Of a DNA stretch of 42,970 nt, positions 1 to 42,970 are shown in pieces. A model generated the notes under the pieces. The model was not told the DNA's origin, ran no database searches, and worked only from the letters and a program-made list of their open reading frames with translations. This DNA comes from Calditrichota bacterium (GTDB lineage: Bacteria > Zhuqueibacterota > Zhuqueibacteria > Thermofontimicrobiales > Thermofontimicrobiaceae). Each line of letters opens with the position of its first letter. The first letter of the stretch is position 1. Made by a program: the position numbers and the translations under genes. Location: positions 1 to 42,970 of the forward strand of contig JAADFU010000194.1 of NCBI GenBank assembly GCA_013152715.1, read 5' to 3'.

Positions 1-29
1 AAAAAGCCACCTGATTGGTCAGATGGCTT
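1..29 (-). terminator. Rho-independent terminator of tRNA-Ala
   Basis: Positions 4-14 and 19-29 form an 11-position stem with one C/A mismatch and a TTGG loop. Read on the minus strand it ends in a run of five or more T at the window edge. It lies 12 bases beyond the 3' end of tRNA-Ala, as expected for a monocistronic tRNA unit. Confidence 0.75.
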
Positions 30-40
30 AAAAACAAAAG

Positions 41-113
41 TGGAGCTAAGGAGGCTCGAACTCCTGACCTCTTGACTGCCAGTCAAGCGCTCTCCCAACT
101 GAGCTATAGCCCC
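41..113 (-). tRNA. tRNA-Ala (anticodon GGC)
   Basis: The minus strand folds into a complete 73-nt cloverleaf: a 7-bp acceptor stem, a GCTC/GAGC D stem, anticodon loop CTGGCAG and T loop TTCGAGC. Anticodon GGC reads alanine GCY codons. The third acceptor pair is G3:U70, the identity element of alanine tRNAs, and the discriminator is A. CCA is not encoded. It has its own promoter and terminator, so it appears to be a single-gene unit. Confidence 0.96.
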
Positions 114-128
114 GAATTTGAATGTGCC

Positions 129-157
129 ATTATAATAATTTTTCTGGTAAAAGTCAA
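129..157 (-). promoter_or_regulatory. Promoter of tRNA-Ala
   Basis: On the minus strand -35 TTGACT (152-157) and -10 TATAAT (129-134) are separated by exactly 17 bp. The predicted transcription start is near 122, about nine bases before the mature tRNA 5' end. This is the closest match to the sigma-70 consensus -10 in the window. Confidence 0.8.
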
Positions 158-373
158 GGAAAATTTTTAGCTTTGGATTTGAAAAATGGCTTAATTAGGA
201 AGTGATAAAAATTCGCTCACGGTCTTCCTTCAATCCGTTTTTCCTCGTTACGATTCCAGTCTGGGAGGGGCGCTTTCGACAATTTGCCGGAAAAAATCGC
301 TTTTCGCCTTTAAAGCGTCAGATATTTCTTAAATGTATGTTTTGGGAGATATTCAAATTCTCAAACAAATTGC
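158..373. other. Gene-free spacer before the leuS promoter
   Basis: No convincing coding sequence is present. The short open frames have no ribosome site and no family-like composition. A weak stem (GGAAG 198-202 with CTTCC 224-228, and TGA 203-205 with TCA 217-219) is the only local structure seen, and it lies upstream of the leuS promoter, so no role can be assigned. Confidence 0.5.
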
Positions 374-402
374 TTGACACTCAATGTTTTTTTTATTATA
401 TT
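374..402 (+). promoter_or_regulatory. Promoter of leuS
   Basis: TTGACA (374-379), 17 bp, then TATATT (397-402). The predicted start near 409 leaves an untranslated leader of about 240 nt before the leuS ATG, long enough to hold regulatory structure. Confidence 0.75.
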
Positions 403-521
403 TATGCCAATAAATTCTAAAAATCAGTATATTAGAGTTATTCATGAAGCGAAATTTTCGGAACATAGTTAATTCCGCCCGGCATCTTTTTTTGCTGCGA
501 CCAAATAAAGGGAGAGAACTT

Positions 522-569
522 CCGCTCGCTCTTACGAGCGGGCTATCTTTGCTTGCCTGAAGGTAGTCC
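522..569 (+). promoter_or_regulatory. Tandem hairpins in the leuS leader
   Basis: CCGCTCG (522-528) pairs perfectly with CGAGCGG (535-541). Immediately after, 540-549 pairs with 560-569 in a 10-bp stem containing two G-U pairs. The two stems share bases 540-541, so they compete at their junction or shift. A run of seven T follows at 577-583, too far from the stem to be a standard terminator. I saw no T-box consensus. A role in leuS control is inference only. Confidence 0.4.
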
Positions 570-647
570 ATCCTCATTTTTTTAATTTCCGGTTTCATCT
601 TTTAGAAAATTTTTTGATCAGGAAAAATTTATCGTATAGGAGTTATT

Positions 648-3098
648 ATGTGCGCCTATCCATTTGCAGAAGTTGAAAAAAAATGGCAGCAGAAATGGGA
701 GAAGACCCAACTGTATAAAACTGACATGAACGATGTCGATAAAAAATTATACTGTCTGGTGATGTTTATTTACCCATCAGGCGATAAACTGCATATCGGC
801 CACTGGTACAATTACGGGCCTACTGATACCTGGGCGCGATTTAAGAGAATGCAGGGTTACAATGTTTTTGAACCCATGGGTTACGACGCATTTGGCCTGC
901 CAGCGGAAAATTACGCCATTAAACATGGTATTCATCCGGCAATTAGTACTGCCCAAAATATTGAATACATCCGAAAGCAACTCAAAGCCATTGGCGCCAT
1001 GTACGATTGGAGCAAAGAAATCAACACCAGCGCGCCGGAATATTACAAATGGACGCAGTGGTTTTTCCTGCTGCTGTATAAAAATGGTCTTGCTTACCGC
1101 AAAAAAGCGCCGGTAAACTGGTGTCCCAAGTGCCAGACAGTTTTAGCCAACGAGCAAGTAATTGACGGCCACTGCGAACGCTGCGAGACAGAAGTCACGC
1201 ACAGAGATTTGGAACAATGGTTTTTCAAAATCACTGATTACGCGGAAAAACTGCTGGAAGGCCATCAGCGCATCGACTGGCCGGAGAAAACCATCGCCAT
1301 GCAGAAAAACTGGATCGGCAAGAGCGAGGGCGCTAAAATCGTTTTTTCTGTGGAAAACTCGGATGACAAAATCGAAGTTTTCACGACGCGCCCTGACACA
1401 TTATGGGGCGTGACGTACATGGTGTTGGCGCCGGAACATCCTTTAGTTCCCAAATTGACTACGGATAAACAGCGCGACGCCGTAAACGATTATGTTGAGC
1501 AAGCACGGAAAGAATCTGATATTCAGCGCACGTCTACGGAAAAGGAAAAGACAGGCGTTTTTACTGGCGCCTACGCGATCAATTCTGTGAATAATGAACG
1601 CGTGCCAATCTGGATCGCAGATTATGTGTTGGTTACTTACGGCACTGGCGCCGTGATGGCAGTCCCAGGCCATGACACGCGCGATTTTGAATTTGCTACA
1701 AAATATAATTTGCCAATCCGCGAGGTTATTAGCCCAGACGGAAAAGCACATGAAGAACTAAAAGCAGCTTACGTAGAGCCGGGAATTATGATAAATTCGG
1801 GAAAATTTAACGGTACTCCGTCAAAGGAGGGCATTGCCAAAGTCATCAAATATCTGGAAGAACGTAACTTTGGCGAAAAAACGATCAATTACAAACTGCG
1901 AGATTGGCTAATTTCGCGCCAGCGTTACTGGGGAGCGCCGATTCCGATTGTTTATTGTCCGGATTGCGGAGAAGTTCCTGTCCCTGAAGATCAACTTCCG
2001 GTAGTACTTCCCGAAAAAGTGGATTTCAAAGGCAAAGGGGAGTCCCCACTGTTGACAAATCTTGATTTTGTCAATACAACCTGCCCCAAATGCGGCAAAC
2101 CAGCCAGGCGGGAAGTCGATACAATGGATACTTTTGTTTGTTCTTCTTGGTATTATCTACGATTTCCCAATCCGGATATTGATGCTTTTCCTTTTGACAA
2201 AGGTCTGGCGAAAAAATGGCTGCCGGTGGATCAATATGTCGGCGGCGCGGAACACGCTGTCATGCATTTGATGTATGCGCGCTTTTTCGCCAAAGTTCTT
2301 TACGATTTAAAGCTGATCGATTTTGATGAGCCATTTAAAAGACTCATTCATCAGGGAGTGATCACAAAAGACAGCAATAAAATGTCTAAATCTCGCGGCA
2401 ATGTGGTAAATCCGGATATTTTTGTCGAGAGATACGGCGCTGATACTTTTCGCATGTACATGATGTTCATGGGCAGCTACGAAGAGGGCGGCGATTGGAA
2501 CGATGAAGGAATTACCGGAATTCACCGTTTCATTAATCGCGTCTGGCGGATCGTGGATTTGCTCAAAGAAAACAAAGCAACTGGCAGCGAGGAGAAAGAA
2601 AGCAAAGAATTGGAGCGTGTGAGACATTACACGATAAAAATGGTCACAACAGATCTAGAACGATTCCATTTCAACACTGCCATTAGCCGCATCATGGAAT
2701 TTGTGAATGCAATGTATCTTTACATTCAAAACGTGCCTCTGGAACAGCAAAATCGTCAAGTTTTAGAGGAGGCGAAAGAGACGTTGGTGCTTTTGATGGC
2801 TCCGTTCGCGCCTCATTTTGCCGAAGAATGCTGGGAAAAAATCGGTCAACGCTACAGCATTTTCAACGCGCAGTGGCCTGAATACGATGAAGCAAAGACG
2901 CAAAGAGACGCAATTCCTATTGCCGTGCAGATAAATGGCAAACTGCGCACGACAATTGAAATAGAGCGCGATTCAGCAGATGAGCTTGTCATTGAAGCGG
3001 CACTGGGCGATGAAAAAATTCAAAAGCACGTCAGCGGGAAAAATATTTTAAAAAAAATTGTTGTAAAAAACAGGCTGGTGAATTTTGTTGTGAAGTGA
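648..3098 (+). CDS. leuS: Leucyl-tRNA synthetase
   Basis: This class I synthetase charges tRNA-Leu with leucine in the cytoplasm. The 816-residue length is normal for bacterial LeuRS. The HIGH signature is at residues 49-52 and KMSKS at 578-582. Between them lies the CP1 editing insertion, including a GTGAVMAVPGHD segment that hydrolyses mischarged tRNA. CxxC pairs follow the catalytic core start (CPKC, CERC) and recur later (CPDC, CPKC), as in zinc-bearing LeuRS inserts. The C-terminal half has the anticodon-binding helices and a small terminal domain. The ATG is preceded by AGGAG at good spacing. It is monocistronic: its own promoter lies at 374-402 and a terminator follows at 3120. Confidence 0.97.
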   Translation: MCAYPFAEVEKKWQQKWEKTQLYKTDMNDVDKKLYCLVMFIYPSGDKLHIGHWYNYGPTDTWARFKRMQGYNVFEPMGYDAFGLPAENYAIKHGIHPAISTAQNIEYIRKQLKAIGAMYDWSKEINTSAPEYYKWTQWFFLLLYKNGLAYRKKAPVNWCPKCQTVLANEQVIDGHCERCETEVTHRDLEQWFFKITDYAEKLLEGHQRIDWPEKTIAMQKNWIGKSEGAKIVFSVENSDDKIEVFTTRPDTLWGVTYMVLAPEHPLVPKLTTDKQRDAVNDYVEQARKESDIQRTSTEKEKTGVFTGAYAINSVNNERVPIWIADYVLVTYGTGAVMAVPGHDTRDFEFATKYNLPIREVISPDGKAHEELKAAYVEPGIMINSGKFNGTPSKEGIAKVIKYLEERNFGEKTINYKLRDWLISRQRYWGAPIPIVYCPDCGEVPVPEDQLPVVLPEKVDFKGKGESPLLTNLDFVNTTCPKCGKPARREVDTMDTFVCSSWYYLRFPNPDIDAFPFDKGLAKKWLPVDQYVGGAEHAVMHLMYARFFAKVLYDLKLIDFDEPFKRLIHQGVITKDSNKMSKSRGNVVNPDIFVERYGADTFRMYMMFMGSYEEGGDWNDEGITGIHRFINRVWRIVDLLKENKATGSEEKESKELERVRHYTIKMVTTDLERFHFNTAISRIMEFVNAMYLYIQNVPLEQQNRQVLEEAKETLVLLMAPFAPHFAEECWEKIGQRYSIFNAQWPEYDEAKTQRDAIPIAVQINGKLRTTIEIERDSADELVIEAALGDEKIQKHVSGKNILKKIVVKNRLVNFVVK

Positions 3099-3119
3099 TT
3101 GATATTTAAGAAATTAGAA

Positions 3120-3153
3120 AGAGGATATGCGCTGGCGTATCCTCTTTTTTTTA
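3120..3153 (+). terminator. Intrinsic terminator of leuS
   Basis: An 11-bp stem (3120-3130 with 3135-3145, one T-G wobble) and a GCTG loop are followed by an uninterrupted T run. The T run touches the -35 box of the next promoter at 3154, so the two units are packed with no spare sequence. Confidence 0.92.
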
Positions 3154-3182
3154 TTGACATTCTTATCATTAATTTATATATT
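3154..3182 (+). promoter_or_regulatory. Promoter of the polX-ggt-mltG-uvrD-TPR-nadC operon
   Basis: TTGACA (3154-3159), 17 bp, TATATT (3177-3182). The predicted start near 3189 gives a leader of about 23 nt before the polX ATG. It is the only good promoter found for the six genes that follow. Confidence 0.82.
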
Positions 3183-3211
3183 AAAGCTCGCATGTTTTTG
3201 GGAAGAAAGCC

Positions 3212-4930
3212 ATGGAAAACGATCAGATTGCAGAAATATTTGAACGATTGGCAGATATTTTGGAATTTCAAGGAGAAAATCCTTTCAAGATTAACGCCTA
3301 CCGCAAAGCCAGCCGCGTTTTGAAAGATTTGCCTTTGAACATTCGAGAGCTGCACGAGCAGAGAAAAGTTGCTACTTTGCCTGGATTTGGTACGGCTTTG
3401 GTCAAAAAGGTTGAACAATTTTTAACTACCGGAAAAATTTCCAAATACGAACAACTCAAAAACGCCGTCCCGGCAGGCTTGCTGCAATTGTTAGATATTC
3501 AAAATTTGGGACCCCGAACTCTCGCTGCAGCACACAAAAAGCTTGGCGTAAAAAATCTGGATGATCTGGTCAAAGTCATTGAAAATGGCAAATTAGCCGC
3601 ATTGCCCGGAATGGGCGAAAAAAAAGTCAACAAAATCAAGGAAGGGGTTGATTTTTATCTTTCTGTCAGCGAAAGATTTCGTCTCGGAGATGCGTATCCG
3701 GTCGCAGAGGAAATAATTCAGCGGTTACAAAATCAATTTCCTGAAATTTCTCTTTCCATGGCGGGCTCCATCAGGCGAATGAAAGAAACTGTTCACGATC
3801 TTGACATTTTGGCAGCAACGGAAAATAGCAAAGAGGTTATTGATTTCTTTGTACAAATGCCAGAAGTCGAAATCGCGATTGCTGCCGGCGAAACTAAGGG
3901 CTCTGTAAGATTGCAAAATAAAATGCAAGTTGATCTGCGGGCAGTTTCGTCGAGAAATTTTGGGGCGGCGCTGCAATATTTCACCGGCTCACAGGCGCAC
4001 AACATCAAAATTCGCGGTATCGCCAAAAAGCAGGGGCTAAAAATTAACGAATACGGACTTTTCCGGGACGATAATTTTATTTGTGGCGAAACTGAAGATG
4101 AGATTTACAAATCACTTGGCTTGCAATGGATTGCGCCGGAATTGCGTGAAGATAGGGGAGAGGTCGAAGCAGCAGCGCAAAATCATTTGCCCGAGCTGAT
4201 TAAACTTTCAGACATTAAAGGCGACCTGCACGTTCACACAATTGGCAGCGACGGCCACAGCCGAATGGAGAATTTGGTCGCTGCCGCGAAAAAATTGGGC
4301 CATCAATATTTGGCAATTTGTGACCATTCCCGCTCCGCCGGCTACGCGAACGGATTGTCAGCAGAAAGATTGTTGGCACAGATCGAGGCGATAAAAAATT
4401 TGAACAAGAGTCTGACAGATTTTACGCTTTTTTCCGGCTCCGAAGTTGACATTCTGGATGACGGCAGTCTTGATTTTCCGGATGAAATTTTAGCCAGGTT
4501 AGATATTGTCGTCGTGTCCATTCACTCAAATTTTCAAAAGAATCCAACGGAACGTATTCTCACAGCAATGGAAAATCCCCACGTTGACATCATCGCTCAT
4601 CCAACCGGCAGGCTCATTAATAAACGCGACAGTTACCAAGTTGACATTTCAAAAATAATCGAAAAAGCAATCGAGAAAAACATTGCGCTGGAAATAAACA
4701 GTCATCCCTGGCGACTCGATTTGAATGATCAACACGTGAGGGTGGCTGTTGAAAAAGGCGCATTGTTGGCGATAAACACGGACGCGCATCACGTCGACAA
4801 TCTGAATTACCTGAAATTTGGCGTGGGAACTGCCCGGCGCGGCTGGGCAACGGCTAAAAATGTAATTAATACTCTCACCATTCAGCAAATTAGAAATTGG
4901 AAAAAGCAAAGGACAGTAAGGCAGAAATGA
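3212..4930 (+). CDS. polX: Bacterial family X DNA polymerase with PHP domain
   Basis: PolX enzymes fill gaps during DNA repair, and the PHP domain supplies 3'-5' exonuclease or AP-site processing activity in studied relatives. The 572-residue length is typical. The N-terminal third has helix-hairpin-helix motifs (ALPGMGEKKVNKI). The nucleotidyltransferase centre shows the AGSIRR motif followed by the acidic pair in HDLDILA. The C-terminal PHP domain, from about residue 335, has GDLHVHT, CDHS, GSEVDIL, SIHSNF, DIIAHPTGR, EINS and NTDAHH, covering the expected metal ligands. The frame starts at an ATG 30 bases after the -10 box, with a weak GGAAG site. It leads a six-gene operon and its stop overlaps the next start (ATGA). 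Confidence 0.93.
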   Translation: MENDQIAEIFERLADILEFQGENPFKINAYRKASRVLKDLPLNIRELHEQRKVATLPGFGTALVKKVEQFLTTGKISKYEQLKNAVPAGLLQLLDIQNLGPRTLAAAHKKLGVKNLDDLVKVIENGKLAALPGMGEKKVNKIKEGVDFYLSVSERFRLGDAYPVAEEIIQRLQNQFPEISLSMAGSIRRMKETVHDLDILAATENSKEVIDFFVQMPEVEIAIAAGETKGSVRLQNKMQVDLRAVSSRNFGAALQYFTGSQAHNIKIRGIAKKQGLKINEYGLFRDDNFICGETEDEIYKSLGLQWIAPELREDRGEVEAAAQNHLPELIKLSDIKGDLHVHTIGSDGHSRMENLVAAAKKLGHQYLAICDHSRSAGYANGLSAERLLAQIEAIKNLNKSLTDFTLFSGSEVDILDDGSLDFPDEILARLDIVVVSIHSNFQKNPTERILTAMENPHVDIIAHPTGRLINKRDSYQVDISKIIEKAIEKNIALEINSHPWRLDLNDQHVRVAVEKGALLAINTDAHHVDNLNYLKFGVGTARRGWATAKNVINTLTIQQIRNWKKQRTVRQK

Positions 4931-6630
4931 AATCGAAAAACACAGTAACAATTGTGACCGTTTTTCTCCTCTTGTTTCTTTTCGTAAATGCGCCTGCCCG
5001 CTACATTTCTGAAGCGCGCGGAAAACAGGGAATGGTTGTTTCTTCCGAGGAAACAGCGACTCGTGTTGGAGTTGATGTATTAAAAAAAGGCGGAAACGCC
5101 ATTGACGCCGCCATTGCTGTGGGATTTGCTTTAGCAGTAACCTATCCCACTGCCGGAAATATCGGCGGCGGTGGGTTCATGGTAATAAGTTTTCCGGACG
5201 GAAGATCCACAACGATTGACTTTCGCGAAACAGCGCCACTCAAAGCAAGCCGGGACATGTATCTTGACGCAGACGGCAAAGTGATTCCCGGGAAAAGCAC
5301 CTTTGGCTACGCTGCTTGCGGCGTTCCGGGCACAGTCGCAGGATTAACAATGGCGCTAAAGAAATATGGTACAATGCCATTGAAAAAACTTCTACAGCCG
5401 GCATTAGCGTTGGCGAAAAATGGTCTTCCTGTGAGCTATCAGTTTCATCGGGATTTGTTGAGATTAAAGAACGCATTTTCTCGATTCCCTTCCTCAAAGA
5501 AAGTTTTCTTCAAAAAGAATGGTGAAATTTATGAAAAAGGAGATATTTTTCGCCAGCCAGATTTATATTCCACGCTGAAAAGAATCGCCAAACATGGCGC
5601 CAAAGGATTTTACGAGGGGAAGACTGCCAAGCTGATTGTTCGGGACATGGAAAAAAATCACGGTTTGATCACATTAAAGGATTTGCGCGACTACCGTGCC
5701 ATCGAAAGACGGCCGGTGATCGGACAATTTCATGATTATGAGGTTATCTCCATGGGTCTGCCTTCTTCCGGGGGAATTTGTCTGATTCAGGCCTTTAATA
5801 TTCTGGAAAAATATGATTTGAAACAGATGGGTTGGAATTCTTCACAATATTTGCATTTGCTCACAGAAACTCTGAAGAATATTTTCGCCGTGCGGGCACA
5901 CTTCCTCGGCGATGCTGATTTTGTGAAAGTGCCGATAAAAACATTGATCAGCAAAAATTTTGCACAAAAAATCGCTGAAAATATTCAGCCTGACCGAGCA
6001 GTTCCCGCAGCAGAAATTCCTATTGCAAATCCTTTTCAATTTGAAGGAAACCACACGACCCACTACAATGTTGTCGACAAAAACGGCATGGCGGTTGCGG
6101 TCACTTACACGATCAACAGCGGCTACGGAGCCAAAGCAGTCGTCGATGGCGCCGGATTTTTATTGAACAATGAAATGGACGATTTCGCAATCAAAGCCGG
6201 CAATCCGAATATTTACAAATTAGTGGCATTTGCACCCAATTTGATTGAACCGGGCAAACGAATGCTCTCTTCCATGTCACCGACGATCATGAGAAAAAAC
6301 GGCAAATTTTTCATGGCAGTAGGCGCCATGGGAGGTCCAAAGATAATCACGGCAACATTGCAGACAATTTTGAATGTAATCGTTTTCGACATGTCTCTGC
6401 AAGAAGCGATAAACGCTCCGAGAATTCATCACCAGTGGCTTCCCGATAAAATTTTTGTAGAAAAAATGTTTTTTCCGTCTGATGTATTGGAAAATCTGCG
6501 GGCAATGGGGCATACTGTGGAGACGATGGGCTATCACTCGGAAGTTACAGCAATTTTGTTTCAGGAAAAAAGCGGAGAATTGATCGGAGCGCCTGATTTC
6601 AGATGGAACGGCAAAGCACTGGGTTTTTAA
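4927..6630 (+). CDS. ggt: Gamma-glutamyltransferase
   Basis: This exported enzyme transfers or hydrolyses the gamma-glutamyl group of glutathione and related amides, and is made as a proenzyme that cleaves itself. The start at 4927 forms an ATGA overlap with polX and puts a hydrophobic signal peptide (about residues 7-21) at the N-terminus. A TTG 30 bases upstream is in frame but less likely. The catalytic nucleophile is the first threonine of TTHYNVVD, at residue 377, where the large and small subunits would separate. Downstream are NSGYGAK, LLNNEMDDF and SSMSP, hallmark small-subunit motifs. The 567-residue length is normal. It should act in the periplasm. Its place between a repair polymerase and mltG looks like convenience rather than shared pathway. 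Confidence 0.93.
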   Translation: MKSKNTVTIVTVFLLLFLFVNAPARYISEARGKQGMVVSSEETATRVGVDVLKKGGNAIDAAIAVGFALAVTYPTAGNIGGGGFMVISFPDGRSTTIDFRETAPLKASRDMYLDADGKVIPGKSTFGYAACGVPGTVAGLTMALKKYGTMPLKKLLQPALALAKNGLPVSYQFHRDLLRLKNAFSRFPSSKKVFFKKNGEIYEKGDIFRQPDLYSTLKRIAKHGAKGFYEGKTAKLIVRDMEKNHGLITLKDLRDYRAIERRPVIGQFHDYEVISMGLPSSGGICLIQAFNILEKYDLKQMGWNSSQYLHLLTETLKNIFAVRAHFLGDADFVKVPIKTLISKNFAQKIAENIQPDRAVPAAEIPIANPFQFEGNHTTHYNVVDKNGMAVAVTYTINSGYGAKAVVDGAGFLLNNEMDDFAIKAGNPNIYKLVAFAPNLIEPGKRMLSSMSPTIMRKNGKFFMAVGAMGGPKIITATLQTILNVIVFDMSLQEAINAPRIHHQWLPDKIFVEKMFFPSDVLENLRAMGHTVETMGYHSEVTAILFQEKSGELIGAPDFRWNGKALGF

Positions 6631-6643
6631 CGAGGAAAACAGC

Positions 6644-7675
6644 ATGAAAAAATTTATTATGATCATTGCTGTTATTTTGCTGGCAATCGTGTTAGTTTTG
6701 GGAATGAAGGTAGGAAAAATATTTTTACCAACGTCCGGAAAACCAGATGCGGCTATCAACATAAAAATTGAACGCGGCGCTTCCCCGGTTGCGATTGCTG
6801 ACACTTTAAAGAGAAACGGTTTGATTAATAAAAAAGAAGATTTCTTATTGGCAGTTCGTCTGTTTCGACAACATCAAAGTCTCAAAGCCGGATTTTATCA
6901 ACTGCGCCAGGGGCTTTCGCCCTATCAGCTCATGAAAATTCTTGCCCAGGGCAAAACAGCGCGAATTCGCGTCACGTTTCCTGAAGGCTACACTTCGTTT
7001 CAGATGGCTTCTCTTTTACAGGCGAGATTGGGGATCGATTCGACAAAATTCATGCATCTTGTACATGACAGAGATTTTTTGAAAAAACTGCATATCGACA
7101 GCGAGTCGCTGGAAGGGTATCTTTATCCTGAAACATACTACTTTGATTGGGGAATGAGCGAGCGAGACGTCATGCGGATAATGGTCGCGGAATTAAGGAA
7201 AAATTTGAGCGATTCATTAATGAAAGAAATAAAAGACAGCGGCTGGACGTTACATCAGATTTTGACATTGGCTTCTTTGATTGAAGGCGAAGCAATGGTA
7301 GATTCGGAGCGGGCAATAATTTCTGCTGTTTATCAAAATCGTTTGCAAAAAAATATGCTGTTGCAAGCTGACCCAACTATTCAATTTATTATTCCCGATG
7401 GACCGCGCCGGCTGTTGAACAAAGATTTACAAATTGATTCACCTTACAATACTTACAAATATCCGGGATTACCACCGGGGCCTGTCAATAATCCGGGAAT
7501 AAAATCCATTATTGCTGCTGTTCATCCGGCGGATGTGGATTACCTTTATTTTGTCGCCAGGGGAGATGGCGCTCACATTTTTAGCAAAAATTTGAAAGAA
7601 CACCTGAAAGCGAAAAGAAAATTTGACGAATATCGCAGACTTGTCAAGCGGAAAGAAAGATTGAATGGGAAATAA
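6644..7675 (+). CDS. mltG: Endolytic murein transglycosylase MltG (YceG-like)
   Basis: MltG cuts nascent peptidoglycan strands at the inner membrane and is thought to set glycan chain length. The protein has 343 residues with one N-terminal membrane segment (about 5-23), a LysM-like small domain, then the YceG domain. The signatures LEGYLYPETYYF, LASLIEGEA with the presumed catalytic glutamate near residue 214, LLQADPTIQF and the terminal PANP-like NNPGI region are all present. GAGGA sits seven bases before the ATG, 13 bp after ggt. The last 11 bases overlap the start of uvrD. In many bacteria mltG neighbours ruvX or tmk; neither is seen here. Confidence 0.92.
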   Translation: MKKFIMIIAVILLAIVLVLGMKVGKIFLPTSGKPDAAINIKIERGASPVAIADTLKRNGLINKKEDFLLAVRLFRQHQSLKAGFYQLRQGLSPYQLMKILAQGKTARIRVTFPEGYTSFQMASLLQARLGIDSTKFMHLVHDRDFLKKLHIDSESLEGYLYPETYYFDWGMSERDVMRIMVAELRKNLSDSLMKEIKDSGWTLHQILTLASLIEGEAMVDSERAIISAVYQNRLQKNMLLQADPTIQFIIPDGPRRLLNKDLQIDSPYNTYKYPGLPPGPVNNPGIKSIIAAVHPADVDYLYFVARGDGAHIFSKNLKEHLKAKRKFDEYRRLVKRKERLNGK

Positions 7676-9887
7676 AGAAAAGCAAACAACTTTATTAAGA
7701 AATTTGAATTCAGTGCAGCGAAAAGCTGTGGAACACACGAATGGTCCTAGTTTGATTCTGGCGGGAGCTGGCAGCGGTAAAACGAGAGTTTTGACGCATA
7801 AAATCGCTTACTTGATCGAGCGAAAGGGTATCAACCCCGGCAATATTTTGGCCATGACGTTCACCAATAAAGCAGCGAGAGAAATGAAGGAACGAATTTC
7901 CGCCCTTCTGAATGGCGAATTGCGTGGTTTGTGGATTGGTACATTTCATTCAAATTTTGCCAGAATTCTGCGGAAGGATTGCTCGAAAATCGGCTACACA
8001 CCGAGTTTCGTCATTTACGATGAAGCTGACCAACTTTCGCTTGTAAAATCAGTCATAAACGAACTCGAGATAATCAATGCTCAAAATTTGAAACCGAAGC
8101 AAATTCAATCATACATTAAAATCATCAAAAATTCATCTATCTCGCTGGAAGAGTTTAAGTTACGCAATCCAGCCCTGTCTAATGAAGTTTTTTATGATAT
8201 CTTTAATCGCTACAATAACCGATTGTTACAAAACAATGCCATGGACTTTGAGGACCTGCTTGGAAAAAGCCACGAGCTATTTCGATTATTTCCAACTGTT
8301 TTAAGTCATTATCAGGAGCTCTTTCATTACATTCTCGTCGATGAATATCAGGACACGAATCGAATTCAGTATAAATTAATAAAATTGCTCGGCGAGAAGC
8401 ATCGAAATATCTCAGTTGTCGGAGATGATGATCAATCCATCTATCGCTGGCGCGGCGCTGAAATAAGAAATATTTTGGACTTCGAAAAAGATTTTCCTGA
8501 TTGTAAAATTTTCCGGCTCGAACAGAATTACCGCTCCACGGCAAATATCCTGCATATTGCTCATTCCATTATTCGCAATAATTACAATCGCATGGATAAG
8601 GAATTATGGACTAAAAAGGGCGAGGGTGAAAAAATCACTCTAAAAATTGTCAATAACGCCAGTGACGAGGCGAACTACGTTGTGATGAAAATTGAAGAGG
8701 AGATGCAAAAAAACCATCATAACTTTTCTGATTTTGCTGTTCTCTTCCGAATTAATGCCCAATCCCGGGCGCTGGAAGACGCCTTGCGCAGTAGAGGAAT
8801 CAATTATATCATCGTGGGCGGCATTCGATTTTATGAAAGAAAGGAAATTAAAGATGTTCTTGCGTATCTCAAACTCCTTGCTAATCCGCAAGATAGCGTC
8901 AGTTTGAAAAGAATCATCAATTATCCCGCTCGAGGCATCGGAAAGACGACAATTGAGCGTCTGGAGGAGTTCTGCGCTCAAAAAAATATATCCTTATTCA
9001 ATTGTTTGCTCAAAGCGCATGAAGTGGGCTCATTGCAAAAATCGAAAGTTTCCACTCTCAAACAACTTGGTGAATTCTTGCAACGCTACGTTAGCTTAAA
9101 AGAGCAACTTTCTCCGTCGGAGCTCACGAGCGCTTTGATTGATGAGTTGGGAATCCTGTTAGCTTTGAAAGCAGAAGGAACGGAAGAGGCCGCTACTCGC
9201 ATGGAAAACATCAAAGAACTTATTAATGGCATCAAGGAATTTAGTAAACAAAATTCTGAATTGACCCTTGAGCATTATCTTGAAAGCGTCGCCCTGATCA
9301 CCAGCGTCGATAATTGGGATAGATCAGTAAATGCTGTTTCTTTGCTGACGCTGCATAGCGCCAAAGGTCTTGAATTTCCTGTCGTTTTTATTACCGGTCT
9401 GGAAGAAGGGCTTTTTCCGCTATCTCGGCAAGCAGGAAGCATCGAAAGTCTGGAAGAAGAAAGACGGCTTTTTTATGTCGGAGCAACTCGCGCCATGGAA
9501 AAACTATATTTGACGGCGGCAAAGTTTCGTTGGCAAGGGGGAAGCGATAGTACGAGTGGCGCAATTTCAAGATTTTTAGCAGAGCTGGACAAAACTTATG
9601 TGGAAGCCGACGAGGAAATTGGTTATTATTCTCATCATCGCGCCCCAAAACGCTCTTTCTCTCAAAGTGTCAAGAAATCTGACAATCTTCGGCAAAAATC
9701 GGATAACAATCAGCCACCAGAATTGCGAGTCGGGGCGCTTGTCCGCCATCCGAGATTTGGGAAGGGGATTATCAGGAAAATTGAGTCGGGCAACGAAGCA
9801 AATAATCCAAAACTTTTTATTCTTTTTGAGGGGTTAGGGGAGAAGAAAATAATTTATAAATATGCCAAGTTGGAGATTTTGCGATGA
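7665..9887 (+). CDS. UvrD/PcrA-type DNA helicase
   Basis: This is a superfamily 1A 3'-5' helicase for nucleotide excision repair, mismatch repair or removal of RecA and stalled complexes. Walker A AGAGSGKT is at residues 33-40, motif II DEYQDTN at 226-232, then GDDDQSIYRWRGA, LEQNYRS, the TLHSAKGLEF block and VGATRA near the end. The C-terminal 50 residues (RVGALVRHPRFGKGII) match the Tudor-like tail by which PcrA/UvrD bind RNA polymerase. The 740-residue length fits PcrA better than Rep. The start overlaps mltG by 11 bases and the stop overlaps the next ATG by four, implying translational coupling. pcrA versus uvrD naming cannot be settled from sequence alone. Confidence 0.93.
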   Translation: MGNKEKQTTLLRNLNSVQRKAVEHTNGPSLILAGAGSGKTRVLTHKIAYLIERKGINPGNILAMTFTNKAAREMKERISALLNGELRGLWIGTFHSNFARILRKDCSKIGYTPSFVIYDEADQLSLVKSVINELEIINAQNLKPKQIQSYIKIIKNSSISLEEFKLRNPALSNEVFYDIFNRYNNRLLQNNAMDFEDLLGKSHELFRLFPTVLSHYQELFHYILVDEYQDTNRIQYKLIKLLGEKHRNISVVGDDDQSIYRWRGAEIRNILDFEKDFPDCKIFRLEQNYRSTANILHIAHSIIRNNYNRMDKELWTKKGEGEKITLKIVNNASDEANYVVMKIEEEMQKNHHNFSDFAVLFRINAQSRALEDALRSRGINYIIVGGIRFYERKEIKDVLAYLKLLANPQDSVSLKRIINYPARGIGKTTIERLEEFCAQKNISLFNCLLKAHEVGSLQKSKVSTLKQLGEFLQRYVSLKEQLSPSELTSALIDELGILLALKAEGTEEAATRMENIKELINGIKEFSKQNSELTLEHYLESVALITSVDNWDRSVNAVSLLTLHSAKGLEFPVVFITGLEEGLFPLSRQAGSIESLEEERRLFYVGATRAMEKLYLTAAKFRWQGGSDSTSGAISRFLAELDKTYVEADEEIGYYSHHRAPKRSFSQSVKKSDNLRQKSDNNQPPELRVGALVRHPRFGKGIIRKIESGNEANNPKLFILFEGLGEKKIIYKYAKLEILR

Positions 9888-12800
9888 AAATGATCAGAAT
9901 TGCCATCCTTTTTGTGCTATTTTTTAGCCAATTTGTTTTTGCTCAACAAGACGACGGTGTTTCGTTTATTTATGCAAAAAAATTGATGAACGACAGCTTG
10001 TATGACCTTGCCGCTGAACAATTTCACCAATTTGCAATGGAAAACACACTTCACGCCAAGGCGCCAGAATCTCTTGTCCTTGCCGGCAAGTGTTACTATC
10101 AGAGTGGTCAATACGATTCAGCGATTAAAGAATTTACTCTTTTAATCGCTCGGTTTCCACAAGCACAGCTTCTGGATCAGGCTCACTTTGAATTGGCCAA
10201 ATCGTTCAATGCCGCGGGCAACATTCGGGCTGCGGCAAAAACTTTCCACCAGGTGTATATTTTTTATCCTAAGAGCAGCCTGGCAAAGATATCGTTGTTG
10301 AAATCCGCGCAAAAATTTTTTAAAATTAAAGACTATGAACAGTCAAAAAGAATAATTTACGATCTGCAGGAGGCCTTTCCCAGCGCTGCTGAAACTTTTG
10401 AAGCCCGACTTGTTCTCATTGATGTTTTTATGAACACAAAACATTATGATCGGGCAAATACTGAAATAAACAATCTCCTTGCATTGACAAAAGACGGCAT
10501 CGTTCACGCGAAAGCTCTTTTTCGAAAAGGCGTCATCGAAAAAATGACAGGCCGCTATCAGGACGCTGAACAAAGCTTCAGAGAGTTGATTGAAAAATAT
10601 AGCGACCAGCGGAATAGCAATGATTGGAGTGATGTCATCAAAAAGGCTTCTTATGCATTGGCTGAAATTCTTTTTCAAAAAGGATTTTATGATTCTTCTT
10701 CTGAATATTTGCTAAAAATTCCTGAAAATCAACGCACCGCAAAAGACTTATTTCTATTGGCTCAAAATTCACTTAAGAAAAATCAATATGATCAGGCAGC
10801 CACATTTCTGGAAACTCTGGCAGAGAATGAAACAGATAGTCTCATATTTGTTCGGGCGAACTATTTGCGCGGCGTATGCTTTAGCCAGTTAAAAGATTAT
10901 TATCAGGCAAATTCTGCGTTTCTGAGAGTGATAGATTTCTGCTATCAAAAAAATATTTATTCTCATTATCTGAGATCTGCTATTGCCAAATTGTCGCAAA
11001 ATTATGAAAAAAATAATCAATTCGAGGCGGCAATCAAATTATTGAGTGATTATGTGACGCAACTTCCGACAAATGCCGATCTCGACGAGATAAAATTTCA
11101 CATCGGGAAAATTTACGAAGATAATCTTTCTGAGTTTGACCGCGCAATGAGAAATTACGATGATATTTTGACAAATTTTCCGCGAAGCAAGCTAGTCGAT
11201 GACGCGCAATTTGCAATTGCACGGTGCTATGCAAAAAAAACCGACTTTGAACAGGCTATTAAGGAATACAAACGTCTCAGGCAAAATTTTCCCGCCAGCC
11301 CATTCTCAGAAAAAGCAGAAGAAGCAATTTTCCATATTCAAAATTATGTTCCCTCAAAGGCAAATTTGAATAATTCTCTCACTAAAGTAATCGAAAATAT
11401 CGTGCAAGACGGCAACGATTCAAAAACGAAATTGGAAAATATCGCCCAATTGTATTTCGATGATCTCAAAAATTATGAAAAAGCGATAGAATATTGGCGA
11501 GAACTTTTGTCGTCCGAAAAACTTTCTGATGATGAAAGATCGAAAACAATGTACTTTATCGGAAAGTCATATCTCCTTCTAGCGCAAGCCAATTCCCGAA
11601 TCAATAATGAGCAAGCTGATTCAGCAAAACTGTATTTTAATCGTCTGTTGTCGTTATTTCCCTCCAGTGAGTGGGCTGATGACGCCGCCATGGGAAATAT
11701 TGAAGCTTTCAAAGGAAAAATATCCAAAGACAGCCTGACCGTCGAAGAATTCAAGCAGCGTTTGACAGATTTCCTCTACCAATATCCCGGCAGTTCATTC
11801 GCCACAAGCGTTAATCTGGATTTAGCTGAGCTTATGATAAAATTGGGTGTCAACAACTCGCTGGATAGCCTCGATGTAGCCAATAGTTTATTGTATGTGC
11901 AAACGCATTCTGAAAATGTCTCTGAGCAAACCCACGCAGCATTATTGCAAGCGCGACTATTTGTACAAACGCACGATGACAGCGCCGCGAAAATGTTGTT
12001 GTTTTCTTTAGTTAACAATAGAAATAACAGTGAATTATGCCAGGCCATCAGTCTGCTTGCTGATTTGTCTGCAGCAAATAATGAAAAGCGCTGGGAAAAA
12101 ATATTTTCCTCTTTTATTGAGAATCATTTTTACAGCCCCTGCGTTGACCGGATAAAAATTAAACTGGGAACTATTTATCTCACACAAAACCATCCATCGC
12201 TGGCGTTGCAGATCTTCAGTAAAATGTATTCGACGCGGGAAAACGAAGATTTCTTTCATTCTTTTACAGATGAAAACGATTCATTGTTGGAGGAAATTGT
12301 ATTCCATTTGGGAAAAATCTATGAACGAATGGAGAAACGGGAGAATGCAATAGCATATTTCCAAAAATATCTGCGGCTGTTTCCGGCAGGAAAATACGTA
12401 GAAGATGCGCTTTTCGCTCTGGGACATTTGTTTTCGTCGCGGGAGCCCGAGGAAATGAGAAGGGCAATAAATTATTTCAAACGATTGACCGACGACTATC
12501 CTGAGTCTGGACTTGTTGACAGCGCCACTGTAAAAATTGGCGATCTTTTTTTTGAATTAAAAGACTACGCACAGGCTTCAGATTACTACTTAAAGATCGT
12601 TCAGGAATCCGAACCGCACGCAGATCGCGCCTATTCCGAGGCACAAAATATTATTTGTCGTTTTCGGCAAGGAAAAATTAGCAATAAATTGCCGCAAATA
12701 AAAGCCTTCAAAAAAAAGTACGGCAAGAAAAACCCACTCATTGCAGACTTGATGCTGGAAGCCGGTTCTTATTTTTTGAAACAAAAGAACTTTAAACGGG

Positions 12801-13600
12801 CCGAAGACATTTTTGACAACGTACGATCTCATTTCAAAAAAACATCTCAGGGCGCAAGAGCTGAATTCTTGTTGGGCAAACTCAATTTTATTCTGAATAA
12901 AGACGACGATGCGTTGGAAATTTTAACAAAATTGATCAGGAAATATCCGCGACAACAAAAAATTGTCGCCGACGCCTATATTGCGCTGGGAAATTTTTAC
13001 TATTTGAAGGCGAAGCAAGTCCAAAATGCACTGTTCGCCTATCAAAAAGTCACGCAATTAAAAAATACAACTATTGAGCAGGAAAAATTAGCCAAAAATA
13101 ATGCGATTCGATGCTACACAGATTTGAGAATGCGCGAGCAAGCAGTCTCTGCAATTTATGAATATATCGACAGATTTCCGGATGCAGACGACGTATTTGA
13201 AAAAAAAATATTGTTGGGGATTCTCTTTTACGAATTACATGAATATGATCGCGCGCTCGTGTTGTTGAAAAAATTGAAATATGAGGCTGATATTGAAAAC
13301 GAACCGAGAATTCAATATTGGATAGGGGAGTGCTATCTTGGCAAAGGGGAGTTCAAACGTGCAGTGAGTGAATATCTCAAAGTAGCGTATTTGTCACGGC
13401 CCACAAAATTGAACTGGAGGGTAACTGCACAGTTTCAAGCAGGCGTGGCGTACATGAAAGCCGGAGAGCCGGAGCGAGCAAAGAAAATATTCGCCAAAAT
13501 AGTCAGACAACAAGGCAAACAAAGCGTATTCGGCAAGCCCGCCCAGACTAAAATTGATGAGATCGATCAGATGATGTCAAATGCAAAACAGAGGCATTAG
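9884..13600 (+). CDS. Large exported tetratricopeptide-repeat protein
   Basis: The 1238-residue protein has an N-terminal signal peptide ending near FVFAQ (residues 1-21) and is otherwise almost entirely TPR-like helical pairs. Recurring phrases include YDSAIKEF, FDRAMRNYDDIL, FKRAEDIF and RYPRQ-type ends, with the spacing of BamD/YbgF-like outer-membrane TPR modules. There is no lipobox cysteine, so it should be free in the periplasm. No enzymatic domain is visible. Similar giant TPR proteins occur in FCB bacteria without assigned function. A scaffold for envelope complexes is plausible but not shown. Its ATGA overlap with uvrD and direct abutment with nadC suggest co-translation. Confidence 0.85.
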   Translation: MKMIRIAILFVLFFSQFVFAQQDDGVSFIYAKKLMNDSLYDLAAEQFHQFAMENTLHAKAPESLVLAGKCYYQSGQYDSAIKEFTLLIARFPQAQLLDQAHFELAKSFNAAGNIRAAAKTFHQVYIFYPKSSLAKISLLKSAQKFFKIKDYEQSKRIIYDLQEAFPSAAETFEARLVLIDVFMNTKHYDRANTEINNLLALTKDGIVHAKALFRKGVIEKMTGRYQDAEQSFRELIEKYSDQRNSNDWSDVIKKASYALAEILFQKGFYDSSSEYLLKIPENQRTAKDLFLLAQNSLKKNQYDQAATFLETLAENETDSLIFVRANYLRGVCFSQLKDYYQANSAFLRVIDFCYQKNIYSHYLRSAIAKLSQNYEKNNQFEAAIKLLSDYVTQLPTNADLDEIKFHIGKIYEDNLSEFDRAMRNYDDILTNFPRSKLVDDAQFAIARCYAKKTDFEQAIKEYKRLRQNFPASPFSEKAEEAIFHIQNYVPSKANLNNSLTKVIENIVQDGNDSKTKLENIAQLYFDDLKNYEKAIEYWRELLSSEKLSDDERSKTMYFIGKSYLLLAQANSRINNEQADSAKLYFNRLLSLFPSSEWADDAAMGNIEAFKGKISKDSLTVEEFKQRLTDFLYQYPGSSFATSVNLDLAELMIKLGVNNSLDSLDVANSLLYVQTHSENVSEQTHAALLQARLFVQTHDDSAAKMLLFSLVNNRNNSELCQAISLLADLSAANNEKRWEKIFSSFIENHFYSPCVDRIKIKLGTIYLTQNHPSLALQIFSKMYSTRENEDFFHSFTDENDSLLEEIVFHLGKIYERMEKRENAIAYFQKYLRLFPAGKYVEDALFALGHLFSSREPEEMRRAINYFKRLTDDYPESGLVDSATVKIGDLFFELKDYAQASDYYLKIVQESEPHADRAYSEAQNIICRFRQGKISNKLPQIKAFKKKYGKKNPLIADLMLEAGSYFLKQKNFKRAEDIFDNVRSHFKKTSQGARAEFLLGKLNFILNKDDDALEILTKLIRKYPRQQKIVADAYIALGNFYYLKAKQVQNALFAYQKVTQLKNTTIEQEKLAKNNAIRCYTDLRMREQAVSAIYEYIDRFPDADDVFEKKILLGILFYELHEYDRALVLLKKLKYEADIENEPRIQYWIGECYLGKGEFKRAVSEYLKVAYLSRPTKLNWRVTAQFQAGVAYMKAGEPERAKKIFAKIVRQQGKQSVFGKPAQTKIDEIDQMMSNAKQRH

Positions 13601-14524
13601 ATGCAGCTAATAGACCCGAAAACTTTGCCGGAAAATGTGCGGAAATTCGGTTATGATGATTTTTTCGTCGATAGAATTTCTCAAGAAATATCTCTATTAA
13701 TCAATACGGCTTTCCAGGAGGACCTGAATGAAATCGGCGATGTCACGTCGAATGCCATCTTTGGAAAAAAACAAACTGCTACTGCAATGATAATTTCTAA
13801 ACAACAAGGTATTTTTTCAGGCGGATTTTTGACGGAATTAATTTCAGGTTCAGTAGATTCCGAAATGGAGGTAATAAATTTTGTTAAAGAAGGCGACCAT
13901 CTTTCGCAATACCAGCGTGTTAGCAAATTGTCGGGTTCCATAAAATCAATTTTGATTGCCGAAAGGACAATATTAAATTTTCTTTCGCGAATGAGCGGCG
14001 TCTCAACATTGACAAACGAATTTGTAAAAATCGCTCTGCCGCATAGGATTACAATTTTGGACACGAGAAAAACTTTTCCGGGATGGCGTTACCTGGACAA
14101 ATATGCGGTGAAAGTCGGTGGCGGTCAAAATCATCGTTTTGGCTTGTTTGATATGTTTCTCATAAAGGAAAATCATATTAAAGCCGCAGGCGGTATTTTG
14201 CAGGCAGTTGAGCAGTGCAAAAAATATTCAGAAAAAGTGCGAAAAGAAATAGCGATTGAAGTGGAAACGACAAATCTCGAAGAAGTAAAACAAGCGCTAA
14301 TCGCAGGAGCGGATAGAATTATGTTAGATAATATGACCGTTAATAAAATTAAGCAAGCGGTTAGTCTTATCAAAGAAAAAGATAATCATGTCAAAATTGA
14401 AATTTCCGGCGGAGTAAATTATGAAAACATCGACAAATTTGTTGACACGGGTGTAGATTTTATATCAATTGGCAGCTTGACTCATTCGGCAAAAGCATTT
14501 GATTTTTCGTTGCTTGTAGATTAA
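13601..14524 (+). CDS. nadC: Nicotinate-nucleotide pyrophosphorylase (carboxylating)
   Basis: NadC converts quinolinate and PRPP to nicotinate mononucleotide, the third step of de novo NAD synthesis. The 307 residues carry GDVTSNAIF, the AERTILNFL helix, DTRKT, KYAVKVGGGQNHRFGL and LIKENH, then the C-terminal ISGGVNYENI and ISIGSLTHS loops that bind phosphate. The core motif reads DTRKTFPGWR, where TTPGLR or TLPGLR is more usual; the charged active-site residues are retained. The start codon follows the stop of the TPR gene with no gap. nadA and nadB are not in the window. Confidence in the family is high. Confidence 0.94.
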   Translation: MQLIDPKTLPENVRKFGYDDFFVDRISQEISLLINTAFQEDLNEIGDVTSNAIFGKKQTATAMIISKQQGIFSGGFLTELISGSVDSEMEVINFVKEGDHLSQYQRVSKLSGSIKSILIAERTILNFLSRMSGVSTLTNEFVKIALPHRITILDTRKTFPGWRYLDKYAVKVGGGQNHRFGLFDMFLIKENHIKAAGGILQAVEQCKKYSEKVRKEIAIEVETTNLEEVKQALIAGADRIMLDNMTVNKIKQAVSLIKEKDNHVKIEISGGVNYENIDKFVDTGVDFISIGSLTHSAKAFDFSLLVD

Positions 14525-14618
14525 TTTGGCCTTTGTTGTGGTTCAAATATTGAATAGTTTACATAATATATCTTATACGACCCAAAGAATGGCAAAAAAA
14601 AGGTCTTTCCTACATTCA

Positions 14619-16010
14619 TTACATTGCCTCAATTTCTTTTAAAAGTTTCTCGGCTTCTGATTTAACCTGTGAATTTATTTTTGAGGAGGTTATTTCTTCC
14701 AGATAGCCCAAGGCATTTTCCGGGTCATTTTTTTTCAGTAATGATTGAGCAATAAAGTATTTTGCCAATAAATTATTGGAATTTGTTTTTAGCGAATGAT
14801 CCAGCATTACAATAGATTCATTGATATTGCCCAGTTCTTTGAGAGCTTTCCCGAGCAAACAGTACACCAGACTATCATTTTTTCCCAATTCTTTCGCCTT
14901 TTTTGTTGCCGCTGCTAATTTTTCCCAATCGTGCAAATAATAAAATCCTACCGCCATTTCTTTGTAATAAAGGCCTTTCTTCGGGGAAATTTTTGCCGCT
15001 CGCTTGAACGATTCCACCGCATTTTTCACGTCTCCGGCGCGCAATTGAGCCTCGCCTAACGCGTACCAGACGTAATCGTCGCTGGGTTTGATCCTTAAAT
15101 ATTGCTGGTACATACGGATCGCCTGTCCAAAATTTCCCAACAGAAAAAAACGATAGCCGCGCGTATAATATTCTTCGGGATTTTCAGCGCTTTCAACCGC
15201 AAGCTCTTTCTCAGCGGTTGCTTCAGGCGCCGGCTGAAGAATAACAATGGATCTTTTAGCGTAATTGGCCAGTATTCCCTTTTTATCAAGCTCGATCACT
15301 TTTTTGAAAAAATTATTTGCTTCGTCGTTCTTTCCCAAAGTTGCATAAATTTTAGCCAATCCGAAATAAGGTCTTGGCTCCTTCGGAGAAATATTTATTG
15401 CCTGCATAAACATTTCTTCCGCTCTGTTATAATCTTTCAAGATGCCGTAAACAGAGCCTAAATTTAGATAAATCAATAAGTTTTTTCGATTAAAGATCAG
15501 GCTTTTTTCCAAATAATTTTTGGACTCGTCAAATTTGCGAATTTTCAGATAGCTCATTCCTAAAATAATGTACGCCTTCTGAAGAATGGGACAAATTGTG
15601 ATGGCACGCTTCAAAGATTGAATCGCTTCATTGTATTTCTTCGTTTCGTAATAAGCTATTCCTAAATGAAATAAATACTCAGGGTTATACGGATCAGAAT
15701 TTGAAGCTTCTTCCCAATGAAGAATTGACTCGTCTAATTTCCTGTTTTTGGCGGCAATAATTGCCTGCTTATGGTGTTGTTCCGCATCAGGACTAACTTT
15801 TGGGATATGCCAGAGCAGATTAAGTGTATTTTCGTTTGGTTCCACTTTGATTGCATTCGCCTGGGAGTCGTCAATTTGAAAAAATTTCTGCAATAAATGT
15901 TTCTTGTTCTCTGCGTTCAGCGGGGCTTTAAGCAACTGCCTATCATTATCATTGATGAGGCTGAGTGGAATAACTGCTTTGATTGTTTTTTGTCCCTTAA
16001 TGTTACCCAT
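14619..16010 (-). CDS. Cytoplasmic TPR protein of unknown function
   Basis: The protein has 463 residues and no signal peptide or membrane segment. The first 80 residues are a non-repeat region I do not recognise. From about residue 80 to the end there are nine or more canonical 34-residue TPR units (NPEYLFHLGIAYYETKKYNEAI, PRPYFGLAKIYATLGKNDEA, DDYVWYALGEAQLRAGDVKNAV). Such arrays bind partner proteins. The gene follows the small membrane-protein gene by 23 bp in the same direction, with AAAGAGA before the ATG, so the two may be co-expressed. The partner cannot be told from sequence. It converges with nadC; the 94-bp gap between them has no clear terminator hairpin. Confidence 0.85.
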   Translation of the reverse strand: MGNIKGQKTIKAVIPLSLINDNDRQLLKAPLNAENKKHLLQKFFQIDDSQANAIKVEPNENTLNLLWHIPKVSPDAEQHHKQAIIAAKNRKLDESILHWEEASNSDPYNPEYLFHLGIAYYETKKYNEAIQSLKRAITICPILQKAYIILGMSYLKIRKFDESKNYLEKSLIFNRKNLLIYLNLGSVYGILKDYNRAEEMFMQAINISPKEPRPYFGLAKIYATLGKNDEANNFFKKVIELDKKGILANYAKRSIVILQPAPEATAEKELAVESAENPEEYYTRGYRFFLLGNFGQAIRMYQQYLRIKPSDDYVWYALGEAQLRAGDVKNAVESFKRAAKISPKKGLYYKEMAVGFYYLHDWEKLAAATKKAKELGKNDSLVYCLLGKALKELGNINESIVMLDHSLKTNSNNLLAKYFIAQSLLKKNDPENALGYLEEITSSKINSQVKSEAEKLLKEIEAM

Positions 16011-16033
16011 TCTCTTTCAATCAGTTAGCTATA

Positions 16034-16375
16034 TTACAGATCATATTTATTTAAGAATTCCCCGAAAAATGGTACTTGAAAAGATCGCTTCAAAGTCGCT
16101 TTAACGATTCCGACAAAAGAAAGAAAAAGACACAAAGCCAATATGATGATCCAGAAAATTTTGCTAATTACGTCGATTAAAAACAAAAGCGCAATGACCT
16201 CGATAATTAACAAGATAATCCCCTGTTTTGCGTGACGTTTGGAAAATTCATCCAGTTTGTCAAAAGAAAAAAAGGTGATAAAACAAAACAAGGGAACATA
16301 GCTCAAAATTGACAATAAATGGACTCTGTCATTTTCCAACGGTGCTTTTTTTGTTTTATTTTCTCTTTTTGTCAT
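16034..16375 (-). CDS. Small integral membrane protein (DUF4870/Tic20-like)
   Basis: The protein has 113 residues when started at the ATG at 16375. The open frame continues upstream through tRNA-Arg, so the longer version is ruled out. A charged N-terminus (TKRENKTKK) precedes one hydrophobic segment (LLSILSYVPLFCFITFF), the conserved-looking FSKRHAKQGIILL, and a long second hydrophobic stretch that could hold two helices. RHAKQG followed by two or three helices resembles the DUF4870/Tic20 group of small membrane proteins, whose bacterial role is unknown. The Shine-Dalgarno site is weak. Assignment to the family is by pattern only. Confidence 0.7.
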   Translation of the reverse strand: MTKRENKTKKAPLENDRVHLLSILSYVPLFCFITFFSFDKLDEFSKRHAKQGIILLIIEVIALLFLIDVISKIFWIIILALCLFLSFVGIVKATLKRSFQVPFFGEFLNKYDL

Positions 16376-16397
16376 AGGGACTTTTGGAAAAGGTTCG

Positions 16398-16471
16398 TGC
16401 GCCAGGCGGGAATCGAACCCACAACCTCTGGCTCCGGAGGCCAACGCTCTATCCAATTGAGCTACTGGCGC
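16398..16471 (-). tRNA. tRNA-Arg (anticodon CCG)
   Basis: A 74-nt cloverleaf on the minus strand has acceptor GCGCCAG/CTGGCGC, anticodon loop CTCCGGA and T loop TTCGATT. The anticodon CCG reads CGG. The discriminator is A, and CCA is not encoded. It sits 10 bp after folD and 22 bp before the small membrane-protein start, with no promoter of its own seen, so it is probably cut from the ymdB-folD transcript. Confidence 0.95.
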
Positions 16472-16481
16472 TTATTCGTTT

Positions 16482-17363
16482 TTATTGAGCCATTTTTTTA
16501 GCTGCTTTTACAGTATTTTTCATTAACATAATTATCGTCATCGGTCCCACTCCCCCGGGCACAGGCGAAATTGCCTGGACTTTTTTTGAGACTGAATCAA
16601 AATGAACATCGCCGACCAATTTGTAACCCCTTTTCGATTCCAGTGCTTCCACCCTATTTACGCCGACATCGATTACGACAGATCTTTCATTGACCATGTC
16701 CGCAGTGATGACCTCGGCTCTGCCAACAGCGGCAACCAAAATGTCTGCCTGTTTCGTAATTTCAGCCAGGTTTTGTGTTCCGGTATGGCAAATTGTAACA
16801 GTCGCATTGGCGCCCGCAACTTTGCGAACGAGCATATTTGCCAGTGGCAACCCCACTATTTTGCTGCGCCCCACAATGACGACATGTTTTTTTTCGGGAT
16901 TATAGCCGCTTCTCACGAGCATTTCTTGTATTCCGGCAGGTGTACAGGGTAAAAAACAATCTTCTCCCCTGATCATTTTTCCCCAGTTAACCGGATGAAA
17001 ACCATCCACATCTTTTTCTGGCGGTATCGAATTGATAACATTGGACTCATGTATGTGCTTCGGCAGCGGTAATTGAACCAGAATTCCGTGAACTGATTCA
17101 TCACGACCAAGATCGGCAATAATTTCCAGCAAATCACTTTCTTTCAAATTCGCTGATTTTTTGATACTTTTGGTTCCGATGCCTAACACATTGCACATTT
17201 TCTCCTTCATGCGTACGTATGTCGCAGAAGCCGGATCATCACCCACCAGTACAGTCGCTAGAGTCGGAAAAATGTGACGAGTTTTTAATCGCGCAATTTC
17301 TTGTTTTAACTCTAACTTAATATCCGCTGCAATTTTCTTGCCATCAATAATTTTTGCGGTCAT
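16482..17363 (-). CDS. folD: Bifunctional methylene-THF dehydrogenase/cyclohydrolase
   Basis: FolD interconverts 5,10-methylene-THF, 5,10-methenyl-THF and 10-formyl-THF, supplying one-carbon units for purines and for initiator-tRNA formylation. The protein has 293 residues. The active-site Tyr-x3-Lys pair is at Y49/K53 (ATYVRMK). GILVQLPLP, KDVDGFHPVN, the cofactor loop VVIVGRSKIVGLP and PVPGGVGPMT are all present. The start ATG lies inside the end of ymdB (20-bp overlap), so translation is likely coupled. tRNA-Arg follows 10 bp after the stop. Confidence 0.96.
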   Translation of the reverse strand: MTAKIIDGKKIAADIKLELKQEIARLKTRHIFPTLATVLVGDDPASATYVRMKEKMCNVLGIGTKSIKKSANLKESDLLEIIADLGRDESVHGILVQLPLPKHIHESNVINSIPPEKDVDGFHPVNWGKMIRGEDCFLPCTPAGIQEMLVRSGYNPEKKHVVIVGRSKIVGLPLANMLVRKVAGANATVTICHTGTQNLAEITKQADILVAAVGRAEVITADMVNERSVVIDVGVNRVEALESKRGYKLVGDVHFDSVSKKVQAISPVPGGVGPMTIIMLMKNTVKAAKKMAQ

Positions 17364-18180
17364 TTTCTATTCTTTTGCCTTCTTGGTCAGTCTTGAAATT
17401 TAATCTTTTTATGGCGATGGCTTTTGTTGTATTCTTGTCGATTGTGACAACAACGCCGTTAAATCTTAAATCCGATTCCGCCGGTTGATAACGAAACGGC
17501 GTTTGATAAATAAATCTTTTGATTGCAATTTCTTTTTTCATGCCGATGACCGAATCAAAGGGCCCGGTCATCCCGGCGTCAGTGATGTAAGCCGTTCCGC
17601 CGGGCAAAATTCGCTCATCAGCAGTTTGTACGTGAGTGTGCGTGCCGATCACGGCTGAAACTTTTCCGTCGAGATGCCAACCCATCGCTATTTTTTCCGC
17701 AGATGCTTCTGCGTGAAAATCCACAAAAATGTACGGCGTTTCCAATCTTATTCTTGAGATTTCACGCGACAAGGCCTGAAACGGACAATCAATGGGAAAC
17801 ATGAAAGTTCTTCCCTGTGCATTCATCACGCCAATTTTTTCATTTTTCTTGGTGCGATAAATCGTCCACCCTTTTCCGGTAACACCGCGCGGATAATTGA
17901 TGGGCCGCAAAATACGCGAATTACTGTTCAGTAATTTCGGAAAATTGTAATTTTCAAAAATGTGATTGCCGCTGGTAATAACGTCTATGCCATGCTGAAA
18001 ATATTGCGCCGCAATGGGTTCAGTGAGCCCTTTTCCGGCAGCTCCGTTCTCCCCATTGGCAATGCACAAATCAATATTGTACAGTTGTCTGATTTCAGGC
18101 ACGGAATTTTGGACAATTTTCAGACCTGGCTTGCCGATAATATCTGCAATAAAAAGAATGTTTAGAACATCATTTTGCAA
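17344..18180 (-). CDS. ymdB: YmdB-family metallophosphoesterase
   Basis: Characterised members (TIGR00282) are di-iron cyclic nucleotide phosphodiesterases acting on 2',3'-cAMP or 3',5'-cAMP; B. subtilis YmdB affects biofilm and motility gene choice. The protein has 278 residues. Metal-binding motifs in order are FIADIIGKPG, NGENGA, SGNHIFE, FHAEASAEK and GTHTHVQTADE. The start is TTG: AAGGA lies six bases upstream and no in-frame ATG occurs until well inside the domain. A nearby ATG is out of frame. rny and ymdB are neighbours in many bacteria, and both take part in RNA turnover. Here they are adjacent but separated by a promoter. Confidence 0.93.
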   Translation of the reverse strand: MQNDVLNILFIADIIGKPGLKIVQNSVPEIRQLYNIDLCIANGENGAAGKGLTEPIAAQYFQHGIDVITSGNHIFENYNFPKLLNSNSRILRPINYPRGVTGKGWTIYRTKKNEKIGVMNAQGRTFMFPIDCPFQALSREISRIRLETPYIFVDFHAEASAEKIAMGWHLDGKVSAVIGTHTHVQTADERILPGGTAYITDAGMTGPFDSVIGMKKEIAIKRFIYQTPFRYQPAESDLRFNGVVVTIDKNTTKAIAIKRLNFKTDQEGKRIENDRKNY

Positions 18181-18195
18181 TTTGATTCCTTGTTA

Positions 18196-18224
18196 AATAT
18201 AGAAAAATTAGCGATAAAAATCAA
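18196..18224 (-). promoter_or_regulatory. Promoter of ymdB-folD-tRNA-Arg
   Basis: Minus-strand TTGATT (18219-18224), 17 bp, TATATT (18196-18201). The predicted start near 18189 is only about nine bases before the TTG codon, so the Shine-Dalgarno sequence would sit at the very 5' end. The 5' end position is approximate. Confidence 0.65.
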
Positions 18225-18434
18225 TTGAAAAATTAGCCAAGTTGAAATTTGGCGGTAACATTATTGGATTTTCCCACAATTTTGCTTGTTGACGGCAATG
18301 AGATTGTTATTTCCCCTGCGCTGATTTACAGGATGAAAAAGCGGTAGCTTAAATCACACACTTTCAATCTTGTAAATTTCGTCTCACAGACTTCCGCCAA
18401 AGGCAATAGAGCAAAAATCAATCTTCCGCCGAAA

Positions 18435-19994
18435 TTATTTTGCGTAATCGACAGAGCGATATTCGCGAATAACCGTAACCTTAATCTGCCCCGGATACTC
18501 CATTTCATCCTGAATTTTCTGCGCAATATCCGTAGCCAATTGATCGGCCATCGCGTCGTCAATTTTCTCATGTTCCACCATCACGCGAATTTCACGGCCT
18601 GCCTGAATAGCGTAAGTTTTTACCACGCCGCTGAATGATTCAGCCAATTGTTCCAATTTCTGCAAGCGCTTGACGTATCCTTCCAGCGTCTCTCTTCTGG
18701 CTCCCGGTCGCGATCCGGAAATCGCATCTGCCGCTTGTACCAATACGCTGATCGGAGAAATCGGTTCCACATCCTCATGGTGGCTCAAAATCGCGTTTAC
18801 CACGATAGGATGTTCTTTATATTTTTTAGCGATCTCTCCGCCAATTTCCGTGTGCGTTCCTTCGGTATTTTTGTCGATCGCTTTGCCGATGTCGTGCAGC
18901 AAGCCGGCTCTTTTGGCAATCGAAGCATCCAAACCCAGATCTGCGGCCATCAGTCCCGCAAGATAGGCAACTTCTTTGGCGTGCTGCAGCACATTCTGAC
19001 CGTAACTGGTGCGATAACTGAGTTTGCCGAGCAGACGAATCAATTGCGGATGCAAATTATGGACCCCGGTTTCCAACATTGCTTGCTCCCCGATTTCCAC
19101 AATCCGTTCTTCCATCTCTTTGGCGACTTTATTCACAACTTCCTCAATTCGCGCCGGATGAATTCGGCCGTCGGCAATTAATCTCTCCAATGCGATTCTG
19201 GCAATTTCTCGTCGGAACGGATCGAAACCGGACAAAATTACTGCCTCTGGCGTATCATCTACGATCACCTCAATGCCGGTCGCAGTTTCAAAACTACGAA
19301 TATTTCTTCCCTCACGCCCGATAATGCGACCCTTCATTTCCTCATTCGGCAAATTGACAACGGAAACCGTTGTCTCCACGGAATGGTCGGCCGCTGTGCG
19401 CTGAATCGCCTGAATGATAATCTCCTTCGCCTCTTTATTAGCGGTAAGCTTCGCCTGATCTTTGATGTCTTTAACGATGTGAGCTGATTCCTGCTTTGCT
19501 TTCTCGATGAGATTTTCCATCAGGATTCGCTTTGCTTCCTCGTGTGAAATTCCTGATATCTTTTCCAATTTTGTATTTTGTTCCTGAATGATCTTCTCTA
19601 ATTTCAACTGTAATTGCGTCACTTTTGCTTGTTTTTCATAAACGTCTTGCTCGACTCGCTTGAGTTCTCTTTCTTTTTTGTTAAGCAAATCGACTTTTCG
19701 ATCCATGTTGACTTCTCGATTTGCTAATTGCTTTTCCAATCTTGTCAGTTCATTGCGCCGTGATTTTGTTTCATTCTCAAAATTTTGTTTTAGTTTAATC
19801 CACTCATCTTTTACTTCAAATAATTTTTCTTTTTTTAGCGCTTCTGCATCGCGCTCTGCATTGCTGATGATTCTTTCCGCGACTTTTTCGGCATTTCCAA
19901 TTTTCGATTGGCCAACTTTTTTACTGGCGAGCCACCCAAAAACAAATGCCCCGAATCCTACAACAACAATCGCTATCATCCAATAGATTTCCAT
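18435..19994 (-). CDS. rny: Ribonuclease Y
   Basis: RNase Y is a membrane-anchored endoribonuclease that starts mRNA decay. The 519 residues comprise an N-terminal membrane helix (about 4-23), a long charged coiled coil (about 30-200), a KH domain starting near residue 215 with [10 protein letters not shown], and an HD domain with HDIGKA at 367-372. The SHHED segment and a conserved C-terminal region ending [12 protein letters not shown] follow. GGAGGGGAG lies just before the ATG, a strong ribosome site. It is downstream of zapA, with a structured RNA candidate in between. Confidence 0.97.
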
Positions 19995-20019
19995 CTCCCC
20001 TCCAAAATTTTGGGTGAGT

Positions 20020-20130
20020 AAAAAAAATCCCTGTTTTCCGTAATATTAAGCACAAAAAGCCAAACCGTCCACTAAGGCTCAACGGCGACGATTTAAATCG
20101 TGCGTCTAATATCACTGAAAACAGGGATAG
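20020..20130 (-). ncRNA. Structured RNA between zapA and rny, 6S RNA-like candidate
   Basis: Read on the minus strand, 20117-20128 pairs with 20027-20038 in a perfect 12-bp stem. It continues as 20107-20115 with 20040-20048 (one mismatch) and GTGC 20100-20103 with GCAC 20050-20053, a rod of about 25 bp. The 46-nt interior contains a GATTTAAATC palindrome and a GAGCCTTAGTGG segment. Eight T follow the closing stem (20020-20027). A zapA-6S RNA-rny order is, to my recollection, common in several phyla. At about 110 nt it is short for 6S RNA (usually 150-200), so a rny leader or terminator-like attenuator is the alternative. Confidence 0.55.
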
Positions 20131-20148
20131 GCCAATAAAGCGATGATG

Positions 20149-20448
20149 TTAATTCCCGTATTTGCCGATACAAGAATCCAAAAGTTGTGTCAAATGTTGA
20201 ATTTTATCACTAAAATCTCCTGAATTCCCCTTTTGCTCACGCTCCCGAAACAATTCATCACTTATGTTTAAGGCCGCTAATATGGCCACTTTCAGGGATG
20301 AATCTATCGGTATATTTTGATCTATCTCGCGCATTTTTTGATCAACGTAGCTGGCGACTTGTTTAATATATTCAGTATCCGTACTCCCTTTGATGGGATA
20401 TTCGGTGCCAAATATATTAACTTTTAGTATTTTAAATTCATCACTCAT
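20149..20448 (-). CDS. zapA: Cell division protein ZapA
   Basis: ZapA bundles FtsZ protofilaments at the division site. From the ATG at 20448 the protein is 99 residues and opens with FKILKVNIFGTEYPIKG, the standard ZapA start. A GTG 36 bases upstream would add residues unlike the family. DTEYIKQVASYVDQKM and the ILAALNISDELF helix match the globular head and dimer helix. The tail is a short coiled coil. It follows a ZapB-like coiled-coil gene by about 45 bp and lies downstream of pheT in the same direction. Confidence 0.9.
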   Translation of the reverse strand: MSDEFKILKVNIFGTEYPIKGSTDTEYIKQVASYVDQKMREIDQNIPIDSSLKVAILAALNISDELFREREQKGNSGDFSDKIQHLTQLLDSCIGKYGN

Positions 20449-20493
20449 TAGCCACTGCAATATTTTCAGAACATTAGACGACACTAATAATCG

Positions 20494-20787
20494 TCATTTT
20501 TTATCTATTCCAAGATTCAGTTTTTCTAACTGGTTCAGTTTTTCGATTATGTTTTGTATTCTTAACCGAATTTGTGCTTCTTTTTTTATTAATTTGTCCA
20601 AATCTGCTGATTGGCGTTCCGGTAAATCTGACTGTTGCGCAGTTTGCGCAACAGATTGTTCCTTTTCTTTTAATTCCTGTAGCAAAGCATCTTTTTCTTG
20701 TTTTAATTTTTTATTTTCTGCAGACAGCCGCTCAATTATTTTAATGGTTTGCAGAATTTTTTGTTCCAAAATATCTAGCGCGCTCAT
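20494..20787 (-). CDS. ZapB-like coiled-coil protein
   Basis: The 97 residues are nearly all heptad-patterned helix (ILEQKILQTIKIIERLSAENKKLKQEKDALLQELKEKE, here cited as residues 5-42 in outline only), with no membrane segment or cysteine. Length, composition and position directly before zapA fit the ZapB/DUF904 group, which links ZapA to the division site and the chromosome terminus. Sequence similarity of coiled coils is weak evidence, so the name is inferred mainly from the neighbourhood. The ATG at 20787 has AGAGA upstream; a TTG 18 bases earlier is possible. Confidence 0.7.
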   Translation of the reverse strand: MSALDILEQKILQTIKIIERLSAENKKLKQEKDALLQELKEKEQSVAQTAQQSDLPERQSADLDKLIKKEAQIRLRIQNIIEKLNQLEKLNLGIDKK

Positions 20788-20807
20788 AGCGATCTCTGAA
20801 TTCAAGG

Positions 20808-23204
20808 TTATGCCCGAAGGTGAGCATTATCTTTTTTCTTTAATGTCTCTAAAATATTTTGAAAATCTGCATCCACTTCCGCCTCAGTCAGTGTTCGTTC
20901 ATCGGACTGAAATGATAAAGAAAAAGCAAAACTTTTTTTATCGGCTGCGACCTGCTTTCCGCTGTAAACATCGAAAAGCTCCACGCGTCTGAGGTACTTT
21001 CCGCCGCTCTCCCAAATGTGCGATTCTATTGTTTCCGCCACAATCATTTGTTCGACCACAACCGCAATATCCCGATGTACGGCAGGGAATTTACTGACGG
21101 ATATTGCCTTCCGCGCCCAATTGTAATTTTCAAAAAGCGGCTGAAAATCAATTTCAGCGGCAACTATGGTATCATCGAGATTAAATAATTCCAATATTTC
21201 ATCGGAAATAAATCCGACGAAACCAACTTTCTCTTTTCCCAGGTATATATTTACGGAGCGCTCATTGTCTAGAAATGAATTTTCTGTTTTCTCCCGAAAA
21301 CTGACATTGTCGATATTCAAAGTTTTCAGCAGAGCACGCAAATCGCCCTTGAGGTCAAAAAATGTCACCTCCCGGCCCCTTTCCAGCCATGAGTCATGCC
21401 GCACTTTTCCCGTGCGCACCAGAGCAATTTTTTTCTTTTCCCGATGCTCTTTTTTGTTCCCTTTTTTGTAATAAAAAATATTTCCAATTTCAAACAATTG
21501 CTGATCTGTAATTTTGCGATTTTTGTTCCATTTGACTATTTGCAATAATCCTGCCAATAAACTGGTGCGCAGCGTTCCCATATCTTCGCTCAGCGGATTC
21601 TTGATTTTTATCGGCTCATTGGCCGTAAATCTGCTGGCGACGTCAAAGCTGATCATCGCATGAGTTAAAATTTCATTATAGCCAAGCCGAACAATCAAAT
21701 CACGTAAGAGTTGCTGAAATTTTTCTTCTTTATTTACCGGAATATCCAGCGGAATTTTCGCATAAACGCTTTCTTCGATATTGTTGAAACCGTAAAGCCG
21801 AGAAATTTCCTCGATCAAGTCGATCTCGCGCTCCACGTCAACGCGGAATGTCGGCACGTGAACCAACAATTTTCCATCTTCAATTTGCTCAACGGAAAAT
21901 TCCAGGCGTTCCAGCAAATCGGTAATTTCTTTTTCAGAAAGTTCTGCGCCCAAAATAGAATTGACGCGCGCGATACGGAGCTCAATTTTTACCGGCGTAA
22001 TTTTCCGCGGATATTCATCCACAAATCCCGCTGCAACTTTTCCGCCAGCCAGTTCCTGAATCAATTGCGCTGCTCGGTTTAGCGCGTAAACGACTCCTTC
22101 GGGATCCACACCGCGCTCGAATCGTCGGCTGGACTCTGTTGAAATTTCCAGCGTTTTGGCAGTGCGGCGAATATTTGTGGGATCAAACAGTGCGCTTTCC
22201 AGGAGAACCCGAGTTGTACCCGTCGAAATTTCTGAGTTCAATCCTCCCATGACGCCAGCGAGCGCAACTGGCTTTTCTGCATCGCAGATAAGCAATCTTT
22301 CATTGGAAAGAGTGTGCTCTTTCTCGTCCAATGTGACAAACTTCTCCCCTGCCGTGGCGTGGCGGACAACAATTTTGCCGCCGGAAAGTTCATCGTAATC
22401 AAAAGCGTGCAGCGGCTGCCCCGTCTCCATCATGACAAAATTTGTCACATCAACGATATTGTTGATTGTACGGATTCCTACTGCTTCTAATTTTTGAATC
22501 AACCAGCGCGGCGAGGGCCCAATTTTGATGCCTTCGATGTACCGCGCCGTGTATCGCGGACAACTTTTGGGATTTTTGATCTCAACTTTGACAAAATCGT
22601 TGACTTTCAGCGCGTTTGATTCGTTGATTTTGATTTCCGGCGTGCGAACACGTTTTTTTACCAGAGCCGCGACTTCTCTGGCGACTCCGATCACTCCCAG
22701 ACAATCTGGTCGGTTCGGCGTAATTGAAAGCTCTAATACAGTTTCCGTTTCTCCCAGATAATCTCGTAAGTCCGTTCCTAATGGAGCGCCGTTGCTAAGT
22801 TCCATGATGATTTCGCTCTGATGGGAAATTCCCAATTCCGCCTCTGAACAAATCATGCCAGGGGATTTGTAGCCGTCGATTTCAATTTCTTTGATTGTTT
22901 GCCCGGAAGGAAGTTTTGCGCCGGGAAGCGCGACGGCAACCATTTTGTCCGCTGCGGCATTGGGAGCGCCGCAAACTAACTGGACAGTTTCACCGCCGAT
23001 ATCCACTTGACAAATACTGATATTGGGACGTTTCTCGTGTTTTTTTGTCTCGACGATTTTCCCAACGACCACGCCGCTGAAATCGTAGTGATTTTTCTCA
23101 ATTCCCTCTAACTCCAGACCGAGCATGGTCAATTTCTGTCCTAGAGTAACGGGATCGTACGGGAAGTCAATATATTTCTTTAACCAATCAACGGTAACTT
23201 TCAA
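20808..23204 (-). CDS. pheT: Phenylalanyl-tRNA synthetase beta subunit
   Basis: The beta chain of the alpha2-beta2 PheRS binds tRNA-Phe and edits misactivated tyrosine. The protein has 798 residues. It opens with MKVTVDWLKKYIDFP, then a tRNA-binding OB fold (GVVVGKIVETKKHE), the B3/B4 editing region (HAFDYDEL), the B5 domain, the catalytic-like core and a C-terminal FDX-ACB domain (FPAVHRDIAVVV). The start codon is TTG, set by family alignment. It overlaps the stop of a three-codon upstream frame. It lies 39 bp after pheS and is followed by the ZapB-like gene. Confidence 0.96.
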   Translation of the reverse strand: MKVTVDWLKKYIDFPYDPVTLGQKLTMLGLELEGIEKNHYDFSGVVVGKIVETKKHEKRPNISICQVDIGGETVQLVCGAPNAAADKMVAVALPGAKLPSGQTIKEIEIDGYKSPGMICSEAELGISHQSEIIMELSNGAPLGTDLRDYLGETETVLELSITPNRPDCLGVIGVAREVAALVKKRVRTPEIKINESNALKVNDFVKVEIKNPKSCPRYTARYIEGIKIGPSPRWLIQKLEAVGIRTINNIVDVTNFVMMETGQPLHAFDYDELSGGKIVVRHATAGEKFVTLDEKEHTLSNERLLICDAEKPVALAGVMGGLNSEISTGTTRVLLESALFDPTNIRRTAKTLEISTESSRRFERGVDPEGVVYALNRAAQLIQELAGGKVAAGFVDEYPRKITPVKIELRIARVNSILGAELSEKEITDLLERLEFSVEQIEDGKLLVHVPTFRVDVEREIDLIEEISRLYGFNNIEESVYAKIPLDIPVNKEEKFQQLLRDLIVRLGYNEILTHAMISFDVASRFTANEPIKIKNPLSEDMGTLRTSLLAGLLQIVKWNKNRKITDQQLFEIGNIFYYKKGNKKEHREKKKIALVRTGKVRHDSWLERGREVTFFDLKGDLRALLKTLNIDNVSFREKTENSFLDNERSVNIYLGKEKVGFVGFISDEILELFNLDDTIVAAEIDFQPLFENYNWARKAISVSKFPAVHRDIAVVVEQMIVAETIESHIWESGGKYLRRVELFDVYSGKQVAADKKSFAFSLSFQSDERTLTEAEVDADFQNILETLKKKDNAHLRA

Positions 23205-23243
23205 CGAACCATCTTCCTCATTTTTTGCATTTTAACGAGAACA

Positions 23244-24272
23244 TTAAAATTGAGTCAAAAATCTCAAATCATTTTCGTAAAAATCACGGATGTCCGCAAC
23301 CTGATATTTCAACATGGCAATTCTTTCCACGCCCATTCCGAAAGCAAAGCCTGAGTAAATTTCCGGATCGATGTCAACATATCCGAAAACAGCGGGATCA
23401 ACCATGCCGGCGCCGGAAATCTCCAGCCAGCCCGTTCCCTTGCAAATATTACACCCCTTGCCGTTGCATTTTACGCAAGAAAAATCATATTCAGCGCTGG
23501 GCTCTGTGAACGGAAAAAAACTCGGTCGGAAGCGAATTTTCACATCCTTGCCAAATAAGCGCCTGGCAAATGCTCCGACAACGCCGCGCAGATCGGCAAA
23601 AGTAATGCCTTTGTCCACGACCAGACCTTCGACCTGATGAAACACAGGGAAATGTGTCGCGTCAATGGCGTCTTTGCGGAAACAACGTCCCGGCGCGATC
23701 ATCCGAATCGGCGGCTTCATTTTTTTCATCGTCCGAATTTGCACCGGCGAAGTGTGCGTGCGCAACAAAAGATCGTCAGTGATGTAAAATGTATCTTGCA
23801 GATCGCGGGAAGGATGATCTTTGGGAATATTCAACGCCTCGAAATTGTAAAAATCGTGCTCTATCTCAGGTCCGTTCTCAATGGTGAAACCTAAATTGGT
23901 GAAAATTTCTTTAATTTCATCCAACACCTGATAGAGCGGATGTTTGGTTCCCATTTGCACCGGTGTGCCAGGCAGCGTCGCATCAAAGACATCAACTTTT
24001 TGAGGTTTTTTCTTTGCTGCTTCGGCTAATTTCTCCAGTTCTTCATTGAAAAAAATTTTCAACTGATTGAGACGCTGCCCCAATTCAGGACGATGTTGTG
24101 GTTCAACTTTGCCCAAAAATCCAAAAAATGACGATAGCTTTCCCTTTCGGCTCAGATATTTTATCCTTACTTTTTCAGCAAGATTCTCTTCTTCACCGTT
24201 CGCAATGTCTCGTTCGAATTCTTCTTTCAGTTTCCGGAGTTGCTGCTTGATCGACTCAATATCTGAATTCAT
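23244..24272 (-). CDS. pheS: Phenylalanyl-tRNA synthetase alpha subunit
   Basis: This is the catalytic subunit of PheRS, a class II synthetase. The 342 residues have an N-terminal coiled coil that binds tRNA, then the core with HPLYQ, RTHTSPVQ, PGRCFRKDAIDATH, FHQVEGL, the cysteine-bearing CVKCNGKGCNICKGTGW insert, EISGAGMV and FAFGMGVERIAML (motif 3). Its Shine-Dalgarno AGGA overlaps the TAG stop of rplT, only eight bases upstream, so translation after rplT is probably coupled. infC-rpmI-rplT-pheS-pheT is a widely conserved order. Confidence 0.97.
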   Translation of the reverse strand: MNSDIESIKQQLRKLKEEFERDIANGEEENLAEKVRIKYLSRKGKLSSFFGFLGKVEPQHRPELGQRLNQLKIFFNEELEKLAEAAKKKPQKVDVFDATLPGTPVQMGTKHPLYQVLDEIKEIFTNLGFTIENGPEIEHDFYNFEALNIPKDHPSRDLQDTFYITDDLLLRTHTSPVQIRTMKKMKPPIRMIAPGRCFRKDAIDATHFPVFHQVEGLVVDKGITFADLRGVVGAFARRLFGKDVKIRFRPSFFPFTEPSAEYDFSCVKCNGKGCNICKGTGWLEISGAGMVDPAVFGYVDIDPEIYSGFAFGMGVERIAMLKYQVADIRDFYENDLRFLTQF

Positions 24273-24280
24273 GGGCTTTC

Positions 24281-24628
24281 CTACGAGTTAACTTGTTGAA
24301 CCAGGCGCTTGAATCCTTCGGGATCATTAATTGCCATGTCAGCCAAAACTTTTCGGTTGAGCTGAATGTTGTTGTCTTTCAACAATCGGATGAATTTTGA
24401 ATAGGACAAACCTTCATTGCGCACCGCCGCGTTGATTCTGGCAATCCACAAACGTCTGAATTGTCCGGCGCGTTTCTTTCGGTCGCGATAGGAATAAGCT
24501 AAGGCGCGCTCTACGCTCTCTTTGGCTGTTTTGAACAACCTATGTTTGCCGCCGTAGTAGCCTTTGGCAGCTTTCAATATTTTTTTCTTTCGATTTCTCG
24601 AAGCTACACTCGATTTTGCTCTTGGCAT
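24281..24628 (-). CDS. rplT: 50S ribosomal protein L20
   Basis: The 115 residues start [55 protein letters not shown] and [17 protein letters not shown] are near-universal L20 sequence. L20 is essential for early 50S assembly and in E. coli and B. subtilis represses its own operon by binding the leader. Here it is preceded by rpmI with a 13-bp gap. Confidence 0.98.
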
Positions 24629-24641
24629 TTCTTTACCTCAC

Positions 24642-24836
24642 TTATGCTAAAATCAATCGTTTTGCTCTTTTTTCTTCGCTTTTTGCCACAATCGCGGATT
24701 TCCGCAACTTGCGTACTCTTTTTGGTGATTTACTTGTTTTAATGTGGCTTGCAAATGCGTGAAAACGTTTCACTTTTCCCGACCCTGTCGCTTTAAAACG
24801 CTTCGCCGCGCCACGTTTGCTTTTCATTTTTGGCAT
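24642..24836 (-). CDS. rpmI: 50S ribosomal protein L35
   Basis: The 64 residues are strongly basic and open with [23 protein letters not shown], the L35 hallmark. The size and the place between infC and rplT are exactly as in the conserved operon. AGGT-like sequence lies just upstream of the ATG within the 22-bp gap after infC. Confidence 0.98.
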
Positions 24837-24858
24837 TTCATTACCTCATTGATTTTAT

Positions 24859-25368
24859 TTACTTTTTGACAAAAATCGCCACCATGTTTCTACCCTCGAC
24901 CTTGGGGCCCATCTCTAATTTGGCGATATCTTCCAATTCATTTGCAAATTTGTCAATAACTTCTCGGCCGAATTCGATGTGAGTGATTTGGCGCCCTCGG
25001 AAAAGGATATTTACTTTTACCTTATTTCCTTGCTCCAAAAATTTTCGCGCATGGCCAACCTTGAAATTGAAATCATGCTCTTCGATTTTCGGGCTGAGTC
25101 TGATCTCTTTCACGTGAATAACATGCTGCTTCTTTTTCATCAATTTTTCTTTTTTTCCGAGCTCGTATTTGTACTTTCCGTAATCGATGATTTTACAGAC
25201 CGGCGGCTTGGCATTGGGAACGATTTCCACTAGATCCAATCCAGCATCCTGTGCGAGTTTTTTGGCTTCAGAGATAGGAACTACACCGACTTGCTTACCT
25301 TCCTCGTTAATCACGCGAACCTGAGGAGCGGTAACGTCATCATTCACCCGGATAACTTTTTTACTAAT
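24859..25368 (-). CDS. infC: Translation initiation factor IF-3 with ATT start
   Basis: IF3 keeps 30S subunits free and checks start codons. The first conventional start (GTG at 25347) would drop the usual N-terminus and has no ribosome site. Seven codons upstream, ATT (25366-25368) follows GGAGG (25375-25379) by six bases and gives SKKVIRVNDDVTAPQVRVI, the expected IF3 beginning. E. coli infC also starts at AUU, by which IF3 represses its own synthesis. The protein is 169 residues. The N-domain is followed by a lysine-rich linker (YKYELGKKEKLMKKKQ) and the C-domain (KEIRLSPKIEEHDFNFKV, GREV, GPKVEGRNMVAIF). It lies 44 bp after thrS. Confidence 0.94.
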   Translation of the reverse strand: MSKKVIRVNDDVTAPQVRVINEEGKQVGVVPISEAKKLAQDAGLDLVEIVPNAKPPVCKIIDYGKYKYELGKKEKLMKKKQHVIHVKEIRLSPKIEEHDFNFKVGHARKFLEQGNKVKVNILFRGRQITHIEFGREVIDKFANELEDIAKLEMGPKVEGRNMVAIFVKK

Positions 25369-25379
25369 AATTGACCTCC
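25366..25379 (-). promoter_or_regulatory. infC ribosome site and ATT initiation codon
   Basis: GGAGG at 25375-25379 is six bases from ATT at 25366-25368, in frame with IF3 and the only strong ribosome site before it. A second ATT lies directly upstream (25369-25371) and could be used instead with three-base spacing, which is too short. Confidence 0.8.
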
Positions 25380-25412
25380 AATGTTTTGTGAAAAAGAAAA
25401 ATAGCGAAAAAT

Positions 25413-27326
25413 CTATTTCTTTTCTGCAATCTCCTGCAGAATAGTCGCTTCAAATTCTAATAATGCAAATTTGCCGATGTCTCCTTCCCTACGTTTTCTG
25501 ATAGAAACAGTTTCAGCTTCCATCTCTTTGTCGCCCACAATCAGCATGTACGGAATTTTTTGCATTTCCGCTTCTCTGATCTTGAAGCCGATTTTTTCGT
25601 TTCTGTCGTCAACCTGCACACGAATGTTGCTCTTTTTCAACTGTTCGGCTATTTTTTTCGCGTAATCCAGTTGTCTGTCAGTGATGGGCAAAATAATCGC
25701 CTGCACCGGCGATAGCCACGCAGGAAATGCGCCGCCGTAGTGCTCAATGAGCGTGCCGAAAAATCTTTCCAGCGATCCCATGAGCGCGCGGTGAATCATA
25801 ATCGGACGGTGATCTTCGCCGTCTTCGCCGCGATAAGTGATGTCAAATCTCTCCGGTTCGTTAAAATCTACCTGAATCGTGGTGCATTGCCAGGCGCGAT
25901 CCAACACGTCTTTAATTTTAATGTCAATTTTTGGCCCGTAGAAAACGCCTTCACCGGGATCAATTTCATAGCCCAGACCACTCGCTTCAAGCGCGGTTTT
26001 CAAAGCATCTGTCGCCAGATCCCAATTTTCCACGGTGCCGACAAATTTTTCCGGACGGGTGGACAAATATATTTCATAATTTGAAAAGCCAAAAGTTCCC
26101 AAAATAAATGTTGTAAAATCGAGACAATTTCTGATTTCATCTTGCAACTGATCGGGACGGCAGAAAATATGCGCGTCGTCCTGGGTGAAACCGCGCACCC
26201 GAAGCAACCCGTGCAGCACACCGGAACGTTCGTAACGATAAACCGTGCCCAATTCCGCCCAACGAATCGGCAGATCCCGATAACTTTTGCCTTTGCTTTT
26301 GTAAATGAGCAAGTGAAACGGGCAATTCATCGGTTTCAACTGGTAGTTGACATTCTCCATTTCCATTGAAGAGAACATATTTTCAGAAAAAAAGTCCAGA
26401 TGGCCGCTTTTGCCCCACAAATCAAGTCTGGCAATGTGCGGCGTAAATACAAGTTCGTAGCCGGCCTTCAAATGTTCATCGCGCCAGAAATCTTCGATGA
26501 TTTTCCGAATCAACGCACCTTTGGGATGCCAAAGCACGAGTCCCGCGCCGATTTCCTCGGAGATACTGAACAAATCAAGCTCCCGGCCCAGGCGGCGATG
26601 GTCTCTTTTTTTCGCCTCTTCCAATTTGTACAAAAATTCGTCCAGCGCCGATTTTTTGGGAAAAGAGACGCCATAAACCCGCTGCAACATAGGATTTTTC
26701 TCGTCGCCTTTCCAGTAGGCGCCGGAAATAGCTAACAATTTGAAATATTTGACTATTCCGGTTGAGGGCAAATGGGGTCCAGAACACAAATCAACAAATT
26801 CGCCTTCGCGATAAACACTGGTGCTGTCTTCCAATTCGGAAACATGCTCAACTTTGTACGGCTCATTCCGCTCCTGGAATAATTTAATCGCCTCTTCTTT
26901 GCTCAATTCTTCGCGTACGAAGGGGTGATTTTCAGCGACAATTTTCTGCATCTCCTGTTCGATCTTTTCCAGATCGTCCGGTGTGAGCGAACGGCTGATT
27001 TCAAAATCGTAATAAAAACGATCGTCCAGCGCGGGACCAAAACCAAATTTTGCTTCCGGAAATAAATTTTTTATCGCATGAGCCATGATATGCGCAGAGC
27101 TATGCCAAAAAACGTGCATCCCCTCGGGCGTATCGTAAGTGATAAATTCAATTGTGCCGTCTTCAGTCAAAGTGCGGCTTAAATCCATCATCTGGCTGTT
27201 GAATTTTGCTGCGACAGTCTTTTTTGCTAGTCCCCTACTCAGCTCTTCGACAATTTCCCGCGCAGTAATTCCGCTGTTGTACTCTTTTGAACTCCCGTCA
27301 GGAAAAGTAATCTTGATCTTATTCAT
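25413..27326 (-). CDS. thrS: Threonyl-tRNA synthetase
   Basis: This class II synthetase charges tRNA-Thr. The start at 27326 (MNKIKITFPDGSS) gives 637 residues; a further ATG two codons upstream is equally near, and the longer frame runs into unrelated sequence. In order it shows the TGS domain (1-62), the editing domain with HSSAHIMAHA and a conserved EFVDLCSGPH, the catalytic domain with LKPMNCPFH (zinc cysteine), RYERSGVLHGLLRVRGFTQDDAH and the C-terminal anticodon-binding domain (VQAIILPI, IPYMLIVGDKE). Four tRNA genes lie immediately upstream on the same strand, so it may be expressed from their promoters. No T-box is seen. Confidence 0.97.
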   Translation of the reverse strand: MNKIKITFPDGSSKEYNSGITAREIVEELSRGLAKKTVAAKFNSQMMDLSRTLTEDGTIEFITYDTPEGMHVFWHSSAHIMAHAIKNLFPEAKFGFGPALDDRFYYDFEISRSLTPDDLEKIEQEMQKIVAENHPFVREELSKEEAIKLFQERNEPYKVEHVSELEDSTSVYREGEFVDLCSGPHLPSTGIVKYFKLLAISGAYWKGDEKNPMLQRVYGVSFPKKSALDEFLYKLEEAKKRDHRRLGRELDLFSISEEIGAGLVLWHPKGALIRKIIEDFWRDEHLKAGYELVFTPHIARLDLWGKSGHLDFFSENMFSSMEMENVNYQLKPMNCPFHLLIYKSKGKSYRDLPIRWAELGTVYRYERSGVLHGLLRVRGFTQDDAHIFCRPDQLQDEIRNCLDFTTFILGTFGFSNYEIYLSTRPEKFVGTVENWDLATDALKTALEASGLGYEIDPGEGVFYGPKIDIKIKDVLDRAWQCTTIQVDFNEPERFDITYRGEDGEDHRPIMIHRALMGSLERFFGTLIEHYGGAFPAWLSPVQAIILPITDRQLDYAKKIAEQLKKSNIRVQVDDRNEKIGFKIREAEMQKIPYMLIVGDKEMEAETVSIRKRREGDIGKFALLEFEATILQEIAEKK

Positions 27327-27367
27327 CGACATGGCTCTTTTCGCTTGATTAACCCCTAATATCAGAT

Positions 27368-27398
27368 AGCCGAATTCCAAACAATTCAGAATTCGGCT
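27368..27398 (-). promoter_or_regulatory. Perfect 10-bp hairpin between tRNA-Val and thrS
   Basis: AGCCGAATTC (27368-27377) and GAATTCGGCT (27389-27398) pair perfectly around an 11-base loop. No T run follows on the minus strand, so it is not an ordinary terminator. It may be a processing or stabilising hairpin at the 5' end of the thrS mRNA after tRNA-Val is removed. Confidence 0.55.
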
Positions 27399-27423
27399 AA
27401 TTTGAAAATTCAACCGATTTTTG

Positions 27424-27497
27424 TGGGCGATACTGGACTTGAACCAGTGACCTCTTGCATGTCAAGCAAGCACTCTAACCACCTGAGCTAATCGCCC
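27424..27497 (-). tRNA. tRNA-Val (anticodon GAC)
   Basis: A 74-nt cloverleaf with acceptor GGGCGAT/ATCGCCC, anticodon loop TTGACAT and T loop TTCAAGT. The anticodon GAC reads GUY. The discriminator is A and CCA is not encoded. It is the last of four tRNAs before thrS. Confidence 0.95.
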
Positions 27498-27509
27498 CTG
27501 ATTCTTTTT

Positions 27510-27598
27510 TGGTGCCGAGGGCCGGAGTCGAACCGGCACGGATAAAAATATCCGAGGGATTTTAAGTCCCTTGCGTCTGCCAATTCCGCCACCCCGGC
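27510..27598 (-). tRNA. tRNA-Leu (anticodon TAA), CCA encoded
   Basis: A class II cloverleaf with a long variable arm (CGGATA/TATCCG), acceptor GCCGGGG/CCTCGGC, anticodon loop CTTAAAA and T loop TTCGACT. Anticodon TAA reads UUA/UUG. The 3' CCA is present in the DNA (27510-27512), unlike the other five tRNAs in this window. Confidence 0.95.
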
Positions 27599-27609
27599 AC
27601 ACGCAACTG

Positions 27610-27682
27610 AGGCGGCGATCGGAGTCGAACCGATGAATAGAGGTTTTGCAGACCTCCGCCTTAGCCACTTGGCTACGCCGCC
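27610..27682 (-). tRNA. tRNA-Cys (anticodon GCA)
   Basis: A 73-nt cloverleaf with acceptor GGCGGCG/CGCCGCC, anticodon loop CTGCAAA and T loop TTCGACT. The discriminator is U, the main identity element of cysteine tRNAs. CCA is not encoded. Confidence 0.95.
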
Positions 27683-27692
27683 TAAAGAAGAG

Positions 27693-27764
27693 AGCGGGAG
27701 ACGAGGTTCGAACTCGCGACCCCCACCTTGGCAAGGTGGTGTTCTACCACTGAACTACTCCCGC
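27693..27764 (-). tRNA. tRNA-Gly (anticodon GCC)
   Basis: A 72-nt cloverleaf with acceptor GCGGGAG/CTCCCGC, anticodon loop TTGCCAA and T loop TTCGAAC. The discriminator is U, as usual for bacterial tRNA-Gly. It is first in the cluster, about eight bases from the predicted transcription start. Confidence 0.95.
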
Positions 27765-27778
27765 TTTTATTGGTGTTA

Positions 27779-27807
27779 AATATACGGAAATTTTAAAAAT
27801 AATGCAA
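27779..27807 (-). promoter_or_regulatory. Proximal promoter of the tRNA-thrS unit
   Basis: Minus-strand TTGCAT (27802-27807), 17 bp, TATATT (27779-27784). The start would fall near 27772, just before tRNA-Gly. Confidence 0.72.
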
Positions 27808-27942
27808 GACTTTTTTTTAGAATATTAAGAAAATTTGACAAAAAATTTCTATCCCTTTTCTCAAAGTTCTAATTCTATTGCGATGAGCTCGCAAAGCGTG
27901 GGTTCCGCGAATTAAAAAAAAACTTCTTTTTTATCGCTGCCT
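27808..27942 (-). other. Possible short transcript or long pre-tRNA leader
   Basis: This 135-bp stretch lies between two minus-strand promoters. A transcript from the distal promoter would begin near 27935 and cross it. It includes GCGA/TCGC pairing around GCTCA (about 27881-27893 region) and T-rich stretches that could end transcription. No coding frame is credible. Whether it is a small RNA or simply leader cannot be told. Confidence 0.35.
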
Positions 27943-27971
27943 AATATAAAATTTTTTAGTATTGTTGTCAA
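27943..27971 (-). promoter_or_regulatory. Distal, near-consensus promoter upstream of the tRNA cluster
   Basis: Minus-strand TTGACA (27966-27971), 17 bp, TATATT (27943-27948), identical in both boxes to the leuS and polX promoters. It is about 180 bp from the first tRNA. Confidence 0.75.
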
Positions 27972-28254
27972 GTTTTTTTTTGATTTTTTTTGTTCAAACC
28001 AGATGGGCAGAATTCAAAGCAAGTCTCTTTTTTTTCACTTTAGCGAGATCGGCAAAATTTGAAATTGTATTACTTTGAAACAAAAATTATCACTCGTGAT
28101 TATTCTGATACAATTGAGCAATTTCATGCTACTACATATTGTGCTATTGTTATATATTTACACAATATATTGATTTTGTCAGATGAGGAACAAAACTTGC
28201 AAATTCATTTTAGAAAAAACGACATCAGGGCTTTGCATCAGAGGAGATCACCAC
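27972..28254 (+). other. Gene-free region upstream of the Cys4 protein gene
   Basis: This A+T-rich spacer between divergent units holds no credible gene. TTGAGC (28114-28119), 17 bp, TATTGT (28137-28142) could be the plus-strand promoter of the gene at 28255, but the match is moderate. The open frame starting at 28059 has no ribosome site and reads unlike protein. Confidence 0.4.
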
Positions 28255-28482
28255 GTGGCAGAGATAAAAATTAGCGAACTTATCATTTCGTGTGAGTCTT
28301 GCGGCACAGTGAAGCGATTTAAAGTCAACTCCCAGGCAGATTGTGACCGAATTTTTCACGACTTTCGCTGTGAAAATAATTGCGGCAGAAACTTATACAG
28401 TTTCATCGAAGTCGGCACAATTGAACGGGGAGAAATGCAGCAGTCACCGGTTGAACTAAGACTCGTTGTAAATAACGAATAG
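28255..28482 (+). CDS. Small Cys4 (zinc-ribbon-like) protein, unknown function
   Basis: The 75-residue protein starts at GTG, set by GAGGAG eight bases upstream; an ATG 72 bases earlier has no ribosome site. SCESCG near residue 13 and RCENNCG near residue 45 give two Cys pairs about 25-30 residues apart, as in a zinc ribbon. The tail is acidic and short. I do not recognise the family. It stands alone, transcribed towards a strong shared terminator. Codon use and the clean ribosome site support a real gene; the metal site is inferred from cysteine spacing only. Confidence 0.68.
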   Translation: MAEIKISELIISCESCGTVKRFKVNSQADCDRIFHDFRCENNCGRNLYSFIEVGTIERGEMQQSPVELRLVVNNE

Positions 28483-28503
28483 ATTTTCGTTTTTTTCTCA
28501 AAA

Positions 28504-28551
28504 AAGAAAGCAAAAATTTCATCAGCGTGACGATGAAATTTTTGCTTTCTT
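28504..28551. terminator. Bidirectional terminator with a perfect 20-bp stem
   Basis: Positions 28504-28523 and 28532-28551 are exact inverted repeats around an eight-base loop. It separates convergent genes ending at 28482 and 28572. A run of T follows the stem on the minus strand and a shorter one on the plus strand, so it should stop transcription both ways. Confidence 0.88.
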
Positions 28552-28571
28552 CGTTTTACATTTAGTGGCTT

Positions 28572-29258
28572 CTATTTCTGCTTTTCTTTTGTTAACAATG
28601 CCTTCAATTTTTTTCTCACCGGAACGAAATTGTCGTCCATTCTAAACGCTTGAATGTAATATTTTTTGGCACTAACAGTATCGCCATTTTCTTCTGCTTC
28701 CAGCCCCAGAGAAAATAATTCAATGACTTCAGCAGAAGTGTTGTTAGCAAAAAGGTTCTTTTTCTCCTCTTTGGAAAGTTTAATGTTCAAATTTTTGAGA
28801 ATCTTTTCACTCAACTTTTTGATCACTTTGAACATATTTTTTACTTTGTCGGTAACTTCCTCTGCCTTGACAGTGAGACCGGTTTCCACTTCCACAATGC
28901 GCACATCCACGCGGATTTTTTTGCCGAAAACCATGTAGCTGCCGAAAACCAGATATTTTGCCCCCAAAAGCTTGCCCACCTGAACGCCGCTATCTTCGGA
29001 AATCATTCCGCTTTGGGCAAGCTGCATCTCTTTGATGAGCTCGTTTATTTTTTGCCGCTCAACAAGCTGGAGCGATTTCACTTTGCTCAATTCGGTGATC
29101 ATTATTTCTGCCAAACCGCCGGAAAGCGATTCATATTTGTCTCTGTCCATCAAACTGTTGTTTGAAAAATCAAGAACAGCGATTGTTTCATTTGGTACAG
29201 CGTACAAAGAAATATTTATCAACAGAACAAATAGCAGAAGCACGAACAATTTTTTCAT
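28572..29258 (-). CDS. Exported CsgG/TolB-like protein without lipobox
   Basis: The 228 residues begin with a signal peptide (about 1-20, ending LYA). The body has the CsgG-type pattern: IAVLDFSNNS, GGLAEIMITELSKV, LVERQKINELIKEMQLAQSG, GKLLGAKYLVFGSY, then beta strands with DVRIVEVETG. The C-terminus is a short TPR-like hairpin (AEENGDTVSAKKYYIQAFRMD). It lacks a lipid-anchor cysteine, so it should be periplasmic or bind a membrane partner. It is clearly paralogous to the lipoprotein at 38241-39644, which starts the same cluster. GGAG precedes the ATG. CsgG itself forms the curli export pore; a pore role for this protein is unproven. Confidence 0.82.
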   Translation of the reverse strand: MKKLFVLLLFVLLINISLYAVPNETIAVLDFSNNSLMDRDKYESLSGGLAEIMITELSKVKSLQLVERQKINELIKEMQLAQSGMISEDSGVQVGKLLGAKYLVFGSYMVFGKKIRVDVRIVEVETGLTVKAEEVTDKVKNMFKVIKKLSEKILKNLNIKLSKEEKKNLFANNTSAEVIELFSLGLEAEENGDTVSAKKYYIQAFRMDDNFVPVRKKLKALLTKEKQK

Positions 29259-29279
29259 TGATTTTCTCCGTAAAATTGA

Positions 29280-30377
29280 TTAAAAAGACCACTGGCTGCC
29301 CAGCTTGAACTCATATCCCTGGTAAGCAGGATTTGCCGCCAAAATTTGCCCGTCACCGAAAAAGAGTTTCACTCCCGAAAACAGAGACAGTTGATCGGAA
29401 AATTGGTATTCTCCGACAACGCCTCCGCCAGCCAGATCTGTCCAGCCATGATTGTATTCATTCTCTACATACGAGCGAATCTCGCCAATTACGGAAAGTG
29501 AAACTTTTTCGGCAACTTTGAATTTCGCGCCGACGTGCATTTCCCTAATGGTGATATTGGAATTTTTAGGCTCCGGTTTTAATTTTTCATTGAGATAGTC
29601 ATAAATTTGATTTTTGGCTTTTGCCTGATAAAAAACCTGCAACCAGTAGAACTGGTCTCCTCGTTGATATTGAAGCGCCAATTTGGCCAAAAATTTGGGT
29701 CCCGAGGCAAAGATTTCCACATTGTCAAGCTTGTCCGCAGTGTAGTAATTGAAAACAAAATCAAAACTGCCTTGCAAATTATCCAGAATCAAATAATCAA
29801 CGCCCACATTCAAACCGATTTGTTCACCCGGGTCTAAGTCTGCAGAAAATTGATCACTGTAATTATATTTCCCGCGATAAACAAAGTTGGCGCCGCCGCC
29901 GACGGTCAGTTTGTCTGTAAACGGATAGGCGTACATCAGACCACCGCTTAAAGTAAGTCCCTGTCCGTAAACCGGAAGCAAAAATTGAAAAGACTGCCAA
30001 CTTAAAAATTTCGCCAGAATCAGTTGCGACGAATCCAGTTTGGTTTTTCCGGTCGGGAGCCCAAGACCGATGCTGGCAATCGCATTGTCACCGGCGAAAC
30101 TGTAATTTGCTTTGATCCAGGTATCGGACAGTCCCGTCATGCTGACATCGCCAAATTTGGACGTCGCCGGCGAGTGATTTATTTGCAACTGCACGTTATC
30201 GCGAATCGGATAGACAAATTCAATGGGCAACGTCCCTTCGGAAATCGCTTCAGGGACATTTTCAATGTTCCAAATCTGCAAAACCATGCTTGTACGCACG
30301 TAGCCATTCTCCGCCTGTCCAAATAAAAAAATGGGAAAAATTACAATGCCGAGCAAAAGTAGAAATACTTTCCTCAT
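29280..30377 (-). CDS. Outer-membrane beta-barrel protein
   Basis: The 365 residues have a clear signal peptide (1-20, ending FLFG). The rest alternates hydrophobic and polar residues in short strands separated by turns, and the chain ends with the aromatic residue of WSF, the usual signal for BAM insertion. GLSDTWIKANYSF followed by IGLGLPTGKTKL resembles the phenol-degradation (MetA-like) family of putative channel proteins; that family link is tentative. GGAG precedes the ATG and the next gene follows after 21 bp. As the only barrel in the cluster it may be the outer-membrane partner of the CsgG-type proteins or of the giant protein. Confidence 0.8.
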   Translation of the reverse strand: MRKVFLLLLGIVIFPIFLFGQAENGYVRTSMVLQIWNIENVPEAISEGTLPIEFVYPIRDNVQLQINHSPATSKFGDVSMTGLSDTWIKANYSFAGDNAIASIGLGLPTGKTKLDSSQLILAKFLSWQSFQFLLPVYGQGLTLSGGLMYAYPFTDKLTVGGGANFVYRGKYNYSDQFSADLDPGEQIGLNVGVDYLILDNLQGSFDFVFNYYTADKLDNVEIFASGPKFLAKLALQYQRGDQFYWLQVFYQAKAKNQIYDYLNEKLKPEPKNSNITIREMHVGAKFKVAEKVSLSVIGEIRSYVENEYNHGWTDLAGGGVVGEYQFSDQLSLFSGVKLFFGDGQILAANPAYQGYEFKLGSQWSF

Positions 30378-30436
30378 CGTATGCTCCAGAATTTACATTT
30401 TAATTCGAAAGTCAAATTCGTAATAAGCTGAAAAAG

Positions 30437-33400
30437 TTATTTCAGCAGTAAAATTTTCTTCACGTCAGTGGCTTTCCGTTCGCCGGTTATTTTCACAAAA
30501 TACATGCCGCTGGGCACAAATTGATCGAATTGATTTTTGCCGTCCCAGTGCAACTGATGCACGCCGCCGCGCATTGTGCCATTGACCAGCGTTTTTACAG
30601 ATTGTCCCAATATGTTGTAAATTTGTACTTTTACATTCATTCTTCTCGGGAGACTAAATTCAATTGTGGTCACACCGTTGAATGGGTTAGGATAGTTTTG
30701 TTTGAGAGCAAATTCAACCGGCACCAGCGGAATTTCTTCGGAATTCTGCTGAATATATTTTTCGTCGCCAACGACTAACTTGAAATGTTTTACCATGCCG
30801 TCATCCGATTGAATCGGCAGACTCAAATCTTTTCTTTCATTTAAATTGTAGGCAATATCTTCGTCAACGTCAAAAAGGTAAATCTGCCAGTTAGCAGGCA
30901 GCTTTTTGATTTCGCGAAAAGACAGGGTTGCTGATTTTGCGCCGGGAACCTGACAATCGAGCGCTAATTGCCATGAATAGCCATTCTCCCCGTCCTTTTG
31001 AAAATCAATCCGATAGGCGCCTCTTCTCTTTTTCCAATGGAAATTGTTTGCCCACAGAGAAATATGATTGCTGATCTCCGGCACTTCGGGAGAATCGTAG
31101 TGGTCAAATTCTTTGGCCGCCTTTTTCGCAGCGCCGAAAAGATTTCCTTTGTCAAAATATTTCCCACAAACCGCAGTGGCTTCAATGATGAAGCTTGCAT
31201 CGGGATACTTCTTCGCAAAATACTGCCTCTCCCCAATCGGCTTTGGCAGAAGAAGCCCATTATCTTCCATCGCCGGAACGATAATCGTTTGATTCACCGA
31301 ATCGCCGTTCCAAATAAAATAGCCTTCCCAGGGCTGGCAATATGTGACTCTCTCAGGCGGCAGCCAGCCGATGGAGTCAGAGGATTGATAATAAAACGGC
31401 CCCTGTAATACATTGTCATCCGTAGCTGATATCATGGAAAATGGAATGGTGTACGGGAACGGATTTCCCACCATGTTCCAGCCGGGCGTGAGAACGATTC
31501 TGTAATCTTGATTTTCCGGCGTAACGCCAGTTCCTCCGACAAAATCTTTCTCGCCGTCGGTCACAAGCCAGAAAGCCTTTCCGCGTTCAAATTTCCAGCG
31601 GCTGTCCTGAGTGGTGTCGCTGAATTCAACGTAGGTCGTATCTGTCTGCTCCCAATCGAACAATCTCCAACGGTAGGGATCGTACCCGCCGAAATTTTCC
31701 AACACCTTTCGGAGGTTGCTTTCCTGCAATTCGTACGGAACAGAAACCATGCGATAATGCCGCTGCGCAAGGGTCAAATTTGATGCTTCGTAGGCAGTCC
31801 GATAGCGGAGAAAATGGAATCCTTCAACTGGAAAACGAACGCCGCCCCAATTAGTCCTCAGTAAAAGCGAAAAATACAAGCCTCTCACGTCCAAATAGTT
31901 GGACGGAATTTTGATTGTGAGTCCGGATGAATAAACCGAATCTTTGCTCCAAAAATTTGTATCGACAAGGGCAGTCGCCGTTGTGGGAGTTTCTCCGCCG
32001 TGGAATAGCGTCAATTCTCCGGACAGTATTTTGAACGGAGTCGGTGCAATTTTAAACGTCAGCATGGTGTCAATTTTCGAGATGACATTGGAACTGCGAA
32101 CGAAATCGACCGCTGCCACATCTGCAACCGGGGGCGCGCCCGAGACCTTATTTTTCAATGTCAGTTCATCGATTGCCCCGTAGAAACCAACGGATTGAAT
32201 CTGTGGCACACCGCCGATGTAAAATTTATTTGCCGGCCCCAACGGATAATTCGGCTGATAATTGTAATATCCGACGCTGTCGCCATCCACAAAGACAGTG
32301 ACAAAATTCAACCCCGCTTCCTGATCGTACCCGTATTGCACCGAAATCAAATGCCAGGCGCCCGGTTCAAGCACGTAGTTTGGAAAAATATATTCTCCGT
32401 TGTAAAAATAGACGCCGAGACGCAAATCCGGCGCAATAAATAGACCATTGCCATTTTCAGTTTCGTCTAATTTATTAGAAAAAACGACCTGTCGGTAGCT
32501 GCGCGCGTCGTAACAATTCAGCCACATTTCGATATTTAGCGGCAATTCATTGAGATTGGACTCAATTTCGGCATAAGAATTATCACTTCCGCTAAATTGC
32601 ATTGCTTTTCCGGTAATTCCGTCAATCCATTGCACATTGTGCAAAATTGCGCGTCTGCCGAAAACAGAAGAATCGTAAATTGTGTCGCTGCCTGTGGGCT
32701 CGAAGCTCCAGCGTGCTTTGATTGAATCAGCAAAATCCAGCGCGTAATCACTGGCGAACCAGAGACGGCCGTTGATGTTGTCCGCGGGAATTGTAGTTAC
32801 AGGATAAAAATACCACCACAGCGCATCCGGCTGATTCCAGTTCTGGTCGCCGCGGCGAATTTTCGGCTGGCCGTTCACAAACATTTCGCAGTCAAATCCG
32901 CCGTTATTTCCCGACGAGTTATTATTCGTTCGAACGACTACGGCGATGCGATTTCTGCCCAGCGTTAAATATGGCGAAACATCCAAATTGGATTTATTCC
33001 AATATTTCAAATTCGTGTCCGTGCTGTCGAATACCATTGTATTGTTAATGATAATCGTAATTCTATTTTTGAAGCTCAAATTCATGTAAGTATTCTGAGA
33101 TTCGGGAATTTCGTACAAGTAAATGTCTTTGATGAAAAGCGCCTTCTCGTTTTTATTGGACAAAACGTCAGCAGTGTAATTGCCGCCAAAGATCGAATAT
33201 CCATCGCCAAACGGAGATGAGCCATTACCCGACCAGCCCAATTGAGACAGTGTGTTTTGCGCCGGGAAAGTGCTGACTCCGCTGCCGTACAACATGAGTG
33301 AAATTTGTTCATTGTAAACATCATTGGTGAAAATTGTCAAGCTACCGTAGTGATTTCCTTCTTGCAAAGGCTGATACGCGACTCGAATGAAACCGCTGTC

Positions 33401-36400
33401 TGAAGCCGCGACAGAATTAGGCATCTCGACAATCTTGTACATTGAATTTGCCAAACTATAGTTTGTGATATGCAAAGATGAAGATTGTGAACGATTGTAA
33501 ATTTTGAAAACAAGCTGTTTTTCCGCGCCGAGAAAAGTTTTACCAAAATCCAGATTGTCCGGAGATATTACCGCTTCTGGTCCCTCGTAAATCGTTCCCC
33601 GACCCAAAAGCGTAATGGTAACTTGTGGTTTTTCCGGGTCATTTGATTCCAGAATCAAGGCGGCTGTAGTTTGTAGTTCTGAATTTGGCAAATAAGTTAC
33701 TGATAAATATTTGCTTTTTCCTGGCTCAAGAATAAACCAGTCATTGGCGAGTTGAAATTGGCTATCATTAACTGCAACATTGAAAACAGAGAGTTTTTTT
33801 TCACCGGTGTTAAAAACAGTAATGTATTTCGTCAGGCTTCTACCCAAAGCGACAGAACCAAAATCGAGAATCGTATCCGAAACAGCCATTTTCTGAGCCA
33901 GCGGTTCTCTTCCTTTCCCGGATAAAATTACCAGCGATGTGTCATTTTCCGGATCATTGCTGACAATTTTCAGCGTATCGACGTATTTGACGCTTTCTGT
34001 CGGCTCAAAATTGACATAAACTGTCTGAAAAGAGTTGCCCAAAATAGTGAGTTCGGTCTGTGTCGGAGAAAATGCTGCCTCGCTGTTGAAGATATTGGTA
34101 ATATTAAGTTTCCTTTCTCCTTTATTATTAATTACCAGCGACATGATTTTCGCGTTATCCCTGGCGACCTCTCCGAAATTCAATGAATCCGAAGACAGGC
34201 GCAAATGCTGATTCGTGGAATCGCGTCCGGTTCCGTTCAATTGGACAAAAATGCTGTCTGCTACGGGGTCGTTGCTCACGATAATCAGTTGTCCGGCAAA
34301 CTGTTTAATGGAATCCGGTTTGAAATTTATGTACACTTTTTTTGTCGCTTCTGGCCCGATATTAAAAAACGTGACGCCGGGTCTGAAATGCGAATTTGTG
34401 GAGAGAATATTGGAAACTGTGAGCGTGCGATTGCCGATATTGCTCACTAAAATCGAATCTTTTGCCTGCGAATGAATCAAAACAGTTCCAAAATTAATTT
34501 CGGAAAAAGAAACAATTAACTGTTGCGCATTAGGTTCGCCTTTTCCGACGAGATTGATTTCCACAAATTGGTTGTTCGGATCGTTGGTCGCAAAATTCAG
34601 CACATCATTGTGTGCCATCGTATCCTGAGGCGCAAATCTTACCCACAAGTAATAAGATTGCTCTTTTTCAATGCGGATTGTGTCAGAGGCCAACGATTGG
34701 AAGGCGCTGTCTCCATTGTAAAAATGAAACACCTTGAGGATTCTGTCGCCAAAATTTTGCAGCAGAATGAATTTCTGCAGCGTGTCGCCTTGCTGAATTT
34801 TTCCGAAATTGAGCTCTGTTTTATCGTAAACAAGATAAGGATCAGACAACATTTTGCCGACGCCCACGACGGGGACATTTAACTCAGGATGTGTTTCATC
34901 ATTGCTGCTAATAGTTAATTGTCCGTTGATAGTCCCCTCGGTTTGCGGCGCAAAGGTTACATTCACATATTTTAAATTTTGCGCGGTTACGACAAATTCG
35001 GTTGTGTCCACAGTGAATTGTGAATTGTTTGAGTTGATCCCTGAAATTTCCAGTGCCGACTCTCCCCTATTGGTCACGCCCATGGCGATGGTTTTTTTCT
35101 CTCCTACAGCTATTTCGCCAAAATAAAGCGAGTCGGGGCTTACGGCGATTTCAGGTTTCAACGGCGCCCGGCTTGAGGCAAAAATTGGCACGATAAAATT
35201 CGACGTATCCGGATCATTGCTTTTGATGATTAAAGAATCCGTAATCAGTTCCGCGGCAATTACCGGTCTGAAAACAACGTTTACGTATTGTCCCTGGCGA
35301 GGTAAAACCGTGAATTCATTTTTGTCAACGACAAATTGTGTGTCAGAATGAGCAATCGAACTGATTTGTAATGCCTCATACTTATCATTATTTTGCACAT
35401 AGACAAATAACGACTGCTCTGAGCCAATGACGACTTCGTCAAAAATTAAAGTGGGCGGTGAAACAATTATCTTCGGGTTTGTCGGCAGATAGCCTTTGCC
35501 GGATACAGAGACATAAAACGGACTATTACTGTCATCATCGGAAACAATTTCAATGTTGCTTTTAACTGCATTCGTGTCAGCCGGTGAAAATCTGATCTCA
35601 ACAATTTTCGATTGCTGCGGCAACAGAGAAAAAGAGGTGTCGCTTACGGAAAATTGTGAATTTTGGGCCTGAATACTTTCGACATGCAAAATTTCATTTC
35701 CGATGTTTTGGACAGTGATTTCTCTGATTTTCGCATAGCTCGCTTTAATTTTCGTCGTATCAAAATTAATTGTTGTCGGAGAAACAGATATCTGCGGAAA
35801 CCCGGTTTCCACAGTTAAAAATTTCATTCGCGTCAAATTTTGTTTTTCATTGACCAAGTACACTTTCAAAGATTTGACATTTCTATTGTACGCGACGCAA
35901 TGCTGAACAAATTGATAAGTACTGTCAAACAAAGTATGCCATCTATTAATCGCATCTCCGGTAAAGGGATTGAAGTCTGCTTGTTCGTAAATTTGATTCT
36001 CAGAGTCGCTGTGATTGAATCTCACGAATTCGATTTGGTTCAGTTCGTTTCGGAGGAAAGATGAAGTACCAATTTCGCCGATAGAGGTTATTTGAGTGCC
36101 GTCCAGGGCAAATAGATGGAAATTATGGTAATCAAAATCATTATTTTTCTCCATCAGCCACATCCGCTGATTGATCTTGTCAGAGAAAAATGCGCGTTTG
36201 GGATTTAAAATTAATTCGTTCGTTGAAACTATATTTTCCGTTTTATAGGTTTCGCCATTATTGTTTAATATCTTCAAAATAGTAGAAAAATTATTATTTT
36301 CATTGAGTTCAAAATCCACCCACACGCGCTCGCTATCGTCTATTGCAATATCTGTATTGAAAACATAAAATCTTTTGCTCACTGCTTTAGGCTCATAAAT

Positions 36401-37003
36401 CAAATTCCCCGAAGAATTATAAGTGGCAATCATAACCTGACTTTGGCTGCGATCATGATTTGAAGTGTGCCAGGAAAACCACACCTTTCCATCATTGTCA
36501 ATCGCCAATTTGGGCAGAAAAGCATTTGTCGCCAACAGCGTTGAATCCTTTTTGACCTGACCCGTGGAATCAAAAACTACAAAATAGCCGCCATCGTCGC
36601 CCTGCAGAGCGACCCAGACGTCTCCGGTCGCGGGATTGAGTTCTGCGCGAATAGAATTTAAACGAGGTTCGGTTTCAAAAGAGCCGTGTCCGACGAGGGT
36701 TCTGTACAAATAGAGGTGGGCGTCACTCTTGAAAATTTTCATGTAAACCGGCTGATTGGCGCCAGGCGTCTCATAGTAAAATACCCACACTTTTCCAAAG
36801 TTATCAATCACGATGTCTTCGTTGTAGGTGTTGCCGATATTTGACACCACCTGCCAGCCGTCTTCGGGAATAGGATTCAAATCCCGTGTATCCAGCAAAA
36901 ATGGCGCGCTCGTTTTCGTCGCAATGCCGCCATACGCCGAGAAAATGAAAAATGTCAAAAAAATGGTTATGATAAAAATTTGAAACTTCGGCTTGTTATT
37001 CAT
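30437..37003 (-). CDS. Giant secreted ASH-repeat/LamG protein with type IX-like sorting domain
   Basis: Starting at the ATG at 37003 (GAGGG four bases upstream) the protein is 2188 residues; the longer frame adds no signal-like sequence. A signal peptide covers about 1-26. Residues 30-400 form repeats with DNFGKVWVFYY and DNDGKVWFSWH, suggesting a propeller. Residues 403-1250 are eight tandem choice-of-anchor D (ASH-like) modules. About 1255-1405 looks like a carbohydrate-binding jelly roll, and 1425-1620 is a LamG-type fold (WSFEPTGSDTIYDSS, NIEMWLN, IDELTL). A further region leads to residues 2098-2188, which begin NYPNPFNG and end in a FlgD-like domain with VPSGMYFVKI, the C-terminal sorting type used by T9SS substrates. 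It is likely secreted and held at the surface. No enzymatic site is evident. Confidence 0.9.
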   Translation of the reverse strand: MNNKPKFQIFIITIFLTFFIFSAYGGIATKTSAPFLLDTRDLNPIPEDGWQVVSNIGNTYNEDIVIDNFGKVWVFYYETPGANQPVYMKIFKSDAHLYLYRTLVGHGSFETEPRLNSIRAELNPATGDVWVALQGDDGGYFVVFDSTGQVKKDSTLLATNAFLPKLAIDNDGKVWFSWHTSNHDRSQSQVMIATYNSSGNLIYEPKAVSKRFYVFNTDIAIDDSERVWVDFELNENNNFSTILKILNNNGETYKTENIVSTNELILNPKRAFFSDKINQRMWLMEKNNDFDYHNFHLFALDGTQITSIGEIGTSSFLRNELNQIEFVRFNHSDSENQIYEQADFNPFTGDAINRWHTLFDSTYQFVQHCVAYNRNVKSLKVYLVNEKQNLTRMKFLTVETGFPQISVSPTTINFDTTKIKASYAKIREITVQNIGNEILHVESIQAQNSQFSVSDTSFSLLPQQSKIVEIRFSPADTNAVKSNIEIVSDDDSNSPFYVSVSGKGYLPTNPKIIVSPPTLIFDEVVIGSEQSLFVYVQNNDKYEALQISSIAHSDTQFVVDKNEFTVLPRQGQYVNVVFRPVIAAELITDSLIIKSNDPDTSNFIVPIFASSRAPLKPEIAVSPDSLYFGEIAVGEKKTIAMGVTNRGESALEISGINSNNSQFTVDTTEFVVTAQNLKYVNVTFAPQTEGTINGQLTISSNDETHPELNVPVVGVGKMLSDPYLVYDKTELNFGKIQQGDTLQKFILLQNFGDRILKVFHFYNGDSAFQSLASDTIRIEKEQSYYLWVRFAPQDTMAHNDVLNFATNDPNNQFVEINLVGKGEPNAQQLIVSFSEINFGTVLIHSQAKDSILVSNIGNRTLTVSNILSTNSHFRPGVTFFNIGPEATKKVYINFKPDSIKQFAGQLIIVSNDPVADSIFVQLNGTGRDSTNQHLRLSSDSLNFGEVARDNAKIMSLVINNKGERKLNITNIFNSEAAFSPTQTELTILGNSFQTVYVNFEPTESVKYVDTLKIVSNDPENDTSLVILSGKGREPLAQKMAVSDTILDFGSVALGRSLTKYITVFNTGEKKLSVFNVAVNDSQFQLANDWFILEPGKSKYLSVTYLPNSELQTTAALILESNDPEKPQVTITLLGRGTIYEGPEAVISPDNLDFGKTFLGAEKQLVFKIYNRSQSSSLHITNYSLANSMYKIVEMPNSVAASDSGFIRVAYQPLQEGNHYGSLTIFTNDVYNEQISLMLYGSGVSTFPAQNTLSQLGWSGNGSSPFGDGYSIFGGNYTADVLSNKNEKALFIKDIYLYEIPESQNTYMNLSFKNRITIIINNTMVFDSTDTNLKYWNKSNLDVSPYLTLGRNRIAVVVRTNNNSSGNNGGFDCEMFVNGQPKIRRGDQNWNQPDALWWYFYPVTTIPADNINGRLWFASDYALDFADSIKARWSFEPTGSDTIYDSSVFGRRAILHNVQWIDGITGKAMQFSGSDNSYAEIESNLNELPLNIEMWLNCYDARSYRQVVFSNKLDETENGNGLFIAPDLRLGVYFYNGEYIFPNYVLEPGAWHLISVQYGYDQEAGLNFVTVFVDGDSVGYYNYQPNYPLGPANKFYIGGVPQIQSVGFYGAIDELTLKNKVSGAPPVADVAAVDFVRSSNVISKIDTMLTFKIAPTPFKILSGELTLFHGGETPTTATALVDTNFWSKDSVYSSGLTIKIPSNYLDVRGLYFSLLLRTNWGGVRFPVEGFHFLRYRTAYEASNLTLAQRHYRMVSVPYELQESNLRKVLENFGGYDPYRWRLFDWEQTDTTYVEFSDTTQDSRWKFERGKAFWLVTDGEKDFVGGTGVTPENQDYRIVLTPGWNMVGNPFPYTIPFSMISATDDNVLQGPFYYQSSDSIGWLPPERVTYCQPWEGYFIWNGDSVNQTIIVPAMEDNGLLLPKPIGERQYFAKKYPDASFIIEATAVCGKYFDKGNLFGAAKKAAKEFDHYDSPEVPEISNHISLWANNFHWKKRRGAYRIDFQKDGENGYSWQLALDCQVPGAKSATLSFREIKKLPANWQIYLFDVDEDIAYNLNERKDLSLPIQSDDGMVKHFKLVVGDEKYIQQNSEEIPLVPVEFALKQNYPNPFNGVTTIEFSLPRRMNVKVQIYNILGQSVKTLVNGTMRGGVHQLHWDGKNQFDQFVPSGMYFVKITGERKATDVKKILLLK
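33254..35797 (-). repeat. Eight tandem choice-of-anchor D modules within the giant protein
   Basis: The 2544 bp encode eight divergent units of about 106 residues. Each shows a start like SP-x-x-L-x-F-G, a middle with L-x-I-x-x-I and N-x-x-F, and an end with SNDP and G-x-G. They match at protein level but not as DNA repeats, so the array is old or was selected for divergence. Confidence 0.85.
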
Positions 37004-37067
37004 AAGACCCTCGTTGCAATTTTTTGTCACGAAAGGTAAATCATTATCCATTTGACGCCATAATTTT

Positions 37068-38210
37068 TTATCTGGCAACGCGAAAACCAATGTCGAATCG
37101 CTTCACTTCCGGTGCAAACCTCTCACGAAAAGCGCATTGAATGTAGATATCTGACGAATTCCACGCGCCGCCGCGAACGACCTTTTCCGTTCCCGTTTCC
37201 GGCCCTAACGGATTTGACGGCGGAGAACTATCATAATAATTGCGATTGTACCAATCATTGCACCATTCCCATACATTTCCAGCCATGTTTTTCAGAAAAT
37301 AGCCATTGACAGTTAAACTGTCCACTGGCAGAGGCCCTCTGCCGCTGCCGAAATCAGCCATGAGTGGCTCGAGATAGCCGCTGTAGCCGTTGTAATTTGC
37401 TCGACTTATCGGAGAATCATTTCCCCAGGGATAAGACATTTGATCCAAATCGCCGCGAGCTGCTTTTTCCCTCTGTGCTTCTGTAGGCAAATGAAATCCG
37501 GTTTTTGAAGAATCATAGTCCCCGTTCGTCAAATCGTAGCAAGGATCGAGTCCGGCTAATTCGCTCAACCAATTGCAATAGGCAATAGCATCCCACCAAC
37601 TGACTCCAACTACCGGATATTGCGGATAATTGAGAAAATAGCCCACAGGTGCCTGATTTGTTCCCCCTTCTGTGGGATATGGATGATCTGTAATGTCGCA
37701 AAATAGCCGGTATTCTTCATTTGTCACCTCGCGTGGACTCAGCCAAAAAGTATCCGTTTCTACACTGTGAAGCGCGTTGTCCACGCCGCCGCTCATTCCC
37801 ATGTTGAAAATTCCGCCGGGAATGAGATTAGTGAGATCTATTTTGTCGTCGGACACCCAGAGTTTGACCACGTAATTTTCACCGAGGTGTTCCGGATAAT
37901 CTGCCATGGCGTCCCAGTAGATCTTGTGGTTATCGCCAGAGACTATTCCCAATCCATAATCCCCGCTAAACGATTGCGCCGGAACTCGAAAAGTTTGGCC
38001 GCCATCGGCGGAAACGCGCAACAACACGACCATTGTATCCTGATCCAGATCAAAAATACTGTAATTGATTTCTACCATTTTTGTATCAGGATTTTGCTTC
38101 ACAAAAACGGTATCAATGATCGGGACTCTTCCCTGGGCTAATAAATCAGATGAAAAAATGACAATTGAAATAAAAATAAAAATTAGAGGTGTGCGGAAAA
38201 TGTATTTCAT
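37068..38210 (-). CDS. Exported SUMF1/FGE-fold protein lacking catalytic cysteines
   Basis: The 380 residues begin with a signal peptide (about 1-25, ending LLAQG). Residues 27-125 form an Ig-like or beta domain (NYSIFDLDQDTMVVLLRVSADGG). From about 130 the sulfatase-modifying-factor fold is clear: GGIFNMG, SPREVTNEEYRLFCD, PVVGVSWWDAIAYCNWL, HLPTEAQREKAARG, NMAGNVWEWCNDWY and VVRGGAWNSSDIY...GFRVAR. True formylglycine-generating enzymes have a cysteine pair in the block following the RGG motif. Here that block has a single cysteine (IQCAFRER), so it is probably not an active FGE, and no sulfatase is nearby. Proteins like this often bind ligands or act as exported modifiers. It overlaps no neighbour and precedes the giant gene by 64 bp. 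Confidence 0.87.
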   Translation of the reverse strand: MKYIFRTPLIFIFISIVIFSSDLLAQGRVPIIDTVFVKQNPDTKMVEINYSIFDLDQDTMVVLLRVSADGGQTFRVPAQSFSGDYGLGIVSGDNHKIYWDAMADYPEHLGENYVVKLWVSDDKIDLTNLIPGGIFNMGMSGGVDNALHSVETDTFWLSPREVTNEEYRLFCDITDHPYPTEGGTNQAPVGYFLNYPQYPVVGVSWWDAIAYCNWLSELAGLDPCYDLTNGDYDSSKTGFHLPTEAQREKAARGDLDQMSYPWGNDSPISRANYNGYSGYLEPLMADFGSGRGPLPVDSLTVNGYFLKNMAGNVWEWCNDWYNRNYYDSSPPSNPLGPETGTEKVVRGGAWNSSDIYIQCAFRERFAPEVKRFDIGFRVAR

Positions 38211-38240
38211 ACTCTCTACTCCACCATTGTTTTGATTTGA

Positions 38241-39644
38241 TTACGGCGTATTCGGATTGTGCACTTCCGGCGGCTTAGGCGGCAAAGGTAATATTTGTTT
38301 ATTGATTATCCAATCGGGCAAATTCTGAACAACGTCATCTTGCAACAATTCAGAATTGCCGTTTCTCGATTGATTTCCGGGCAAGTAGCCCAAATCCAGA
38401 TTTCGCGCCATTTGACGCAGTCGGAATTGAGCGAACCGCTGGGCGCGGGGCTTATTCGCGAAACGTCGCGGCCGTGTACCCAGTCGGCGCAACTGATGAC
38501 GCTTAATCATCGGATGCTGCGCCATAAATTTGCCCTTTCGAATAAATCCCATTGAAAAAGATTGATTTGCCATATTGCGCGCCAGACGGAATCTTGAATC
38601 AAAACGTAGCGCTGCTTTGAAATGATTTACCGCTGCGTCATAATTGCCCAGATCGTAGGCGTCCAACCCCTTGCAGAATTCCAGAAATGCATCGATGCTC
38701 TTTGTTGTGTTTTCTTGAATTCGTTTTCGTTCTGCAGAGGATAATTTGATATTTAATTTATCCAGAGTATTGAAAACAATCTTTTTCTCGATATTTAAAA
38801 TATCCTTCAGCTCCCCTTTGAACTGTCTGCTCGCAATAGACTTGCTTTGAGCCACGTCTACGATATCAGAATTTACCGTCAGGAAACGTCCTGCTTTGAT
38901 CAAAAATCCGCCGTGCACCAAATCTTTCGCTCGAACGAGACGTCCCATGCGCGGCGCTATTTTCGGATCGGCAAGTCCGGACATCGCCAGTTCCATTTCA
39001 TCCAACAGTTTTTGCAATTGTACTCGTTCAATAACGCGCAATTTTTTTACTTGAGTGAAGTCAGTAATCAGCATTTCCGCCAGTCCTTTGCTCACAGCGT
39101 CCCAGCGGGGATCTTCGGCTAAATTGGCGAAATAGAGCACAGCAAGCGTATTATCGACAACCTGTCCCATGCCCACGCTTTTTTCCAATTGAAGCGCCAT
39201 TTTAGCGCGGGCTTCCATTTCCTTTTCCACCATAAAATTGAATCTGGCTTTTATCAGATCATAATATGGATCAGAAGACGAAAGAAATTGGTAGTAACGG
39301 TAAATTCTTTTGGCGAGGGAAAATTTTTCTTTCTGCTCCAGATTCAAGCCGGCGTAAAAAATAGCAGCGCTGTTGTAGGTATCCAGAGATAAAATACGTT
39401 TGCTCAAATCGAACGACTTCTTGTATTTGCCCAAACCGTAATAGGCGATCATCGCTCCAGTCAACGCCGGAACGTCTTTCGAGAGATTGAACGAGGCTTG
39501 CGCTTCTGCAAGCCGAATGTACTCTTTAAGGGCAAGATCATATTTTTCCTGCTGCAAATACTTATCTGCCGTCAGGTAACGATTGCTGGCACAACTTGCG
39601 ACAATTAAAAGCAAACTCATACAAAAGAAGAAGTACTTTCGCAC
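38241..39644 (-). CDS. CsgG-type outer-membrane lipoprotein with TPR and Arg-rich tail
   Basis: The 467-residue protein starts at GTG, with AAAGGAG five bases upstream. The signal peptide ends in VASC with the lipid-modified cysteine at residue 18. Residues 20-150 are TPR-like. About 165-310 is a CsgG-type domain: NTLAVLYFANL, KGLAEMLITDFTQV, RVIERVQLQKLLDEMELAMSG and HGGFLIKAGRFLTVNSDIVDV. A TPR hairpin follows (DLGNYDAAVNHFKAAL). The tail is unusual: about 45 residues rich in arginine (RRLGTRPRRF, RFRLRQMAR-like) then a proline-rich end. It opens the five-gene cluster. CsgG-domain lipoproteins can form outer-membrane pores, but many family members do not; function is inferred. Confidence 0.82.
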   Translation of the reverse strand: MRKYFFFCMSLLLIVASCASNRYLTADKYLQQEKYDLALKEYIRLAEAQASFNLSKDVPALTGAMIAYYGLGKYKKSFDLSKRILSLDTYNSAAIFYAGLNLEQKEKFSLAKRIYRYYQFLSSSDPYYDLIKARFNFMVEKEMEARAKMALQLEKSVGMGQVVDNTLAVLYFANLAEDPRWDAVSKGLAEMLITDFTQVKKLRVIERVQLQKLLDEMELAMSGLADPKIAPRMGRLVRAKDLVHGGFLIKAGRFLTVNSDIVDVAQSKSIASRQFKGELKDILNIEKKIVFNTLDKLNIKLSSAERKRIQENTTKSIDAFLEFCKGLDAYDLGNYDAAVNHFKAALRFDSRFRLARNMANQSFSMGFIRKGKFMAQHPMIKRHQLRRLGTRPRRFANKPRAQRFAQFRLRQMARNLDLGYLPGNQSRNGNSELLQDDVVQNLPDWIINKQILPLPPKPPEVHNPNTP

Positions 39645-40028
39645 AGTTGCTCCTTTCTGCTTGTGTATTCACTTTGAAATGCAATTTTTCTGGGCAGATT
39701 TCACCCATGTCTCATGCCGAAACATGTCACTTCCCTACCCCCAGAATTAGGAAGAAGTTAGCATTTTTGCTGTAGTATAAATATTGATATTATTGAAGTT
39801 ATTAGTGATTCAATAAGTTAACTCTTTTGAAATTTGTCCGATTAACTTATTCTTGAAACTGTGCAATAACTATTCCAAATAAATTTTTATAAGAAACGAA
39901 AACACGATTCTTTCAAACATAATTCATTGAATCTATTTTTATTAGCTCTATTTTTAGCTAATCTTGCTATTTTCCAATATGTTAAATCATATCTTTTAAA
40001 TATTTTACAATTATTTAAAAAAAATAAC
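39645..40028. promoter_or_regulatory. Divergent intergenic region with inverted repeat
   Basis: This gene-free region lies between the exported cluster (minus) and the kinase-deaminase gene (plus). AATAAGTTAA (39812-39821) and TTAACTTATT (39842-39851) form a perfect 10-bp inverted repeat with 20 bases between and centres 30 bp apart, about three helical turns, a layout suited to a dimeric or paired regulator. TATACT on the minus strand (39774-39779) could be the -10 of the cluster, but no good -35 lies 16-18 bp upstream, which would fit an activator-dependent promoter. Confidence 0.45.
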
Positions 40029-40057
40029 TTGACTGATTGATAAAATTTCGTTATGTT
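40029..40057 (+). promoter_or_regulatory. Promoter of the kinase-dCMP deaminase gene
   Basis: TTGACT (40029-40034), 17 bp, TATGTT (40052-40057). The predicted start near 40064 lies just before both candidate start codons. Confidence 0.68.
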
Positions 40058-40078
40058 TTTAGTCAAACCACCAGAGAA

Positions 40079-41122
40079 ATGAGACCAAACCGCGAGCCTG
40101 ACATGATTATTGGCTTGACCGGGGCCAATGCTGCCGGAAAAACAGATTTTATGAATTATCTTGAGACAAAGGGATTTGCTTCCTATTCTCTTTCGGATAT
40201 CATTCGCGACGAATTGGCATTCAGGAACCAACCCCTATCGCGAAAAAATTTGATCCGTGTTGGCAACGAATTGCGCAAAGAATTGGGACCGTCGGTTCTC
40301 GCCGACCGTGCCAAAGAAAAGATCGAAGGAAGAAACGTTGTCATTGACAGCATTCGCAACCCCGCAGAGATATTATCGTTGCGCGAGCTGCCAAATTTTT
40401 TCATGGTTTCCATCGATGCACCTGTGGAATTGCGCTACAAGCGCGCTAAAAAACGCGGCCGGTTGGAAGACGTCAATTCGCTGGAAGAATTCATTGCCAT
40501 GGAAAAAAGGGAAAAAAGTGAGGACTCCAACGAGCAAAATCTCACTCAGTGTATGCGCATGGCGGAATTTCACATCATAAATTCCGGCTCGCTAAAGGAA
40601 TTTCATGAAAAAATCGAACAAGCGCTATCTCAAATCGAGCTGCGCGTACGCCCCACCTGGAAAGAATATTTTATGAAAATGGCGTTTTTGGTAGCTGAAC
40701 GTTCCACTTGTCTGCGCCATCATGTAGGAGCAATTATTGTCAAAAACCGCCACGTTCTGACGACGGGATACAATGGCGCCGCCAGAAAAACAAACGACTG
40801 CCTCAGGCTGGGATGTTTGCGAAATCAATTGAGTATTCCCTCAGGCGAAAGACATGAAATTTGCCGCGCCATTCATGCCGAGCAAAATGCGATTATCCAG
40901 GCCGGCGTTCACGGCGTTTCAATCGAAGGCGCCACGCTCTATTGCACGCATTTTCCTTGCATCATTTGTGCCAAAATGATCGTCAACGCGGGCATCACCA
41001 AATTGGTCGTCGCCCAGGGTTATCCTGACAAGTTCAATTTAGTCATGGAATTATTCGATGAGGCGGGTGTGACCGTGGAGCAGGTTCCCATTCCCGACAA
41101 TAAAATTCGCATCGTTCCCTAA
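40079..41122 (+). CDS. P-loop kinase-like domain fused to dCMP deaminase
   Basis: The 347-residue protein has two domains. The first (about 1-190) opens IIGLTGANAAGKT, a Walker A, with SLSDIIRDE, IDSIRNP and a R-x-x-x-R-x-K basic lid, resembling dephospho-CoA/adenylate-type kinases. The second (about 195-347) is a zinc deaminase: HAEQNAI with H266, then PCIIC with C294 and C297, plus DCLRLGCLRN and GATLYCTHFPC typical of dCMP deaminases, which make dUMP for thymidylate synthesis. Yeast Dcd1 and the phage-defence protein AvcD share a similar order of domains. Start choice is open: ATG 40103 (MIIGL) would remove eight residues. It stands alone with its own promoter and terminator. Confidence 0.85.
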   Translation: MRPNREPDMIIGLTGANAAGKTDFMNYLETKGFASYSLSDIIRDELAFRNQPLSRKNLIRVGNELRKELGPSVLADRAKEKIEGRNVVIDSIRNPAEILSLRELPNFFMVSIDAPVELRYKRAKKRGRLEDVNSLEEFIAMEKREKSEDSNEQNLTQCMRMAEFHIINSGSLKEFHEKIEQALSQIELRVRPTWKEYFMKMAFLVAERSTCLRHHVGAIIVKNRHVLTTGYNGAARKTNDCLRLGCLRNQLSIPSGERHEICRAIHAEQNAIIQAGVHGVSIEGATLYCTHFPCIICAKMIVNAGITKLVVAQGYPDKFNLVMELFDEAGVTVEQVPIPDNKIRIVP

Positions 41123-41138
41123 AAAAATTTGCAAAGAG

Positions 41139-41173
41139 AAAAGGCGCATAATTTGTATTTTTATGCGCCTTTT
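41139..41173. terminator. Bidirectional terminator between dCMP deaminase and pruA
   Basis: A perfect 13-bp stem (41139-41151 with 41161-41173) and a nine-base loop. T runs lie at the 3' side on both strands. It separates convergent genes ending at 41122 and 41188. Confidence 0.93.
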
Positions 41174-41187
41174 TTATTAAAAAATTC

Positions 41188-42819
41188 TCATTTTTCCTTC
41201 ATGTGCAAATAGCCAAAATCGGTCGGCGGCAGAAAATTTTCTTTGATCGTTCTCGGGCTAACCCAGCGCAAAAGATTCACCATGCTGCCGGCTTTGTCGT
41301 TGGTGCCGGAAGCGCGACTACCGCCAAAGGGTTGCTGCCCCACGACGGCGCCGGTCGGTTTATCATTAATGTAAAAATTACCGGCAGCGTGAGTCAAAAT
41401 ATCCATCGCCAGCATGATTGCTTCCCGATCATTGGCAAAAATAGATCCGGTGAGTGCATAGGGCGAAGTCTCATTGCACAAATGCAATGTTTCCTCATAC
41501 TCGTCATCCGGATAAATGTAAAGCGTCAACACAGGTCCGAATATTTCCTCTGCGATCAATTTGAATTTCGGATTTGTGGTTTGAATAATTGTCGGCTCGA
41601 TGAAGTAGCCTTTTTCATCGTTGTATTCGCCGCCAACAATAAATTCCGCCTCCGTCGATTCTTTAGCATAATTGAGATAATCCACAATTGTGTCGTAAGC
41701 GGCGTGGTCGATCACGGCGCACATGAAATTAGTGAAATCTTCCGGATTCCCCATCTTAATCTTTTTGACGTCCGCAATCAATTTTTCCCTCAAATCCGGC
41801 CACAGGGATTCCGGAATGTATGCCCGTGATGCGGCAGAACATTTTTGTCCTTGATACTCAAAAGCGCCGCGCACCAGAGCTGTGACAGTTGTCCGCAAAT
41901 CAGCGGATTTGTGGACAAACACAAAATCCTTGCCGCCTGTTTCGCCGACAATTCTCGGATAAGTGTGGTATTTTTGGATATTGTTGCCCACGGTTTTCCA
42001 CATTCGCTGAAATGTCGCTGTTGAACCGGTGAAATGAATCCCGGCCAGATGCGGACTTTCCAGCGCCGGATCGCCGACCTGGGCGCCGGAACCAGCAACC
42101 ATATTAATGACGCCGTCTGGCAAGCCAGCAGCTTTCAGCAATTGCATGATGAAATGCGCGGTGTAAACTGCCGATGAAGCCGGTTTCCAGAGCACAACAT
42201 TTCCCAACATTGCCGGCGCAGTGGGCAAATTTCCGGCAATAGAGGCAAAATTGAACGGCGTGACGGCAAAAACGAAACCTTCCAGCGGTCGATGCTCGAG
42301 GTAATTCCAACATGCTTTAGATGAAGCGGGTTGTTGCTGGTAAATTTGCTGCATGTAATAAGGATTGAAACGATAAAAATCAATCAACTCACACGCCGAA
42401 TCAATTTCAGCCTGAAAAATAGTCTTGGATTGACAGAGCATGGTAGCTGCATTTAGCGTGGCGCGCCACGGTCCGGCCAGCAAATCCGCTGCTTTCAAAA
42501 AGATCGCGGCTCGAGCTTCCCAACTCATTTTTGCCCATTTCTCCCGCGCTTCAAGCGCCGCTTCAATAGCCATGTCAACTTCTTTTTTGCCGGCTTTGTG
42601 ATAAGTTGCCAGAACATGCTGATGATCGTGAGGAACGCGACACTCGCCTAAGTTTCCGGTGCGAATTTCCTGGTCGCCGATGTAAAGCGGGATATCAATT
42701 TTTTGGGAGAGCATTTCGTCTAATTTTTCTTTTACCGCTCGTTTCTCCGGGCTCCCCGGCTCGTAAGCCAGAATGGGCTCATTTTGAGGTAGCGGAACAT
42801 TGAAAATGCCGTTGGTCAT
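41188..42819 (-). CDS. pruA: 1-pyrroline-5-carboxylate dehydrogenase
   Basis: This NAD-dependent aldehyde dehydrogenase oxidises glutamate gamma-semialdehyde to glutamate, the last step of proline breakdown. AAGGAGG five bases before the ATG at 42819 fixes the start, giving 543 residues; an upstream ATG is less likely. Markers are FAVTPFNFASIAGNLP, WKPASSA, HFTGST, the general-base glutamate E293 in GETGGKDF and the nucleophile C327 in GQKCSAA. Late motifs EEIFGPVLTLY and QQPFGGSRASGTNDKAG follow. Length and the HDHQHVLATYHKA segment resemble the ALDH4A1 (single-domain) group rather than the bifunctional PutA. No proline dehydrogenase lies within the window; it could be just upstream. Confidence 0.93.
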   Translation of the reverse strand: MTNGIFNVPLPQNEPILAYEPGSPEKRAVKEKLDEMLSQKIDIPLYIGDQEIRTGNLGECRVPHDHQHVLATYHKAGKKEVDMAIEAALEAREKWAKMSWEARAAIFLKAADLLAGPWRATLNAATMLCQSKTIFQAEIDSACELIDFYRFNPYYMQQIYQQQPASSKACWNYLEHRPLEGFVFAVTPFNFASIAGNLPTAPAMLGNVVLWKPASSAVYTAHFIMQLLKAAGLPDGVINMVAGSGAQVGDPALESPHLAGIHFTGSTATFQRMWKTVGNNIQKYHTYPRIVGETGGKDFVFVHKSADLRTTVTALVRGAFEYQGQKCSAASRAYIPESLWPDLREKLIADVKKIKMGNPEDFTNFMCAVIDHAAYDTIVDYLNYAKESTEAEFIVGGEYNDEKGYFIEPTIIQTTNPKFKLIAEEIFGPVLTLYIYPDDEYEETLHLCNETSPYALTGSIFANDREAIMLAMDILTHAAGNFYINDKPTGAVVGQQPFGGSRASGTNDKAGSMVNLLRWVSPRTIKENFLPPTDFGYLHMKEK

Positions 42820-42915
42820 GCGACCCTCCTTCATTTTGTGTCTGATGGTTTGAACTGGAATTTTATTTTGTCATATCTTGAATTTACCTAATTTTATTTC
42901 ATGTTTCTGATTATG

Positions 42916-42944
42916 AAATTAATATTTTAAAACAATAAAGTCAA
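42916..42944 (-). promoter_or_regulatory. Promoter of pruA
   Basis: Minus-strand TTGACT (42939-42944), 17 bp, TAATTT (42916-42921). The predicted start near 42909 leaves a leader of about 90 nt. Confidence 0.6.
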
Positions 42945-42970
42945 GATTTTTTTCCGTTTTGATTTTTTTT

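Follow-up and report, generated by a model that had tools for sequence, protein, structure and literature searches.

The locus analysed here raises the question of why a very large surface protein with a type IX secretion system (T9SS) sorting tail is encoded between two CsgG-type proteins, and whether these proteins export it. The window, a stretch of 42,970 nucleotides from a Calditrichota bacterium (contig JAADFU010000194.1), carries on its minus strand five open reading frames for exported proteins, separated by gaps of 30, 64, 59 and 21 bp. A sequence-only reading of this DNA had described five signal-bearing frames on one strand with gaps of 21–64 bp and regarded them as a single surface-assembly or secretion unit, and these frames and gaps are present as described. 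The source bacterium is related to candidate division KSB1. Open reading frames were called by a simple script, and N-terminal signals were judged by eye, not with a predictor. In transcription order, the features are as follows.

38241..39644, minus strand: CsgL, 467 residues, a putative outer-membrane lipoprotein (by its lipobox) with TPR repeats, a CsgG/LpoB/TolB-type domain, a short TPR and a disordered C-terminal tail
38268..38291, minus strand: LPLPPKPP motif in the sequence of the CsgL tail, residues 452-459
37068..38210, minus strand: SUMF1/FGE-fold protein, 380 residues, with an N-terminal extension and no catalytic cysteine pair (pseudo-enzyme)
30437..37003, minus strand: the giant, 2188 residues from the ATG at 37003, with a signal, an N-terminal region, ASH-type domains, LamG, a 335-residue block and a T9SS type A tail
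30731..31750, minus strand: block of 335 residues in the giant (residues about 1752-2091; M[VI]SVP... PGWN... PWEGYF..., with conserved W, P, G, Y and F residues), conserved across giants and outside Pfam families
30449..30694, minus strand: T9SS type A sorting domain of the giant (TIGR04183)
29280..30377, minus strand: outer-membrane beta-barrel of an unnamed family, 365 residues, about 14-16 strands
28572..29258, minus strand: CsgS, 228 residues, a short, soluble paralog with the CsgG fold, TPR-like helices at its C-terminal end and no membrane hairpins
28505..28550, minus strand: strong terminator-like hairpin at the end of the unit, made of a 20-bp inverted repeat with a T run behind it, 21 bases past the last stop

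Pfam searches bear out the CsgG, SUMF1, ASH, LamG and sorting-tail assignments made from the letters alone: the second protein matches FGE-sulfatase with 167 bits, and the giant contains 7-8 ASH-type domains, Laminin_G_3 and Por_Secre_tail. No account of such a gene set came up in literature searches.

The grouping of the five genes is not due to chance, because their order is kept in other genomes. The order CsgL–giant–barrel recurs throughout the phylum, and the full order CsgL–SUMF1–giant–barrel–CsgS is also found in three genomes of the same order (G002, G005 and G010), with a fourth (G008) lacking only CsgS. Co-occurrence of the families in related genomes, which had been named as a check, is thus found phylum-wide for CsgL, giant and barrel and within the order for all five. 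The form without the SUMF1 protein is the wider one and occurs in tandem at two loci (L081 and L084), and the source genome itself has a second copy of the unit on another contig (C70). The barrel family is present in 37 of the 60 related genomes and in 52 of 82 phylum-wide. With a single exception (L064), CsgL lies upstream of the barrel at every locus with enough contig. At barrel loci that have a giant, its position is mostly between CsgL and the barrel, with one giant per barrel–CsgL pair. About half of the barrel loci of relatives have no block-bearing giant; a giant-less form is common and often runs CsgS–CsgL–barrel followed by a protein of about 400 residues. Because loci that vary in the giant, the SUMF1 protein and CsgS recur around CsgL and the barrel, these two form the core, and the SUMF1 protein and CsgS are optional. 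The idea of a single conserved surface-assembly unit therefore stands, with CsgL–giant–barrel at its centre rather than all five genes. It is real and conserved, and is probably dedicated, at the outer membrane, to a single giant T9SS cargo.

The protein of about 400 residues located 3' of the barrel (L046, L047, L052, L054, L057 and L083) appears to be a lipoprotein and has no sorting tail. A LamG domain is found in two of the four such proteins scanned (L047 and L054). This protein is possibly an alternative surface partner at the giant-less loci.

The two CsgG-type proteins score 36.6 and 52.6 bits against a Pfam CsgG cut-off of 20.8, covering only the first half of the profile. The lipobox cysteine of CsgL (Cys18) is nearly invariant among 26 relatives, and TPR segments are present. 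The structural model of CsgL has a pLDDT of 73.5, which falls below 50 from residue 385 onward, marking an unstructured tail. The listed matches of this model include TolB, LpoB, GNA1162, PelC (TMt about 0.55) and FlgT, but not CsgG. In PDB sequence searches, the best matches of CsgL are all TPR proteins, and CsgS has no match. An alignment with the C52 CsgG pair of the source genome and with what we take to be the E. coli CsgG reference sequence and its hairpin positions shows that both membrane hairpin segments are missing from CsgL, CsgS and eight orthologs. Independently of that E. coli sequence, the C52 protein aligns with solved CsgG through the first hairpin. CsgL and CsgS thus share with the curli channel the fold of its soluble core but have neither membrane hairpin. 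They resemble LpoB, the TolB N-terminal domain, FlgO/FlgT and GNA1162, which have a periplasmic CsgG-like fold without a pore, although the CsgL domain differs from all of these in being fused to TPRs and linked to a barrel and a giant. A 'CsgG' annotation in these genomes therefore need not imply curli or an export pore.

No Pfam family matches the barrel. Its AlphaFold model (pLDDT 87.6) has an outer-membrane beta-barrel fold, and Foldseek returns generic FadL and 14-16-strand porin matches without a close relative. Named relatives, from a degenerate scan with the closer rows of an alignment that as a whole lacks conserved stretches, belong mostly to candidate division KSB1, with one Caldithrix and one Bacteroidetes-labelled record. 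Membership of the PorP family was rejected by HMM: the window barrel does not match TIGR03519 or PF11751 (PorP/SprF), and one of 32 relatives does so at an E value of 5e-5. Profile comparison with PorP-like barrels gives 73% over 135 columns, against 98% for a PorV–PorP control, and a distant kinship with PorP-like barrels is possible on this sequence comparison. Membership of the PorV family was likewise rejected, as the barrel is not among the 38 NF033709 (PorV) matches and the profile comparison with PorV gives 15%. The conserved CsgL–giant–barrel order supports the earlier proposal that the barrel is the outer-membrane partner of the giant.

The sorting domain of the giant scores about 43.9-46.9 bits against TIGR04183 (cut-off 23), so the tail first read as type IX-like belongs to type A; the type B sorting family is absent among its NCBIfam matches. 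This tail, together with the conserved unit, supports the view of the giant as cargo. SprA is encoded in the source genome (895 bits with neighbours in frame, cut-off 200) and in all 60 related genomes. Because SprA is encoded in every one of these genomes and the type A tail is above cut-off, the translocon for the giant is more likely SprA encoded elsewhere in the genome than a protein of the unit. When giants are compared, only the last 490 residues or so are common to all, comprising the 335-residue block, a short stretch and the sorting tail; the rest is variable. The block has no Pfam match. The source genome also contains 131 matches to the type A sorting tail and, over cut-off, 25 to the PorV family, so that its set of cargo and shuttle proteins is unusually large.

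The SUMF1-fold protein had been suggested to be a helper. Ser and Ile occupy its catalytic cysteine positions, and the cysteine pair is absent from all five aligned sequences (the window protein and four homologs). An enzymatic role was rejected on the loss of both catalytic cysteines. An assignment as PorK was also rejected: the protein scores 130.7 bits against GldK/PorK TIGR03525, below the cut-off of 350, and is still the best match in the source genome. This genome has no GldK/PorK above cut-off despite SprA and many cargo proteins. The ring component of the T9SS may be different in this lineage.

The linkage between the 335-residue block and a proline-rich tail on a neighbouring protein is the most novel part of the unit. 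In the source genome, the block occurs at exactly two of the 131 sorting-tail places, and the same two are the only ones with a CsgL on one side and a barrel of the family on the other. Confinement of the block to barrel loci was nevertheless rejected, as it occurs in 50 of the 60 genomes, many of them barrel-less. Barrel-less loci were therefore inspected, which led to the proline-rich tail: at the first twelve, most block-bearing giants adjoin an exported protein ending in LPxPPxxP or near it. With the tail defined as PP.{1,2}P within the last 30 residues, it is present in 16 of 16 CsgL proteins beside a block-bearing giant, which are not sixteen independent events because giant-linked CsgL proteins form one or two clades of the CsgL tree, where several independent gains of the tail are not seen. 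Elsewhere it is found in none of 23 CsgL proteins (24 counted by the script, minus one window TPR protein that is not CsgL) and in 3 of 383 other genes, drawn like all background genes from the same neighbourhoods rather than from whole genomes. Loci newly added at the phylum level give the tail in five of six CsgL proteins beside a giant (L176, L183, L185, L187 and L193, not L191) and in none of five without one.

Forty further barrel-less loci that were not used in forming the tail idea served as a held-out test. In these, 33 of 43 block-bearing giants have a tail-bearing immediate neighbour on the same strand, against a background of 0 of 97 (Fisher p 1.5e-23). The ten misses include two with a near-variant motif and some at contig ends. 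Among sorting-tail proteins without the block, a small control sample, one of eight has the tail. The tail-bearing neighbours belong to about eight families, trypsin-like and TPR-PEGA proteins among them, that show no detectable similarity to one another except in the tail, and it is because these partner families are unrelated that the block–tail linkage counts as independent. In nearly all non-CsgL partners, a hydrophobic helix lies some 40 residues before the end. Giants with such partners were noted within L123-L174. The tail gene lies upstream of the giant at some loci and downstream at others.

Taken with the conserved gene order, these observations suggest that the unit is, on balance probably, a dedicated outer-membrane receptor or anchor for one giant T9SS cargo, working like PorE–PorP but outside those families. 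The giant would be exported by Sec and then by the SprA translocon by way of its type A C-terminal domain. Its docking complex would consist of CsgL, facing the periplasm, and the barrel embedded in the outer membrane. This pair would hold the giant much as PorE–PorP/SprF hold type B cargo, with a TPR lipoprotein of CsgG/LpoB fold and a barrel from a family without a name as its components. The LPLPPKPP end of the disordered CsgL tail would dock onto the 335-residue block just before the sorting domain, perhaps threading through the barrel to reach it; the idea of threading through the lumen is drawn from the RcsF/OmpA precedent (PMC7553776). CsgS would add another CsgG-fold subunit in the periplasm, and the SUMF1 protein would have a structural, non-catalytic role in the version of the unit found within the order. 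We also propose, tentatively, an undescribed surface-attachment code, in which about eight unrelated envelope families would hold T9SS giants bearing the aromatic-rich block through a shared C-terminal LPxPPxPP tail, brought across the outer membrane by the hydrophobic helix of the protein itself or, in the present unit, by a lipoprotein and its cognate barrel. If the anchor reading holds, T9SS-bearing phyla outside Bacteroidota, the home of most studied cases, evolved their own dedicated receptors for giant surface proteins, drawing on CsgG-fold lipoproteins that form no pore and on a new family of barrels. The block–tail linkage provides a short and directly testable motif for the possible attachment of such giants to the cell.

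Several points count against the anchor. By HMM the barrel belongs to neither PorP nor PorV, type A sorting tails of Flavobacterium use PorV, and a block-bearing giant is missing from about half of the barrel loci of relatives. The small number of clades behind the 16 of 16 count and the use of neighbourhood genes as background weigh in the same direction. Most non-CsgL tails follow a hydrophobic helix, and should this helix sit in the inner membrane in the ordinary way, downstream of a signal peptide, the tail would end up in the cytoplasm and away from the giant. A cytoplasmic location does not suit the tail of CsgL, a lipoprotein that has no helix of this kind.

The closest known parallels are cargo-specific. 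In P. gingivalis, the TPR lipoprotein PorE, the FadL-family barrel PorP and the CTD cargo PG1035 form one complex (PMC9143113), and particular large adhesins of F. johnsoniae have SprF-type barrels as their cargo-specific shuttles (PMC12618676). As in PorE–PorP–PG1035 and SprF–SprB, a TPR outer-membrane lipoprotein and a dedicated barrel stand beside a very large T9SS-tailed surface protein, and there are several such cargo-specific pairs per genome. In contrast, the window barrel is outside the PorP family by HMM, the giant has a type A rather than a type B tail, and CsgL has a CsgG/LpoB-fold domain in place of the beta-propeller and OmpA-like domains of PorE; neither a beta-propeller nor an OmpA-like peptidoglycan domain gives a Pfam match in CsgL. 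The available portions of this literature (PMC9143113 and PMC12618676) describe no proline-rich tail or 335-residue block. By analogy, the unit would follow PorE–PorP logic with different parts.

Among the alternatives, an envelope sensor fares best but is unlikely. The surface giant would signal through the barrel and the periplasmic lipoprotein in the style of RcsF–OmpA/OmpC, in some members to a cytoplasmic kinase. Such signalling has a precedent in RcsF/OmpA (PMC7553776); PEGA-type Ser/Thr kinases adjoin several giant-less CsgL–barrel loci, kinase-like genes adjoin some block-bearing giants, and several tail proteins, such as the trypsin-like and TPR-PEGA ones, are sensor-like. However, a kinase is absent from the unit of the window and from its close relatives.

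It is quite unlikely that CsgL and CsgS form a ring beneath the barrel as in PelBC, exporting a polysaccharide or other polymer with the giant as a surface accessory. In PelBC, the lipoprotein PelC forms a ring that sits on a TPR-linked barrel (PMC12141448). Both systems combine a CsgG-fold lipoprotein, TPR repeats and an outer-membrane barrel, joined in one complex in PelBC; the CsgL domain matches PelC with a TMt of about 0.55, and giant-less CsgL–barrel pairs exist. In the unit, however, the TPR is fused to the CsgG-fold part and not to the barrel, and the partner is a protein: polymer synthesis genes are absent from the unit of the window, with none seen to recur near the barrel, and there is one giant per barrel–CsgL pair where a giant is present.

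A role of the polyproline tail in translation, with ribosome pausing coupling CsgL to the giant, or in the cytoplasm, instead of docking, is very unlikely. PPxPP stalls ribosomes without EF-P, and an inner-membrane anchor would agree with the helix that precedes the tail in partners other than CsgL. Yet the tail gene lies on either side of the giant depending on the locus, and the tail of a helix-free lipoprotein such as CsgL cannot be cytoplasmic.

Secretion of the giant by the CsgG proteins as a curli-like outer-membrane pore, a function that the sequence-only reading had cited for CsgG domains of enterobacteria, is hardly credible and was rejected: despite Pfam CsgG matches over cut-off, the transmembrane hairpins are deleted from both paralogs and the aligned orthologs, whereas the C52 CsgG keeps the region of the first hairpin, the CsgL model fits TolB, LpoB, GNA1162 and PelC with CsgG not among the matches listed, the five proteins of the unit give no Pfam match to CsgA, CsgE or CsgF, and CsgG pores pass small unfolded subunits, not a multidomain protein of 2188 residues.

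Two adjacent CsgG-type proteins are encoded at L068:8294-10347 (G000:C52), one of which covers the CsgG profile over its full length and has the region of the first hairpin. This C52 protein may be a genuine CsgG-like channel, encoded away from the unit in the source genome.

Ser/Thr kinases, several with PEGA or TPR, were noted at L040, L044, L061, L062, L063, L067, L146, L164-L166, L172 and L173, some of them identified only through similarity to scanned ones or by their C-terminal sequence. Upstream of the unit in the window (40037-41122, plus strand) lies a gene in which a P-loop kinase-like domain and a dCMP/cytidine deaminase domain appear to be fused, and genes resembling it are also located near the unit at L035 and L041.
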